DNA of 64,000 nucleotides, taken from the NCBI RefSeq assembly GCF_016765655.2, contig NZ_CP086106.1, positions 4,267,001 to 4,331,000 on the forward strand, in the 5' to 3' direction. The notes beneath the pieces were generated by a model, which had not been told where the DNA came from, did not search any database, and saw only the letters and a program-made list of their open reading frames with translations. This DNA comes from Skermanella mucosa. GTDB lineage: Bacteria > Pseudomonadota > Alphaproteobacteria > Azospirillales > Azospirillaceae. Position numbers and translations under genes: made by a program. This document shows, in pieces, positions 1 through 64,000 of this stretch (positions within the stretch are counted from its first letter, which is position 1; every line of letters starts with the position of its first letter).

Positions 1-235
1 CGCCGACGAAATCGTAGGACCAGCCGTACAGCACCGGATCGACCCGCGTCATGACGAGGTTGCGCAGAGCCGCCGGTTTGGCGTCGGTGAAGGTCAGGCC
101 GCCGGTCAGCGCCGCCAGCGCGATGCCCCGCTCGGGATCGGGCGTATGGGTGAAATAGTCGCCCATCAGCCGGATCTTGCCGTTGCGCGACGGGGTGAAG
201 ACCAGGGCGTCGATCAGTTCGGCGAACCGCTTCAC
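1..235 (-). CDS. ATP-dependent DNA ligase, N-terminal part (runs off window)
   Basis: Only about 78 N-terminal residues are in the window; the gene continues beyond position 1. It starts at a GTG (235-233) that overlaps the TGA of the upstream exonuclease gene in a GTGA junction, so the two are translationally coupled. The visible protein begins VKRFAELIDAL and contains TPSRNGKIRLM and ALAALTGGLTF, which is typical of the N-terminal domain of bacterial ATP-dependent ligases encoded beside the ligase-associated exonuclease. Family members seal DNA nicks in a repair role distinct from the NAD-dependent LigA. The catalytic lysine motif lies outside the window, so the assignment rests on these N-terminal motifs and on the partner gene. 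Confidence 0.75.
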   Translation of the reverse strand, partial: MKRFAELIDALVFTPSRNGKIRLMGDYFTHTPDPERGIALAALTGGLTFTDAKPAALRNLVMTRVDPVLYGWSYDFVG

Positions 236-1332
236 AGCAGCGCCCCCTGGGCCGGTGCCGCCCTTGCCGCCGGCGGCTGCTCCAGGTCCGGAAGCTCTCC
301 CTGCCCCTCCTCGTCGAAGCCGACCAGCGCCAGGGCGCGGGCGCGGATGCCCCGGCCGGTGGCGTAATGGACCAGCGCCTCCTCCCGCCCGTGGGTGACC
401 CAGACCTCGGGGGCGCCGACCTCCTCGATCGTCATGCACAGCTCGTCCCAGTCGGCATGGTCGGAGATGACCAGCGGCAGCTCGACGCCGCGCTGCCGGG
501 CGCGCTGGCGCACCGTCATCCAGCCCGACGCCATGGCGACCACGGGATCGGGCAGCCGGCGCGCCCAGCGGTCCGCCACCGCCGAGGGCGGCGCCATCAC
601 GATATGGCCGACGAAGGCGTCCTTCTTCAGCCCGGTCGCCGGCACCAGTTCCCCCAGGTCCACGCCCAACTCCTTGTACAGGTTGCACAGGGGAATATGC
701 GCGCCGTGCAGGAAGATCGGCTTGTCGTAGCCGGCCTTGCGGATCAGGGCGATCACCCGCTGGCATTTGCCGAGCGCGTAGGCGCCGACCACGTGGCTGC
801 GCTCCGGGAACAGCTCGACCGAGTGGAGCAGCCGGGCGATCTCGCCGCCGTCCGGCGGGTGGCGGAACACCGGCAGGCCGAAGGTCGCCTCGGTCACGAA
901 CACGTCGCAGGGCACCGGCTCGAACGGCGCGCAGGTCGGATCGGCCCGGCGCTTGTAGTCGCCCGAGACGACGATCCGGCAGCCCCGGTACTCCATCACC
1001 GCCTGGGCGCTGCCCAGCACGTGGCCGGCCGGGACGAACCGGACGTCCACCTCGCCGATGCGCACCGTCTCCCCATAGGGCAGCGGCTGGAGCGACCCGC
1101 CGGCGGATTCGCCGTAGCGGGCGCGCATGATCGCCAGCGTATCGGGAGTCGCGAGTACCCGCGCGTTGTTCGGCCGGGCGTGGTCGGCGTGGCCGTGGGT
1201 GATCACGGCGCGTTCGGCCGGGCGGACCGGATCGACGAAGAAGTCGCCGGGTTCGACATAGAGCCCCTGGGGCAGGACCTTGATCCAGGATTCGGGAGGC
1301 CAAGCGTCGGGAAGGGAAATCGGAGCGGTCAT
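232..1332 (-). CDS. Ligase-associated MBL-fold DNA exonuclease
   Basis: This 366-residue protein belongs to the metallo-beta-lactamase/beta-CASP family. The metal-binding signature ITHGHADHARPNN lies near residue 45, and a later VVSGDYKRR supplies a further metal ligand. The family partners with an ATP-dependent DNA ligase and is predicted to trim DNA ends before sealing. The ligase gene follows directly with a GTGA overlap, supporting a two-gene operon. I chose the ATG at 1332 (MTAPISLPDAW) over an upstream in-frame ATG at 1380, because the conserved region starts soon after it and the longer version would extend into the promoter space shared with the divergent psuK gene. The function is known for the family and inferred here. 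Confidence 0.85.
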   Translation of the reverse strand: MTAPISLPDAWPPESWIKVLPQGLYVEPGDFFVDPVRPAERAVITHGHADHARPNNARVLATPDTLAIMRARYGESAGGSLQPLPYGETVRIGEVDVRFVPAGHVLGSAQAVMEYRGCRIVVSGDYKRRADPTCAPFEPVPCDVFVTEATFGLPVFRHPPDGGEIARLLHSVELFPERSHVVGAYALGKCQRVIALIRKAGYDKPIFLHGAHIPLCNLYKELGVDLGELVPATGLKKDAFVGHIVMAPPSAVADRWARRLPDPVVAMASGWMTVRQRARQRGVELPLVISDHADWDELCMTIEEVGAPEVWVTHGREEALVHYATGRGIRARALALVGFDEEGQGELPDLEQPPAARAAPAQGALL

Positions 1333-1456
1333 GTCGGATATATGGGCAACAGGACGGGAAAAAGCCAAACCCGCCGTCATCCCGGCTCTTGCGGTGTCAC
1401 CCGTTCTAAGTTCATCCTGTTCTTTAGAAGGATTCCACGAAGGAGAGGCTTACCCC

Positions 1457-2392
1457 ATGGAGCCCACCGTCGCCTGCATCGGTGCAGCCCATATCGATCG
1501 CAAGGCCACCGCTGCCGGCCCGGTCGTCCCGGGAAGCTCCAATCCCGTCACCCTGCGGGCGGGAACGGGCGGGGTCGCCCGCAACGTGGCGGAGAACCTC
1601 GCCCGCCTCGGGCTTTCGGTCGCGATGGTGAGCCGGGTCGGCGCCGACCGGGAGGGCGACGCGGTGCTCCAGGGCTTGGCCGACGCCGGCATCGGCGTGG
1701 AGGACTGCACGCGCTCCGCCACCTCGCCGACCGCCTCCTACACCGCCCTGCTGGACCGCGGGGGCGAGCTGGTGATCGGGCTGGCCGACATGGGGATCTA
1801 CGACGAGCTGACGGTGGAGCTGATCGAGCCGCTGCTGCCCAGGCTGGAGCGCATCCCGGTCTGGTTCATCGACTGCAACCTGCCGGCCGAATCGCTCCGC
1901 CTGCTGCTGCGCCGGAAGCCGGAGGGCTGCACGGTCTATGTGGATTGCGTCTCGGTCGCCAAGGCCGCCCGGCTCCAGGGCATCCTGCGCGGGATCGACA
2001 CGCTGTTCGCCAACGGGGACGAGGCGGCATATCTCTCCCACGTGCCGATCCGCGCGCCGCTGGACGTGTGCGAGGCGGGCTACCGCCTGATGTGCAACGG
2101 CGTTGGCAGCGTGGTGATCACCCGGGGGCAGGAAGGAGCCTTCGTCGCCTCCCCCTTCGATTACGACTTCTTCCTGCCGCCGCCGGTCGATGTCCACGAG
2201 GTTACCGGCGCGGGCGACGCGCTGGTGGCGGGCGTCATCTTCGGCCGGATAGGCGGCCATCCCATGGAGGACGCGATGCGGATCGGCCTCGCCTGCGCCG
2301 CCTGGGCGGTGGAGGCGGCGGAAACCGTGAACCCGGCGCTTAACGCCGACCTGGCCATCGAACGCGCGGGACTTTTGCGGAAATCCGCGTAA
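1457..2392 (+). CDS. psuK: PfkB-family pseudouridine kinase
   Basis: This 311-residue ribokinase/PfkB-family kinase has the N-terminal substrate motif CIGAAHIDRKA, the RAGTGGVARNVAENLARLG glycine-rich segment and the C-terminal ATP/anion-hole motif EVTGAGDALVAG, whose Asp is the catalytic base. The gene 9 bases downstream encodes pseudouridine-5'-phosphate glycosidase. The substrate is therefore very likely pseudouridine, which is phosphorylated and then split to uracil and ribose 5-phosphate. The start at 1457 is preceded by a GGAGAGG-type ribosome binding site (about 1442-1449). Without the neighbour it could only be called a PfkB sugar or nucleoside kinase. Confidence 0.85.
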   Translation: MEPTVACIGAAHIDRKATAAGPVVPGSSNPVTLRAGTGGVARNVAENLARLGLSVAMVSRVGADREGDAVLQGLADAGIGVEDCTRSATSPTASYTALLDRGGELVIGLADMGIYDELTVELIEPLLPRLERIPVWFIDCNLPAESLRLLLRRKPEGCTVYVDCVSVAKAARLQGILRGIDTLFANGDEAAYLSHVPIRAPLDVCEAGYRLMCNGVGSVVITRGQEGAFVASPFDYDFFLPPPVDVHEVTGAGDALVAGVIFGRIGGHPMEDAMRIGLACAAWAVEAAETVNPALNADLAIERAGLLRKSA

Positions 2393-2401
2393 ACTACGGG
2401 C

Positions 2402-3382
2402 ATGCACGATTACCTTGCCATCCATCCCGAGGTCGCCGAGGCGCTCCAGGCCAGAAAGGCCGTGGTCGCGCTGGAATCGACCATCATTTCCCACGGCATG
2501 CCCTATCCCCGGAACGTGGAGACGGCCCGCCTGGTGGAGCAGACGATCCGCGACGGCGGCGCCATCCCGGCGACGATCGCGGTGCTCGACGGGCGCATCC
2601 GGATCGGCCTGACCGACGACGACCTGGAACACCTCGCCAACAGCGGGGCAACCGGCCGCGAGGTCATGAAGCTGAGCCGGCGCGACCTGCCGGTGGCGCT
2701 CGCCACCAGCGCCGACGGTGCCACCACGGTTTCCGCCACCATGATCTGCGCGGCGCTGGCGGAGATCGCGGTCTTCGCCACCGGCGGCATCGGCGGCGTC
2801 CACCGCGGCGCCGAGAGCACGCTGGACATCTCCGCCGACCTGGACGAGCTGGCGACCACCAACGTCGCCGTGGTCTGCGCCGGCGCCAAGGCGATCCTGG
2901 ACCTGCCCAAGACGGTCGAATACCTGGAAACCCGCGGCGTCCCCGTGCTGGGCTACGGCACAGACGAGTTGCCGGCCTTCTACACCCGCTCCAGCGGGAT
3001 CAGGCTGGCATCCCGCTGCGACAGCCCGGCGATGGTCGCGCGTATCCTGCGCGCCAAGTGGCAGCTCGGCCTGAACGGCGGCGCCGTGATCGCCAACCCG
3101 ATCCCGCAGTCGGCGGCGCTCGACCAGGGTTTGGTCGACGGAGCGATCGCCCAGGCGCTGGCCGATGCCGACGCGCGGGGCGTGAAGGGCAAGGACGTGA
3201 CCCCGTTCCTGCTGTCCCGCCTGGAGGAACTGACCGGCGGCGCCAGCCTGGAGGCCAACATAGCATTGGTCCGCAACAACGCCGCCGTGGCGGCCTCCAT
3301 CGCCCACGCCTACGCCGAGCTGAGCGCGGAGACGACGCTGCCGCCGAAGCCCCACCTGACGCGGACGCGGCCCTGGTACTGA
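2402..3382 (+). CDS. psuG: Pseudouridine-5'-phosphate glycosidase
   Basis: This 326-residue protein carries family-wide signatures: the early VALESTIISHGMPYP, the ATGGIGGVHRGAE segment and VLGYGTDELPAFYTRSSG. PsuG cleaves the C-C glycosidic bond of pseudouridine 5'-phosphate to give uracil and ribose 5-phosphate, using a metal ion and an active-site lysine. The length is normal for the family (about 300-310 residues, plus a short C-terminal tail). It starts 9 bases after the stop of psuK, so both are in one operon for salvage of pseudouridine from RNA turnover. No frameshift or missing block is seen. Confidence 0.93.
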   Translation: MHDYLAIHPEVAEALQARKAVVALESTIISHGMPYPRNVETARLVEQTIRDGGAIPATIAVLDGRIRIGLTDDDLEHLANSGATGREVMKLSRRDLPVALATSADGATTVSATMICAALAEIAVFATGGIGGVHRGAESTLDISADLDELATTNVAVVCAGAKAILDLPKTVEYLETRGVPVLGYGTDELPAFYTRSSGIRLASRCDSPAMVARILRAKWQLGLNGGAVIANPIPQSAALDQGLVDGAIAQALADADARGVKGKDVTPFLLSRLEELTGGASLEANIALVRNNAAVAASIAHAYAELSAETTLPPKPHLTRTRPWY

Positions 3383-3405
3383 CGGGGAGCCGGCGCTTCC
3401 GGTTT

Positions 3406-3527
3406 TTGGGCCACAGATACACGCAGATAAACTCAGATGGGCTTCGGCATGCAGGATCTCCCGTGATCCGCCGGCGCTTATCCATGATTCATATCTGCGC
3501 CCATCTGCGTGCATCTGTGGCCAAGAA
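3406..3527. repeat. Imperfect inverted repeat (CCACAGAT...ATCTGTGG family)
   Basis: In the 243-base gap after psuG, the left arm (about 3409-3441) reads GGCCACAGATACACGCAGAT and continues with ACTCAGATGGG. The right arm (about 3492-3524) is its near reverse complement, CCCATCTGCGTGCATCTGTG plus GCC. The arms contain internal CAGAT repeats at 7-8 base spacing. The pair could fold as a long hairpin. It may act as a psuKG terminator or be a dispersed REP-like element. No U-tract is present, so a simple intrinsic terminator is less likely. Confidence 0.6.
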
Positions 3528-3625
3528 ATAGAACCTCCCAACGCCTCCCCGTTCGCCGTCATCCCGTGGCCTAAGGCTTGCTTGTCCTTCACGCGATGCA
3601 GCGGTGATGACAGCCCACAGGAACG

Positions 3626-4207
3626 TTGGAATTGCGCCTTCTGGTCGTCGATGAGAATCCCGAGAGGTCCGATGTCGTCCTGTCCGGCCTCAAGGAAGCC
3701 GGGTATGACGTCGTCGCCACCATCAGCAAGGATGACGATCTGCGCGAGGGCATCAGGACGCACCAGCCCGACCTGGTCATCATCGACCTGGAGTCCCCCT
3801 ACCGCGACTATCTGGAGAACCTGATCACGATCAACCGCGAGAACCCGCGGCCGATCGCGATGTTCGTTGCCCAGGAAGACAGCACGCTGATCAGCGAGGC
3901 GATCGAGACCGGGGTCAGCGTCTATGTCGCCGACGGGCTCAGCCCGAAGATGGTCAAGTCGATCCTCCAGATCGCGATCGTGCAGTTCACCAAGTTCCGC
4001 AGGCTCCAGGAGGAACTGGACAGGTCCAAGACGGCACTGGCCGACCGCAAGGTGGTCGAGCGGGCCAAGGGCCTGCTGATGGCGCACAAGGGCGTGACCG
4101 AAGAAGAGGCATACCGCTTCCTCCGCAAGCTCGCCATGGACCAGAACAAGCGCCTCGCGGAGATCGCGGAGAACATCCTGTCGCTCTCCCAACTGTTCAA
4201 GGGCTGA
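3626..4207 (+). CDS. nasT: NasT: ANTAR-domain antitermination regulator of nitrate assimilation
   Basis: This 193-residue protein has an N-terminal receiver-like domain (LLVVDENPERSD; VIIDLESPYRDY) and a C-terminal ANTAR RNA-binding domain from about residue 125 (KVVERAKGLLMAHKGVTEEEA, then three helices). NasT-type proteins bind a two-hexaloop hairpin in nitrate-operon leader RNA and prevent formation of the downstream terminator. Exactly such a leader follows at 4436-4570. The start is a TTG at 3626 with AGGA just upstream; no ATG gives a complete receiver domain. The usual partner and nitrate sensor NasS is not encoded next to it or elsewhere in this window. The receiver keeps an Asp at the expected position, but NasT activity generally depends on NasS rather than on phosphorylation. 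Confidence 0.88.
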   Translation: MELRLLVVDENPERSDVVLSGLKEAGYDVVATISKDDDLREGIRTHQPDLVIIDLESPYRDYLENLITINRENPRPIAMFVAQEDSTLISEAIETGVSVYVADGLSPKMVKSILQIAIVQFTKFRRLQEELDRSKTALADRKVVERAKGLLMAHKGVTEEEAYRFLRKLAMDQNKRLAEIAENILSLSQLFKG

Positions 4208-4263
4208 CGAGGCCGTCACCCAAACCGTTGAAATAGCTTGGTTTGCCCGATCAGCCCCTGATC
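4201..4263 (+). terminator. Nested inverted repeats at the 3' end of nasT
   Basis: GGGCTGA (4201-4207, including the nasT stop) can pair with TCAGCCC (4251-4257). Inside it, CAAACC (4221-4226) pairs with GGTTTG (4240-4245). A separate perfect palindrome, GATCAG-CCC-CTGATC, spans 4249-4263, and the two folds are mutually exclusive. Only a short T-run follows (ATTTTCC), so this is a candidate terminator or separator of nasT from the sigma-54 unit, not a strong one. Confidence 0.35.
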
Positions 4264-4398
4264 ATTTTCCAGGCAAAATTCCGCACTGCACAATTTTTGA
4301 CCGGCAGTGGCGGGATCGCAGGCAATTCGGTGGCCGTTCGGACAGTCGGGCTGGAGCGGAAGTCAGCCTTTCCGCGGCTTTCCGCGCCTGCCGAGTAG

Positions 4399-4414
4399 TG
4401 GCACGCGGCTTGCT
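4399..4414 (+). promoter_or_regulatory. Sigma-54 (-24/-12) promoter of the nas operon
   Basis: TGGCACGCGGCTTGCT matches the sigma-54 consensus TGGCAC-N5-TTGCW at every defined base, with GG at 4400-4401 and GC at 4412-4413 in correct spacing. The predicted RNA start is near 4425. Sigma-54 promoters need an activator, and NtrC is expected for nitrogen assimilation. A TGCAC half-site occurs at 4287-4291, but I did not find a full convincing NtrC palindrome. Confidence 0.88.
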
Positions 4415-4435
4415 AGAACAAACAGCGTGCGGCGC

Positions 4436-4495
4436 GGCGATCCAATGGCGGAGCGCCAGGCGCACGAGACAGTGTCGGTCCAACGGCGGAACGAC
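4436..4495 (+). ncRNA. ANTAR target element: two hexaloop hairpins in the nas leader RNA
   Basis: Hairpin P1 (4436-4457) has arms GGCGATCC and GGAGCGCC closing the loop AATGGC (4444-4449). Hairpin P2 (4474-4495) has arms GTCGGTCC and GGAACGAC closing the loop AACGGC (4482-4487). Both stems have three pairs next to the loop, then one purine-purine mismatch, then four pairs. Both loops have A at position 1 and G at position 4, the recognised ANTAR-protein binding signature. The linker is 16 bases. The element lies between the sigma-54 promoter and the intrinsic terminator, directly after the NasT gene. Confidence 0.9.
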
Positions 4496-4509
4496 CTACC
4501 CCGGATAAT

Positions 4510-4570
4510 GGCGTCCGAATGCCGAGCGGCTCCCAACAGCCCGCTCGACGTTCCGGCGCCTTTTTTATTG
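4510..4570 (+). terminator. Leader intrinsic terminator (attenuator) of the nas operon
   Basis: The arm at 4510-4529 (starting GGCGTCCGAA, ending GAGCGG) pairs with 4541-4560 (CCGCTC ... GGCGCC) in a roughly 20-base stem with two wobble pairs and two mismatches. The loop is 11 bases and is followed at once by TTTTTT (4561-4566). This is a strong factor-independent terminator placed before the first structural gene. With the ANTAR hairpins upstream it makes the classic attenuator whose read-through needs NasT. Confidence 0.9.
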
Positions 4571-4597
4571 CCGAGATTTCGGCCGATGGAGCGAGCG

Positions 4598-6025
4598 ATG
4601 TCCAAGGACCCTGCACTGTTCACCTCCAAGCTCACCGCCCGGCAGGACCGCCGCGGCATCCTCAAGGCCGGCGCCTCGCTCGCCGGGACCGCGGCGCTGC
4701 TCTCCGCGATCCGGGCCGTCACCCCGGCGGGCGCCTGGGCGGCCGGCACCGACGGGATCGAGAAGCCGCAGCTGACCCTGGGCTTCATCCCGCTGACCGA
4801 CTGCGCGCCGCTGGTGATCGCCTCCGAAAAGGGCTTCTTCAAGAAGCACGGCCTGGACGTGACGCTGTCCAAGGAGGCGTCCTGGGCCAACATCCGCGAC
4901 AAGGTGATGATTGGGGCGCTCGACGGCGCGCACATGCTGGCCGGCATGCCGCTCGCCGCGACGCTCGGCATCGGCGCGATCCAGAAGCCGACGGTCACCG
5001 GGTTCTCCATGGACCTAAACGGCAACGCCATCACCGTTTCGACGGCCCTCTACGACCGCATGGTCGAGATCGACCCCGACACCATGAAGAAGCACCCGGT
5101 CGGCGCCGCCGCCCTGAAGAAGGTGATCGACGCCGACAGGAAGGCCGGGAAGGAGCCGCTGACCTTCGCCATGGTGTTCCCGGTCAGCACCCACAATTAC
5201 GAGCTGCGCTACTGGATGGCGTCGGCCGGCATCGATCCGGACGAGGACGTCCGCCTGATCGTGATCCCTCCGCCGCAGATGGTCGCCAACCTCCAGGCCG
5301 GCAACATCCAGGGCTACTGCGTCGGCGAGCCGTGGAACGCGCGCGCCGTGCAGGCCGGGATCGGCCGCACCCTGGTGACGAACTACGACATCTGGAACAA
5401 CAAGATCGAGAAGGTCTTCGGCGTCAACCAGGACTGGGCCGACGCCAACCCCAACACCCACAAAGCCCTGATCCGCGCGCTGATCGAGACGGCGCAGTGG
5501 ATGGACGAGCCGGGCAACAGGATGGAGGTGGTCGAGATCATCTCGCAGAAGGCCTACGTCAACGCGCCGGCCGACGTGGTCAAGATGTCGATGACCGGCA
5601 CCTTCCAGTACGCGCCGAAGGAACCGGCACTGCCGATGCCGGACTTCAACGTGTTCCACCGCTATGCCGCCAATTTCCCGTGGCGCAGCCAGGCCGTGTG
5701 GTACCTGACCCAGATGGCGCGCTGGGGCCAGATCGAGCAGCCGGTCAATTTCGCGAAGACCGCCGAGGCGGTGTTCCGCACCGACATCTACCGGGATGCC
5801 GCCAAGGAACTGGGCGTCCCCTACCCGACCGTGGACTGGAAGTCAGAAGGAACGCGGGCGGAGCCCTGGACCCTGGGGGACGCCACCCAGCCGATCGCCA
5901 TGGGGCCGGACCGCTTCCTCGACGGCCGCACCTTCGATCCGGCCGACCCGGTGGGATACCTGCGCGGCTTCGAGGTTTCGAAACTCAAGATCGACCTGGA
6001 CGCGCTCGCCCAGGCCAACGTCTGA
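4598..6025 (+). CDS. nrtA: Nitrate/nitrite ABC transporter substrate-binding protein (NrtA-like, Tat signal)
   Basis: This 475-residue periplasmic binding protein belongs to the NrtA/CmpA family. It has a Tat-type signal (QDRRGILKAGASLAG, then a hydrophobic stretch ending AGAWA). The mature part contains LGFIPLTDCAPLVIASEKGFF and GALDGAHMLAGMPLAATLG, typical of nitrate and bicarbonate binding proteins. The frame is open far upstream, but the ATG at 4598 is chosen because GGAG (4588-4591) lies six bases before it and the upstream codons run through the terminator. It is the first gene of the operon and delivers nitrate to the permease encoded next. Its exported nature argues against it being the cytoplasmic sensor NasS. 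Confidence 0.92.
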   Translation: MSKDPALFTSKLTARQDRRGILKAGASLAGTAALLSAIRAVTPAGAWAAGTDGIEKPQLTLGFIPLTDCAPLVIASEKGFFKKHGLDVTLSKEASWANIRDKVMIGALDGAHMLAGMPLAATLGIGAIQKPTVTGFSMDLNGNAITVSTALYDRMVEIDPDTMKKHPVGAAALKKVIDADRKAGKEPLTFAMVFPVSTHNYELRYWMASAGIDPDEDVRLIVIPPPQMVANLQAGNIQGYCVGEPWNARAVQAGIGRTLVTNYDIWNNKIEKVFGVNQDWADANPNTHKALIRALIETAQWMDEPGNRMEVVEIISQKAYVNAPADVVKMSMTGTFQYAPKEPALPMPDFNVFHRYAANFPWRSQAVWYLTQMARWGQIEQPVNFAKTAEAVFRTDIYRDAAKELGVPYPTVDWKSEGTRAEPWTLGDATQPIAMGPDRFLDGRTFDPADPVGYLRGFEVSKLKIDLDALAQANV

Positions 6026-6063
6026 ACCGTCCGTTCATCCCGCTTCATCAAGGATCTCCCGAC

Positions 6064-6939
6064 ATGACCAGCGTCCCGGTGGACGAGACCACGAACTCGC
6101 CCGCAGTCCAGCCACAAACCCCTGTCGCCGTGACCTCCTCGGCGGCGGCCCGCCTCCGCGAGCGGCTTTACCAGGCGCTGCCCGACGTCGTGCTGCCGGC
6201 CATCACCCTCCTGGTGGTGCTGCTGGCGTGGCACCTGATCGCCGTCAACCTGGGCGGCGGCTTTCCCGGCATCGGGGAGACCTGGGACCGCGGCGTAGAG
6301 CTGCTGTCGGACCCGTTCTACAGCAACGGCCCGAACGACATGGGGCTGTTCTGGCAGGTGCTCTACTCGCTGGGCCGCGTGACGGCGGGCTTCCTGCTGG
6401 CCGCCCTGGTGGGGGTCCCGGTCGGATTCCTGATGGGATCCAGCGCGATCTTCCGCAAGGGCTGGGCGCCGCTGATCCAGATCCTGCGTCCGGTCAGCCC
6501 GCTGGCTTGGCTGCCGATCGGGCTGCTGCTGTTCCGCGCGGTCGATCCCTCGGCGATCTTCGTGATCTTCATCACCAGCATCTGGCCGATGATCCTGAAC
6601 ACCGCTGCCGGGGTCGAGGCGATCCCCAACGACTACCGCAACGTGGCGGCCGTCCTGCGGCTGAACCGGATCGAGATGGTCCGCCACATCCTGCTGCCCG
6701 CCACCCTGCCCCACGTGCTGACCGGCATGCGCCTGTCCCTGGGCATCGCCTGGATGGTCATCGTGGCGGCCGAGATGCTGACCGGCGGCATCGGTATCGG
6801 CTTCTTCGTCTGGGACGAATGGAACAACCTGAACGTGTCGAGCATCATCGTCGCCATCATCGTGATCGGGTTGGTCGGCATCCTGCTGGACATGGGCATG
6901 AACCTGATCCAGCGCCGTTTCGACCATACCAAGCGCTGA
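6064..6939 (+). CDS. nrtB: Nitrate ABC transporter permease
   Basis: This 291-residue inner-membrane permease has an N-terminal cytoplasmic stretch of about 40 residues, then hydrophobic segments and the conserved cytoplasmic loop EAIPNDYRNVAAVLRLNR, the EAA-type motif that contacts the ATPase. The start ATG at 6064 lies 38 bases after the nrtA stop. The ATPase gene begins 13 bases after its stop. Family members form a homodimeric channel for nitrate/nitrite uptake with NrtA and the ATPase. The sequence looks complete. Confidence 0.92.
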   Translation: MTSVPVDETTNSPAVQPQTPVAVTSSAAARLRERLYQALPDVVLPAITLLVVLLAWHLIAVNLGGGFPGIGETWDRGVELLSDPFYSNGPNDMGLFWQVLYSLGRVTAGFLLAALVGVPVGFLMGSSAIFRKGWAPLIQILRPVSPLAWLPIGLLLFRAVDPSAIFVIFITSIWPMILNTAAGVEAIPNDYRNVAAVLRLNRIEMVRHILLPATLPHVLTGMRLSLGIAWMVIVAAEMLTGGIGIGFFVWDEWNNLNVSSIIVAIIVIGLVGILLDMGMNLIQRRFDHTKR

Positions 6940-6952
6940 GGAGAGACCCGAC

Positions 6953-7753
6953 ATGACCGCATATCTCAGCATCGAGGGCGTCGGCATCACCTTCAATCCC
7001 CGGAAGTCGCCCGTGCCGGCGGTGCGCGACGTGGACCTGAAGATCGCCCGGGGCGAGTTCGTCAGCATCATCGGCCATTCCGGCTGCGGCAAGTCCACCC
7101 TGCTCAACATCGTCGCCGGCCTGCTGAAGCCGACGCTGGGCGGGGTCTTCCTGGAAGGGAAGCTGGTCGACGCGCCGGGCCCCGACCGGGCCGTGGTGTT
7201 CCAGAACCACTCGCTGCTGCCCTGGCTGACCGTCTACGACAATGTCCGGCTGGCCGTGGACAAGGTGTTCGGCAAGACCCGCGGCGCGCAGGAGCGCCAC
7301 GACTGGACCCTGCACAACCTGAACCTGGTCGGCATGGCGCACGCCGTCGGCAAGCATCCGTCCGAGATTTCCGGCGGCATGAAGCAGCGGGTCGGCATCG
7401 CCCGGGCCTTGGCGATGGAGCCCAAGGTGCTGCTGATGGACGAGCCGTTCGGCGCGCTCGATGCGCTCAACCGCGCCCGGCTCCAGGACGCGCTGATGCA
7501 GATCCAGACCGCCCTGCGCAACACCGTCATCATGATCACCCACGACGTGGACGAGGCGGTGCTGCTGTCCGACCGCATCGTGATGATGACCAACGGCCCC
7601 GCCGCCACCGTCGGCGAGGTGCTGGACATCCCGCTGGAGCGTCCGCGCAAGCGCCTCGACCTCGCCGACGACGCGACCTACGCCCACTGCCGCGGCGAGG
7701 TGCTGCGCTTCCTCTACGCCCGGCATCGTCCCGCCGATGCCGATGCCGCCTGA
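6953..7753 (+). CDS. nrtC: Nitrate ABC transporter ATP-binding protein
   Basis: This 266-residue ABC ATPase has Walker A GHSGCGKSTL near residue 40, the Q-loop FQNHSLLPW, signature SGGMKQRVGIARA (the usual SGGQ is SGGM here, as in many nitrate/sulfonate-type ATPases), Walker B VLLMDEPFGALD and switch histidine ITHDVDEAV. It has only the ATPase domain. The extra NrtA-like domain of cyanobacterial NrtC is absent, so it may equally be named nrtD or nasD. The gene is followed after 16 bases by nirB. Confidence 0.9.
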   Translation: MTAYLSIEGVGITFNPRKSPVPAVRDVDLKIARGEFVSIIGHSGCGKSTLLNIVAGLLKPTLGGVFLEGKLVDAPGPDRAVVFQNHSLLPWLTVYDNVRLAVDKVFGKTRGAQERHDWTLHNLNLVGMAHAVGKHPSEISGGMKQRVGIARALAMEPKVLLMDEPFGALDALNRARLQDALMQIQTALRNTVIMITHDVDEAVLLSDRIVMMTNGPAATVGEVLDIPLERPRKRLDLADDATYAHCRGEVLRFLYARHRPADADAA

Positions 7754-7769
7754 GCCGGAGAACCGACCC

Positions 7770-10229
7770 ATGAACATGATGGCAAGAACCAGGGAACGCC
7801 TCGTCGTCGTCGGCAACGGCATGGCCGGCATCCGCACCGTCGAGGAACTGCTCAAGCGCGATCCGGACCGCTACGACATCACGGTGTTCGGCGCGGAGCC
7901 CCACGTGAACTACAACCGCATCATGCTCTCCCCGGTGCTTGCCGGCGAGAAGACCTTCGACCAGATCATCCTCAACGACCGTTCCTGGTACGAACACAAC
8001 TGCATCACCCTGTTCACCGGCGAGAAGGTCGAGACCATCGACCGCGAGGCCCGCACGGTGACCTCGGCCGCCGGCCGGACCGTCGGTTACGACAAGCTGC
8101 TGCTGGCGACCGGGTCCATCCCCTTCATCATCCCGGTCGCCGGCCGCGGCCTGCCCGGCGTGGTGCCCTTCCGCGACATATCGGACGTGGAAGAGATGCT
8201 GAGGAGGGCCGCCGGGGGCGGCAGGCACGCCGTCGTCATCGGCGCCGGCCTGCTCGGCCTCGAAGCGGCCAACGGGCTGGCCGCCAACGGCATGGCCGTG
8301 ACCGTGATCCACCTGATGGGCACGATCATGGAGCGCCAGCTTGACGAGACGGCGGGCCTGATGCTCAAGGTCGAGCTTGCGGGCCGGGGCATCGACATCA
8401 TCACCGGCGCCACCACCGAGGCGATCCTCGGGGAGGACCGCGTCACCGGGGTGCTGCTGGAAGACGGCCGCGAGATACCGGCCGACATCGTCGTCATGGC
8501 GGTCGGCATTCGCCCCAGCACCAGCCTGGCCAAATCGGCCGGCATCGAGGTCGAGCGCGGCATCGTCGTCGACGACCACATGGTGACCTCCGATCCGGCC
8601 ATCCTGGCGGTCGGCGAATGCGTCGAGCACCGGGGAGCGGTATACGGCCTTGTCGCGCCGCTTTGGGACATGGCGCGCGTCTGCGCCGACCAGCTCACCG
8701 GCAACGCCGAATCCGCCTATGCCGGCACCGTCACCGGCACCAAGCTGAAGGTCACCGGCATCGACGTGTTCTCCGCCGGCAATTTCAACGGCGGCGAAGA
8801 CTGCGAGGAGATCGTCTTCCGCGACGACACCCGCGGCGTCTACAAGCGCATCAACGTCAAGGAGGACTTCATCGAAGGTGTCGTGCTGTATGGCGACACC
8901 AGGGACTCCGCCTGGTATTTCCAGATGCTCCGAGATGGGGAGAACATCGCGGCGATCCGCGACACCCTGATCTTCGGCCAGGGGGTCGGGGGAGCCGCCT
9001 CCGCCGATCCCAGGGCCGCCGTCGCCGCGCTCCCGGACAGTGCCGAGATCTGCGGCTGCAACGGCGTGTGCAAGGGCTCGATCACCAGGGCGATAGCGGA
9101 AAAGGGCTTGGCCACCCTGGAGGATGTCCGCGCCCACACCAAGGCCTCGGCCTCCTGCGGGAGCTGCACCGGGCTGGTCGAGCAGCTTCTGGAACTGTCG
9201 CTCGGCGACGAATACCAGGCCGCCGCGGCCGCCAAGCCCCTGTGCAAATGCACCCACCATCCCCACGACGACGTGCGCCGGCTGATCGTGGCGGGGGAGC
9301 TGAAGAGCATCCCGGCGGTGATGCGGGCGCTGGAATGGAAGACGCCCAACGGTTGCCACACCTGCCGGCCGGCGCTGAACTATTATCTGCTGGCGGCATG
9401 GCCGGGCGAGTACAAGGACGATTACCAGTCCCGCTTCATCAACGAGCGCGCCCACGCCAACATCCAGAAGGACGGCACGTATTCGGTCGTGCCGCGCATG
9501 TGGGGCGGCCTGACCTCCGCCAAGGAACTGCGGGCCATCGCCGACGTCGTGGACAAGTTCGCCATCCCGACGGTCAAGGTCACCGGCGGCCAGCGGATCG
9601 ACCTGTTCGGCGTGAGGAAGGAAGACCTTCCCGCCGTCTGGAAGGACCTGAACGACGCCGGCATGGTCTCCGGCCACGCCTATGCCAAGGGGCTGCGGAC
9701 CGTGAAGACCTGCGTCGGGTCCGAATGGTGCCGGTTCGGCACCCAGGACTCCACCGGCATGGGCGTCAAGCTGGAGCGGATGACCTGGGGCACCTGGACG
9801 CCGCACAAGGTCAAGCTGGCGGTGTCGGGCTGCCCGCGCAACTGCGCCGAGGCGACGATCAAGGATTTCGGCGTCGTCGCGGTGGACAGCGGCTGGGAGC
9901 TTTACGTCGCCGGCAACGGCGGCATGAAGGTCCGCGAATGCGACTTCCTGGCCAAGGTCGAGACCGAGGGGCAGGTGCTGGAATATTGCGGGGCCTTCCT
10001 TCAGCTCTACCGGGAAGAGGCCCGGTACCTGGACCGCACGGCGCCGTGGGTCGAGCGGGTCGGCCTCGACTATGTGAAGAAGCGGGTGGTCGATGACGGC
10101 GAGGGCCGCCGCGCCCTGTTCGCCCGCTTCCGGTTCTCGCAGGTGTTCTCGCAGACCGACCCGTGGGAGGAGCGCGCTTCCCAGGGCGTCGACTCCCATG
10201 AGTTCGCGTCGCTCGCGACGGTAGGGTGA
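7770..10229 (+). CDS. nirB: Assimilatory nitrite reductase [NAD(P)H], large subunit
   Basis: This 819-residue cytoplasmic enzyme reduces nitrite to ammonium. Domains in order are an N-terminal FAD/NAD-binding oxidoreductase (VVVGNGMAGIRT at the start; VIGAGLLGLEAANG for NAD), a BFD-type [2Fe-2S] domain with C428, C430, C463 and C466, a second BFD-like repeat (CKCTHHPHDDVRRL ... CHTC), then the ferredoxin-like and sulfite/nitrite-reductase domains. The [4Fe-4S]-sirohaem ligands are C648, C654, C688 and C692 (CVGSEWC and CPRNC). The ATG at 7770 follows a CCGGAG ribosome binding site. The downstream genes supply the small subunit, nitrate reductase and sirohaem synthase. Confidence 0.95.
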   Translation: MNMMARTRERLVVVGNGMAGIRTVEELLKRDPDRYDITVFGAEPHVNYNRIMLSPVLAGEKTFDQIILNDRSWYEHNCITLFTGEKVETIDREARTVTSAAGRTVGYDKLLLATGSIPFIIPVAGRGLPGVVPFRDISDVEEMLRRAAGGGRHAVVIGAGLLGLEAANGLAANGMAVTVIHLMGTIMERQLDETAGLMLKVELAGRGIDIITGATTEAILGEDRVTGVLLEDGREIPADIVVMAVGIRPSTSLAKSAGIEVERGIVVDDHMVTSDPAILAVGECVEHRGAVYGLVAPLWDMARVCADQLTGNAESAYAGTVTGTKLKVTGIDVFSAGNFNGGEDCEEIVFRDDTRGVYKRINVKEDFIEGVVLYGDTRDSAWYFQMLRDGENIAAIRDTLIFGQGVGGAASADPRAAVAALPDSAEICGCNGVCKGSITRAIAEKGLATLEDVRAHTKASASCGSCTGLVEQLLELSLGDEYQAAAAAKPLCKCTHHPHDDVRRLIVAGELKSIPAVMRALEWKTPNGCHTCRPALNYYLLAAWPGEYKDDYQSRFINERAHANIQKDGTYSVVPRMWGGLTSAKELRAIADVVDKFAIPTVKVTGGQRIDLFGVRKEDLPAVWKDLNDAGMVSGHAYAKGLRTVKTCVGSEWCRFGTQDSTGMGVKLERMTWGTWTPHKVKLAVSGCPRNCAEATIKDFGVVAVDSGWELYVAGNGGMKVRECDFLAKVETEGQVLEYCGAFLQLYREEARYLDRTAPWVERVGLDYVKKRVVDDGEGRRALFARFRFSQVFSQTDPWEERASQGVDSHEFASLATVG

Positions 10230-10234
10230 GGATC

Positions 10235-10585
10235 ATGAAGGAAGACATCACCTGGATCGAGGTCGGCCGGGTCGCCGACATCCCGCCGGCCGGCGCGCGG
10301 GTCGTCAAGACGAAGCAAGGCGACATCGCGGTCTTCCGCACCGCCGCCGACGACGTGTTCGCGGTGCGTGACCGCTGCCCCCATGCCGGCGGCCCCCTGT
10401 CCCAGGGCATCGTCCACGGCGCGCGGGTCACCTGCCCGCTCCACAACTGGGTCATCGACCTGGCATCCGGCGAGGCCACGGGACCGGACGAGGGCTGTAC
10501 CGGGACCTTCCCGGTCCGTGTCGAGAACGGCCTGATCCGGCTGGGCCTGAGCATGCCCCCCGGCCAGCCCGCGGCGGCGTCGTGA
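10235..10585 (+). CDS. nirD: Nitrite reductase small subunit, Rieske-type
   Basis: This 116-residue Rieske-fold protein retains CPHAGGPLSQG and CPLHNWVIDLASG, so both Cys-His pairs of a [2Fe-2S] centre are present. NirD pairs with NirB in assimilatory nitrite reduction. I prefer the ATG at 10235, preceded by GAGGA. A GTG at 10226 overlapping the nirB stop is also in frame. The nasA start overlaps the end of this gene (GTGA), so nirB, nirD and nasA are translated as a coupled series. Confidence 0.92.
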   Translation: MKEDITWIEVGRVADIPPAGARVVKTKQGDIAVFRTAADDVFAVRDRCPHAGGPLSQGIVHGARVTCPLHNWVIDLASGEATGPDEGCTGTFPVRVENGLIRLGLSMPPGQPAAAS

Positions 10586-13218
10586 CCGGCGCCGTCCGCA
10601 CCACCTGCCCCTATTGCGGCGTCGGCTGCGGCGTGGTCGCCAAGGCCGACGGCGCGGGCGGCTGGACGGTCTCGGGCGACCCGGAGCATCCGGCCAATTC
10701 CGGCCGGCTCTGCTCCAAGGGAAGCGCCCTGGGGGAGACGCTGGGGCTGGACGGCCGACTGCTGCATCCCGTGGTCGACGGCAGGGACACGACCTGGGAC
10801 GAGGCGCTGGAGACGGTGGCGAACCGGTTCCGCGCGGTCATCGACCGAGACGGTCCGGACGCCGTCGCCTTCTACGTTTCAGGACAATTGCTGACGGAAG
10901 ACTATTATGTCGCCAACAAGCTGATGAAGGGCTTCATCGGCTCGGCGAACATCGACACCAACTCCCGCCTGTGCATGGCGTCGAGCGTGGCCGGCCACCG
11001 CCGCGCGTTCGGCGGGGACGTGGTGCCGGGCAATTATGAGGACCTGGAACTGGCCGATCTGGTCGTGCTGGTCGGCAGCAATCTCGCCTGGTGCCATCCG
11101 GTGCTGTACCAGCGGCTGGTGCGGGCGCGGGCCGAGCGGGGAACCAGGGTCGTGGTGATCGACCCGCGCCGGACGGCGACCTGCGACGCCGCGGACCTGC
11201 ATCTGGCTCTCACGCCCGGCAGCGACGTGGCCCTGTTCAACGGTCTGCTCGCATATCTGGACCGGTCGGGAGCCCTGGACCGGGACTATATCGCCCGGCA
11301 CACAAGCGGTTTCGCCGAGGCCCTGTCGGCCGGGGCCGGGGAGCCGCGGGCGGTCGCCGCGGCCTGCGGGCTGGACGCCGACGAGGTCGAGCGGTTCTAC
11401 GGCTGGTTCGCCGGGACGGAAGCGACCGTCACGGTTTATTCCCAGGGCGTGAACCAGTCGTCCCACGGGACCGACAAGGTCAATGCCATCGTCAACTGCC
11501 ACCTCGCCACCGGCCGCATCGGCCGTCCGGGCATGGGGCCGTTCTCGGTCACCGGCCAGCCCAACGCCATGGGCGGGCGCGAGGTCGGCGGGCTCGCCAA
11601 CCAGCTGGCGGCGCACATGGCGTTCACCCCGGAGGCGATCGAGCGGGTCGGCCGTTTCTGGGGGGCGCCCCGGATCGCGCATCGGGAAGGGCTGAAGGCG
11701 GTCGACCTGTTCCAGGCGGTCGAGGCTGGCCGCATCAAGGCGCTGTGGGTGATGGCGACCAACCCCGCCGTCAGCCTGCCCGACGCCGGCCGGGTGACCC
11801 GCGCGCTGGCGTCGTGCGAGTTCGTCGTGGTCTCCGACTGCACCCGCGATACCGACACCACGGCCCATGCCGACGTGCTGCTGCCGGCGGCGGCCTGGGG
11901 GGAGAAGGACGGCACCGTCACCAACTCCGAACGCCGCATCTCGCGCCAGCGCGCCTTCCTGCCCCCTCCGGGCGAGGCCAGGCCCGACTGGTGGATCGTC
12001 GCGCAGGTCGCGGCCCGCATGGGCTGGGGCGAGGCGTTCAGCTATGGGTCCGCGGCGGACATCTTCCGCGAGCACGCGACGCTGTCGGGGTTCGAGAACG
12101 ACGGCGGCCGGGTGTTCGACATCGGCGCGCTGGCCGACGCCGACTACGACGCTCTGGAGCCGGTCCAATGGCCGGCGCCCGGAACCTCCCGGCTGTTCGG
12201 GGACGGCCGTTTCCCGACGGCGGACGGCCGAGCGGCCTTCGTGCCGGTGCGGGCGGCCGCTCCCGGAACGGCGACGGGCACCGAATTCCCGTATGCCCTG
12301 AACACCGGCCGTATCCGCGACCAGTGGCACACCATGACCCGCACAGGCCGGGTGCCCCGCCTGTCCAGCCACATCGCCGAGCCGTTCGTCGCGGTCAGCC
12401 CGGCGGATGCGGCGGTCGCCGGCCTGGTGGACGGCGGGCTCGCGGTGGTCCGCTCCGCCCGGGGCCGCGCCACGCTCAGGGTCAGGATCACCGCCGACCA
12501 GCCGCCGGGCCGGCTCTTCGCGCCGATGCACTGGAACCGGCAATTCTCGGCCGAGGGCGGCGTCAACGCGCTGGTCGCCCCGGTCACCGATCCCATCTCC
12601 GGCCAGCCGGAGCTGAAGCATACCGCCGTCAGCCTTGCGCCCTTCGAACCGGCATGGACCGCCTTCCTGATCACCCGGGAGGAGGTTCGCCCCCCGGAGG
12701 ACGCCGGATACTGGTCGCGGGTCAAGGCGGCGGGCTGCACCATCCTGATCCTGGCCGGCACCGCAGCGCCGACCGACATCCCGGCATGGGCAGAGACGCT
12801 GCTGCCCCGGCTGCCGGGGATCGATTACCACGATGTCCGGCGCGGCATTCATCGCTGGGCGCGGCTCGACGGGGACCGGCTGGAGGCCTGCCTGTTCCTC
12901 AGCTTCGGCCCTGCCCTGCCCGCGCGGGAATGGCTGGTCGGGCTGTTCGACACCCCGTCGATCGACACGGATGCGCGCTGCGGGCTGCTGAGCGGACGGG
13001 GGCCGGACGGGGGGCCGGATGCGGGGCCGGACGGGGGGCGGGTCGTCTGCGCCTGCTTCAATGTCGGCCTGAACCGCATCGCCTGCGCCATCCGCGACGG
13101 CGGGCTGACCTCGGCCGAACAGGTCGGCGCCGCGCTCAAGGCCGGCACCAACTGCGGATCCTGCATTCCGGAGCTGAAGGAGCTTATCGCCGATGCGCGA
13201 CGCGACCAGGCAGCCTGA
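10582..13218 (+). CDS. nasA: Assimilatory nitrate reductase, catalytic subunit with C-terminal BFD domain
   Basis: This 878-residue molybdopterin oxidoreductase starts at a GTG overlapping nirD. The N-terminal [4Fe-4S] ligands are C9, C12, C16 and C44, with the conserved K46 next to them. The molybdopterin core (VTGQPNAMGGREVGGL; WVMATNPAVSLPDA) and the C-terminal dinucleotide-binding domain follow. A C-terminal BFD-type [2Fe-2S] domain has C823, C825, C858 and C861. A Gly/Pro/Asp linker (PDGGPDAGPDGG, about 13006-13038) joins the last two parts. The extra cluster suggests electron entry through BFD, as no separate NasC-type reductase is encoded here. The enzyme reduces nitrate to nitrite in the cytoplasm. 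Confidence 0.95.
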   Translation: MTGAVRTTCPYCGVGCGVVAKADGAGGWTVSGDPEHPANSGRLCSKGSALGETLGLDGRLLHPVVDGRDTTWDEALETVANRFRAVIDRDGPDAVAFYVSGQLLTEDYYVANKLMKGFIGSANIDTNSRLCMASSVAGHRRAFGGDVVPGNYEDLELADLVVLVGSNLAWCHPVLYQRLVRARAERGTRVVVIDPRRTATCDAADLHLALTPGSDVALFNGLLAYLDRSGALDRDYIARHTSGFAEALSAGAGEPRAVAAACGLDADEVERFYGWFAGTEATVTVYSQGVNQSSHGTDKVNAIVNCHLATGRIGRPGMGPFSVTGQPNAMGGREVGGLANQLAAHMAFTPEAIERVGRFWGAPRIAHREGLKAVDLFQAVEAGRIKALWVMATNPAVSLPDAGRVTRALASCEFVVVSDCTRDTDTTAHADVLLPAAAWGEKDGTVTNSERRISRQRAFLPPPGEARPDWWIVAQVAARMGWGEAFSYGSAADIFREHATLSGFENDGGRVFDIGALADADYDALEPVQWPAPGTSRLFGDGRFPTADGRAAFVPVRAAAPGTATGTEFPYALNTGRIRDQWHTMTRTGRVPRLSSHIAEPFVAVSPADAAVAGLVDGGLAVVRSARGRATLRVRITADQPPGRLFAPMHWNRQFSAEGGVNALVAPVTDPISGQPELKHTAVSLAPFEPAWTAFLITREEVRPPEDAGYWSRVKAAGCTILILAGTAAPTDIPAWAETLLPRLPGIDYHDVRRGIHRWARLDGDRLEACLFLSFGPALPAREWLVGLFDTPSIDTDARCGLLSGRGPDGGPDAGPDGGRVVCACFNVGLNRIACAIRDGGLTSAEQVGAALKAGTNCGSCIPELKELIADARRDQAA

Positions 13219-14614
13219 GCTGCTGCCCTATATGCCCCTCTTCATGGACCTGAGGAAGGGACGGCCGTGCCTGGTGATCGGCTCCGGCGAGATGGCGGGC
13301 AACAAGACGGCCCTGCTGCGCCGGGCAGGTGCCGACGTCCGCAATCTGGCCGCCGCCGACTTCACCCCGGCGGCCCTCGACGATGTAGCCCTGGTGGTGG
13401 ATGCCGCCGACGACGCGCGCCTGACCGCTGAGCTGGTTGGCCTCGCCAGGGCGCGCGGGGTTCCGCTGAACGTCGTGGACAAGCCGGAACACTGCGACTT
13501 CATCTTCCCGGCGATCCTCGACCGCTCGCCGGTGGTGGTCGCCGTCTCGACCGGCGGGCTGGCGCCGGCCCTGGCCCGGCTGATCCGCCAGCGGCTGGAA
13601 CTGGCGGTCCCCTCGGCTTTCGGAAGGCTGGCCCGGCTCGCCGGAGAGTTCCGCCGCAAGGTCCAGGACGCGCTTCCGACCACGCGCCAGCGCCTGCGCT
13701 ACTGGGACGAGGTCCTGGACGGGCGCGCCGGCGAGCTGGCGATGCATGGCCGGGAGGACGAGGCCCGCGCGGAGATGGAACGCCTGCTCGGCCGGACCGC
13801 CGCCGACGGCGCCGATCCCGGTCCCGGCATGGTCCATCTGGTCGGCGCCGGGCCGGGTGATCCCGACCTGCTGACCCTGGCCGCGATCCGGGCCATCAAG
13901 CGGGCCGACGTCATCCTGTACGACCACCTGGTCGGGGAGGGAGTCCTGGAGTTCGCCCGCCGGGACGCCGAGCGGATCTCGGTCGGCAAACGGGCCGGGC
14001 GCCATTCGGTGAAGCAGACCGAGATCAACGCCCTGCTTCTGGAGCATGCCTGCCGGGGCCGGCGCGTGGTCCGGCTGAAGGGCGGCGACCCGCTGATGTT
14101 CGGCCGCGCGGGCGAGGAGGCGGAGTATCTGCGCCGCCACGGCATCGAGGTGTCGATCGTGCCCGGCGTTACGGCGGCGCTCGGCTGCGCCGCGGCGGCG
14201 CAGATCCCGCTGACGCTCCGCGGGGTGTCGCGCAGCGTCCAGTTCGTCACCGCCCACTGCCTGGACGACGATGCGACCCGGGCGATGGACTGGGGCAGGC
14301 TCGCCAATCCTGACGGCACGCTGGCGATCTACATGGGGCGAAGCCAGCTGGCGCATTTCAGCGCCAGGCTGATCGAGGCGGGGCTTTCGCCCGACACGCC
14401 GGCGGCCGCCATCGAGAACGGCACCCGTCCCGACGAGAGCCGCTGCTTCGCGACCCTTGCGACCCTGCCGGCCCGCGCCGCCGCGGAATTGGGCGACGGG
14501 CCGACGCTGGTCATGGTCGGCGCCGCGATCGGCCACCGCCCGCAGGAGGCCGCCCCGCCGATGGCCGAGCCGGAGCCGGCGCGCTACGCGATGGAGCGTG
14601 CCGCCGCCGGCTGA
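13193..14614 (+). CDS. cysG: Sirohaem synthase, multifunctional (CysG)
   Basis: This 473-residue bifunctional protein has an N-terminal precorrin-2 dehydrogenase/ferrochelatase domain (LVIGSGEMAGNK dinucleotide site; NVVDKPEHCDFIFP) and a C-terminal uroporphyrinogen-III methyltransferase from about residue 212 (VHLVGAGPGDPDLLTL; VRLKGGDPLMFGR; VPGVTAALG). It makes the sirohaem needed by NirB, which explains its place at the end of the nas operon. The start lies inside nasA, overlapping by 26 bases. Compared with the E. coli protein, the segment after LLRRAGAD is about 20 residues shorter, so the Rossmann domain is trimmed. Its 3' end overlaps the convergent glycosyltransferase gene by 31 bases. 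Confidence 0.92.
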   Translation: MRDATRQPELLPYMPLFMDLRKGRPCLVIGSGEMAGNKTALLRRAGADVRNLAAADFTPAALDDVALVVDAADDARLTAELVGLARARGVPLNVVDKPEHCDFIFPAILDRSPVVVAVSTGGLAPALARLIRQRLELAVPSAFGRLARLAGEFRRKVQDALPTTRQRLRYWDEVLDGRAGELAMHGREDEARAEMERLLGRTAADGADPGPGMVHLVGAGPGDPDLLTLAAIRAIKRADVILYDHLVGEGVLEFARRDAERISVGKRAGRHSVKQTEINALLLEHACRGRRVVRLKGGDPLMFGRAGEEAEYLRRHGIEVSIVPGVTAALGCAAAAQIPLTLRGVSRSVQFVTAHCLDDDATRAMDWGRLANPDGTLAIYMGRSQLAHFSARLIEAGLSPDTPAAAIENGTRPDESRCFATLATLPARAAAELGDGPTLVMVGAAIGHRPQEAAPPMAEPEPARYAMERAAAG

Positions 14615-15774
14615 AGCAGTTCCAGGTAGCGGTCCACTGCCCGCTCGACGGTGAACTCCTCCGCCTTGGCGCGCAGCAGCTCGGCGGGTACCGGATTGTC
14701 CAGCCCCTGCTCGATGAAATGGGCAAGCGCCCCGGGGTCGCCGACGGGAACCAGCCCGCCGAGCCTGCCGTCCTCCAGGATCTCGCGCGGTCCGCTGGGG
14801 CAGTCGGTCGAGACAGTGCTGGTGCCGCAGGCGATCGCCTCGATCAGGACCGTGGGCAGCCCCTCGAACCGGGACGACAGCACGAACAGCGAGGCCTTCG
14901 CCATGAAGGCCATGGGATTGTCGACGAATCCCGGCAGCTGCACGTCCGAGGATATCCCGAGTTCGTCGGCGAGCCGCTCCAGCTCCGGGCGGAGCGCCCC
15001 TTCCCCCAGGATCAGCAGCCGAGCCGGGCGTTCGGCCCGGACCCGGGCGAAGGCGCGCAGCAGGGTGGCGAAATCCTTCTGCGGCGACAGGCGACCCACC
15101 CCCAGGATCACCTGCGGTTCCCCCTCGGCGAACCAGGGATGGTTGACCGGCTGCGCGGCGCGGGTCAGCAGGTCGGGCGTGACGACGGGATTGTGGGCCA
15201 CGTCGATTCGCGCCCGGTCCAGCCCCGCGAAGCGGGTCAGGTCGTCGGCGACGCCGCCGGACACCGCGATGATCTTCGCCGCGCGGGGATACAGGTAGGG
15301 CACGAGCCGGTAGGCCATCCGGAGCGTCGAATTGGCCTTGGCCCCCATGTTGCGGCTGATCTGGTTGTGCTCGGTGATGGCGATCCGGGTCCGGCCGCCG
15401 GCCAGGAGACGCGCCAGCAGGGCCGCGATATTGACATGGACCAGCGCCGTCAGCAGCACGGCGGGGCGCTCGCGCCGGAGATAGCGGGCCAGCGCCACGA
15501 TGCTGTTGACGGTGCGCCGGGTGCCGAGCTCGACCACGCGGATGCCGGGCGGGATATCGTCCACATAGGCTCCTTCCCGCCGCACCAGGACGAGATCGAC
15601 CGGGTAGCCGCGCCGCGCGATGCCGGTGGCGAGCGCCAGCATCACGCGCTCCGCCCCGCCGCCATAGAGATCCTGGAGGAACACGGCGATCCGCGAGGGG
15701 GCTTCCTGCGCTCCGGCCGGCCGGGTCCGCAGCATGTCGCCGAGGGAGATCGCGTCGTCAGTCTGCATGGTCAA
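14584..15774 (-). CDS. Group 1 (GT4-type) glycosyltransferase
   Basis: This retaining GT-B glycosyltransferase of about 396 residues has an N-terminal acceptor domain with LQDLYGGGAERVMLALATGIARRG, the donor domain signature ILGVGRLSPQKDFATLLRAF, and the EX7E-type region SSRFEGLPTVLIEAIACG. It probably adds a sugar to a cell-surface glycan; donor and acceptor are unknown. The start is either a TTG at 15774, well spaced from GAGGAG, or the ATG at 15768, which lies 14 bases from that site. The gene stands alone. It faces a 505-base AT-richer region upstream and overlaps the end of cysG downstream. Confidence 0.85.
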   Translation of the reverse strand: MTMQTDDAISLGDMLRTRPAGAQEAPSRIAVFLQDLYGGGAERVMLALATGIARRGYPVDLVLVRREGAYVDDIPPGIRVVELGTRRTVNSIVALARYLRRERPAVLLTALVHVNIAALLARLLAGGRTRIAITEHNQISRNMGAKANSTLRMAYRLVPYLYPRAAKIIAVSGGVADDLTRFAGLDRARIDVAHNPVVTPDLLTRAAQPVNHPWFAEGEPQVILGVGRLSPQKDFATLLRAFARVRAERPARLLILGEGALRPELERLADELGISSDVQLPGFVDNPMAFMAKASLFVLSSRFEGLPTVLIEAIACGTSTVSTDCPSGPREILEDGRLGGLVPVGDPGALAHFIEQGLDNPVPAELLRAKAEEFTVERAVDRYLELLQPAAARSIA

Positions 15775-16279
15775 GGTGACATCTCCTCAAGGCGGGAGGA
15801 CCCGGGGCTCGCCGGTTACTCCATTTCGAAACAGGTTTAAGTAAAAATTAGCTGATTCCGACAGTCAAAGACCTCAAGCCATGACTAGTGCGGACTTGCA
15901 ACGTTCATCAATCTCTCATTGCCTACGGCATCAACATTCTGCCTATTTTTTACCGACATGAATGCGCAAGCCTTGAACATTACGCGGTATAGATTGCCCT
16001 GCTTCCGTTTATATCTGTTCTCCGCAAACCCATTTTCAGTCCGAACGCTGTCGATCATCAACCAATTATTGGTTTTGACCAACTCCTCTAGAAGGGGTAG
16101 CGGGTGTTTTTCTTCGTCGTGGCACGTCGGTGTAGTCGGAGGAGACCGCAACGGGGTTCCCCTTACAGGCCCGTGGGCTTCTCCGGAGAATTCTTGATGT
16201 TATTTTTCATAGAGTCACTATACGCTCACATTTCCTAAAACGTGTTTCATGCCTTGAGTTTCCCGCAGGAGATTTCCTA
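15775..16279. other. AT-rich intergenic region without a confident gene
   Basis: This 505-base stretch is visibly lower in GC than its surroundings, with runs such as TATTTTTTACC and TTATTTTTCATAG. Open frames on both strands (for example 15885-16151 minus, 88 codons) show no recognisable motif, signal or convincing ribosome binding site. A possible promoter for the next gene is TTGATG (16194-16199) followed 19 bases later by TATACG. The region may be a remnant of transferred DNA or a long regulatory region. Confidence 0.4.
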
Positions 16280-17752
16280 ATGAAGTATTATGACGCTTTT
16301 TCAGCGTGCCTGCTCGCGACATTGGCGCTGCTCGCCGCTCCGGCCCAGGCGGCGGATCCGAATTACGGTGTTCCCCTGCCGAATCCCGCGATCCCCGACT
16401 ACGTGTTTCCGGCCCCGGAAACCGCGCTCCTGACGGCCGTCAACAACGCGGATACCGCCGCGATCTACCGGCACGGCTGGGGACTCTGGGCTTCGCTGAC
16501 GGCGCCGACGACGCAGACGGCCTATGGCATCGCCAATGCCCCCGTTTATCTCACGTGGCTGACCAAGCAGGACCTGGTCGACATGAGCACGGCGCCGTCC
16601 ACGGCCACCGATACCGCCGCCAGGACCACGGGGTCCGGCCGGGCCCGCAGCCTGGGCCTCAAGCCGGTCACCCAGCTCCGGAAGTTCGGGATCGACAGCT
16701 CGGCGCCGAAGCCCAAGGCGGCGGCGCCGGCCGCGACGGCGGTGACCCCGGACACGCAGATCTTCGAGACGGTCGCCTACGATCCGACCGCCGCCAAGTT
16801 CATCAATGACAATAAGCTGTTCGTCCTGTCGACCATCCAGGCCCTGTACAAGGCGGGCCAGGCGGAGATCCCGACCTTTCCGGTCACGGCGGTGTCGATC
16901 AAGCCTGTCTACAAGATCGTCTCGCAGTCGGAACTGATCGGCGGCAAGTACTATGCCATGCCGGCCTGGCCTGGCACTCCGGTCGTGACCGCCGAGATCG
17001 TGGCCTCAGGCTATCCCGAGACGGCGTGGCCCGGATGCGTCTATGTGGATGTCACCAATCCGGGGGCGTCCACGTCCACCGGGATCGACGGCACCTGCAG
17101 CGGCCAGACGGCGGCGTCGACCTACGGGCTCGGCGACTTCATCACTTATGCCGTGACCTCCGGCAACGTCGCCGCGTTCAACGCCGAGGGATACAACGTC
17201 GCCGCCGGAGACTACCTGCTGCTGATGGCGATGCATGTCACGTCGCGCGAGATGGCCGAATGGACGTGGCAGACCTATTTCTGGACGCCGGCGCCGATGA
17301 ACCCGCCCCTGCCCAGCAGCGACGCGATCGCGTCCGCCCAGCCCGCGGCGCTGAGCATGCCGGCCGCCCACTACGCCATGTCCATCGGCTACCAGATGAT
17401 CAGCCCGAACCAGCCGATCAACGGCGGCAACAACGACGGCAAGCCCGTGGTCGTCTACAATCCGTACCTGGAGTCCGGGTTCAACGCCGAGGTCTTCAGC
17501 GTCAGCCGGCCGGTCACCGATCCGAACACGGGCGTCGCCTGGACCGGTCAGGTGGGCGTGGAGACCAACTGCATGACCTGCCATTCCCTGGCCGCCGTCA
17601 ATTTCGGGACCGGCAGCGGCACGGGATACGCGACCACCTTCTATATCGGCCGCAACGACCCGATCTTCGCCGGAACGGTGCAGACCGACTTCCTGTGGTC
17701 CATCGCCGACGTCGTGTCGTCCCAGCAGACGAGCACCGCCGTCAAGAAGTAG
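16280..17752 (+). CDS. Secreted monohaem c-type cytochrome-like protein of unknown function
   Basis: This 490-residue protein has a clear Sec signal peptide (hydrophobic LLATLALLAAPAQA, cleavage after AQA near residue 24). It then has a long region rich in Ala, Pro, Thr and Trp without known repeats. A single haem-c attachment motif, CMTCH, lies about 55 residues from the C-terminus in VETNCMTCHSLAAVNFG. It is therefore expected in the periplasm with one covalent haem. I do not recognise the N-terminal 400 residues. An AGGAG site precedes the ATG. A hairpin follows the stop. No redox partner is encoded beside it, although hemA lies 1.7 kb downstream. Confidence 0.7.
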   Translation: MKYYDAFSACLLATLALLAAPAQAADPNYGVPLPNPAIPDYVFPAPETALLTAVNNADTAAIYRHGWGLWASLTAPTTQTAYGIANAPVYLTWLTKQDLVDMSTAPSTATDTAARTTGSGRARSLGLKPVTQLRKFGIDSSAPKPKAAAPAATAVTPDTQIFETVAYDPTAAKFINDNKLFVLSTIQALYKAGQAEIPTFPVTAVSIKPVYKIVSQSELIGGKYYAMPAWPGTPVVTAEIVASGYPETAWPGCVYVDVTNPGASTSTGIDGTCSGQTAASTYGLGDFITYAVTSGNVAAFNAEGYNVAAGDYLLLMAMHVTSREMAEWTWQTYFWTPAPMNPPLPSSDAIASAQPAALSMPAAHYAMSIGYQMISPNQPINGGNNDGKPVVVYNPYLESGFNAEVFSVSRPVTDPNTGVAWTGQVGVETNCMTCHSLAAVNFGTGSGTGYATTFYIGRNDPIFAGTVQTDFLWSIADVVSSQQTSTAVKK

Positions 17753-17768
17753 TTCCGGGCCTCTTGAA

Positions 17769-17802
17769 GCCGCCATGCCGGGACAAGTGCCCGCATGGCG
17801 GC
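17769..17802 (+). terminator. Hairpin after the monohaem protein gene
   Basis: GCCGCCATGC (17769-17778) pairs perfectly with GCATGGCGGC (17793-17802), with a further GGG/CCC inside and a 7-base loop. There is no T-run after it, so it may be a Rho-assisted or weak terminator or an RNA-stabilising 3' structure. Confidence 0.5.
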
Positions 17803-17892
17803 CCCGCACCGAAGTTCCTTGGTTGCCAAGGGGGTGCCGCAGTACGATCTGATCCGAGGGACCAAGTCGGATCGGAACGGACAGAGCGAGAA

Positions 17893-19284
17893 ATGACCAA
17901 GGTCGGAAATTCGGCGGCGAGCCGCGACAAGGCGTTCTACCTGCACCCCTACACCAACCTGAAGACCCACGAGGAGGTCGGACCGCTGGTGATCGAGCGG
18001 GGCGCCGGCGTCCATGTCTTCGATGACACGGGCAAGGCTTATATCGAGGGAATGGCCGGCCTGTGGTGCACCGCGCTGGGCTTCGGCGAGGAGCGGCTGG
18101 TGGAGGCGGCGACGCGCCAGATGCGCAAGCTGCCGTTCTATCATGCCTTCGGCCACAAGGCGCACGACCCCGGCATCGACCTGGCCGAGGCGCTGATCCG
18201 CATCGCGCCCGTGCCCATGTCCAAGGTGTTCTTCACCAACTCGGGATCGGAAGCCAACGACACCGTCGTCAAGCTGGTCTGGTACTACAACAACGCGCTG
18301 GGCCGGCCGAACAAGAAGAAGATCATCGCACGGCAGAAGGGCTATCACGGGGTCACCGTGGCGGCCGCGAGCCTGACCGGGCTGCCGCACCTGCACCGCG
18401 ACTTCGACCTGCCGATCGCCGGAATCCTGCACACCGACTGCCCGCACTTCTACCGCTACGGCGAGGAAGGCGAGACGGAGGAGGATTTCGCGACCCGCCT
18501 GGCCGACCAGCTGGAGCAGCTGATCCTGGCCGAGGGACCGGACACCATCGCCGCCTTCATCGCCGAGCCGGTGATGGGCGCCGGCGGCGTCATCGTGCCG
18601 CCCGCCACGTATTTCGACAGGATCCAGCCGGTCCTGAAGCGCTACGACATCCTGTTCATCGCCGACGAGGTGATCTGCGGGTTCGGCCGCACGGGGTCGA
18701 TGTTCGGCACCCAGACCTTCAACCTGCAGCCCGACATCATCACCGTCGCGAAGGCGCTGTCGTCGGCCTATCTGCCGATCGCGGCGGTCATGATCTCCGA
18801 GCCGATCTACCGGGCCATGGTCAGCCAGTCCGAGAAGATCGGCACCTTCGGCCATGGCTACACCTATTCCGGCCATCCCGTGCCCGCGGCGGTAGCGCTG
18901 GAGACCCTGAAGATCTACGAGGAGCGCGACATCGTCGGCCATGTCCGGGCGGTGGCGCCCCACCTGCAGGACGGCCTGCGCCGCTTCGCTGACCATCCGC
19001 TGGTGGGAGAGGTGCGCGGGATCGGACTGATCGCGGGCGTCGAGATCGTGGCGGACAAGGCGACCAAGGCCCCGTTCGACCCCAAGCTGGGGATCGGCGG
19101 CCATGTCGCCCGGTTCGCCCAGGAGCACGGACTGATCGTCCGCGCCATGGGGGACACCATCGGCTTCTCGCCGCCGCTGGTGATCAGCCCGTCCGAGCTG
19201 GACGACCTGGTCGAGCGTTTCGGCAAGGCGCTCGACGACACGCTCGCGATGGTGACGGAGAAGGGCTTGGCCGCCGTCGCCTGA
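17893..19284 (+). CDS. Class III (omega-amino acid/putrescine-type) aminotransferase
   Basis: This 463-residue PLP enzyme shows class III signatures: FFTNSGSEANDTVVKL, the GYHGVTVAAASLTG region, ADEVICGFGRTG, and ITVAKALSSAYLPIAAV with the PLP-binding lysine. The sequence best fits the group using putrescine, beta-alanine or taurine with pyruvate; the exact donor cannot be read from the sequence. The start ATG at 17893 is chosen because the conserved N-terminus begins there (FYLHPYTNL) with GAGCGAG upstream. It stands between the monohaem protein and hemA with its own spacing, so no operon is evident. Confidence 0.85.
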   Translation: MTKVGNSAASRDKAFYLHPYTNLKTHEEVGPLVIERGAGVHVFDDTGKAYIEGMAGLWCTALGFGEERLVEAATRQMRKLPFYHAFGHKAHDPGIDLAEALIRIAPVPMSKVFFTNSGSEANDTVVKLVWYYNNALGRPNKKKIIARQKGYHGVTVAAASLTGLPHLHRDFDLPIAGILHTDCPHFYRYGEEGETEEDFATRLADQLEQLILAEGPDTIAAFIAEPVMGAGGVIVPPATYFDRIQPVLKRYDILFIADEVICGFGRTGSMFGTQTFNLQPDIITVAKALSSAYLPIAAVMISEPIYRAMVSQSEKIGTFGHGYTYSGHPVPAAVALETLKIYEERDIVGHVRAVAPHLQDGLRRFADHPLVGEVRGIGLIAGVEIVADKATKAPFDPKLGIGGHVARFAQEHGLIVRAMGDTIGFSPPLVISPSELDDLVERFGKALDDTLAMVTEKGLAAVA

Positions 19285-19308
19285 CGGCAGGCATTTACCG
19301 GGATCCCT

Positions 19309-19322
19309 TTGACCAGGATCAA
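19309..19322. promoter_or_regulatory. FNR-type box upstream of hemA
   Basis: TTGACCAGGATCAA matches TTGAT-N4-ATCAA with one change in the left half. It is centred about 169 bases before the hemA ATG. In related phototrophic alphaproteobacteria hemA is activated by FnrL under low oxygen, so a regulatory role is plausible here. The distance implies either a distant transcription start or a modulating site. Confidence 0.6.
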
Positions 19323-19432
19323 TGCCGGGTGGACTGAATCGTCTAGTTTCTCGCGGTGGCTCGGCAGGTCCGGGCCACCGCGACACGGTGCCACGCTGCA
19401 TCGGCCGACTGCCGATTTACATGTTCCATAAA

Positions 19433-19449
19433 GTGTCGAATTCTGACAC
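19433..19449. promoter_or_regulatory. Palindrome GTGTC-N7-GACAC before hemA
   Basis: The 17-base sequence GTGTCGAATTCTGACAC has perfect five-base arms and sits 36 bases before the hemA start, in a good position for an operator. The spacing does not fit the PpsR/CrtJ motif TGT-N12-ACA. The binding protein is unknown. Confidence 0.4.
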
Positions 19450-19484
19450 GTTGTTGAAAAAAGAGAACCTACGGATCACGCGCC

Positions 19485-20702
19485 ATGGATTACGAAGCCT
19501 TCTTCCGGACCCAGATCGACAATCTGAAGCGTGAAGGCCGATACCGGGTCTTCGCGGATCTGGAACGCCGGGCGGGCAATTTCCCCAAGGCGAAACGTTA
19601 CGACGGGGCGAGCGGCACCGTCCAGGAAGTCACGGTCTGGTGCTCCAACGACTATCTCGGCATGGGCCAGCATCCCGCCGTGCTCCGGGCCATGCACGAG
19701 GCGCTGGAGACTTGCGGCGCCGGTGCCGGCGGGACCCGCAACATCTCCGGCACCAACCACTACCATGTCCTGCTGGAGCGCGAGCTGGCCGACCTCCACG
19801 GCAAGGAAGCGGCCCTTCTGTTCACCTCGGGCTATATCTCGAACCAGGCGACGCTCAGCACGCTGGGCAAGCTGCTGCCCAACTGCGTGATCCTGTCCGA
19901 CGCGCTCAACCATAATTCGATGATCGAGGGCATCCGCCAGTCGGGCGCCGAGAAATACGTCTTCCGCCACAACGACCCGGAGCACCTGGACCAGCTGATG
20001 AGCCGGCTGCCGGCCGACCGGCCGAAGCTGGTGGCGTTCGAATCCGTCTATTCCATGGACGGCGACATCGCCCCGCTGGACGAGTTGTGCGACGTCGCCG
20101 ACAAGCACAACGCGATGACCTACCTGGACGAAGTCCATGCGGTGGGCATGTACGGCCCGCGCGGCGCCGGCGTCGCGGAGCGGGACGGCGTGATGCACCG
20201 GCTGACCATCATCGAGGGGACGCTGGGCAAGGCGTTCGGCGTGATGGGCGGCTATATCGCCGCGTCGTCCGCCCTGGTGGACGTGGTCCGCAGCTTCGCG
20301 TCGGGCTTCATCTTCACGACCTCGCTGACTCCGTCGATCGCCGCCGGCGCGCTTGCCAGCGTGCGTCACCTGAAGCAGAGCCAGGCCGAGCGGGCTTCCC
20401 ACCAGGAACGGGCCGCCACGCTGAAGCGCCGGCTGCTGGACGCCGGCCTGCCGGTGCTGCGGTCGGTCAGCCACATCGTTCCCGTGCTGGTCGGCGACCC
20501 GCGGCTTTGCAAGCAGGCGAGCGACGAGCTTCTGGAACGGCACAATATCTACGTCCAGCCGATCAATTATCCGACGGTTCCGCGCGGCACCGAGCGGCTG
20601 CGGATCACCCCCTGCCCGCTCCACACCGACGGCGACATGGACCATCTGGTCGATGCGCTGCTCGATGTCTGGAGCCGGCTGGAACTGAAGAAGGCGGCCT
20701 GA
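19485..20702 (+). CDS. hemA: 5-aminolevulinate synthase
   Basis: This 405-residue PLP enzyme of the alpha-oxoamine synthase family condenses glycine and succinyl-CoA to 5-aminolevulinate, the first step of haem synthesis by the C4 route typical of alphaproteobacteria. Visible motifs are [49 protein letters not shown] and the PLP-lysine motif [16 protein letters not shown]. The length is normal. It is transcribed alone from a region containing an FNR-like box and a second palindrome. Haem and sirohaem users (nas, hup and the cytochrome-like protein) occur in the same window. Confidence 0.96.
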
Positions 20703-20748
20703 CCTGCAAGGGTCGGACCGCCTTCGCGACAGCTTCCGTGGTCGGGGA

Positions 20749-21450
20749 TCAGTTGCTCTGGCGCGCCTGATCCTCGGCGGTCTGGGGCTGGACCTCGGCC
20801 TGGGTGGCGTTGACTCGGATGGACTGGGCGCGCTTGTCCACTCCGGCCACCTTGTTCCAGGGCACCTCGAAGATGGTGTCGCCGATGGCCCCGAGCAGCC
20901 CGCCGGTGCTGATCAGCAGGGTGTCTATCCTGCCGGTCTCCAGGTTGAGGACGGTGCCCGCGACATCGCCGAAATCCTCCTTGTCGGACAGGTCCACGGA
21001 CATTTTCGCCAGGTCCTCGGTATAGACCTGGTTGGCGGCGAGACCGCCGCCGCCGCGGGAATGCGTCGGCGACTGCGCTTCGGTCGTGTTGAGCGCCGCC
21101 GGGCGCTCCGTGTCGGAGCCTGCATTCGCCTGGGGGGTCCCGCCGTCGCGGGTCTTGCCTCCGGAACCCGCCGGCGGCGTCACGTTGGTCGCCGCGGTAT
21201 CGCCGTCCTGGCCGCCGACGGCGGGCTGGCGGGCACCCTGCGGCTGAACCTTGGGATCGGCCGGCTTTGACTGCTGGGTCCCTTCCGGGCCGCCCATCTG
21301 CCGGCCGGCAGGCAGGCTTTCCGGCGTCTGGATACCTTCCATCTGGTCGGTCGTCGAGCGGCCGCCCATGGCCGGCGTGTCCTGCGCATAAGCCCCGGTG
21401 CCCAGGGTCGTCAGGATCGCGGTCGCCGCCAGGAGTGTTTTGAGGGACAC
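20749..21450 (-). CDS. Secreted PRC-barrel domain protein
   Basis: This protein of about 233 residues has an N-terminal signal peptide (SLKTLLAATAILTTLGTGAYA), a low-complexity Gly/Pro/Gln/Thr-rich middle of about 110 residues, and a C-terminal PRC-barrel domain (MSVDLSDKEDFGDVAGTVLN ... LLISTGGLLGAIGDTIFEVPW). Proteins of this type are common in alphaproteobacteria; their exact role is unclear. I favour the GTG at 21450 because GGAG lies six bases before it. The in-frame ATG at 21462 has no ribosome binding site. It is convergent with hemA, whose stop is 46 bases away. Confidence 0.75.
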   Translation of the reverse strand: MSLKTLLAATAILTTLGTGAYAQDTPAMGGRSTTDQMEGIQTPESLPAGRQMGGPEGTQQSKPADPKVQPQGARQPAVGGQDGDTAATNVTPPAGSGGKTRDGGTPQANAGSDTERPAALNTTEAQSPTHSRGGGGLAANQVYTEDLAKMSVDLSDKEDFGDVAGTVLNLETGRIDTLLISTGGLLGAIGDTIFEVPWNKVAGVDKRAQSIRVNATQAEVQPQTAEDQARQSN

Positions 21451-21633
21451 GATGGTCTCCATGTGGTGTGAATCTGCTACCCTGTTCAACAGGGCGTCGG
21501 CGTGCGGCGTTCCGTGCCGTTCTTCCGTCCATCGACGAATTGCGAATGCGTCTCAACAGCAGCTATGGACTTATCGGCGGAGACGCACTATGTTCCTCGG
21601 TGAGCCGTTGGAACCTTCCGGGGGAGTGGCACC

Positions 21634-22179
21634 ATGTATCGCGACAATTCACTGATGCCGAAAGAGGCCGTGCGCCTCGCCGTACTCGGAACGCTCGCCC
21701 AGGCGGGTTCCCTGCGCTACGCCGATCTGGCCGGCGCGCTGCGCCATTTCACCAGCCGCATCGTCGGCCCGTCGCTCGACCTGATGGGAACGTCGCTGGA
21801 GCTGCTGCGCTATGACGGCTCCATCGAGGCGCTGGACGGTACCGGCATGGAGGACAACGCGGTCCTGACGGTGACCGAGGCCGGCCGCCGGGAGTTCGAG
21901 ACCCTGATGCGGGCCAATGTCCGCGCCCCGTCGTCCGACGACCTGAACAAGCTGGTGATCACGCTCAAGCTCCGCTTTCTCCATCTTCTCGACAAGGAGG
22001 AACAGCAGGAGCAGATCGACCTGCTCGCCAGCATGTACGAGACGGAACTGGCGCGCCTGCAGGATCTGCGGCGCTATCACGAGGGCGACCCCGGCCATCT
22101 GACCGAGTGGCTGGACCATGACATCGCCCAGGTCGAGGCCCGCCTGCGCTGGTTCCAGGACCTGTACGAACGGACCTGA
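21634..22179 (+). CDS. PadR-like winged-helix transcriptional regulator
   Basis: This 181-residue protein has an N-terminal winged-helix region (EAVRLAVLGTLAQAGSLRYA ... LTVTEAGRREFETLM) and a helical C-terminal half with LDKEEQQEQIDLLASMYETE and a final amphipathic helix. That layout resembles PadR regulators with the virulence-activator-type C-terminal domain. Such proteins are usually dimeric repressors sensing small molecules. The target is not evident: the flanking genes are the divergent PRC-barrel gene and the Hpt/receiver-like gene. A GGGGGAG site precedes the ATG. The family call is by fold-level resemblance only. Confidence 0.65.
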   Translation: MYRDNSLMPKEAVRLAVLGTLAQAGSLRYADLAGALRHFTSRIVGPSLDLMGTSLELLRYDGSIEALDGTGMEDNAVLTVTEAGRREFETLMRANVRAPSSDDLNKLVITLKLRFLHLLDKEEQQEQIDLLASMYETELARLQDLRRYHEGDPGHLTEWLDHDIAQVEARLRWFQDLYERT

Positions 22180-22301
22180 CCTGCCCTTGGGCGTGTCCAT
22201 AAGCGGCTCGACGCTGCGCCGACAGGCCTAGCACAAGACGAGTAGTGCCAAATGCGCATCAAAAGGGGTATGATGTAATCCCTTTTCCCAGCGCCGTGGC
22301 C

Positions 22302-23081
22302 ATGCTCCCGATGTCAGTCAATCTCGATGCCGACGACCTAGCCGATCAACTGCGTGTCGAATTCAAGGACGATGCGCAGGATCGACTCGATATTGTCTAT
22401 CAGACGTTGGACAAACGGGCGAACAGCCTGCTGGCCGACGAGGAGGCTCTCATGATCCTCCGGCGCGAAGCCAGCAAGCTCCGCGGCATCGGCGCCTCCT
22501 GCGGATTCCCGCTGGTCAACCTGATCGCGCACCGCCTGGAGACCTATCTTGGCGGCAACCTCACCCGGCTGAACGAGCGCCAGATCGAGGATGTCACCCG
22601 GTTCGCCGACCGGCTCGCCCAGGCCGTGGACCGGGAAGAGCTCCCCGATGTCGCGACGACCAACCAGATCATCCGCACCCTGCCCGTCCGGTACGAGTTC
22701 GACATCACCGACATCGAGGTGCACGACGTCGAGATCATGCTGGTGACCCCGTCCAAGGTGGTGAGCAAGCTGGTCAGCACCGAGATGGCGGCCTGCGGCT
22801 TTCGAACCGTCATCGTGCGCGACCCGATCGAGTCGATCGCCCTGGCGGTCCGGATGCCGCCGGACATGATCATCGCATCGGCCGTGATGGATGGCCTGGG
22901 CGGGCTCGACCTGCTGCGCGGCCTGCGCGCCATGTCCCCCACCCGGGACATGCCCATGGCGCTGCTGACCAGCCTGGAGACCGGCATCAAGGATGTGCCG
23001 GAAGGCATCGCCGTGATCCGGGTCGGCACCCATTTCGGCGACGATTTCGCCGGGGCGATCACGCGCTTCAACCTGGGCTGA
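22302..23081 (+). CDS. Degenerate Hpt plus receiver-like two-domain protein
   Basis: This protein of about 259 residues has a helical N-terminal domain whose RREASKLRGIGASCGFP segment aligns with the Hpt motif (A-H-x-L-K-G), but Ser occupies the position of the phosphorylatable His. The C-terminal half resembles a receiver domain (VEIMLVTPSKVVSKLVSTEM; GLGGLDLLRGLRAM), but the phospho-acceptor Asp is replaced within MIIASAVMDG. Both domains therefore look unable to carry phosphate, and a scaffolding role is possible. The start is uncertain: ATGs at 22302 and 22311 and a GTG at 22245 are all in frame, and none has a strong ribosome binding site. The next gene is convergent. Confidence 0.65.
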   Translation: MLPMSVNLDADDLADQLRVEFKDDAQDRLDIVYQTLDKRANSLLADEEALMILRREASKLRGIGASCGFPLVNLIAHRLETYLGGNLTRLNERQIEDVTRFADRLAQAVDREELPDVATTNQIIRTLPVRYEFDITDIEVHDVEIMLVTPSKVVSKLVSTEMAACGFRTVIVRDPIESIALAVRMPPDMIIASAVMDGLGGLDLLRGLRAMSPTRDMPMALLTSLETGIKDVPEGIAVIRVGTHFGDDFAGAITRFNLG

Positions 23082-23090
23082 CGGAACCGC

Positions 23091-24080
23091 TTATTTCCAC
23101 TGGCCGCAGCACCTCTTGAACTTCCGGCCGCTACCGCAGGGACAGGGGTCGTTGCGGCCGACATACCGGTACGGATTCAAGACGGTCTGCTGACCGCCGA
23201 CGCCGATGGACGGCATCCCCGGAAAAGCCATGGCGGGATAGCCGGGTGCATCCCATCCCGCCAGTGCAGGTTCGCCCTGACGCAGGGTCCGGGCGATCCG
23301 GGCGACCTCCTGGTCGATCTCCTCCTCGGCGGCCTCACCTTCCCAATCGTCGCGGATCGTCCAGTCCCGGAGTTCGGTGACGGTATCGCCGAACGGCGTG
23401 TATTCGTCGTTGATCCCGACCAACAGCTCCCCGGCCTGGGCATCGGCCAGGATCCGCTCGAAATCCTCCCGGGACAGGAACTGCGGATCGATGATCCCGG
23501 CACAGAAACTCTGCTCGACCGCGTCGCGCAGCTCGGTGAAGCCCATCTGCGCGATCAGTTCCGCCCAGCCGGACGACACGACGCCGTCGCCGTCACCGGC
23601 CAGATTCCCCTGCAGGCGTCGAAGATAGTCCGACAGGGCGGACCGCTCGATCCGGCCGGCGACCGTCAGCATGCCCAAGGTGTCGAGCATGCGCCGCCTG
23701 ACATGGCAGTCCGCGGCGGGATTCTCGACGAGATCCATCAGCGGGGCCGGATCGCCATCGAACAGGTTGAACATCACGCGATGTGCCGTCACGGTGATGG
23801 CATCGCCCAGCAGCGTATCGACCTTCTCGGAGTCCTGCGCCAGCAGTCCCGCGACCGTCCGGTAGGCCGAGGTCGCGCGCCAGGACCCGAGCAGATGCAC
23901 GGCCAGGAACAGCAGGCCTTCTTCCCCGGCAAGCGCCGGCGTCGGCGTGTCGTTTGCCCGCGCGACGACCCCGGTCAGGATCGGAACCATCTCGTCGCGC
24001 CGGGACGCGGCTTCGCCAACGGCTTCGACCGGAACGGTCGTCGCTTCCCTGAATGCAGAGATGATCTGCTCGGTCTCCAT
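23091..24080 (-). CDS. DUF1186 domain protein with C-terminal SEC-C zinc motif
   Basis: This 329-residue protein has a helical repeat-like body ([31 protein letters not shown]) that matches the DUF1186 type. It ends in the SEC-C motif [17 protein letters not shown], which binds zinc and occurs at the end of SecA and of many unrelated proteins. The function of DUF1186 proteins is not established. The start ATG at 24080 follows a GGGGGAAGC sequence. It ends 10 bases from the convergent Hpt-like gene, and a triple 13-base repeat lies upstream at the end of the neighbouring gene. Confidence 0.8.
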
Positions 24081-24150
24081 GGCTTCCCCCTTTGCGCCGG
24101 CCGCAGTTTAGCAGCAAGCCGGCCGGGGTGAAGGCCCTCGCGACATTTAT

Positions 24151-24189
24151 CCTCAACTTGCGCCCTCAGCTTGCGCCCTCAACTTGAGC
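24151..24189. repeat. Three tandem 13-base repeats at the stop of the TPR/OGT-like gene
   Basis: The units are CCTCAACTTGCGC (24151-24163), CCTCAGCTTGCGC (24164-24176) and CCTCAACTTGAGC (24177-24189). The third unit contains the stop codon and last codons of the minus-strand gene, so slippage here would leave the protein unchanged or alter its last residues. Confidence 0.8.
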
Positions 24190-26137
24190 AGTGCCGCCGC
24201 CACATCATGCGGTACGCCGCTTCCAGACCGCGGGTGAAACCCGCGCCGTCGCACAGCGGCGAATCGGCCATGCGGTTGCGAAGGCCAGCCCGCAGGCGGG
24301 CCAGGGCTTCACGGTCCCGCGACAGCGCGGCGGCGATCCGGACATAGCCGTCCGCGTCGGCTGCGGCCCATTCCGGGTGGCCCAGCACCGTCACATGGCT
24401 CAGGCTGTGCCGGGAGCAGAACCGCCGGCCCGGCAAGGTGACGACCGGCACCCCCATCCACAGCGCCTCCAGGGTCGTGAGGCCGCCCGAGTAGGGAAAC
24501 GGGTCCAGGGCGATGTCGACTCCGGCATAGGCCGCCAGCATGTCCGCATGACCGCCGCCCTGCCCCAGCTCCAGCCGGTCGGCATCGATTCCGGCCTGCG
24601 CGAACCGCGCCGCGACAGTGCGGCGGAGGTCAGGGCAGCGGAGCTCCCGCGTGTTGAGGAACAGGCGGCTGCCGGGCACCGCATCGAGAACCCCGGCCCA
24701 CAGGGCGATGACGCCGTCCCGGACCTTGGCGAGCCGGTTGAAGCAGCCGAAGGTGACATGGCCCGAGCCCAAGGCCGGCAGCGGCGCCACGGCAGGGGCA
24801 TAGGCGGGAGGGCCGTACGGGACGTAACCCCCGGGCAGCCGGACGATGCGTTCGGTGTGAAGCTCCTCCGCCCCGGCGGGGCACTGCCGGGGATCGCCGA
24901 TCAGCCAGTCCATGGCAGGGAGGCCCGACGTGCCGATCAGCCCGCCCCAGGTTGCCAGGACCGGAGCCGGGGTCCGGGCGAACACCCCAAGGTGGTTGTG
25001 GGCAGTGTGGCCCGAGAGATCGACCAGCAGGTCGATCCCGTCCGCCCGGATCCGCCCGGCGAGCGCCGCATCGTCCATGCCCAGGGTCGAGAACCAGGAG
25101 TCGCAGTGCCGACGCAGGTGATCGGTCACCTCATCCTCGACCACCCGGCCCGAATAGGCATGCACTTCCACCGTCGCCCGGTCATGGTTCGGCAGGACCG
25201 GCGAGAGGAACCAGCCGACCGGGTGCCGTCCGAAATCGGCGGAGACATAGCCGATACGGAGCCGCCGGTCGGGGTCGCGCCCCCGATCCGGCCGGGGTTC
25301 CGACAGGCTCGACATGCCGGCCCCCCAAATGCGCAACTGCGCGGCAAGGTCCCGGTCGCCGACCGTGGGCGAGAGATGGAGGGCGTAGAGCCGGTTCTCC
25401 GTGGCGCCGCGATGATCCGGCTGCCGTTCCAGCGCCCGGTCATAGGCGTGGACGGCGGCATCGGGATCGCCGGCATCGATCAGGACATTGCCCAGCTGCA
25501 CCAGCGCCGAGGCATCGGCCGGCTCGATCGCCGCCGCGCGACGCGCGGCATCGACCGCCCGCCCGACCAGGCCCGCGGAAGCCAGGGCGATGGAGAGCGT
25601 GGTATAGGTCGCCGCATGGTCGGGCCGCACGGCCGCCGCACGCTCGGCGAAGGCCAGCGCCTCCCCGGTCCGTCCCAGGCGGTTCAGCACGGTGGCGAGG
25701 TTGGCGAGGGCATGGCCATGCTCCGGCGCCACCATCGCCGCGCCTTCGAGCACGCCGGCGGCATCGTGCAGGTGCCCGGCTTCCATCAGGGCGCAGCCGA
25801 AATCGTTCAACACGCCCGCATCGTGGGGAGCGAGTCCGGCCGCAGCGCGGTAATGGGAAAGCGCGCCGTCCCGGTCTCCGCGCTTGTCCAGCAGCAACGC
25901 CAGCGTCCGCCGCCCGTCCGCCGAGTCCGGGCACAGGACTACCGCCCGCTCCAGCAGGTCGATGGCCTCGTCGGCTCGCCCCTGCTGGTGTCGCAGCAGT
26001 CCGAAGAAACGGAGCAGGTCGGCATGGCCCGGATGGACGGCGAGGAGGCTTCGGTAGGCGGCCTCCGCCTCGTCCAGCCGGCCGGCGCGGTGAAGGGCGA
26101 GCGCATCCTCCAGGCTCATGGCCGATGTCGTTCCCAT
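24179..26137 (-). CDS. TPR protein with O-GlcNAc-transferase-like (GT41) C-terminal domain
   Basis: This protein of about 652 residues has roughly eight tetratricopeptide repeats over residues 1-260 (for example LEDALALHRAGRLDEAEAAY and DEAIDLLERAVVLCPDSADG). A GT41-type catalytic region follows (LRIGYVSADFGRHPVGWFL; DLSGHTAHNH; FGCFNRLAKVRDGVIALW; DPFPYSGGLTTLEALWMGVPVVTLPG). Bacterial members are cytoplasmic and glycosylate proteins or are of unknown target. I chose the ATG at 26137 because GGGGAGG lies nine bases before it; a longer frame would begin inside the rpoC terminator. It is an independent unit downstream of rpoC. Confidence 0.85.
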   Translation of the reverse strand: MGTTSAMSLEDALALHRAGRLDEAEAAYRSLLAVHPGHADLLRFFGLLRHQQGRADEAIDLLERAVVLCPDSADGRRTLALLLDKRGDRDGALSHYRAAAGLAPHDAGVLNDFGCALMEAGHLHDAAGVLEGAAMVAPEHGHALANLATVLNRLGRTGEALAFAERAAAVRPDHAATYTTLSIALASAGLVGRAVDAARRAAAIEPADASALVQLGNVLIDAGDPDAAVHAYDRALERQPDHRGATENRLYALHLSPTVGDRDLAAQLRIWGAGMSSLSEPRPDRGRDPDRRLRIGYVSADFGRHPVGWFLSPVLPNHDRATVEVHAYSGRVVEDEVTDHLRRHCDSWFSTLGMDDAALAGRIRADGIDLLVDLSGHTAHNHLGVFARTPAPVLATWGGLIGTSGLPAMDWLIGDPRQCPAGAEELHTERIVRLPGGYVPYGPPAYAPAVAPLPALGSGHVTFGCFNRLAKVRDGVIALWAGVLDAVPGSRLFLNTRELRCPDLRRTVAARFAQAGIDADRLELGQGGGHADMLAAYAGVDIALDPFPYSGGLTTLEALWMGVPVVTLPGRRFCSRHSLSHVTVLGHPEWAAADADGYVRIAAALSRDREALARLRAGLRNRMADSPLCDGAGFTRGLEAAYRMMWRRHCSS

Positions 26138-26172
26138 GCCTCGCGTCCTCCCCGCCCGATAGGGTTTCAACG

Positions 26173-26203
26173 AAAAAGGCCGCCCCGGTTTCCCGGAGCG
26201 GCC
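26173..26203 (-). terminator. Intrinsic terminator of the rpoBC operon
   Basis: On the minus strand the RNA reads GGCCGCTCCGG-GAAA-CCGGGGCGGCC followed by UUUUU. The stem is 11 pairs with one G-U and is closed by a GAAA tetraloop. It lies 31 bases after the rpoC stop. This is a textbook factor-independent terminator. Confidence 0.95.
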
Positions 26204-26234
26204 CTTTCCCCATGCTTGGCGTCGGTCCCGCGGC

Positions 26235-30506
<4,272 letters not shown>

Positions 30507-30609
30507 TTATGTCTCGAACAGCAGTCCACCGGTCGCGTTCCGGATGGGAACGGGCCGGACGGGCGCGGACGGGGGCGGCTATCGCCGCGCCCGCCCGGAA
30601 CCCTGCGGG

Positions 30610-34800
<4,191 letters not shown>

Positions 34801-34821
34801 GGATGCCCCTCGTAGACTCAT

Positions 34822-34854
34822 CCGATTTGTGCGTCCCCAAGGGACGCGAATCGG
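34822..34854 (-). promoter_or_regulatory. Strong two-part hairpin immediately upstream of rpoB
   Basis: CCGATT (34822-34827) pairs with AATCGG (34849-34854), and inside it GCGTCCC (34831-34837) pairs with GGGACGC (34841-34847) around a three-base loop. It lies in the rplL-rpoB gap 22 bases before the rpoB ATG. A second inverted repeat (CCTTTCCGT / ACGGAAGG, about 34863-34886) lies upstream in the RNA. In E. coli this gap holds a partial terminator and an RNase III site; a similar role is inferred. Confidence 0.6.
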
Positions 34855-35061
34855 TGCCGCAGCCTTTCCGTTAACCTTACGGAAGGTTGCGCACCGTATA
34901 CTATGTCATGTCCGTCGCCATACGCCGCGCGGCAAACACCGGGCACCATACGACTTCCGCCAGAAAACGCATACAACGCCGTTCGACGGCATGCCCCCCT
35001 TTCGGGGAGCAGGCCGTCGTCAAGCGCTTGAATATGAACTCTGTCGTTCAGCAAGACGGTC

Positions 35062-35436
35062 TTACTTAATGTCGACCGTCGCGCCCGCTTCTTCAAGCTG
35101 TTTTTTGATCTTGGCGGCCTCGTCCTTGGACACGGCCTCCTTGACCGCCTTCGGCGCGCCTTCCACCAAGTCCTTCGCCTCCTTGAGGCCCAGGCCGGTG
35201 ATGGCGCGGACTTCCTTGATGACGTTGATCTTCTTCTCGCCGGCGGCGGAGAGGATCACGTTGAACTCGGTCTGCTCTTCGACCGGCGCGGCGGCGGCGG
35301 CCGGGGCGGCGGCAGCGGCGGCCACCGGAGCGGCGGCGGAAACGCCCCACTTCTCTTCGAGCATCTTCGACAGCTCGGCCGCCTCGAGGACGGTCAGAGC
35401 GGACAGGTCGTCAACCAGCTTGGCCAGATCAGCCAT
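35062..35436 (-). CDS. rplL: 50S ribosomal protein L7/L12
   Basis: This 124-residue acidic stalk protein has an N-terminal dimerisation helix ([21 protein letters not shown]), an Ala-rich hinge ([18 protein letters not shown]) and a C-terminal factor-binding domain ([20 protein letters not shown]). It binds L10 and recruits translation factors. It is 48 bases downstream of rplJ in the same message. The length and composition are normal. Confidence 0.98.
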
Positions 35437-35484
35437 TTTGAACTCCGTTTTGAGCTTGAACTTCTGTTTAGATCGTAAGGAGGC

Positions 35485-36015
35485 TTACGCCGCCTCGTCC
35501 TGCTTGTTCTGGGCGTCGGCATAGGCCGCGAGAACGCGGGCCACCTGGCCACCCGGAGCCTGAAGCACGCCTGCGATACGGGTCGCGGGAGTGTTGATCA
35601 TGCCCAGGAGCTTGCCGCGCAGCTCGTCGAGCGACGGCAAGGACGCGAGCGCCTTGACACCTTCGACGTCGAGGGTCTGGGTGCCGAGAGAGCCGCCGAC
35701 AATCTTGAACTTGTCGTTGCCCTTGGCATAGTCGGCGGCCACCTTGGCGGCCGCGACCGGGTCCTTCGAGTAGGCGACCGCGGTCGGCCCCTTGAACAAC
35801 CCGTCCAAACCTTCGAACTGCGTACCCTTGAGGGCGATGCGAGCGAGCCGGTTCTTCGTCACCTTGAAGCTGGCGCCCGCAGCGCGCATCTTGCGGCGCA
35901 GGTCCGTCACCTCGGCCACCGTCATCCCGCTCTGCTGGGTGACGACGACGAGACCGGTGTCCTGCAACGCAGAGTGCAACGCCGCGACCGTCTCTTCCTT
36001 CTGAGTGCGGTCCAC
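35485..36015 (-). CDS. rplJ: 50S ribosomal protein L10
   Basis: This 176-residue stalk base protein has an N-terminal rRNA-binding domain ([40 protein letters not shown]) and a C-terminal helix that carries L7/L12 dimers ([20 protein letters not shown]). The start is a GTG at 36015, preceded by ACGGAGACG. A 300-base untranslated leader precedes it and probably carries the L10-L12 autoregulatory site. Confidence 0.97.
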
Positions 36016-36315
36016 GGATCGTCTCCGTTGCTAAATGGCATGGGCGCCCTCGACCTTGAGGAAGCCCCTGCCGTGCAGACAATTGGAACCCCTCCCCGAG
36101 TGAGTGGGGGGAACGGCTCCGGTTTACCTGTCCCAGAAGTTCAAGCCGTCAGTTCCGGCCGGGGCCCTACCCGTCCGGTAATCGGTTGCAACTCCCGTCT
36201 ATGCAGGCGAATCTTAGGCCGGCGGACCGGCACCTGCAGTCTCGGACAGGGCGGACGGTGCGGACACCGTCCTGACGGCGGCGGTCCCGGTCGCCCGGTT
36301 CCGCCGCCATGTCCC
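36016..36315 (-). promoter_or_regulatory. Candidate L10 (rplJ) leader, autoregulatory RNA
   Basis: The 300-base rplA-rplJ gap carries, on the minus strand, a stem in which GCAGGT pairs with GCCTGC around an inner GCCGG...CCGGC hairpin (36203-36237), followed by ATAGACGGGAG. This resembles L10-leader elements found before rplJ. Two further hairpins are present. GGCGGCGG/CCGCCGCC (36277-36308) lies just after rplA, and a C-rich/G-rich hairpin lies around 36087-36115. The L10-L12 complex usually represses its own operon through such a leader; here this is inferred. Confidence 0.5.
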
Positions 36316-37032
36316 TTACGCGTTGGCGGTGGTGCCCGCCGCGGCGATGGTCGAGAGATCCAGCTTCACGCCCGGACCCATGGTCGAGCTGAGCGCGATC
36401 TTCTCGATGTACTGGCCCTTGGCGCCCGTCGGCTTGGCGCGGTTGATCGCGCCGACGAAGGCCCGGATGTTCTCTAGCAGCGCGTCGTCGCTGAAGCTGG
36501 CCTTGCCGACGCCGGCATGCACGATGCCGGTCTTTTCGGCGCGGAACTCCACCGAACCGCCCTTGGCCGCCTTGACGGCCTCGGTCACGTTCGGGGTCAC
36601 CGTGCCCAGCTTCGGGTTCGGCATCAGGCCGCGCGGACCCAGGATCTTGCCGAGCTTGCCGACCACGGCCATCATGTCCGGGGTGGCGATGCAACGGTCG
36701 AAGTTGATCTCGCCGGCCTGGATCTTCTCGGCCAGATCATCCGCGCCGACGATGTCGGCCCCGGCCGCCAGGGCCTCCTCGGCCTTGTTGGCGCGGGCGA
36801 ACACCGCGACGCGCACGGTCTTGCCGGTGCCGTTCGGCAGGGTGACCATGCCGCGGACCATCTGGTCGGCGTGGCGGGGGTCGATGCCCAGGTTCATCGC
36901 GACCTCGATGGTCTCGTCGAACTTGGCGGTCGCCTTGGACTTGATCAGCCGAAGGGCGTCTTCCAGCGGCATGAAGCCGTCGCGGTCGATGCCCTGGTAG
37001 GCGTTCTTGAGACGCTTTCCGATACGTGCCAT
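36316..37032 (-). CDS. rplA: 50S ribosomal protein L1
   Basis: This 238-residue protein starts [16 protein letters not shown] and contains the conserved [32 protein letters not shown] and PNPKLGTVT segments of L1, which binds 23S rRNA at the L1 stalk and can repress its own operon. It follows rplK after five bases, so the two are cotranscribed. The length is slightly over the E. coli protein (234 residues). Confidence 0.98.
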
Positions 37033-37037
37033 GGTCT

Positions 37038-37466
37038 TTACTCCACCACTTCCAGGCCCATGGAACGGGCGGAGCCCGCGATCATCTTGGCGGCGCCGTC
37101 AACGTCGTTGGCGTTGAGGTCGACCATCTTCGTCTGCGCGATCTCGCGGATCTGATCCATCGAGATCTGGCCGATGAAGCCCTTGCCGGTCGTCTGCGAG
37201 CCCTTGGCGATCCCGGCGGCCTTCTTGATGAAGTAGGTCGCGGGCGGGGTCTTCGTGACGAAGGTGAAGGTACGGTCGCCGAACGCGGTGATCACGACCG
37301 GGATCGGCATGCCGACTTCCAGGTCCGCGGTCCGCGCGTTGAACGCCTTGCAGAACTCCATGATGTTCAGGCCGCGCTGACCCAGCGCCGGACCGATCGG
37401 CGGCGACGGGTTTGCCTTGCCGGCCGGCACCTGGAGCTTGATGTAGCCGATAATCTTCTTTGCCAT
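37038..37466 (-). CDS. rplK: 50S ribosomal protein L11
   Basis: This 142-residue protein begins [20 protein letters not shown] and contains [18 protein letters not shown], the Pro-rich N-terminal domain contacted by thiostrepton, and the C-terminal rRNA-binding domain ([20 protein letters not shown]). The ATG at 37466 has GAGAGG upstream. A longer frame to 37508 adds non-conserved residues and is rejected. Confidence 0.98.
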
Positions 37467-37633
37467 CGTAGTACCTCTCGAAATGGTCCTAGACGGACCA
37501 TGTCGCAACCCTCGGAACAGTCACCACAGGGTTGCAGGGCGCGCGGTACGGCCATGGCGAGCCTCCCGCACAATGCCGCCGGGACGCCGTGGCGTTCCGA
37601 CAAACGGAACGCCGGAGCGTCCCGACACCGGGA

Positions 37634-38164
37634 TCAGATCTTCTCGACCTGCCCGTATTCCAGTTCCACCGGAGTGGAGCGGCCGAAGATCGACACCGCG
37701 ACCTTGAGCCTGGCCTTTTCCTCGTCCACTTCCTCGACCATGCCGGTGAAGGAGGTGAAGGGGCCGTCGTTGACCCGGACCTGTTCCCCGACCTCGAAGG
37801 TGATCGACGGCTTGGGCCGCTCGATACCCTCCTGGACCTGGTAGATGATCCGCTCGGCCTCGGACTGGCTGATCGGCTGCGGCTTCCCGCCGCCGCCCAG
37901 AAAGCCGGTGACCTTCGGCGTGTTCTTGACGAGACTCCAGGTCTCGTCGCTCAGTTCCATCTTCACCAGGACGTAGCCGGGAAAGAACTTCCGCTCGGCG
38001 TTGACCTTGGCACCCCGGCGCACCTCGACCACTTCCTCGGTCGGGACCAGGATTTCCTCGAACATCTCGGCGAGGCCCTTCTGGGCGGCCTTCTCGCGGA
38101 TGCCCTGCGCGACCTTCTTCTCGAAGCCCGAATAGACGTGAACGACGTACCAGCGCATCGCCAT
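37634..38164 (-). CDS. nusG: Transcription termination/antitermination protein NusG
   Basis: This 176-residue protein has an NGN domain ([39 protein letters not shown]) and a C-terminal KOW domain ([20 protein letters not shown]). It binds RNA polymerase beta' and links to Rho or to S10. It begins four bases after the secE stop. In-frame ATGs at 38164 and 38158 are both possible starts. Confidence 0.98.
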
Positions 38165-38168
38165 GACT

Positions 38169-38366
38169 TCAGACTCCCAGGCCGAGAATCGTGCGGACGC
38201 CCAGCGCCAGCACCTGATCGACCAGCAGGAAGAACAGGGACGCGGCGATGACCATCACGAACACCATGCCGGAGGTGATCGTCGTTTCCTTGCGCGTCGG
38301 CCAGGTAACCTTGGCCACCTCGCGCCGGACTTCGCGAGCGAATTCTGCAGGGTTCTTTTTAGCCAT
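38169..38366 (-). CDS. secE: Preprotein translocase subunit SecE
   Basis: This 65-residue protein has a short cytoplasmic amphipathic helix ([20 protein letters not shown], with the conserved VTWPTRKE) and a single C-terminal membrane helix ([20 protein letters not shown]). It is the short one-helix form usual outside enterobacteria. It lies between tRNA-Trp and nusG in the expected order. Confidence 0.97.
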
Positions 38367-38484
38367 CGCGGTTGGGCCGCCAGTCTCACTTAAGTACAGC
38401 CGTCGCCATCGAGGCGCCGGCCAGAAATTCAGATCGTCACGGCCTTTGCCGTCATCGCCTGCTCGGATGTCCGCCTGCCAAGAG

Positions 38485-38560
38485 TGGCAGGAGTGGAGGG
38501 GCTCGAACCCCCAACCCCCGGTTTTGGAGACCGGTGCTCTACCAATTGAGCTACACTCCT
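38485..38560 (-). tRNA. tRNA-Trp (anticodon CCA)
   Basis: This is a cloverleaf of 76 bases including an encoded CCA end (complement at 38485-38487). The acceptor arms are AGGAGTG (38554-38560, minus) and CACTCCT. The anticodon loop reads CTCCAAA and the T-arm contains GGTTCGAGCCC. It lies between tuf and secE, the usual alphaproteobacterial arrangement. Confidence 0.97.
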
Positions 38561-38662
38561 ACGGCGCCCGTCCGCCGGACTTTGCCCCTGAGCCGGAGAC
38601 GCTGCCGTCTCGACTTCGGGGTGGCGGGGGGTTTTATCGGATCCTTCGGCAACAATCCAGCG

Positions 38663-38701
38663 AAAAGGCCGCCGCCGGAAAATAATTCTCCGGCGGCGGC
38701 C
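38663..38701 (-). terminator. Intrinsic terminator of tuf
   Basis: On the minus strand a perfect 12-pair stem, GGCCGCCGCCGG / CCGGCGGCGGCC, with an 11-base AT-rich loop is followed by UUUU. It begins 15 bases after the tuf stop codon, so most tuf transcription should end before tRNA-Trp. Confidence 0.9.
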
Positions 38702-38715
38702 AGATCCGCGGAACC

Positions 38716-39906
<1,191 letters not shown>

Positions 39907-39996
39907 CGCTCTTTCTGTCCCCGCGGCTTTAGCCGACATCCATCCGAAGATCAAAAAACCACATGTACCGGAGCCGGCGGCCGTCGTCGTCGAGGA

Positions 39997-40070
39997 ATGG
40001 AGCGGGTGAAGGGAATCGAACCCTCGTCACCAGTTTGGAAGACTGGAGCTCTACCATTGAGCTACACCCG
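39997..40070 (-). tRNA. tRNA-Gly (anticodon TCC)
   Basis: This is a 74-base cloverleaf with an encoded CCA end. The acceptor arms are GCGGGTG and CACCCGC, the anticodon loop is CTTCCAA, and the T-arm contains GGTTCGATTCC. It lies between tRNA-Tyr and tuf and is probably cotranscribed with them. Confidence 0.97.
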
Positions 40071-40147
40071 CCCGAACCATTTCCTGACGGCGCCATCGAC
40101 ACCGGTCTGCCGATCCCGGCCGGAGGATCCGGCCATGATGGCAGAGA

Positions 40148-40233
40148 TGGTGGAAGGGGCTGGATTCGAACCAGCGTACGCTATCGCGGGCAGATTTACA
40201 GTCTGCTGCCTTTAACCACTCGGCCACCCTTCC
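40148..40233 (-). tRNA. tRNA-Tyr (anticodon GTA)
   Basis: This is an 86-base class II tRNA with a long variable arm (CCGCGATAGCGTACG region) and an encoded CCA end. The acceptor arms are GGAAGGG and CCCTTCC, the anticodon loop is CTGTAAA, and the T-arm contains GGTTCGAATCC. It is the first gene of the tRNA-Tyr/tRNA-Gly/tuf series. Confidence 0.97.
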
Positions 40234-40358
40234 AACCGCCCCGGTCGCCCGGGACGGAGATGCGCACTATGGTAATTTCGCTCCCATTGTCAACGGCTAA
40301 AGATGGCCGAACTCAACGCTGGCGTCGTAATTCGAGCCGGGGCAAAGTCTGCTCCATC

Positions 40359-41204
40359 ATGACCAGACGCAAGCCGCCCCGCCCCGCCCAGCCCTCCCCG
40401 CAGCCTTCCCATCAGGCCCCGGCTCCCCCGGACCGCAGGCGCAAGCCCGGCGGTGCCCAGTCGGGCCGCCCCGGCCTGCTGTTCGGGCTCCATCCGGTCG
40501 CCGCCGCCTGGACCAACCCGGACCGGCGCTGCAGCCGCCTGCTTGCCACGGAGGCCGGCCTGGCGAGCCTCGCCGGCGCCATCGAGCAGGCGCGGGCGGC
40601 CGGGCTGGAACGGCCCAAGCCGACCATGACGGAGCGGACCGACCTGGACCGCCTGCTGCCCCCCGGGGCCGTCCACCAGGGGCTGGTGCTGGATGCCGCA
40701 CCCCTGCCGGAAGTGGACCTGGAGGACATCGTCCGCCAGGGATCGATGAAGGACGGCGACGTCATCGTCGTGCTGGACCAGGTGACCGACCCGCACAACG
40801 TGGGCGCCATCCTGCGTTCCGCGGCAGCCTTCGGGGCCAGCGCGGTGGTCCTGCCCGACCGCAACGCGCCGGAGCTGACCGGCACGCTGGCGAAAAGCGC
40901 TTCCGGCGCCGCGGAGGTCGTGCCCCTGGTGCGGATCGTCAACCTCGCCCGCTCGCTGACCGAGCTGCGCGAGGCCGGCTACTGGTGCGTCGGGCTGGAC
41001 GAATCGGGCGCCCGGACCCTCGCCCAGATGAGTCTCCAGGGCCGGGTGGCGCTGGTGCTGGGCGCCGAGGGCAGCGGGCTGCGCCGCCTCACCATGGAGC
41101 GCTGCGACGAGATAGCCCGGCTGCCGACCGGCGGCCCGATCGGCAGCCTGAACGTGTCCAACGCGGCGGCGGTGGCGCTCTACGAGCTGGCCCGGCTGCG
41201 CTGA
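40359..41204 (+). CDS. rlmB: 23S rRNA (guanosine-2'-O-)-methyltransferase, RlmB/TrmH family
   Basis: This 281-residue SPOUT-class RNA methyltransferase has a basic, Pro-rich N-terminal tail of about 40 residues (RRKPPRPAQPSPQPSH), a substrate-binding domain beginning LLFGLHPVAAAW, and the catalytic knot with DPHNVGAILRSAAAFGA (motif 1), VLGAEGSGLRRL (motif 2) and GSLNVSNAAAVALYEL (motif 3). RlmB methylates G2251 in E. coli 23S rRNA. The ATG at 40359 starts shortly after tRNA-Tyr on the opposite strand. It is convergent with the phosphodiesterase gene, 24 bases apart. Confidence 0.9.
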   Translation: MTRRKPPRPAQPSPQPSHQAPAPPDRRRKPGGAQSGRPGLLFGLHPVAAAWTNPDRRCSRLLATEAGLASLAGAIEQARAAGLERPKPTMTERTDLDRLLPPGAVHQGLVLDAAPLPEVDLEDIVRQGSMKDGDVIVVLDQVTDPHNVGAILRSAAAFGASAVVLPDRNAPELTGTLAKSASGAAEVVPLVRIVNLARSLTELREAGYWCVGLDESGARTLAQMSLQGRVALVLGAEGSGLRRLTMERCDEIARLPTGGPIGSLNVSNAAAVALYELARLR

Positions 41205-41228
41205 ACGGCGGCTTCCGACCGGGACGGC

Positions 41229-43178
41229 CTACCGGGACAGGTCGATCCGGTACTTGGCGAAGCCGTCGGCGGCCTCGCCGAGCGCGCTGATCCGGCTGCC
41301 GGCGGGGATCGCCTCCTTCGCCTTGGGCGAGGAGGTGAAGGTCACCACCGCGTCGCCGCCGATCGGGCCGAGCGACCAGTTGCCGTCGGACGCCGGGTCG
41401 ATGGTCCTGCGGTCGAAGATATAGTTGACCAGCGCCGTGCGGTTCTCGTCCGGAGCTTCCAGGATGATGTTGGAGCCGTCGAGGCCGGGGAACTTGCCGC
41501 CGCCCCCGGCCCGGTAGTTGTTGGTCACCACGACGAACCGCCTCGACTCGTCGATCGGCCTGCCCTCGAAGGCCAGGTCCTTGATGCGGTGCGAGGTCGG
41601 CGCCACGATCTTGCCGTCGCCGTCGTAGCGGGCCGGCTGCGACACGTCGATCCGGTAGGTCACGCCGTCGATGACATCGAAGTTGTAGCTGGGAAAGGAC
41701 GGGTTCAGCAGCGCCTGCTCGCCCGCCTGCGCCGGGTCGATCCGGTTGAAGGCGCCCGCCGACATCTCCAGCCATTCCCGCACCTGGGCGCCGGTCACCA
41801 CCACGGCGCGCAGGGTGTTGGGATAGAGATAGAGGTCGGCCGCGTTCCGAATCGCGATCCGCCCGGCCGGAATGTCGGTGTAATAGTCCGGACCACCGCG
41901 CCCGCCGGCCTTGAAGGGCGCCCCGGCGGATAGTACCGGCAGTCCTTCGTACTCGGTGCCGGCCAGCATCCGCTTGGCGTACCAGGTCTGCGCGTTCGTC
42001 ACGATCTGGACGGAAGGGTCGTCCTGGACCAGGGCGAAATAGCTGTTGATCGGCGCCGTCGTCTCGCCGATCGGCTGCCGGACATAGGCCAGCGTCGCCT
42101 CGTGGTCGGCCTTCAGCGCCTCGACGATGGCGGGGTCCGACTCGACCAGCGCCACCTTCTGCTTGTCCCGGGTCTCCCAGATCGGCCGCACCGACGACAC
42201 CGCGTCGGCGACCGACCATTTGCCGCCCTCCTCCTTCAGGGTCAGGTCGATCAGGCCCAGGTGGCTGCCCCAGAACCCCGGCATCACCACCGGAACGCCG
42301 CGGACCTTGCCCTTCGCCATGTCGGTGTCGGGCAGTCCGGCGAAGTCCGGGCCGGGAAAGACCTTGTGCTGGTGCCCGGTGAGAATCGCGTCGATGCCCT
42401 GGACCCCGGCGAGGTACCAGGTCGCGTTCTCCTCCCCGCCGACCCGCGGTTCGGCCGACAGGCCGCTGTGGCTGAGGGCGACGACGATGTCGGCCCCCTT
42501 GGCGCGCAGCTCGGGCACGTATTTGCGGGCGGCCTCAACGATGTCGGTGGTGGCGACCTTGCCCTCCAGGGCGGCCTTGTCCCAGGTGGTGATCTGGGGC
42601 GTCACGAACCCGATGACGCCGATCTTCAGGGCATGGGCCTGCCCCGCCTCGTCCACCACCTGCCGGGTCAGGATCTCGTAGGGCTTGAAATAGGGCTGGC
42701 CGTCGCCCGCCCGCTCCACGTTCGCCGCCACGATCGGGAAGGTGGCGCCGCCCTGGGCATCGGCCAGGAAGCCGAGCCCGTAGTTGAACTCGTGGTTGCC
42801 GACCGTGCTGGCGTCGTACTTCAGAAGGTTCATCGCCCGGTAGACGGGATGGACGTCGCCGCGCCTCAGGCCGCGCTCGCGGGCCACGAAATCGCCGAGC
42901 GGATTGCCCTGGATCGCGTCGGCATTGTCGAGCAGCAGGCTGTTCTTCGCCTCGTCGCGGGCCTTCGCGATCAGCGTGGCGGTGCGCGCCAGCCCGACCG
43001 TGACGTCCTCCTTGTCCGAATAGTAGTTGTAGGGCAGCACGTTGACATGCAGGTCGGTGGTGCCGAGCAACCGCAGCCGGACGGTGGCGTCGGCCAGGGC
43101 GCCGGTGGCGAAGCACGTGGCGGTCAGACATGTCGTGGCGCCGAGGGTCAGCGCGAACAGGAAGCTTCTACGGTCCAT
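41229..43178 (-). CDS. cpdB: 2',3'-cyclic-nucleotide 2'-phosphodiesterase/3'-nucleotidase, exported
   Basis: This 649-residue bifunctional nucleotidase has a Tat-like signal (MDRRSFLFALTLGATTCLT), a metallophosphatase domain (LLGTTDLHVNVLPYNYYSD; VGNHEFNYGLGFL; AILTGHQHKVFPG) and the C-terminal 5'-nucleotidase domain (VVTNNYRAGGGGKFPG). It acts outside the cytoplasm, turning cyclic nucleotides to nucleosides for phosphate and nucleoside salvage. The ATG at 43178 follows CCGGGAG; a longer open frame to 43319 lacks a signal. The twin-arginine signal differs from the Sec signal of the E. coli enzyme. Confidence 0.93.
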   Translation of the reverse strand: MDRRSFLFALTLGATTCLTATCFATGALADATVRLRLLGTTDLHVNVLPYNYYSDKEDVTVGLARTATLIAKARDEAKNSLLLDNADAIQGNPLGDFVARERGLRRGDVHPVYRAMNLLKYDASTVGNHEFNYGLGFLADAQGGATFPIVAANVERAGDGQPYFKPYEILTRQVVDEAGQAHALKIGVIGFVTPQITTWDKAALEGKVATTDIVEAARKYVPELRAKGADIVVALSHSGLSAEPRVGGEENATWYLAGVQGIDAILTGHQHKVFPGPDFAGLPDTDMAKGKVRGVPVVMPGFWGSHLGLIDLTLKEEGGKWSVADAVSSVRPIWETRDKQKVALVESDPAIVEALKADHEATLAYVRQPIGETTAPINSYFALVQDDPSVQIVTNAQTWYAKRMLAGTEYEGLPVLSAGAPFKAGGRGGPDYYTDIPAGRIAIRNAADLYLYPNTLRAVVVTGAQVREWLEMSAGAFNRIDPAQAGEQALLNPSFPSYNFDVIDGVTYRIDVSQPARYDGDGKIVAPTSHRIKDLAFEGRPIDESRRFVVVTNNYRAGGGGKFPGLDGSNIILEAPDENRTALVNYIFDRRTIDPASDGNWSLGPIGGDAVVTFTSSPKAKEAIPAGSRISALGEAADGFAKYRIDLSR

Positions 43179-43356
43179 CTCAACTCCCGGAGGGGCGGAA
43201 CGCGGGGCAGGATCCCCACGCATGCCCATGGGGTACCGGCACCGGGCGCCGGGCGTCAACCGGTCTGCTCCCCCTTTCGCGCGGCCCGAGGAAATCTTCA
43301 CCGCGGGCTTGTTCGGCAAGGCCCGCGGCGCTAGTCTGCATGCCGTTCGACCCGGG

Positions 43357-43431
43357 GCCGGCTTAGCACAGTGGTAGTGCAGCGGTTTTGTAAACCGAAG
43401 GTCGGGGGTTCAAATCCCTCAGCCGGCACCA
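43357..43431 (+). tRNA. tRNA-Thr (anticodon TGT)
   Basis: This is a 75-base cloverleaf with encoded CCA (43429-43431). The acceptor arms are GCCGGCT and AGCCGGC, the anticodon loop is TTTGTAA, and the T-arm contains GGGTTCAAATCCC. It stands alone on the plus strand, followed by an orphan lipoprotein gene on the other strand. Confidence 0.97.
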
Positions 43432-43471
43432 GTCGAACACAGCGGCCTTTCGGAGTCGCGACTGCACTGAC

Positions 43472-44167
43472 TCAGGCTTTTCCGCCGACGATGGCCGATA
43501 CGCTCCTGTTCCGGTCATCCTTGCCGGTCGCCACGACTCCCCCGTTGCTGCCGGTGGTTTCAAAGGTGCCGTCGGCGCCCAGCCCGTTCTCGCAGCGCAG
43601 GAACCAGCTTCCCTTGTTCTTGTTCATCTTCTCTTCCGTGAAGCTGTAATAACCTCTGCATTTTGTCTGGTCGGTCATCACCAGTTCGATCGCGCCGGTG
43701 CGGCCATGTTCCTTGAATTCCATGATGCCAGACATGAGTGCCGTATAGCCTTCCCAGGTGAATGCCATGGGACGGATACCCTGGGCGGTAGCGGTTCGCT
43801 CCGCGTCGGACCGGGGCAAAGATTTGGAGAAATCGATCTGTTCCTTGTTCCAGACATACTTGCCTCCCCGGGCATAGATCAAGCAGCGCTTGCCGGGGTT
43901 CTTACTTTCGCAGGAATACAAAGCGACGGTCTCGTCATCACCCGAACACCTGATATCGTTGCAGTACGAGTAGCCATAGCTGCTGCCGTCCGGCGTCACC
44001 GCGAAGACTCCGGGGGTGCCCTTCTCCGACCATACCTTGAGCGCCTTCTCCACCCTCGGGCTCAGATCAAGCGGAGCCTCCGCGAACTGATACCCACCCC
44101 CACACCCTGAAAGCACGAGGACCGCCAAAGACAGACCTTTCTGAAATGAATTAGTTATCAATCTCAT
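43472..44167 (-). CDS. Predicted lipoprotein of unknown function
   Basis: This 231-residue protein has an N-terminal lipoprotein signal with lipobox LSGC (LAVLVLSGCGGG), so it should be anchored by a lipidated Cys. The mature part contains several Cys pairs (SYCNDIRCSGDD, YSCESKNPGKRCLIY, TKCRGYYSF, WFLRCENG), possibly disulfides. I do not recognise a family. The start ATG at 44167 has GGAG six bases upstream. Its codon use is less GC-biased than that of the neighbours. It lies directly after tRNA-Thr, which is compatible with acquisition, though no integrase or repeat is seen. Confidence 0.7.
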   Translation of the reverse strand: MRLITNSFQKGLSLAVLVLSGCGGGYQFAEAPLDLSPRVEKALKVWSEKGTPGVFAVTPDGSSYGYSYCNDIRCSGDDETVALYSCESKNPGKRCLIYARGGKYVWNKEQIDFSKSLPRSDAERTATAQGIRPMAFTWEGYTALMSGIMEFKEHGRTGAIELVMTDQTKCRGYYSFTEEKMNKNKGSWFLRCENGLGADGTFETTGSNGGVVATGKDDRNRSVSAIVGGKA

Positions 44168-44442
44168 GTTTTTCTCCATTCCACGCACTGCATTATTTTA
44201 CGCGCACGGTCGATCATACCCAGGTGCACCGATAATTTCTTAGCACATACTGCGTAAAGCGAATGGCATGGTTTTCAGTGTCAGAAGACGGGCCATGCAA
44301 CAGTCGGGTTCCACCGCCCGCCGGCGCACCGCGGCCGTCTGGAACCAACCCCCCGCCCGCTCGTTGATGTCCCCGGACGCGCGCCACGCCGCGCATCCGC
44401 AGACATTTCTTCGACAAACAGCAACAGGCGCAGGGAACCCCA

Positions 44443-44817
44443 ATGGCCGACCGCGAAACGGACCGCGATATGGGCGCGGCGCACGATGCAGCCTCACGCC
44501 CCGATCCCGCCAAGACAGCCAGTGCCGACCCGATGGAGCGCGGCCATCTCCGGGACCAGATCGACAGCGGCAAGTTCCGCGACAAGGTGGCGGCACCCGA
44601 TCCGGCCACATCTCCGCTCGGCACCGACGACGAAGCGGCCGGCGTGCCGACCCCGGCCGCGAAGGTCCAGTACGAAAGCCCGGCCGCACCGGCCCATGCC
44701 CCGGCGAATTCCCATTCGCGGGATACGCCGCCGAGCCATCTCGGCCCGATGATCGCCGCCGGCATCGTCGTCGCCGCGTTCGTCATCGGGTTCATCATGA
44801 TCTTCTCGGCCGGCTGA
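44443..44817 (+). CDS. Small single-pass membrane protein, hypothetical
   Basis: This 124-residue protein has a long, charged and Pro/Ala-rich N-terminal region of about 100 residues with no clear fold, then a single C-terminal membrane helix (MIAAGIVVAAFVIGFIMIFS). It is probably tail-anchored in the inner membrane. AGGGA precedes the ATG. No family is recognised. It is 160 bases upstream of the saccharide cluster, but nothing in the sequence shows that it belongs to it. Confidence 0.6.
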   Translation: MADRETDRDMGAAHDAASRPDPAKTASADPMERGHLRDQIDSGKFRDKVAAPDPATSPLGTDDEAAGVPTPAAKVQYESPAAPAHAPANSHSRDTPPSHLGPMIAAGIVVAAFVIGFIMIFSAG

Positions 44818-44977
44818 GCGGCCTTAGCCGCCCGCCCCGATCCCGACGGCTCGCCGGAAGATCATAGGCGAGCCGTCCTACGCCTCTGCGCCGCACCATA
44901 CCCCGAAAGGGGGATTGGAACATCGACCGGCCGGATCCCGTTCTCCTCCTGGAAGAAAATCCGGGGAAAACAATCTT

Positions 44978-46096
44978 ATGTCAAAAAAGATACTCATCAC
45001 TGGCGGAGCCGGCTTCATAGGCTCGCATCTGGCCGACGAACTCATTGCCGCCGGCCATGAAGTCCGGGTTTTGGACAATTTATCCGAGCAGGTCCACGGC
45101 ACCAGCGGCGCCCGGCCGGAGTATCTGAGCCGTGACATCGAGCTGCGCGTCGGCGACGTGCGCGATCCGGCCGCGGTCAAGTCCGCGCTGCAAGGCATCG
45201 ATGCCGTCTATCACTTCGCCGCCATGGTCGGCGTGGGCCAGAGCATGTACCAGGTCGACGACTATGTCGGCGTCAACGATCTCGGCACCGCAGTGCTGCT
45301 CCAGGCGCTGATCGAGCGGCCTGTCGAGCGGCTGGTGGTCGCCAGCAGCATGAGCATCTACGGCGAAGGGCTGTATCGCGACATCAGGGGCGAGATCGTC
45401 ACCCCGGCCGAACGCAGCCTTTCCAGGCTGAAGGACGGAATGTGGGAGCCGCTCGGCCCGGACGGCGGCGAGATCACCCCTGTCCCGACGACGGAGGACA
45501 AGGCGCCGACGCTGTCGTCGATCTATGCGCTCAACAAATATGTGCAGGAGCGCATGTGCCTGATGATCGGGCAGGCCTATAATATCCCGACCGTCGCGAT
45601 GCGCTTCTTCAACGTGTTCGGCACCCGCCAGGCCCTTTCCAACCCCTATACGGGCGTGCTCGCGATCTTCGCCTCCCGGCTGCTCAACGGCAATCCGCCG
45701 ATGATCTTCGAGGACGGGCTGCAGCGCCGTGACTTCGTCCATGTGGCCGACGTGGCGCGCGCCTGCCATCTGGCGCTGAACGCCAGGGACGCCGCGGGCC
45801 AGGTCTTCAATGTCGGCAGCGGCGACAGCTACAGCGTGGTCGAGGTGGCGGAGCAACTCGCCGCCTCGCTCGGCAAGTCGCGCATCGCGCCGACGCTGAC
45901 CAGGAAGTTCCGCGTCGGCGACATCCGGCACTGCTTCGCCGACATCGGCAAGGCTCAGCGGCTACTGGGCTACCGGCCGGAGACGTCGCTGGCCGACGGC
46001 ATGGTCGAGCTGGCGGCCTGGCTCGACGGCCAGATCGCGGTGGACCGCGTAGATCAGGCGAGCCGTGAGCTGGCGGCCAGAGGATTGGCCGTATGA
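44978..46096 (+). CDS. NAD-dependent sugar epimerase/dehydratase
   Basis: This 372-residue extended SDR enzyme has the NAD site ILITGGAGFIGSHLADEL at the N-terminus and the active-site pair Y186 and K190 (SIYALNKYVQE). GTRQALSNPYTGVLAIFASR and RRDFVHVADVA are typical of nucleotide-sugar epimerases. It probably converts an NDP-sugar, but the substrate is not evident. It starts the seven-gene cluster, and its TGA overlaps the next ATG (ATGA). The ATG at 44978 is chosen since the Rossmann strand begins at once. An upstream in-frame start at 44915 would add 21 unconserved residues. Confidence 0.88.
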   Translation: MSKKILITGGAGFIGSHLADELIAAGHEVRVLDNLSEQVHGTSGARPEYLSRDIELRVGDVRDPAAVKSALQGIDAVYHFAAMVGVGQSMYQVDDYVGVNDLGTAVLLQALIERPVERLVVASSMSIYGEGLYRDIRGEIVTPAERSLSRLKDGMWEPLGPDGGEITPVPTTEDKAPTLSSIYALNKYVQERMCLMIGQAYNIPTVAMRFFNVFGTRQALSNPYTGVLAIFASRLLNGNPPMIFEDGLQRRDFVHVADVARACHLALNARDAAGQVFNVGSGDSYSVVEVAEQLAASLGKSRIAPTLTRKFRVGDIRHCFADIGKAQRLLGYRPETSLADGMVELAAWLDGQIAVDRVDQASRELAARGLAV

Positions 46097-48018
46097 TGGG
46101 CGACCGGGATACCCCCAGGGATCTGCCCGCAACCATGCCAGGCTTCACCGAGACCTTCCGACCCGACGACCGGGACGGCGCCGAACGGACCGTGGCGACG
46201 CTGAAGCAGCTGGGCGTCCGCCGCCTGCGCGTTCCGGTCGGTGACGACGCCCCGGCCGATGGCTGGTGCGGCTGGCTGCTCCCGCGCCTCGCGGCGGAAT
46301 TCGACCTGCTGCCGGCCCTCGCCCTCGGCGAGCCCGATGCAGTCGGTGGTATCGGAAAACTCCTGGCGGCCTTGCCCGCCCTGGAGTGGGTCGAGATCGC
46401 CGCCGCGCCGGGACGATCGCCGGCCATCGCGGAGGCCGCCGCCACGATCCGGCGGGACGGCCGCAAGGTGGTGCTGAGCGGCCTGGGTCCGGCGGCCCTG
46501 GAACTCCTCGCCCGGCAGGGCGGCCTCGACGACATCGACGCCGTCGGCATCGGGGCGTTCCCCGGCACCGGCGACACCTCCTGGCCGGGTTGGGAAGCGG
46601 TCGTCGGGGAATACGCGCAGGCTGTGGCCGCGACCGGCCGCGCTCCCGCCCTGTGGATCACCGGCACCGGCTTCTCCACCTGGCGCCATGACGAGCGCGG
46701 CCAGATCAGGGCCTTCCTCGCCGCGACCGAGGCCCCGGCGGACCGGGTCTACTGGTCGTCGCTCCAGGACCTCGCCCCGGACGAGGCCAGCGCCCAGGGC
46801 TTCCACGCGGACGAGCGAGATTACGCGCTGGGCGTGCTCCGCGCCGATGGTTCGCCCAAGCTGCTCGGCCGACTGCTGGAGCGGGGCGGCATCGCGGCGG
46901 TCCGGTCGGTGGACCGCCTGGGCCGTCCCGGTTCGCCCCGTCCGGCGACGGGCAGCACGGGCAAGCCCGTCGTCATCACGGGCGGTGCCGGCTTCATCGG
47001 GACCAACCTGGCCGACCGACTGGTCCGCGAGGGCCATCGGGTCATCGTCTACGACAACCTGTCGCGCCCCGGCGTCGAGCAGAACATCGACTGGCTGAAA
47101 TCGACCCACGGCAGCGCCGTCAGTTTCGAACTAGCCGACATCCGCGATCCCCACGTGCTCCGCGAGGCGGTCGCCCAGGCCGGCAAGATGTTCCACTTCG
47201 CGGCCCAGGTCGCCGTGACCACCAGCCTGGTGGACCCGATCACCGATTTCGAGATCAACGCCCGGGGCACGGTGAACCTGCTGGAGGCGATGCGGGCCCA
47301 GGCCGAGCCGCCTCCCCTGGTGTTCACCTCGACCAACAAAGTCTACGGCAAGCTGGCCGACCTGGAGCTGCGGCTGGAAGCCGAGCGCTACGCCCCGGCC
47401 GACCCGGAGATCCGCGCCCGCGGCATCGACGAGTCGCGTCCGCTGGACTTCTACAGTCCCTACGGCGCGTCGAAGGGCAGCGCCGACCAGTATGTGCTGG
47501 ACTATTCCCGTACCTACGACCTGCCGACCGTGGTCTTCCGCATGAGCTGCATCTACGGTCCCCACCAGTTCGGCACCGAGGACCAGGGCTGGGTCGCCCA
47601 TTTCCTGATCCGCGCGCTGGACGGGGAACCGATCACCCTGTACGGCGACGGCTGCCAAGTCCGCGACATCCTGTTCGTCGAGGATCTGGTCGACGCCTTC
47701 CTCGCCGCGCAGGAACATATGCCGGCGATCCGGGGGCAGGCTTTCAACATCGGCGGCGGACCCGCGAACGCGACCAGCCTGGTCGAGCTGCTGGAAAGGA
47801 TCGGATCGGCCTCCGGCCGCCATCCCGACATCAGCTTCGGCCCCTGGCGGCCGGGCGACCAGCTTTATTACGTCTCCGACACGGCCAAGTTCGCCGCCGC
47901 CACCGGATGGCGGGCGCGGGTCGGGATCGCCGAGGGAATCGCGCGCCTGTCCGGCTGGCTGACCGAAAACCGTATCGCCGGCGCCGAGGCGCCCGTCCTG
48001 AGGAGGGCGGCATCATGA
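46093..48018 (+). CDS. Fusion: glycoside-hydrolase-like domain plus NAD-dependent epimerase
   Basis: This 641-residue two-part protein has N-terminal residues 1 to about 285 that resemble a TIM-barrel glycoside hydrolase (GWCGWLLPRLAAEFDLLPAL; APALWITGTGFSTWRHDERG; RVYWSSLQDL). The place where clan-A enzymes often carry the nucleophile Glu reads ITGTGF, so activity is doubtful. From about residue 293 an extended SDR domain follows (VVITGGAGFIGTNLADRL; YGASKGSADQY with Y457 and K461; FRMSCIYGPHQFGTEDQGWV), close to CDP-paratose/tyvelose 2-epimerases. It is coupled to both neighbours by ATGA overlaps. The fusion suggests that one protein both makes and trims or senses the sugar; this is inference. 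Confidence 0.8.
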   Translation: MMGDRDTPRDLPATMPGFTETFRPDDRDGAERTVATLKQLGVRRLRVPVGDDAPADGWCGWLLPRLAAEFDLLPALALGEPDAVGGIGKLLAALPALEWVEIAAAPGRSPAIAEAAATIRRDGRKVVLSGLGPAALELLARQGGLDDIDAVGIGAFPGTGDTSWPGWEAVVGEYAQAVAATGRAPALWITGTGFSTWRHDERGQIRAFLAATEAPADRVYWSSLQDLAPDEASAQGFHADERDYALGVLRADGSPKLLGRLLERGGIAAVRSVDRLGRPGSPRPATGSTGKPVVITGGAGFIGTNLADRLVREGHRVIVYDNLSRPGVEQNIDWLKSTHGSAVSFELADIRDPHVLREAVAQAGKMFHFAAQVAVTTSLVDPITDFEINARGTVNLLEAMRAQAEPPPLVFTSTNKVYGKLADLELRLEAERYAPADPEIRARGIDESRPLDFYSPYGASKGSADQYVLDYSRTYDLPTVVFRMSCIYGPHQFGTEDQGWVAHFLIRALDGEPITLYGDGCQVRDILFVEDLVDAFLAAQEHMPAIRGQAFNIGGGPANATSLVELLERIGSASGRHPDISFGPWRPGDQLYYVSDTAKFAAATGWRARVGIAEGIARLSGWLTENRIAGAEAPVLRRAAS

Positions 48019-49319
48019 AGTTCGCCCTGATCAACCCGAACTGGAACTTCGACGGCAGCATCTATTTCGGCTGCCGCGAGCCGCACCTGCCGCTGGAGTA
48101 CGGCTACTCCAAGGCCCTGATCGAGCGCGCCGGCCACGAGGCGGTGATCATCGACGGCCAGCTGATGGACCTCGACCTGGACGGGATTCGCGCCAGGGTC
48201 GCCGAGTACGCGCCCGACTTCACCGTGGTCACCACCGCGCCCAGCTACCTGTTCTGGCGCTGCGCCCCGCCGGAACTGCGGATCCCGCAGGAGGTGCTGA
48301 AGGCGGTCGGAGACGTCGGCGGGACGCTGGTCGCGGTCGGGCCGCACGGCTCGACCACGCCGCGGGCGGCCTATGCCAAGCTGGGGGTCGACGTGGTCGT
48401 GATGGGCGAGTGCGAGGAACTTCTTCCCCGCCTCGCCGACGAGTCGTGGGACGCCATCCCGTCGATCTGCTTCGGGCCGCGCGACAACCCCAAGGTCAAC
48501 GGCGGCCCCTTCGCCTCGCGCTTCACCGATCTGCCGGCGCTGTCCTGGCCCGACGAGTGGGTCACCCGCCACCATCACCACCATCACCGTTTCGACATCG
48601 ATCCGAATGGTCCCCGGCCCGGTCCGGGAGGGGAGATGGAGACCTCGCGCGGGTGCCCCTACCGCTGCTCCTTCTGCGCCAAGGAGAATTTCCGCGACAA
48701 GTACCGCAAGCGCCCGCTCCCCGTCGTCCTGGAGGAGCTGGACAGGCTGATCGCGCAGGGCGTCGAGTATGTCTATTTCATCGACGAGATCTTCCTGCCC
48801 AACGCCGAGCTGCTGGAAGCGCTGGTCGAACGCAGGATCAAGTTCGGCGTCCAGACCCGCATCGACCTGTGGAAGGAGCCGATGCTGGAGCTGCTCGGCC
48901 GGGCCGGCTGCGTCTCGATCGAGGCGGGAGTCGAGAGCCTGACGCCGGAGGGGCGCCAGGCACTGGACAAGAACTGCCGCATGTCGACCGAGGAGCTGAC
49001 CGACCGGCTGATCTTCGCCAAGCGGCACGTCGCCTTCGTCCAGGCCAACCTGATCGAGGCCGGCACCGACGACGACGGCATGGTCGAAGCGTGGCGGAAA
49101 CGGCTGCTGGAACACGGCGTCTGGGCCAACGAGCCCGTGCCGCTGTTCCCCTATCCCGGCTCGCCGGACTACCGGAAGCTCTGGGGCCTGCCGGACGACC
49201 AGGCGTGGGAACGCGCCCTCGACCACTACCTGACCCACCACGTGGATTTCAGCGACATCCAGGACCAGCGCCCGCTGCCGCTGCGCGAACTGGAGCTGGC
49301 CGCCCCGGACATGCGCTGA
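48015..49319 (+). CDS. B12-binding-domain radical SAM protein of the saccharide cluster
   Basis: This 434-residue protein has a cobalamin-binding-like N-terminal domain (residues 1 to about 140, FALINPNW ... VVVMGECEELLPRLAD). There is no DxHxxG lower-ligand motif. A radical SAM domain follows with C214, C218 and C221 (RGCPYRCSFCAKENF) holding the [4Fe-4S] cluster. A natural run of six histidines (residues 186-191, flanked by Arg) joins the two domains. It starts by ATGA overlap with the epimerase fusion. Such enzymes often do methylations or rearrangements on unactivated carbons, so a sugar or lipid-linked sugar may be the substrate. I recall similar proteins in a rhizobial polysaccharide cluster (the rhizo-twelve type), which I could not verify. 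Confidence 0.85.
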   Translation: MKFALINPNWNFDGSIYFGCREPHLPLEYGYSKALIERAGHEAVIIDGQLMDLDLDGIRARVAEYAPDFTVVTTAPSYLFWRCAPPELRIPQEVLKAVGDVGGTLVAVGPHGSTTPRAAYAKLGVDVVVMGECEELLPRLADESWDAIPSICFGPRDNPKVNGGPFASRFTDLPALSWPDEWVTRHHHHHHRFDIDPNGPRPGPGGEMETSRGCPYRCSFCAKENFRDKYRKRPLPVVLEELDRLIAQGVEYVYFIDEIFLPNAELLEALVERRIKFGVQTRIDLWKEPMLELLGRAGCVSIEAGVESLTPEGRQALDKNCRMSTEELTDRLIFAKRHVAFVQANLIEAGTDDDGMVEAWRKRLLEHGVWANEPVPLFPYPGSPDYRKLWGLPDDQAWERALDHYLTHHVDFSDIQDQRPLPLRELELAAPDMR

Positions 49320-49321
49320 CC

Positions 49322-50494
49322 ATGGTTCCCGCATCGGGCTCTCCGCGCAGAGTGTTGATGACGGCCGACGCCGTCGGCGGCGTCTGGGACTATGCCCTGG
49401 AACTGGCCGGCGGTCTGGCGCGGCGCGGTGTCCGCGTTACCCTGGCGGTGATGGGGCCGGCGCCTTCCCCGGCGCAGCGCGCCCGGGCGGTCGCGATCCC
49501 CGGCCTGGGGCTGCACCACGGCGATTTCAGGCTGGAATGGATGGAGCGTCCGGAAGACGACCTGACCGCCGCCGGCGACTGGCTGCTCGACCTTGCGGAG
49601 CGCGTGGCGCCCGATCTGGTCCATCTCAACGGCTATGCCCATGCGGCGCTGCCTTGGGGACGGCCGGTCGTCGCGGTCGCCCATTCCTGCGTGCTGTCCT
49701 GGTGGCAGGCCGTCCACGGATGTCCGGCCCCGGCGGAGTGGCGGCCCTATGCCGGGCGGGTCGCGGCCGGCCTGGCGTCGGCGGATCGGGTGGTGGCCCC
49801 GACCCAGGCCATGCTCGACGCGCTGGAAACCCATTACGGGCCGGTCCCGCACGGCCGCGTGGTCTGGAACGGACGGGACGGAGGCGCGTGGCACCCCCGG
49901 CCGGACCGGGAGCCCACGGTCATCAGCGTGGGGCGGATCTGGGACGAGGCCAAGAACATCCGCGCCCTCGACGGCGTCGCCGCCGGACTGGACTGGCCGG
50001 TGGTGGTCGCCGGCTCCTGGCGGCACCCGGACGGGCGGCACCCGGACGGGCGGAGCCCGGAAGGCGATGCCCTGCCGGCGAACCTGCGGCTCCTGGGCCA
50101 TCTCCGCCCCGACGAGCTGGCCGACCGGTACGGACGGGCGGCGGTCTTCGCCCTGCCCGCCCGGTACGAGCCGTTCGGACTGTCGATCCTGGAGGCCGCG
50201 CTGTCCGGCTGCGCCCTGGTGCTGGGCGACGTGCCGAGCCTGCGCGAGCTGTGGACCGGAGCCGCGGTTTTCGTCGCCCCGGACGATCCGGCCGCCCTGG
50301 CGCGCGAACTGCGGCGGATGGCCGCGGATCCCGCACACCTGCTGGCGCTCGCCACCGCCGCGCGCCAGCGCGCACGCAGTTATGGCACGGAACGCATGGT
50401 CGCGCGTTATCTCGACGTCTATGCCGACCTGCTGGACGCGCCGCGCTCGATCCCGCTTCACCGCGATGGCGCCGCCGTACCGCTGGAACGCTGA
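49322..50494 (+). CDS. GT4-type glycosyltransferase of the saccharide cluster
   Basis: This 390-residue GT-B enzyme has the N-terminal TADAVGGVWDYALELAGGLARRG acceptor-side motif, donor-side VISVGRIWDEAKNIRAL, and PARYEPFGLSILEAALSGC, where the two Glu of the EX7E motif lie. Enzymes like this use nucleotide sugars with retention. It starts two bases after the radical SAM gene, so it belongs to the operon. An in-frame 15-base tandem repeat (RHPDG RHPDG RSPEG) interrupts the donor domain near residue 235. That insertion may vary in length between strains. Confidence 0.87.
   Translation: MVPASGSPRRVLMTADAVGGVWDYALELAGGLARRGVRVTLAVMGPAPSPAQRARAVAIPGLGLHHGDFRLEWMERPEDDLTAAGDWLLDLAERVAPDLVHLNGYAHAALPWGRPVVAVAHSCVLSWWQAVHGCPAPAEWRPYAGRVAAGLASADRVVAPTQAMLDALETHYGPVPHGRVVWNGRDGGAWHPRPDREPTVISVGRIWDEAKNIRALDGVAAGLDWPVVVAGSWRHPDGRHPDGRSPEGDALPANLRLLGHLRPDELADRYGRAAVFALPARYEPFGLSILEAALSGCALVLGDVPSLRELWTGAAVFVAPDDPAALARELRRMAADPAHLLALATAARQRARSYGTERMVARYLDVYADLLDAPRSIPLHRDGAAVPLER
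50021..50065 (+). repeat. In-frame 15-base tandem repeat within the GT4 gene
   Basis: CGGCACCCGGACGGG occurs twice exactly (50021-50035 and 50036-50050), followed by a diverged third copy, CGGAGCCCGGAAGGC (50051-50065). It encodes RHPDG-RHPDG-RSPEG. Copy-number change would keep the frame. Confidence 0.85.
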
Positions 50495-50503
50495 CTCGAC
50501 GCC

Positions 50504-50535
50504 GTTCTTCAAGCCAAGCGTTCTTCAAGCCAAGC
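50504..50535 (+). repeat. Perfect 16-base tandem duplication before the first CgeB-like gene
   Basis: GTTCTTCAAGCCAAGC is repeated exactly at 50504-50519 and 50520-50535, just upstream of a GGAG ribosome binding site (50536-50539). It makes most of the 49-base gap between two otherwise tightly packed genes. Confidence 0.85.
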
Positions 50536-50543
50536 GGAGACCC

Positions 50544-51662
50544 ATGCGCTTCGTCTATTTCACCCATTCGCTGGTGTCCGACTGGAATCACGGCAACGCC
50601 CACTTCCTGCGCGGCGTGATCCGGGAACTGACCGCCCGCGGCCATCAGGTCCAGGTGTTCGAGCCGCGCAACGGCTGGAGCCTGCAGAACCTGATCGCCG
50701 ACCAGGGAGCCGAGGCGGTCGCCCGCTTCGCCGCCGTCTTCCCCGGCTTCGGCTCCACCAGCTACGATCCTGCCACCCTGGACCTGGACCGCGCGCTGGA
50801 CGGTGCCGATGTCGTGATCGTCCACGAATGGAACGACCATGACCTGGTGGCGAACATCGGCCGCAAGCGGGCCGCCGGCGGGCGCTTCCAGCTGCTGTTC
50901 CACGATACCCATCATCGTTCCGTCACCGATCCGAAGTCGATGGCGGCCTACGACCTGACGGCGTACGACGGCGTGCTGGCCTACGGCGCCGTGATCCGGG
51001 AGATCTATCTCAGCATGGGCTGGGGCCGGCGCGCCTGGACCTGGCACGAGGCGGCGGACACCGCCCTGTTCCGCCCGCTGCCCGGCCGCCCCCGCGAGGG
51101 CGACCTGGTGTGGGTCGGCAATTGGGGCGACGGCGAGCGCTCGATCGAGCTGGGCGAGTTCCTGTTGCTGCCGATCCGCCAGCTCAAGCTGAAGGCGCGG
51201 ATCCACGGCGTGCGCTATCCCGCCGACGCCAAGGCGGCCATCGCGCTGGCCGGGGCCGAGTATGCCGGATACCTGCCCAACCACGAGGCCCCCGAGGCCT
51301 TCGCCCGGTTCCCGGTGACGGTCCACGTGCCGCGGCGCCCCTATGTCGAGACGCTGCGCGGCATCCCGACCATCCGCCCCTTCGAGGCCCTGGCCTGCGG
51401 CATCCCGCTGGTCTGCTCGCCCTGGGACGACGCCGAGGGACTGTTCCGCCCCGGCAGCGACTACCTGATAGCCCGTGACGGTACCGAAATGACCAAGCAC
51501 CTCCGAGATGTCCTCAACGATCTCGACCTCGCCGCATCGCTCGCGCGGAGCGGCTACGAGACGATCCAGTCCCGTCACACCTGCGGCCACCGGGTCGACG
51601 AGCTGCTGGAGATCTGCCGCGGCCTGAAGCAGGAAAGACCCCTGTTGCAGGAGGCCCGCTGA
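50544..51662 (+). CDS. CgeB-like glycosyltransferase 1
   Basis: This 372-residue protein of the CgeB/GT-B type starts RFVYFTHSLVSDWNHGNAHF and continues RGVIRELTARGHQVQVFEPR, with a C-terminal donor half containing IPTIRPFEALACGIPLVCSPW and ending in a family-typical HTCGHRVDELLEI. These proteins are predicted glycosyltransferases; the donor is unknown. GGAG lies four bases before the ATG. It is the first of three related genes in a row, suggesting sequential sugar additions to one chain. The next gene overlaps its stop by one base. Confidence 0.8.
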   Translation: MRFVYFTHSLVSDWNHGNAHFLRGVIRELTARGHQVQVFEPRNGWSLQNLIADQGAEAVARFAAVFPGFGSTSYDPATLDLDRALDGADVVIVHEWNDHDLVANIGRKRAAGGRFQLLFHDTHHRSVTDPKSMAAYDLTAYDGVLAYGAVIREIYLSMGWGRRAWTWHEAADTALFRPLPGRPREGDLVWVGNWGDGERSIELGEFLLLPIRQLKLKARIHGVRYPADAKAAIALAGAEYAGYLPNHEAPEAFARFPVTVHVPRRPYVETLRGIPTIRPFEALACGIPLVCSPWDDAEGLFRPGSDYLIARDGTEMTKHLRDVLNDLDLAASLARSGYETIQSRHTCGHRVDELLEICRGLKQERPLLQEAR

Positions 51663-52759
51663 TGGCCGGCCTCGACATCTCCTTCTACGGGTCCAGCCTG
51701 GTCTCGGCCTACTGGAACGGCGCCGCGACCTATTACCGGGGCATCATCCGGGCCCTGGCGGCGCGCGGTCACCGCGTGACCTTCTTCGAGCCGGATGCCT
51801 ATGGGCGCCAGCAGCACCGCGACATCCCCGATCCCGACTGGGCGCGGGTGGTGGTCTACCCCAACGACGAGGCGAGCGCCCGCCGGGCGCTGGAACAGGG
51901 CCGCAACGCCGACGTGATCGTCAAGGCCAGCGGCGTCGGGGTGTTCGACGGCCTGCTGGAGGCCGGCGTGCTCGACGTGCGGCGCCCGGACGCCACCGTG
52001 ATCTTCTGGGACGTGGACGCTCCGGCGACCCTGGCGTCAATGCGGGAGAACCCCGGCGACACGCTGCGCCCGCTGATTCCCCGCTACGACATGGTGCTGA
52101 CCTACGGTGGCGGCGACCCGGTGATCCGAGCCTACCGCGAGGTCGGCGCGCGGGACTGCGTGCCGATCTACAACGCCCTGGACCCCGACACCCACCACCC
52201 GGTGCCGGCCGACCCGCGCTTCGCCGCCGACCTGGGCTTCATGGCGAACCGCCTTCCCGACCGCGAGGCGCGGGTCGAGGAATTCTTCCTGAAGGCCGCC
52301 GCGGCGCTGCCCGGCCGGCGTTTCCTGCTGGGCGGCAACGGCTGGGGCGACAAGCCGATGCCGGGCAACGTCAATTATATCGGCCACGTCTATACCGCCG
52401 ACCACAACGCCGTGAACTGCTCCGCGCTGGCCGTGCTGAACGTTGCCCGCGACAGCATGGCCGCCGTCGGCTTCTCGCCGGCCACCCGCGTGTTCGAGGC
52501 GGCGGGAGCCGGCGCCTGCGTGATCACCGACGCCTGGGAAGGAATCGAACAGTTCCTGATCCCCGGCGAGGAGATCCTGGTGGCGCGCGATGGCGCCGAG
52601 GTCGCGGCCCATGTGGACGCGCTGACGCCCGAGCGGTCCCGCGCCATCGGCGAGGCGGCCCGGCGCCGCATGCTCGACGCCCACACCTACGCCCACCGCG
52701 CCGGGGAGGTCGAGGCCCTGCTGGTGAACGGCGCCCATGCCGGGCGGGTCCCGGCATGA
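51662..52759 (+). CDS. CgeB-like glycosyltransferase 2
   Basis: This 365-residue GT-B protein is of the same type as its neighbours. The N-terminal motif is ISFYGSSLVSAYWNGAATYY followed by RGIIRALAARGHRVTFFEPD, the middle has NALDPDTHHPV, and the donor half contains FSPATRVFEAAGAGACVITD and HTYAHRAGEVEALL. The start ATG overlaps the previous stop by one base, and its own stop overlaps the next ATG in an ATGA junction. The substrates are unknown. Paralogy with the flanking genes is visible from shared motifs, not from an alignment. Confidence 0.8.
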   Translation: MAGLDISFYGSSLVSAYWNGAATYYRGIIRALAARGHRVTFFEPDAYGRQQHRDIPDPDWARVVVYPNDEASARRALEQGRNADVIVKASGVGVFDGLLEAGVLDVRRPDATVIFWDVDAPATLASMRENPGDTLRPLIPRYDMVLTYGGGDPVIRAYREVGARDCVPIYNALDPDTHHPVPADPRFAADLGFMANRLPDREARVEEFFLKAAAALPGRRFLLGGNGWGDKPMPGNVNYIGHVYTADHNAVNCSALAVLNVARDSMAAVGFSPATRVFEAAGAGACVITDAWEGIEQFLIPGEEILVARDGAEVAAHVDALTPERSRAIGEAARRRMLDAHTYAHRAGEVEALLVNGAHAGRVPA

Positions 52760-53880
52760 CCGGGATCGTCTACGGGCGCATGGCCGAACGGGCGGCCGGG
52801 CTGTCGATCGTCGTCCTCGGCCTCAGCATCACGTCGTCCTGGGGCAACGGCCACGCGACCACGTACCGGGCGCTGGTCAAGGCCCTTTCCGACCGCGGCC
52901 ACGACGTGCTGTTCCTGGAAGCCGACCGCCCCTGGTACGCCGCCCACCGCGACCTGGCGGAGCCGCCCTTCTGCCGGACCGCGCTGTACCAGGATCTGGA
53001 GGACCTTCGCGATCGGTTCACCCGGGAGGTCCGCGACGCCGACCTGGTGATCGTCGGGTCCTTCGTTCCGGACGGCGTCGATGTCGGCGGCTGGGCGATC
53101 CGGACCGCGCGCGGCGTCACGGCCTTCTACGACATCGACACCCCGGTGACGCTGGCGAAGCTGGAACGCGGCGACGTCGAGTATCTGAGCCCAGACCTGA
53201 TCCCGCGCTACGACATCTACCTGTCTTTCACCGGCGGTCCGACCCTCGGGCGGCTGGAGAGGCAGTTCGGCTCGCCGATGGCCCGCGCGCTCTACTGCTC
53301 GGTCGATCCCGAGCGGTACTATCCGGAAACGGGAATCGGCCCGGGGTGGGACCTGGGGTATCTCGGCACCTACAGCCCCGACCGCCAACCGACGGTGGAC
53401 CGGCTGCTGGTGGAACCGGCTCGGGCCTGGGCGGAGGGGAGATTCGTGGTCGCCGGGCCGCAGTATCCGGAAACCATCGGCTGGCCCGGCAACGTCGAAC
53501 GGGTCGACCACCTGCCGCCGGACCAGCATCGCGCCTTCTACAACGCCCAGCGATTCACGCTTAACGTGACGCGGGCCGACATGATCGCGGCCGGGTGGTC
53601 GCCCAGCGTCCGGCTGTTCGAGGCGGCAGCGTGCGGGACGCCGATCATCAGCGACTGGTGGCCGGGCCTGGACGGCCTGTTCGAGCCAGGCACGGAGATC
53701 ATCATCGCGGCGGATGCCGGAGCCGTGCTCGAAACCCTGCGATCCATGTCCGATGGTCACCGTCAGGCGATCGGCGAACGGGCGCGTTCGCGGATCCTCG
53801 CCAACCACACGGCGGCACACCGCGCGGCCGAGCTGGAAATGTTCGTCGCGGAAGCGCGGGCGGCCGTTTCCACCGCGTGA
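52756..53880 (+). CDS. CgeB-like glycosyltransferase 3
   Basis: This 374-residue GT-B protein has the N-terminal motif VVLGLSITSSWGNGHATTYR followed by ALVKALSDRGHDVLFLEADR, the middle CSVDPERYYPE, and the donor half with WSPSVRLFEAAACGTPIISD and NHTAAHRAAELE. It is the third of the series and the last gene of the cluster. It overlaps the preceding gene by four bases and is followed by a GC-rich hairpin. Like the other two it may add one residue of a repeating or capped oligosaccharide. Confidence 0.8.
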   Translation: MTGIVYGRMAERAAGLSIVVLGLSITSSWGNGHATTYRALVKALSDRGHDVLFLEADRPWYAAHRDLAEPPFCRTALYQDLEDLRDRFTREVRDADLVIVGSFVPDGVDVGGWAIRTARGVTAFYDIDTPVTLAKLERGDVEYLSPDLIPRYDIYLSFTGGPTLGRLERQFGSPMARALYCSVDPERYYPETGIGPGWDLGYLGTYSPDRQPTVDRLLVEPARAWAEGRFVVAGPQYPETIGWPGNVERVDHLPPDQHRAFYNAQRFTLNVTRADMIAAGWSPSVRLFEAAACGTPIISDWWPGLDGLFEPGTEIIIAADAGAVLETLRSMSDGHRQAIGERARSRILANHTAAHRAAELEMFVAEARAAVSTA

Positions 53881-53894
53881 CGGATCGGGAAAAT

Positions 53895-53924
53895 GCCGGC
53901 CGTGGACATGTTGTCGCGGCCGGC
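53895..53924 (+). terminator. Hairpin ending the saccharide cluster
   Basis: GCCGGCCG (53895-53902) pairs with CGGCCGGC (53917-53924) around a 14-base loop, followed by CCCTTTGCC. It lies 14 bases after the last stop codon. The T-run is short, so this is a moderate terminator candidate. Confidence 0.6.
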
Positions 53925-54090
53925 CCCTTTGCCCCCGGATCAGCAGTCCGAATAACCGGGCGGCCACGCTCCGTCAAAGACGTATCCCGATAATGGCACG
54001 CCACCGGTGCGGGTTGAATCTGTTTCTATGTGCCGGGAATTTTAGGTAAAATGGAAATGTATTCGAGCAGCCGCAATTTTGAGAAAAAAG

Positions 54091-54729
54091 ATGGAATCCA
54101 AGGTTGAGCATGACGGCACGCGTCTTCGCAACTACCGGATGATGAAGAACATCACCCTGACGAAAGCCGCCGGCATGTGCGGCGTATCGAAGAGCGAGTT
54201 GTCCAAGCTGGAATCCGGGGCGCGCCCCATCCGGCCCGACCATGTGATCAAGCTGGCCGGGGTCTATGGGATCACCCCGCTCGACCTGCTGACACCGGAC
54301 AGCAAGCTGCGCGCCTTCATCGAGCGAGCCACCGATACGCCCCTCCACCAGCACGAGATCCCGCTGTTCGAAGGCCGGACGCTCTCCGCCCGGCAGAATG
54401 ACGCGGTTCCGACCGGCAAGGTCCCCTGCCCGATCCAACTGGTCGACGTGCCGGGCGCCTATGCGGTCAGCATCGGCGACATGGCCAACGCCCCGGCACT
54501 CCTGCCCGGCGTGATACTGCACATCCACCCGCAGCGTCCGGTCGTCATCAACGATCTGGTCATCAACCGCGTGACCTGGTCCCCGCTGGTGTTCTTCCTG
54601 CGGCAATCCGACGACGGGGACCTTTACGGCCTGACCTTGTCGAAGAAGCGCGTCGATCTGGACCGCGACGCGATCGACCTGCTCCACAAGGTGGCGGGAG
54701 TCTGGATGATCAACGGCCCGCGCGAGTGA
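54091..54729 (+). CDS. XRE-family regulator with S24-like C-terminal domain, probably non-cleaving
   Basis: This 212-residue protein has an N-terminal helix-turn-helix of the Cro/cI type (RLRNYRMMKNITLTKAAGMC; VSKSELSKLESGARPI) over residues 8-65. A C-terminal part resembles the LexA/cI S24 fold (AYAVSIGDMANAPALLPGVI). The S24 catalytic serine motif GDSM is replaced by GDMA, so self-cleavage is unlikely. The ATG at 54091 is preceded only by a weak AAAAAG; a TTG at 54079 is in frame. The preceding region is AT-rich. No phage structural genes are near. A second S24-like regulator follows at 55080. Confidence 0.75.
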   Translation: MESKVEHDGTRLRNYRMMKNITLTKAAGMCGVSKSELSKLESGARPIRPDHVIKLAGVYGITPLDLLTPDSKLRAFIERATDTPLHQHEIPLFEGRTLSARQNDAVPTGKVPCPIQLVDVPGAYAVSIGDMANAPALLPGVILHIHPQRPVVINDLVINRVTWSPLVFFLRQSDDGDLYGLTLSKKRVDLDRDAIDLLHKVAGVWMINGPRE

Positions 54730-55079
54730 ATGGACACGCACGAGTCGCTCCCCTTTTCCAAGCCGCAACCCCACGACGCCGCCTGTGCGGAGCGTAGCGG
54801 CCTGCGATCCGCCCCGTGCAATGCCGCAAGACCGAATTTCCGGTTCGGACATCCGCTCGGATTCCGCACAGCGCATTCCCTGAATCGGTATTCGAACGGC
54901 TTTGCTCTAAGTCGTCTTGTTACTTCCTGTTCATGAACATTCCTGGATCGGAACATTATCCGACGGCATCCGATAGCATTGATAACTAACCAATTTTCAT
55001 CTTTCCAAGAGGCGAAATTAGAAAATACACCGGATTTTCTTTTTGCTATGACTGCGTAGCAAGCAGTTGGGGGCAGACG
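54730..55079. promoter_or_regulatory. AT-rich regulatory gap with two palindromes before the second S24-like gene
   Basis: This 350-base gap is clearly lower in GC than the genome. Near its end it holds two inverted repeats: GAAAAT-N7-ATTTTC (55021-55039) and TTGCTA-N8-TAGCAA (55043-55062). They are back to back and end 17 bases before the start codon of the next regulator gene, the expected place for autoregulatory operators. No gene is supported in the rest of the gap. Confidence 0.5.
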
Positions 55080-55709
55080 ATGAAAATGGTCTTGGATGGC
55101 GCGGATGGTCATCGCCAGTCGGTTCTTGCCCTGATCAGGACCAAGAGCACTTTAAAGGCCGCCAGCATCGCCTGCGGCAGAAATCACGGCTACTTCCATC
55201 AATATCTGTTCCAAAGCAAGCCGCGCTTCCTCCCGGAAGACGTGCGGATCAAGTTGGCTCAGTACCTGGGAATAGGAGAAAGCCGGCTGCGTGAACCGGA
55301 ATTGCTTGTTTCGGCGGAAATGCCGGTTTCCGCCTCCGCTGAAACGCGCCCCAGACTGATGGTTTACGGACGGGCATCCGATCTGGAGATCGACATGACC
55401 TCGCCGGTCGCCGAGACCGAGCGGCCGGCCACGCTGGCCCATGTGATCGACGCCTTCGCCGCTTATGTCCACGATGGGGCGCTCAGCCCATGCCTGCCGG
55501 TCGGCAGCCTGGTCTATGTCGATCCGAGCAAGCCGTTGCGGCCTGGCGATTTCGTCCTGGTCAAGCAGGCTACCACCGCCCGGATCGCGGTGTTCCGCGG
55601 AAGGAACGCCGATGGCGTCATCCTGGATTTCGGCGGCGGGCGGGAGGAATCGATGGGTATCGGGCGGTCGGCCGCCATCTGCAAGATCGTCGGTGCCGAC
55701 TATCCCTGA
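55080..55709 (+). CDS. S24/LexA-fold regulator-like protein lacking the catalytic serine
   Basis: This 209-residue protein has an N-terminal region (STLKAASIACGRNHGYFHQY ... LPEDVRIKLAQYLGIGESRL) that looks like a short DNA-binding helical domain. The C-terminal part aligns with the S24 peptidase fold: DGALSPCLPVGSLVYVDPSK and PLRPGDFVLVKQ match the LexA pattern DGDSM-x-P-x-x-x-x-GDLVLVD, with Ala where the nucleophile Ser would be. It may therefore sense a signal without self-cleavage. The start ATG at 55080 follows GGGGGCAG. It overlaps the convergent kinase gene by ten bases. Confidence 0.72.
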   Translation: MKMVLDGADGHRQSVLALIRTKSTLKAASIACGRNHGYFHQYLFQSKPRFLPEDVRIKLAQYLGIGESRLREPELLVSAEMPVSASAETRPRLMVYGRASDLEIDMTSPVAETERPATLAHVIDAFAAYVHDGALSPCLPVGSLVYVDPSKPLRPGDFVLVKQATTARIAVFRGRNADGVILDFGGGREESMGIGRSAAICKIVGADYP

Positions 55710-57721
55710 CGCGCAGCACCCAAGGGCAAAGCCAGCCCCGACAGGGGCAGGCCTGACCGGGGCAGTATGACGCAGACACGGGTGCCGATGCCAAGCTCGC
55801 TGCGGATGTCGATCCGGCCTCCGTGCATTTCCGTGAGGGAACGCGTCAGGGCCAGCCCGAGACCGGTTCCGGCATGCCTGCGGGTATGGCGGTTGTCGAT
55901 CTGCTCGAACGGGGTCCCGACCCGGCGCAGATCCTCGGGCGCGATGCCGATCCCGGTATCGGATACCGCGACGTGCATCTCGTCCCCGACGACTTCGGTC
56001 GACACCGTTACCTTGCCCCCGCGGTCGGTGAACTTGATCGCGTTGGACAGCAGGTTGAGCAGGATCTAGTTGAGGGCGCGCTCGTCCGCGAGGACGGTGA
56101 CGCCGTCGGGCGGCGTCCCGCCATCGCCGGTTTCGACGATCTCGATGCCCGCCTCGTCGGCCCGGAGGCGGACCATCCGGGTGCAGCGGCGGACCACTGC
56201 CGATACATCGACCTCGGTCCTGTGCAGCACGTATTTCCCGGCTTCGATCTTCGACATGTCGAGGATATCGTTGATCAGCTCCAGCAGGTGCCGGCCGCTG
56301 GTATGGACATCGCGGGCATATTCCACGTAGCGTTGCACGCCGACCGGCCCCAGCGCCTGGGTCTCGATCATCTCGGAGAAGCCGATGATCGCGTTCAGCG
56401 GCGTCCGCAGTTCATGGCTCATCATGGCGAGGAACTGCGACTTGATGCGGCTTGCCTCCTCCGCGTTGTCGCGCGCGGTCAGGTAGCGCGACGCCAGTTC
56501 GGACAGCGCGCAGGTCTGCGCTTCCAGCCGGGAGCGCGCCTCCTCCAGCTCCGCGACATGGACGCGCAGGCTTTCCTCGCTGGTCTTCAGCTTCAGTTCC
56601 TGCTGCTTCAGCAGGGTGATGTCGGTCCTGATGCCGACGATCCCGCCTTCGGACGTACGCCGGTAGCTGCCGAGCAGCCAACGCCCGTCCGGCAATTCCT
56701 GCTCGTGCTCGCCCTCCAGCCGGACACCCTGCGGCGCCAGGCACGCTTCGCCCGAATCCGAGGGAGACAGGTCCTTGTAGCGGCTGTTGCACAGGACCAG
56801 GCGCTGATCGGCGTCCCAGAGCACGAAGCCCTCGTTGACGCTTTCGATGGCGTCCCGAAGCCGCTGCTCGACGCGCTTGATCTCGGTGACGTCGACCCAG
56901 GCCGCCACCATGTGGCCGCGCGGCGTTTTCTGCTCGCTCACCCGGAAATGGCGCCCGTCGGTGAAAGCCACCGTGAGGTCCGTCCCGGTACCGCATTCCC
57001 CGCGGCATCGCAGCCGCGCCTCCATCCACTCCTCGGCATCGCCCTCGATCCGGTAGACACCCGCCTCCACGTTGGCCCGCAGCAGCCGTTCGAACCGGAC
57101 CCCGGGGCGGATCAGGTCGGCGGTGGGTGCGAACAGATCCCGGAAGCGCTTGTTATGGAGAAGCAGCCGGCCCCGCGGATCCCACAGGGTGATGGCCTGC
57201 GAAACGGAGTCGACCGCCTCCTGCAGGCGGTTGTTCGCTTCGCGCAGGGCGTTCAGCTCAAGGCGCCGGGCATCCAGTTCCAACCGGTGCGCCGTGATGT
57301 CGCGCTGGACCGCCAGCACAAGGCGCCGCCCGTCGGTGGCGTCCTGGAAAGGCGAGATCGTCACGTCCGACCAGTATTCCCGTCCGTCCTTGGCATAGCC
57401 GCGGATTTCCGCCCGCACCGCCTGCCCGAGGCCAAGCGCCCGGCATATCCTGGCCAGCTCCCTGCGGGACGGATCGATGCCCGGGAGGAACCCGGGCGTC
57501 AGTCCGGCGATTTCCTCCGGCCGGTAGCCCGTCAATTCGGTGAAAGCGGGATTGACGTAGACGACTCGGGCTCCGGACAGATCGGCGGCGCCGTCGGCGA
57601 GCGTCCAGTCGGCGATGGTCACCGTATCCGGAGAATGGCGGAACAGGGAATCGAAAGCGGGTTCCGGCCGCAAGGCCGTTGGAACCGGGTTCATCTCCCT
57701 GGTGATCGCTCCGCTTTCCAT
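55700..57721 (-). pseudogene. Multi-PAS sensor histidine kinase interrupted by an amber codon
   Basis: Read through, this would be a 673-residue cytoplasmic kinase with three PAS-type domains (starting FDSLFRHSPDTVTIADW, SVSQAITLWDPRGRLL and SVNEGFVLWDADQRLV), a HisKA domain with FLAMMSHELRTPLNAIIGF (phospho-accepting His) and an HATPase domain. A TAG at 56068-56066 falls after LADERALN, where relatives read ALNQILLNLLSNA. A single C-to-T change from CAG explains it. The downstream frame remains open and conserved (ILLNLLSNAIKFTDRGGK; DTGIGIAPEDL; GTGLGLALTRSL) to 55700. It may be a recent nonsense mutation, a sequencing error or suppressed in vivo. The start at 57721 (MESGAITREM) is likely; 57694 is also possible. 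Confidence 0.85.
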
Positions 57722-57832
57722 GATCCCGGCGGTGTGCGGGCATTTCGCCCGGCCTCTTGTCGATATGAAAGGGTACCGGCCGGCGAATGAATCTTTCGTA
57801 AATGATCCGCCAGCAGGAGATGGCAAAAAGAT

Positions 57833-57858
57833 ACCTCCTCCCCGCGAAGGGAGGAGGT
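57833..57858 (-). terminator. Intrinsic terminator after hupE
   Basis: ACCTCCTCCC and GGGAGGAGGT form a perfect ten-pair stem with a six-base loop. On the minus strand it is followed by ATCTTTTT, giving a terminator for hupE about 60 bases past its stop. Confidence 0.8.
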
Positions 57859-57917
57859 TTGCGACAGACGGATCCGCCGCGCCCGGGACCGGAGCGGCGG
57901 AGAAAGGGCCGCTCCGG

Positions 57918-58520
57918 TCAGCCCATCAGGACCAGGGCCACCCCGCCGATGCCGACCAGCGCGCCGCTGCCGCGCACCGCGATCGTTCCGGCCGTACCCC
58001 GGGCGACGTTGCGGATGGCGAGGATCGCCCCGATGCCGGCGCCGTGGAGCAGCGCGGTCGCCAGCGCGAAGCCCATGCCGTACAGCCACGGCGAGGCCGC
58101 CGCCGGCATCTCGGCGCCGTGCGCGTAGCCGTGGAAGACCGCGAAAAGCGCCGTGATCGCGGCGCAGGCGGCCAGCGGAAGCTTCGGCTGGAACGCCACG
58201 AGCCCGCCCAGCACCAGCACCGAACCGATGATGCCCAGCTCGACCGACGGCAGCGGCAGCCCAGCCATGCCGGCCAGCCCGCCCAGCACCATGGTCACGA
58301 CGAACGACTCCGGCAGCACCCAGAGCGCCCGGCCGCCCAGTTGCGCGGCCCACAGGCCGACCGCGACCATGGCGAGCAGATGGTCCAGGCCGCCGAGCGG
58401 ATGCTCGAAGCCGTGCATGAACCCGCCCGGCTCCATGTGCCCCGTGTGTGCGAACGCCGCCATCGGCATGGCCGCCAGCGCGGCCGCCACGAGCCCTAGT
58501 CCGAGACCTGTACGCCTCAT
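57918..58520 (-). CDS. hupE: HupE/UreJ-type membrane protein (nickel permease candidate)
   Basis: This 200-residue protein has a signal-like N-terminus (GLVAAALAAMPMAAFAHTGH) and about six membrane segments. The family motifs HPLGGLDHLLAMVAVGLWAAQ and FAVFHGYAHGAEMP are rich in His that could bind nickel. Related HupE proteins mediate nickel entry for hydrogenase synthesis. The ATG at 58520 has AGGAG eight bases upstream. In rhizobial hup operons hupE lies between hupD and hupF. Here it is divergent from hupS and shares the control region. Confidence 0.9.
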   Translation of the reverse strand: MRRTGLGLGLVAAALAAMPMAAFAHTGHMEPGGFMHGFEHPLGGLDHLLAMVAVGLWAAQLGGRALWVLPESFVVTMVLGGLAGMAGLPLPSVELGIIGSVLVLGGLVAFQPKLPLAACAAITALFAVFHGYAHGAEMPAAASPWLYGMGFALATALLHGAGIGAILAIRNVARGTAGTIAVRGSGALVGIGGVALVLMG

Positions 58521-58884
58521 GTGATCGTCTCCTGAAGAAAGAATTGAAGCCGCCAATGCGCAACCTTGCCAGAAGGCAACTGGCCAGCAGGTGACCTGGA
58601 CCGGGACGGCGACAGCAAGGGTGGATATTTTAACAAAAATTGCCCAATCGCGGTTGATCCAGATCAATGTGAGCCAAAGACATAAGACAGATTGTCTATG
58701 ACCTGGCTGGCAGGGGAAGGCCCGGACCAAGGAATCGCCGGGACAGCGACGGAAAGCAAGGGTCGCGTTCGGTTAGAGGCCTGATTTCGGGAAGCGGCGG
58801 CATTCTGCGGGGCATTCCGCCGCGGACGTCGATCGGGGCCGTCGGGAGCAAGGCGGATCGGGTACAAGCGAAAGGAACAGGCCT
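58521..58884. promoter_or_regulatory. Divergent hupE/hupS control region
   Basis: This 364-base non-coding region lies between the divergent hup genes. It contains the FNR box described separately. It also contains a 13-base palindrome, AGACA-GAT-TGTCT (58685-58697), and near hupS a potential leader hairpin with arms GCGGCGG and CCGCCGC (about 58793-58824). I found no good sigma-54 -24/-12 sequence, unlike rhizobial hup promoters. Confidence 0.6.
58654..58667. promoter_or_regulatory. Perfect FNR box in the hup control region
   Basis: TTGATCCAGATCAA is an exact match to TTGAT-N4-ATCAA. It is centred 134 bases before the hupE start codon and 224 bases before hupS. A class II position would place the hupS RNA start near 58702, but the -10 sequence there is weak. 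It suggests low-oxygen activation of hydrogen uptake. Confidence 0.85.
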
Positions 58885-59985
58885 ATGGCCAGGGTGGAAA
58901 CCTTCTACGACGTGATCCGGCGGCAGGGTATCAGCCGCCGCAGCTTCCTCAAGTTCTGCTCGCTGACCGCGGCTTCCCTCGGACTGGCGCCGGCCTTCGG
59001 GCCGCGCATCGCCCACGCGATGGAGACCAAGCCCCGCATCCCGGTGCTGTGGCTGCACGGGCTGGAATGCACCTGCTGCTCGGAGAGCTTCATCCGCTCC
59101 GCGCACCCGCTGGTCAAGGACGTCGTCCTGTCGATGATCAGCCTGGACTACGACGACACCATCATGGCCGCCGCCGGCCACCAGGCGGAGGCGATCCTCG
59201 ACGAGATCCGCCACGAGTACAAGGGCCGCTACATCGCGGCGGTGGAGGGCAATCCGCCGCTGAACGAGGACGGCATGTACTGCATCATCGGCGGCCGGCC
59301 GTTCGTCGAGCAGCTCCGCGAAGTCTGCTCGGACGCCATGGCCGTGATCTCGTGGGGCTCCTGCGCGTCCTGGGGCTGCGTCCAGGCGGCCAAGCCCAAC
59401 CCGACCCGCGCCACCCCGGTCCACGAGGTCATCACCGACAAGCCGATCATCAAGGTGCCCGGCTGCCCGCCGATCGCCGAGGTGATGACCGGCGTGGTGA
59501 CCTACATGCTGACCTTCGACCGCATTCCGGAACTGGACCGCCAGGGCCGGCCCAAGATGTTCTACAGCCAGCGCATCCACGACAAGTGCTACCGCCGGCC
59601 CCATTTCGACGCCGGCCAGTTCGTCGAGCAGTGGGACGACGAGCAGGCCCAGAAGGGCTATTGCCTCTACAAGATGGGCTGCAAGGGGCCGACCACCTAC
59701 AACGCCTGCTCGACCACCCGGTGGAACGCCGGCGTCTCCTTCCCGATCCAGTCCGGCCACGGCTGCATCGGCTGTTCCGAGGACGGCTTCTGGGACAACG
59801 GCTCGTTCTACGACCGCCTCACCAACATCAAGCAGTTCGGCATCGAGGCGAACGCCGATCAGGTCGGCGGCGCCGTCGCGGGGGTGATCGGCACCGGCAT
59901 CGCGGCCCATGCCGCCGTCAGCGCCGTCAAGCGCGCCCGCATGAAGGCCGGCGAGACCCAGGCCCCCGCCACTCCGCACGACTGA
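58885..59985 (+). CDS. hupS: Uptake [NiFe]-hydrogenase small subunit
   Basis: This 366-residue precursor has a Tat signal with SRRSFLKF at residues 17-24 and cleavage near AHA. The mature protein contains [20 protein letters not shown] for the proximal [4Fe-4S] cluster, [27 protein letters not shown], and the distal and medial cluster ligands ([26 protein letters not shown]). A C-terminal hydrophobic helix ([19 protein letters not shown]) anchors it in the membrane. With HupL it oxidises hydrogen on the periplasmic side and passes electrons to HupC. Confidence 0.97.
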
Positions 59986-60057
59986 CCGCTGGTCCGCCCC
60001 CGGAACAAGCGCCCGGACCCGTGAACGCGAAGATCTAAGGACTAGAGGAACAGCGCG

Positions 60058-61851
60058 ATGGCAACCGTTTCGACGCCGAACGGATTCTCCCTGGACAATG
60101 CCGGCCGCCGGGTGGTGGTCGATCCCGTGACTCGGATCGAGGGGCACATGCGCGTCGAGGTCAACCTCGACGGCGACAACGTGATCCGCAACGCGGTTTC
60201 CACCGGCACCATGTGGCGCGGGCTGGAGGTCATCCTGAAGGGTCGCGATCCGCGAAACGCCTGGGCCTTCACCGAACGGATCTGCGGCGTCTGCACCGGC
60301 ACCCACGCGCTGACATCGGTCCGCGCGGTCGAGGACGCGCTTGACATCAAGATTCCCGAGAACGCAAACACCATCCGCAACATCATGCAGCTGACGCTGC
60401 AGGTCCACGACCATCTGGTCCATTTCTACCACCTGCACGCGCTCGACTGGGTCGACATCGTCTCCGGCCTCAAGGCCGACCCCAAGGCCACGTCGGAGTT
60501 GGCCCAGAGCATCAGCTCGTGGGGCAAGTCGTCGCCGGGATATTTCCGCGACATCCAGGCCCGGCTGCGCAAGTTCGTGGAGAGCGGCCAGCTCGGCCCG
60601 TTCAAGAACGCCTACTGGGGGCACGCCGCCTACAAGCTGCCGCCCGAAGCCAACCTGATGGCGACCGCCCACTACCTGGAAGCGCTCGATTTCCAAAAGG
60701 AGATCGTGAAGATCCACACGGTCTACGGCGGCAAGAACCCGCACCCCAACTGGCTGGTCGGCGGCGTGCCCTGCCCGATCAACATCGACGGGACCGGTGG
60801 CGTCGGCGCCATCAACATGGAACGGCTCAATCTGGTATCGTCGATCATCGACCAGTCGATCGAGTTCGTGAACCAGGTCTATATCCCGGACCTGATCGCC
60901 ATCGCCGGCTTCTACAAGGACTGGCTGTACGGCGGCGGGCTGGCCAGCACGTCGCTGATGTCCTACGGCGACATCCCGGAGCGGGCGAACGACTATTCCG
61001 ACAAGAGCCTGATGCTGCCGCGCGGCGTCATCCTCAACGGCAAGCTGGACGAGATCCACGAGATCGACCTGAGGGCGCCCGACCAGGTGCAGGAGTTCGT
61101 CAACCATTCCTGGTACAAGTACGCCGACGAGTCCAAGGGCCTCCACCCCTGGGACGGCGTGACCGAGCCCAACTACGTGCTCGGCCCCAACGCCAAGGGC
61201 ACCAAGACCCGGATCGAGGCGGTGGACGAGGGGGCGAAATACTCCTGGATCAAGTCGCCGCGCTGGAAGGGCCACGCGGTCGAGGTCGGGCCGCTGGCCC
61301 GCTACGTCATCGGCTATGCCCAAAACAAGCCGGAGTTCAAAGAGCCGGTCGACCAGCTCCTGAAGGCCCTGGACGTCCCGGTCACCGCCCTGTTCTCCAC
61401 CCTGGGCCGCACAGCGGCGCGCGGGCTGGAATGCGCCTGGGCGGCGGAGAAGCTGCGCTACTTCCAAGACAAGCTGGTCCGCACCATCAAGGCCGGCGAC
61501 GAGACCACGGCCAACACCGCCAAGTGGGACCCGTCGAGCTGGCCGAAGTCGGCCAAGGGCGTCGGCTTCACCGAGGCGCCGCGCGGCGCGCTCGGTCACT
61601 GGATCCGGATCGAGAACACCAAGATCGCCAATTACCAGGCGGTCGTCCCGACCACCTGGAACGGCAGCCCGCGCGACACCAAGGGCAATATCGGGGCGTT
61701 CGAGGCCTCGCTGCTCGACACCCCCATGGCCGATCCGGAGCAGCCGCTGGAGATCCTGCGCACCCTGCACAGCTTCGACCCCTGCCTCGCCTGCTCGACC
61801 CACGTGATCGCGCCGGACGGCAGGGAACTCACCGAAGTCACCGTGCGCTGA
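60058..61851 (+). CDS. hupL: Uptake [NiFe]-hydrogenase large subunit
   Basis: This 597-residue subunit carries the NiFe active site: the N-terminal motif [11 protein letters not shown] with C76 and C79, and the C-terminal DPCLACSTH with C576, C579 and H582. A 15-residue tail after H582 is the peptide removed by HupD after nickel insertion. It travels to the periplasm with HupS. A GAGGAACAG site precedes the ATG, and the gap to hupS is 72 bases. The family is group 1 membrane-bound uptake hydrogenase. Confidence 0.98.
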
Positions 61852-61867
61852 GCGGAGGAACGCCCCC

Positions 61868-62626
61868 ATGACCGCGCATGTCGACAAGACCCCGGCACCA
61901 TCCTCCGCCGACGACGAGATCGCCGATCTCGCGACCGCGCGGAACCACCTGCAGGTCCGCCAGACCGCCATCTACGTCTACGAGTGGCCGGTGCGCCTGT
62001 GGCACTGGGTGAATGCCGTCGCGATCCTGGTGCTCGCCGTCACCGGCTACCTGATCGGCTCGCCGCCGGGCTCCCAGCCGGGAGAGGCGAGCGACGCCTA
62101 CCTGATGGGCTATATCCGCTTCGCCCACTTCGCCGCCGGCTACGTGATGGCGATCGGCATGGCCGGGCGGATCTACTGGGCTTTCGTCGGCAACGTGCAT
62201 GCCCGCCAGATGTTCGTCCTGCCGTTCTGGTCCGGCAAGTTCTGGCGGGAAGTGCTGGTCGAGGCGCAGTGGTACGCCTTCATGCGCGACTACCCGAAGA
62301 AATATATCGGCCACAACCCGCTGGCCCAGCTCGCCATGGTGACGATCTACAGTGTCGGCAGCATCTTCATGATCGTCACCGGCTTCGCGCTCTACTCCGA
62401 GGGGGCGGGTCAGGACAGCTGGTTCGACACGCTGTTCGGCTGGGTGATCCCGCTGGTCGGCAACTCGCAGAACCTGCACACGATCCATCATCTCGGCATG
62501 TGGGTGATCGTCACCTTCGTGATCATCCACGTCTATGCCGCGATCCGCGAAGACATCATGAGCCGGCAGAGCATGATCAGCACCATGATCAGCGGCTGGC
62601 GGATGTTCAAGGACGACGGCAAGTGA
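61868..62626 (+). CDS. hupC: Ni/Fe-hydrogenase cytochrome b subunit
   Basis: This 252-residue di-haem cytochrome b has four membrane segments (starting near AVAILVLAVTGYLIG, RFAHFAAGYVMAIGM, LAMVTIYSVGSIFMIV and LGMWVIVTFVIIHVYA). Conserved haem-ligand histidines occur in RLWHWVNA, FAHFAAGY, and the final HHLGMWVIVTFVIIHVY. It links HupSL to the quinone pool. It begins 16 bases after hupL, and its stop overlaps the GTG of hupD. Confidence 0.95.
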   Translation: MTAHVDKTPAPSSADDEIADLATARNHLQVRQTAIYVYEWPVRLWHWVNAVAILVLAVTGYLIGSPPGSQPGEASDAYLMGYIRFAHFAAGYVMAIGMAGRIYWAFVGNVHARQMFVLPFWSGKFWREVLVEAQWYAFMRDYPKKYIGHNPLAQLAMVTIYSVGSIFMIVTGFALYSEGAGQDSWFDTLFGWVIPLVGNSQNLHTIHHLGMWVIVTFVIIHVYAAIREDIMSRQSMISTMISGWRMFKDDGK

Positions 62627-63234
62627 GCATCGAAACCGGTCGTCCCGTCCTCGTCCTGGGCATCGGCAACATCCTCTGGGCCGACGAGGGCTTCGGCGTG
62701 CGGTGCGTGGAAGAGCTGCACCGCCGCTGGAGCTTTCCCGACGACGTGCTGGTGATGGACGGCGGCACCCAGGGCCTCTACCTCGTCCATTACGTCAAGG
62801 CCGCCCGCCGGGTCATCGTGTTCGACGCGATCGACTACGGCGAGGAGCCGGGGACCTTGAAGCTGGTGCGCGGCGAGGAGGTGCCCAAGTTCACCGGCGC
62901 CAAGAAGATGAGCCTGCACCAGACCGGCTTCCAGGACGTGCTGAGCGCCGCCGAGCTGCTGGGCGGCACCCTCGACGACATCCTGCTGATCGGCGTCCAG
63001 GCGGTCGAGTTGGAAGACTACGGCGGGAGCCTGACCCCGCCGGTCCGGGCCCGGATCGAGCCCGCCCTGGCCATCGCGGTCGAGCAACTGGAGCGCTGGG
63101 GCTATCCCGCGACGCCACGGACCGGCGCTGCCGACCATCTGCTGCACGGCGGCATCGGCCTCGCCGATTACGAAGCCGGCCGCCCCTCCGCCGAAGACGC
63201 CTGCCGCGTCGGCGACTCCCGCTTCTTCGCCTGA
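62623..63234 (+). CDS. hupD: Hydrogenase maturation protease
   Basis: This 203-residue endopeptidase has the conserved LGIGNILWADEGFGVR with its nickel-binding Glu, VFDAIDYG with Asp, and MSLHQTGFQD with His. It removes the C-terminal tail of HupL after nickel insertion. It starts at a GTG overlapping the hupC stop (GTGA). The length is normal for the family, with a slightly long C-terminus. Confidence 0.95.
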   Translation: MSIETGRPVLVLGIGNILWADEGFGVRCVEELHRRWSFPDDVLVMDGGTQGLYLVHYVKAARRVIVFDAIDYGEEPGTLKLVRGEEVPKFTGAKKMSLHQTGFQDVLSAAELLGGTLDDILLIGVQAVELEDYGGSLTPPVRARIEPALAIAVEQLERWGYPATPRTGAADHLLHGGIGLADYEAGRPSAEDACRVGDSRFFA

Positions 63235-63250
63235 TCGGAGCCGAACGGCC

Positions 63251-63574
63251 ATGTGCATCGGCATCCCCATGCAAGTCCGCTCCGAAAATGGACTGACCGC
63301 TCTGTGCGCCGGCCGGGGCGAGGAACGTCGGGTCAGCCTGCTGCTGACCGGCGAACTGCCGGTCGGCGCCTGGGTCATGGTCCATGTGGACACCGCGATC
63401 CGCACCCTGGACGAGGCCGAGGTCCCGCTGATCAACGACGCCCTCGACGCGCTGGAGGCGGCCGGCCGGGGCGATCCCTTCGAGCACCTGTTCGCCGACC
63501 TGATCGGCCGCGAACCCCAGCTTCCCGACCATCTCCGCGAGCAGCAGCCCGCCCCTTCACGAGGAAAAGCCTGA
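63251..63574 (+). CDS. hupF: HupF/HypC-family hydrogenase maturation chaperone
   Basis: This 107-residue protein begins MCIGIPMQV, the invariant N-terminal Cys motif of HypC/HupF proteins. It contains LPVGAWVMVHVDTAIRTLDE, matching the G-x-W/Y-V-L-V-H-x-G region. HupF protects or delivers the large subunit under oxygen, while HypC carries the Fe(CN)2CO group. A place between hupD and hupG favours HupF. It ends with a one-base overlap with hupG. Confidence 0.9.
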   Translation: MCIGIPMQVRSENGLTALCAGRGEERRVSLLLTGELPVGAWVMVHVDTAIRTLDEAEVPLINDALDALEAAGRGDPFEHLFADLIGREPQLPDHLREQQPAPSRGKA

Positions 63575-63954
63575 TGCCCGCAACGGTCATCGAACGCCTG
63601 ATCGCGATCGAGAACTGCCCGGTGATCACCGAAGGGACGGTGGACCGTTTCCTGGACGGCAGCGGAATGGCGATCCTCTTCTTCACCGGGGATCCGCGCC
63701 AGCGGCCGGAAAGCAACGATGTCGCCGTCGTCCTGCGCGAGCTCAACACGGTGTTTCCGGGCCGCCTGCGCGTCGGCATCGTCGACCAGGCGGCCGAGGC
63801 CGCGCTCAAGCCTCGCTTCGGCGTGCTGGTCGTGCCCACCCTCGTCTATATGCACCAGGGCGAGTTCGTCGGCCTGATCCCCCGGATCCAGGACTGGCGG
63901 AGCTATGTCGAGAAGACGCGCATCTTCCTCGAAGCCGCGCCGCCGGGCCCCTGA
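63574..63954 (+). CDS. hupG: HupG (HyaE-like) hydrogenase assembly protein
   Basis: This 126-residue thioredoxin-fold protein lacks the CxxC motif (GMAILFFTGDPRQRPESNDV; FGVLVVPTLVYMHQGEFVG), as in HyaE/HupG proteins, which assist Tat-linked assembly of the hydrogenase small subunit. The ATG at 63574 overlaps the hupF stop by one base. Position and fold give the name. Confidence 0.88.
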   Translation: MPATVIERLIAIENCPVITEGTVDRFLDGSGMAILFFTGDPRQRPESNDVAVVLRELNTVFPGRLRVGIVDQAAEAALKPRFGVLVVPTLVYMHQGEFVGLIPRIQDWRSYVEKTRIFLEAAPPGP

Positions 63955-63988
63955 CCGAAACCCGCCGCCAGAGAAGGGAACGACCACG

Positions 63989-64000
63989 ATGCGCCACCCG
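63989..64000 (+). CDS. Start of the next hup gene, probably hupH (four codons only)
   Basis: An ATG at 63989 follows GAAGGGAA with good spacing and reads MRHP to the window end. In hup operons hupH follows hupG, so this is probably its start, but four codons give no direct proof. Confidence 0.4.

Follow-up and report, generated by a model that had tools for sequence, protein, structure and literature searches.

Several described systems resemble parts of a saccharide gene cluster of Skermanella mucosa. Mycobacterial methylglucose and methylmannose polysaccharides are intracellular; their clusters encode transferases, methyltransferases and a hydrolase but no export genes and, to our knowledge, no radical SAM enzyme. 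Likeness between these clusters and the present one lies in described gene types and in the logic of an intracellular glycan. In the pathway to bacteriohopanetetrol cyclitol ether, as set out in PMC12583986, the glycosyltransferase HpnI, the deacetylase HpnK and the radical SAM enzyme HpnJ act on a sugar in sequence. The same three enzyme types were noted here, but the Hpn system has three genes and a lipid acceptor, and the 19 NCBIfam families matched by the radical SAM protein of the cluster did not include HpnJ by name. Bradyrhizose was described from photosynthetic strains, the ORS285 cluster being an 11-gene gdh cluster. The Skermanella cluster appears to form the centre of a bacterial pathway for sugar assembly that is widely conserved and has so far not been described.

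Seven open reading frames (P1 to P7) occupied positions 44978-53880 on the plus strand of the window (i.e., the whole stretch of 64,000 nucleotides that was analysed). Four of the six junctions were overlaps (4, 4, 1 and 4 bases) and the other two were gaps of 2 and 49 bases, in agreement with the first-pass annotation of a seven-gene cluster joined mostly by overlaps of 1-4 bases. The families named there (epimerases, a radical SAM enzyme, a GT4 transferase and three further glycosyltransferases) were borne out by profile matches. Thus, P1 (44978..46096) was an NAD-dependent sugar epimerase/dehydratase, the closest named solved relatives of which were 4-epimerases, P2 (46093..48018) was a fusion of an N-terminal PslG-like glycosidase domain and a C-terminal CDP-tyvelose-2-epimerase-like domain, P3 (48015..49319) was a radical SAM protein of TIGR04295 (B12_rSAM_oligo) and P4 (49322..50494) was a GT4 glycosyltransferase above cut-off for PF13439, PF00534 and PF13692. 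The glycosyltransferases P5 (50544..51662), P6 (51662..52759) and P7 (52756..53880) matched PF13524 with 118.7, 144.3 and 136.5 bits, respectively, all above the cut-off of 25 bits. These three had been described as paralogous and CgeB-like, a label that we take to denote PF13524 proteins; common family membership and the relation between P6 and P7 (35% identity) stood, whereas P5 was more remote (25-27%). P7 was also 48% identical to a PF13524 transferase of the C4 locus in the same genome. The claimed lack of a flippase, polymerase or export gene held for 44978-53880, in that profile matches of the seven proteins included no flippase, polymerase, priming transferase or ABC export gene. Genes for export may be present at other places in this genome.

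The assignment of P3 to TIGR04295 was evident from a score of 729.5 bits (curated cut-off 400) over profile positions 1-422 of 422. In an alignment of 25 sequences, the cysteines of the CxxxCxxC cluster motif (C214, C218 and C221) were invariant and a run of histidines at residues 186-191 was conserved. The B12-binding Pfam PF02310 scored 26.5 bits, below its cut-off of 32.1, and the P3 profile matched 6wte, a tryptophan C2-methyltransferase with a B12-binding domain, across profile positions 26-355 (E 4.6e-11). Four solved radical SAM relatives were found, among them the methyltransferases 6wte and 7kdx (TokK) and the apramycin enzyme 6fd2. TIGR04295 stands in NCBIfam as a hypothetical equivalog with no assigned reaction, and a search of open-licence literature returned no paper that named it.

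Conservation was assessed among the best 80 of 127 loci found. Of 71 loci with sufficiently long flanks, 63, from three phyla, kept the order P1-P2C-P3-P5-P6-P7 (where P2C is the C-terminal part of P2), at median identities of 57-65% for these proteins, which argues that the cluster is more than a chance association. Among the same best 80 loci, relatives were noted for P1 in 76, P2C in 77, P4 in 78 (median identity 45%), P5 in 75, P6 in 73 and P7 in 70. Only partial order was seen in cyanobacterial loci, none of which had the complete order. Conservation as a unit, which the first-pass annotation had named as a test, was thus found, and the reading of one conserved saccharide unit with a probably B12-type radical SAM enzyme was supported. 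Comparable sets, noted earlier for rhizobia, were confirmed in Bradyrhizobium and extended to Azospirillum, Methylobacterium and others, and no characterised pathway that matched the cluster was found in the data searched.

Two further loci of this genome contained nine genes with relatives in the cassettes of other genomes. These loci were INO1-HisP-TIGR04290-GHx (INO1, histidine phosphatase, methyltransferase and glycosidase) and GTx-NTPT-LmbE-GT4-GNAT (glycosyltransferase, nucleotidyltransferase, deacetylase, GT4 transferase and GNAT). The notion that the seven genes are a complete pathway was rejected on account of these two loci; the reading of a saccharide unit stood as to conservation, the radical SAM enzyme and the absence of a transport gene but not as to the seven genes being the whole system. 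The seven genes are predicted to be the core only, with the parts found here split across three loci. The methyltransferase TIGR04290 was the result of the proposed search for a co-conserved methyltransferase elsewhere. In a class set of 230 genomes, TIGR04295 was present in 10, TIGR04290 in 11 and both in 10 (i.e., TIGR04290 in 10 of 10 genomes with TIGR04295 as opposed to 1 of 220 without). Adjacency alone does not account for this co-occurrence, since the two genes were on different contigs or 554 kb apart in 3 of the 10 genomes. Among 28 further cluster-holding genomes, TIGR04290 was found in 24 and the glycosidase domain in all 28, the latter being present in 8 genomes of the class set, all within the 10 with TIGR04295. 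Only 44 of 82 stretches, and none of the 4 cyanobacterial loci, contained INO1 (flanks of up to 10 kb), so that inositol is possibly not a universal part. A UDP-glucuronate decarboxylase-like gene (E 3.5e-108) was present in 49 of 82 stretches, PIG-L deacetylase genes in 6 and GNAT genes in 5; in the accessory loci of this genome, the PIG-L deacetylase scored 72.8 bits for PF02585 and the GNATs 128.4 bits for PF13480. For the nucleotidyltransferase of this genome, the class set of 230 yielded a close relative in just one other genome. Judged by sequence, the cluster, TIGR04290 and the PslG-like glycosidase are one system, with the predicted addition of INO1, the histidine phosphatase and the UDP-glucuronate decarboxylase-like enzyme in many genomes and of the nucleotidyltransferase, PIG-L deacetylase and GNAT acyltransferase in fewer.

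The N-terminal domain of P2 (approximately 46093-46959) gave no Pfam match at E 0.01; a profile search and the fold of an intact relative (L025) placed it in a family of PslG-like TIM-barrel domains. Among solved structures, PslG (5bx9) gave the fused-domain family its best sequence-profile match (E 2.3e-5) and was also the best match to the fold of the intact L025 copy (Foldseek E 5.5e-15, TM 0.73). The alignment used for this placement included the window copy, whereas the fold evidence is that of L025, to which the window copy is 42% identical, though shorter. The C-terminal part (46960-48015) was an NAD-dependent epimerase/dehydratase that matched 1orr (E 1.7e-76) and 9rl0 (E 3.5e-79). In contrast with PslG, the glycosidase domain here forms a fusion with an epimerase or gives way to a circular permutant, has no apparent signal-like N-terminus and, in the window copy, has both catalytic glutamates replaced, by A and G (L019, in which P1 and P2 were joined mid-gene, was excluded from the catalytic-residue count). 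A live hydrolase in P2 was therefore rejected; the half that had been called hydrolase-like is related to PslG-like glycosidases but lacks both catalytic glutamates. GHx, a stand-alone relative of this domain encoded elsewhere in the genome (L100:10013-10900), retained both (WNEPN and SEVG present) and, on the evidence of its sequence, is a circular permutant of the fused domain. The predicted model of GHx was an eight-stranded barrel with the WNEPN strand first (pLDDT 89.9). No Pfam match and no good match in a fold search were noted for GHx, the latter as expected of an order-dependent aligner and not counted as proof of permutation. Among the genomes searched, intact fused domains occurred only where no stand-alone copy was found. 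The glycosidase step here would be carried out by the permuted stand-alone enzyme, with the fused domain of P2 as a decayed relic. We suggest, as a possibility rather than a probability, that the pathway makes an undescribed class of general-stress glycan and that its glycosidase step passed from the epimerase-fused domain to a permuted clan GH-A enzyme encoded elsewhere, such that in permutant-bearing genomes both catalytic residues of the fused domain were free to be lost and exactly one working copy was kept. The permutant may be a transglycosylase in assembly rather than a hydrolase.

A link to the general stress response was suggested by a consensus motif for a predicted sigma-EcfG promoter (GGAAC-N17-CGTT, 44917..44942, plus strand), 61 bp upstream of the start of P1. 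The motif has the published form of PhyR-NepR-EcfG regulons, and a PhyR gene was present in this genome (NF006623, 309.7 bits, cut-off 240). An ECF sigma/anti-sigma pair at C1:2111 kb was rejected as a proven EcfG-NepR pair owing to a marginal NepR match (26.8 bits against a cut-off of 25.7; NCBIfam NepR, 26.6 of 100). Genome-wide, the motif gave 127 matches as opposed to 63 for the reversed pattern. Of 65 alphaproteobacterial loci, the window included and L041 excluded as a contig-end artefact, 44 had the strict form (GGAAC-N16/17-CGTT) before P1 or INO1, and none of 13 other loci did; upstream of other predicted open reading frames in the same alphaproteobacterial loci, it was noted in 17 of 693. 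Without 25 related Bradyrhizobium loci, the count was 19 of 40. The strict motif was absent before both genes in 21 of the 65 loci (17 with a looser pattern), including the 7 Methylobacterium/Methylorubrum loci tested and all 4 Belnapia loci, of which L047 had the looser form. In a later set of nine plasmid-borne records, the motif was found in 2 (3 when relaxed) and in 0 of 5 from Azospirillum plasmids. No published EcfG-type regulon that lists this operon was found in the literature searched, passages of PMC6599016 and PMC8103513 included, the main text of PMC4814048 contained no occurrence of "radical SAM", "glycosyl" or "inositol", and no connection of TIGR04295 to TIGR04290, the glycosidase and EcfG was found in the literature searched.

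The explanation that we favour, with confidence a little short of even, is that a cytosolic pathway for the assembly of a heteroglycan (oligosaccharide) has these seven genes as its core, that it belongs to the general stress response in many hosts and that its product most likely protects against stress as a soluble compound within the cell. INO1 and the phosphatase would supply inositol as the likely acceptor, P1 and P2C, together with the decarboxylase and nucleotidyltransferase where present, would provide unusual NDP-sugars and P4 to P7 would add sugars successively. The chain would then be modified by P3, probably through cobalamin-dependent C-methylation or rearrangement, and by TIGR04290 through O-methylation, while the glycosidase would trim or transfer. 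Our best reading of the product is a stress-induced, cytosolic heteroglycan of inositol/xylose type with a radical-SAM modification; to judge from how many transferases there are and from the lack of a polymerase, it would be short. A simple scan of hydropathy revealed no membrane-like segment in any of 16 pathway proteins (highest 19-residue mean 1.61, as opposed to 2.83 in a membrane-segment control), and no linked carrier, flippase or export gene was seen, which together argue that the product is most likely soluble and intracellular. No support was found for the glycolipid that the first-pass annotation had offered as one possible product.

The lack of membrane-like segments in all 16 proteins also speaks against a somewhat unlikely alternative, namely a glycan or glycolipid bound to the cell surface (a capsule, an LPS decoration or an oligosaccharide with a lipid anchor) served by a shared flippase or export system encoded elsewhere. 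Clusters for envelope glycans typically combine several transferases with NDP-sugar enzymes, and the glycosidase domain was nearest to PslG of the Psl exopolysaccharide operon; PslG itself, however, acts outside the cytoplasm, which counts against a surface product here. EcfG-dependent genes of S. melonis, as listed in PMC6599016, include glycosyltransferases and an exopolysaccharide biosynthesis protein, in favour of a surface glycan, whereas no carrier, flippase, polymerase, ABC exporter or priming transferase was noted among the identified cassette families or annotated neighbours, many neighbours being without an assigned family. Less probable again, and in our view clearly unlikely, is a small glycosylated metabolite, such as an inositol-containing pseudo-oligosaccharide or signal of mycothiol- or aminoglycoside-like logic, in place of a bulk protectant. 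The INO1, GT4, PIG-L and GNAT genes of the accessory loci and the solved methyltransferase and apramycin relatives of P3 would fit such a product, but the rarity of PIG-L and GNAT among the 82 stretches, the lack of an aminotransferase, ligase or thiol-forming enzyme among the identified cassette families and a number of glycosyltransferases (four to six) above that of mycothiol-type pathways argue against it. That the rhizobial version is the O-antigen cluster for bradyrhizose, an inositol-fused sugar, with similar sugars made by the others, is very improbable since, despite the fit of INO1 and a radical SAM enzyme to such a sugar and a best NCBIfam match of P2 and the decarboxylase, below cut-off, to a dTDP-glucose dehydratase model, bradyrhizose has been described in photosynthetic strains whereas the cassette occurs in many other Bradyrhizobium and three other phyla, and the L037-type cassette has 15 genes as opposed to 11.

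In the favoured explanation, a cytosolic heteroglycan pathway that may be part of the general stress response in many hosts, TIGR04295 and TIGR04290, families with no known reaction, become parts of one testable pathway, and general stress becomes the condition under which to seek the product in soil and plant-associated bacteria. If true, the circularly permuted glycosidase, together with a fused copy that decayed in mirror-image fashion, would make a clear example from nature of a TIM-barrel enzyme supplanted by its own permuted form. Should the product prove to be a new stress-protective glycan, it would bear on survival of drying and salt by Azospirillum, Bradyrhizobium, their relatives and the cyanobacteria that hold the cluster.

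The seven-gene, same-strand cluster proposed in the first-pass annotation was borne out at 44978-53880, in a window that spans C1:4267001-4331000 of a genome of 7.84 Mb and five contigs; overlaps, claimed for most of its gene junctions, were present at four of the six (4, 4, 1 and 4 bases), the other two junctions being gaps of 2 and 49 bases. The first gene, P1, encodes an NAD-dependent epimerase/dehydratase with 4-epimerases as nearest named solved relatives, P2 a fusion protein whose C-terminal part (P2C) was nearest to CDP-tyvelose 2-epimerase (E 3.5e-79 and 1.7e-76), P3 a TIGR04295 radical SAM protein (729.5 bits; 90% identical to its counterpart in Skermanella stibiiresistens), P4 a GT4 enzyme and P5-P7 PF13524 transferases. 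C-methylation by P3 is what we infer, as are reaction order, acceptor, sugars and a role in stress protection; the data themselves show gene content, conservation, co-occurrence, the promoter motif, the lost catalytic residues and, at the sequence level, the permutation described below. Between its B12-type and radical SAM parts, P3 contains a natural run of six histidines (residues 186-191, window 48570-48587), possibly a metal or cofactor site, of which H186, H188, H190 and H191 were invariant among 25 members from four phyla. By eye, an HPDGR stretch was seen repeated within P4 (about 50020-50060), and between P4 and P5 (50504-50535) GTTCTTCAAGCCAAGC was seen as two exact tandem copies. Downstream of the cluster lie ORF 54079-54729, which by eye looks like a helix-turn-helix regulator, and ORF 55080-55709.

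A P3 search of genome contigs returned 127 relatives, of which the best 80 were kept; they come from alphaproteobacteria, cyanobacteria, Acidobacteriota and Sorangium. Of the 71 loci among them with sufficient flanks, 63 have the order P1-P2C-P3-P5-P6-P7. These 63 loci were alphaproteobacterial, acidobacterial and myxobacterial, and 62 of them held a P4 match. The eight exceptions (L019, L020, L025, L034, L038, L054, L074 and L087) either lacked at least one gene within the limits used or had P5 moved. None of the four cyanobacterial loci had the complete order, three being exceptions and the fourth (L026) ending too early. When 50 P3 sequences were placed on a tree, the 36 Pseudomonadota were set apart from the 13 sequences of other phyla by a single branch (support 97/96). 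In L019, from a metagenome-assembled genome, P1 is joined to P2 midway through both genes (about 8012-8030), probably through a deletion or an error in assembly. Azospirillum plasmids L106, L111 and L112 have a single epimerase gene annotated ahead of TIGR04295, with a 37-base gap, so one of the two core epimerases can be absent from the locus.

Cassettes of Bradyrhizobium (e.g., locus L037) carry, upstream of the core, genes for inositol-phosphate synthase (INO1), a histidine phosphatase, a fourth PF13524 transferase (GTx), a nucleotidyltransferase (NTPT), a TIGR04290 methyltransferase, a stand-alone glycosidase-like protein (GHx) and phosphopentomutase, and downstream of it a UDP-glucuronate decarboxylase-like enzyme. 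Over 82 stretches (i.e., 80 loci, locus L092 of the S. mucosa genome and the window), TIGR04290 was present in 53, GTx-like genes in 52 (some being P7 itself at 42-47%), GHx in 50, the decarboxylase in 49, INO1 and the phosphatase in 44 each, NTPT in 34, phosphopentomutase in 26, a PIG-L deacetylase in 6 and GNAT in 5. In the S. mucosa genome, GTx (64% to L037), NTPT (65%), a PIG-L deacetylase, GT4 and GNATs occur on contig C4 at about 129.6-134.3 kb, and INO1 (67%), the phosphatase (45%), TIGR04290 (63%) and GHx (73%) are consecutive on contig C1 at about 3.76 Mb; the parts located here make up one system at three loci. No membrane-like segment was found in the 16 pathway proteins scanned from this genome (highest 19-residue mean 1.61, against 2.83 for a control protein beside the cluster), and no export gene was seen among the neighbour families identified. 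Two plasmids of Bradyrhizobium sp. 195 (L113 and L114), typed as conjugative, hold one cassette copy of 15 genes apiece; treZ (trehalose synthesis) lies next to one of these copies.

A sample of 230 genomes spanning the class yielded TIGR04290 in 11 genomes and TIGR04295 in 10. Every one of these 10 also held TIGR04290, and in three of them the two genes were on separate contigs or 554 kb apart. The eleventh TIGR04290 genome (G137), in which TIGR04295 was not found, is 83% complete. The glycosidase domain was detected in eight genomes of this set, all within the ten with TIGR04295, and not in G071 and G159 at the threshold used. Of the other genomes in this set, G147 alone held a close relative of the S. 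mucosa NTPT (67%), and NTPT is thus not a universal part; matches at 35-36% came from three further genomes, all without TIGR04295. TIGR04290 was also present in 24 of 28 further cluster-holding genomes, being missing for L020, L026, L074 and L082.

No Pfam family matched the N-terminal stretch of P2, which is about 285 residues long. A profile of 12 relatives of this domain found PslG (5bx9, E 2.3e-5), which was also the best fold match for a predicted model of the intact L025 relative (pLDDT 83.8; Foldseek E 5.5e-15, TM 0.73). Enzymes of clan GH-A use two glutamates, and in intact relatives these sites lie in WNEPN and W-(I/L)-T-E. Both glutamates were present in the fused copies of L020, L022, L023, L025, L026, L028 and L074, and both sites were changed in those of the window (A/G), L012 (T/A), L040 (Q/Q), L048 (R/A) and L079 (D/Q); L019 was not scorable and was left out. 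Among plasmid records, the Tistrella and Geminicoccaceae fused copies were intact. With the S. mucosa GHx as query, the domain was found in 28 of 28 genomes (that of L025 not being among those covered), a stand-alone copy, with identity of 70% or more, being present in 21 and a fused copy only in 7. The residues were intact in all six scorable fused-only genomes (L020, L022, L023, L026, L028 and L074) and lost from the fused copy in all four of the 28 in which a fused relic was recognised alongside a stand-alone copy (L012, L040, L048 and L079), as in the window's own genome, where GHx is likewise present.

By sequence comparison, GHx is a circular permutant of the fused domain, beginning at the start of that domain's fourth strand and ending with its first third. 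When 5 intact fused domains were each compared with 4 GHx, rotation of the fused domain raised global alignment scores in all 20 pairs, from 241-301 to 363-432, the best cut lying 0-16 residues ahead of LWNEPN. For shuffled sequences, rotated at every fifteenth residue, the maxima averaged 19-24 and did not exceed 59. The window's decayed copy gave no such cut (linear 76-105, best 96-120). The same swap was seen in the HSP order of the 28-genome search, and a start codon stands immediately ahead of the GHx start point in 49 of 50 loci with GHx located, the exception (L045) running off its contig. The predicted GHx model (pLDDT 89.9) has eight strands, the WNEPN strand first, and order-dependent Foldseek returned nothing that matched it well (best E 9e-4, TM 0.36), a result that agrees with permutation and is not proof of it.

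The exact spacer of sigma-EcfG promoters is N16-17. GGAAC-N17-CGTT was read at 44917-44942, 61 bp upstream of the P1 ATG, a form that agrees with published sigma-EcfG (general stress) promoters (PMC6599016; PMC8103513). Of 65 alphaproteobacterial loci that could be tested, the window among them, 44 had the strict motif in the 250 bp ahead of P1 or INO1 (19 of 40 without 25 Bradyrhizobium loci), usually about 61 bp from P1 and 83 bp from INO1. As a control, it preceded 17 of 693 other predicted ORFs of these alphaproteobacterial loci, and none of 13 loci of other phyla had it. With a looser pattern, 48 of the 65 loci scored, or 23 of the 40 without Bradyrhizobium. The strict motif was not found upstream of either gene in the Methylobacterium, Methylorubrum and Belnapia loci tested. 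In nine plasmid-borne records, a set independent of motif discovery, it occurred in only two, both plasmids of one Bradyrhizobium strain, and a looser form in a third record; Azospirillum plasmids had none (0 of 5). The EcfG link is thus strong in many lineages and absent from others. In the S. mucosa genome, only weaker forms stand at the other two loci, 157 bp upstream of INO1 (GGAAC-N16-TGTT) and, at the C4 locus, 122 bp upstream of GTx (GGAAC-N17-GGTT), and PhyR, response regulator of the general stress pathway, is encoded (PF22233, 53.5 bits; NF006623, 309.7 bits against a cut-off of 240). Tistrella mobilis has, immediately upstream of P1, an ECF sigma gene that also matches PF22029 (PhyR sigma2, 54.4 bits), although no motif stands upstream of P1 in this record. 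A second strict motif (N16, 44341-44365) lies upstream of small ORF 44443-44817, which has one membrane-like segment; in S. stibiiresistens a motif (L012:6330) and a 124-aa ORF (L012:6432) hold like positions. Locus L095 of the S. mucosa genome (C1:2107500-2114500) encodes an ECF sigma factor and a small protein that matches NepR marginally, and it has two strict EcfG-type motifs, which share that strand.

Both TIGR04295 and TIGR04290 are classed in NCBIfam as 'hypothetical equivalogs', and neither these families nor their model names were mentioned in the open-licence papers searched, a body that mostly excludes subscription papers; within the same scope nothing was found on CgeB, radical SAM and glycosyltransferase together. 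As a glycan assembly cassette it stands out by the unusual history of its enzymes, and its role may be stress-protective.
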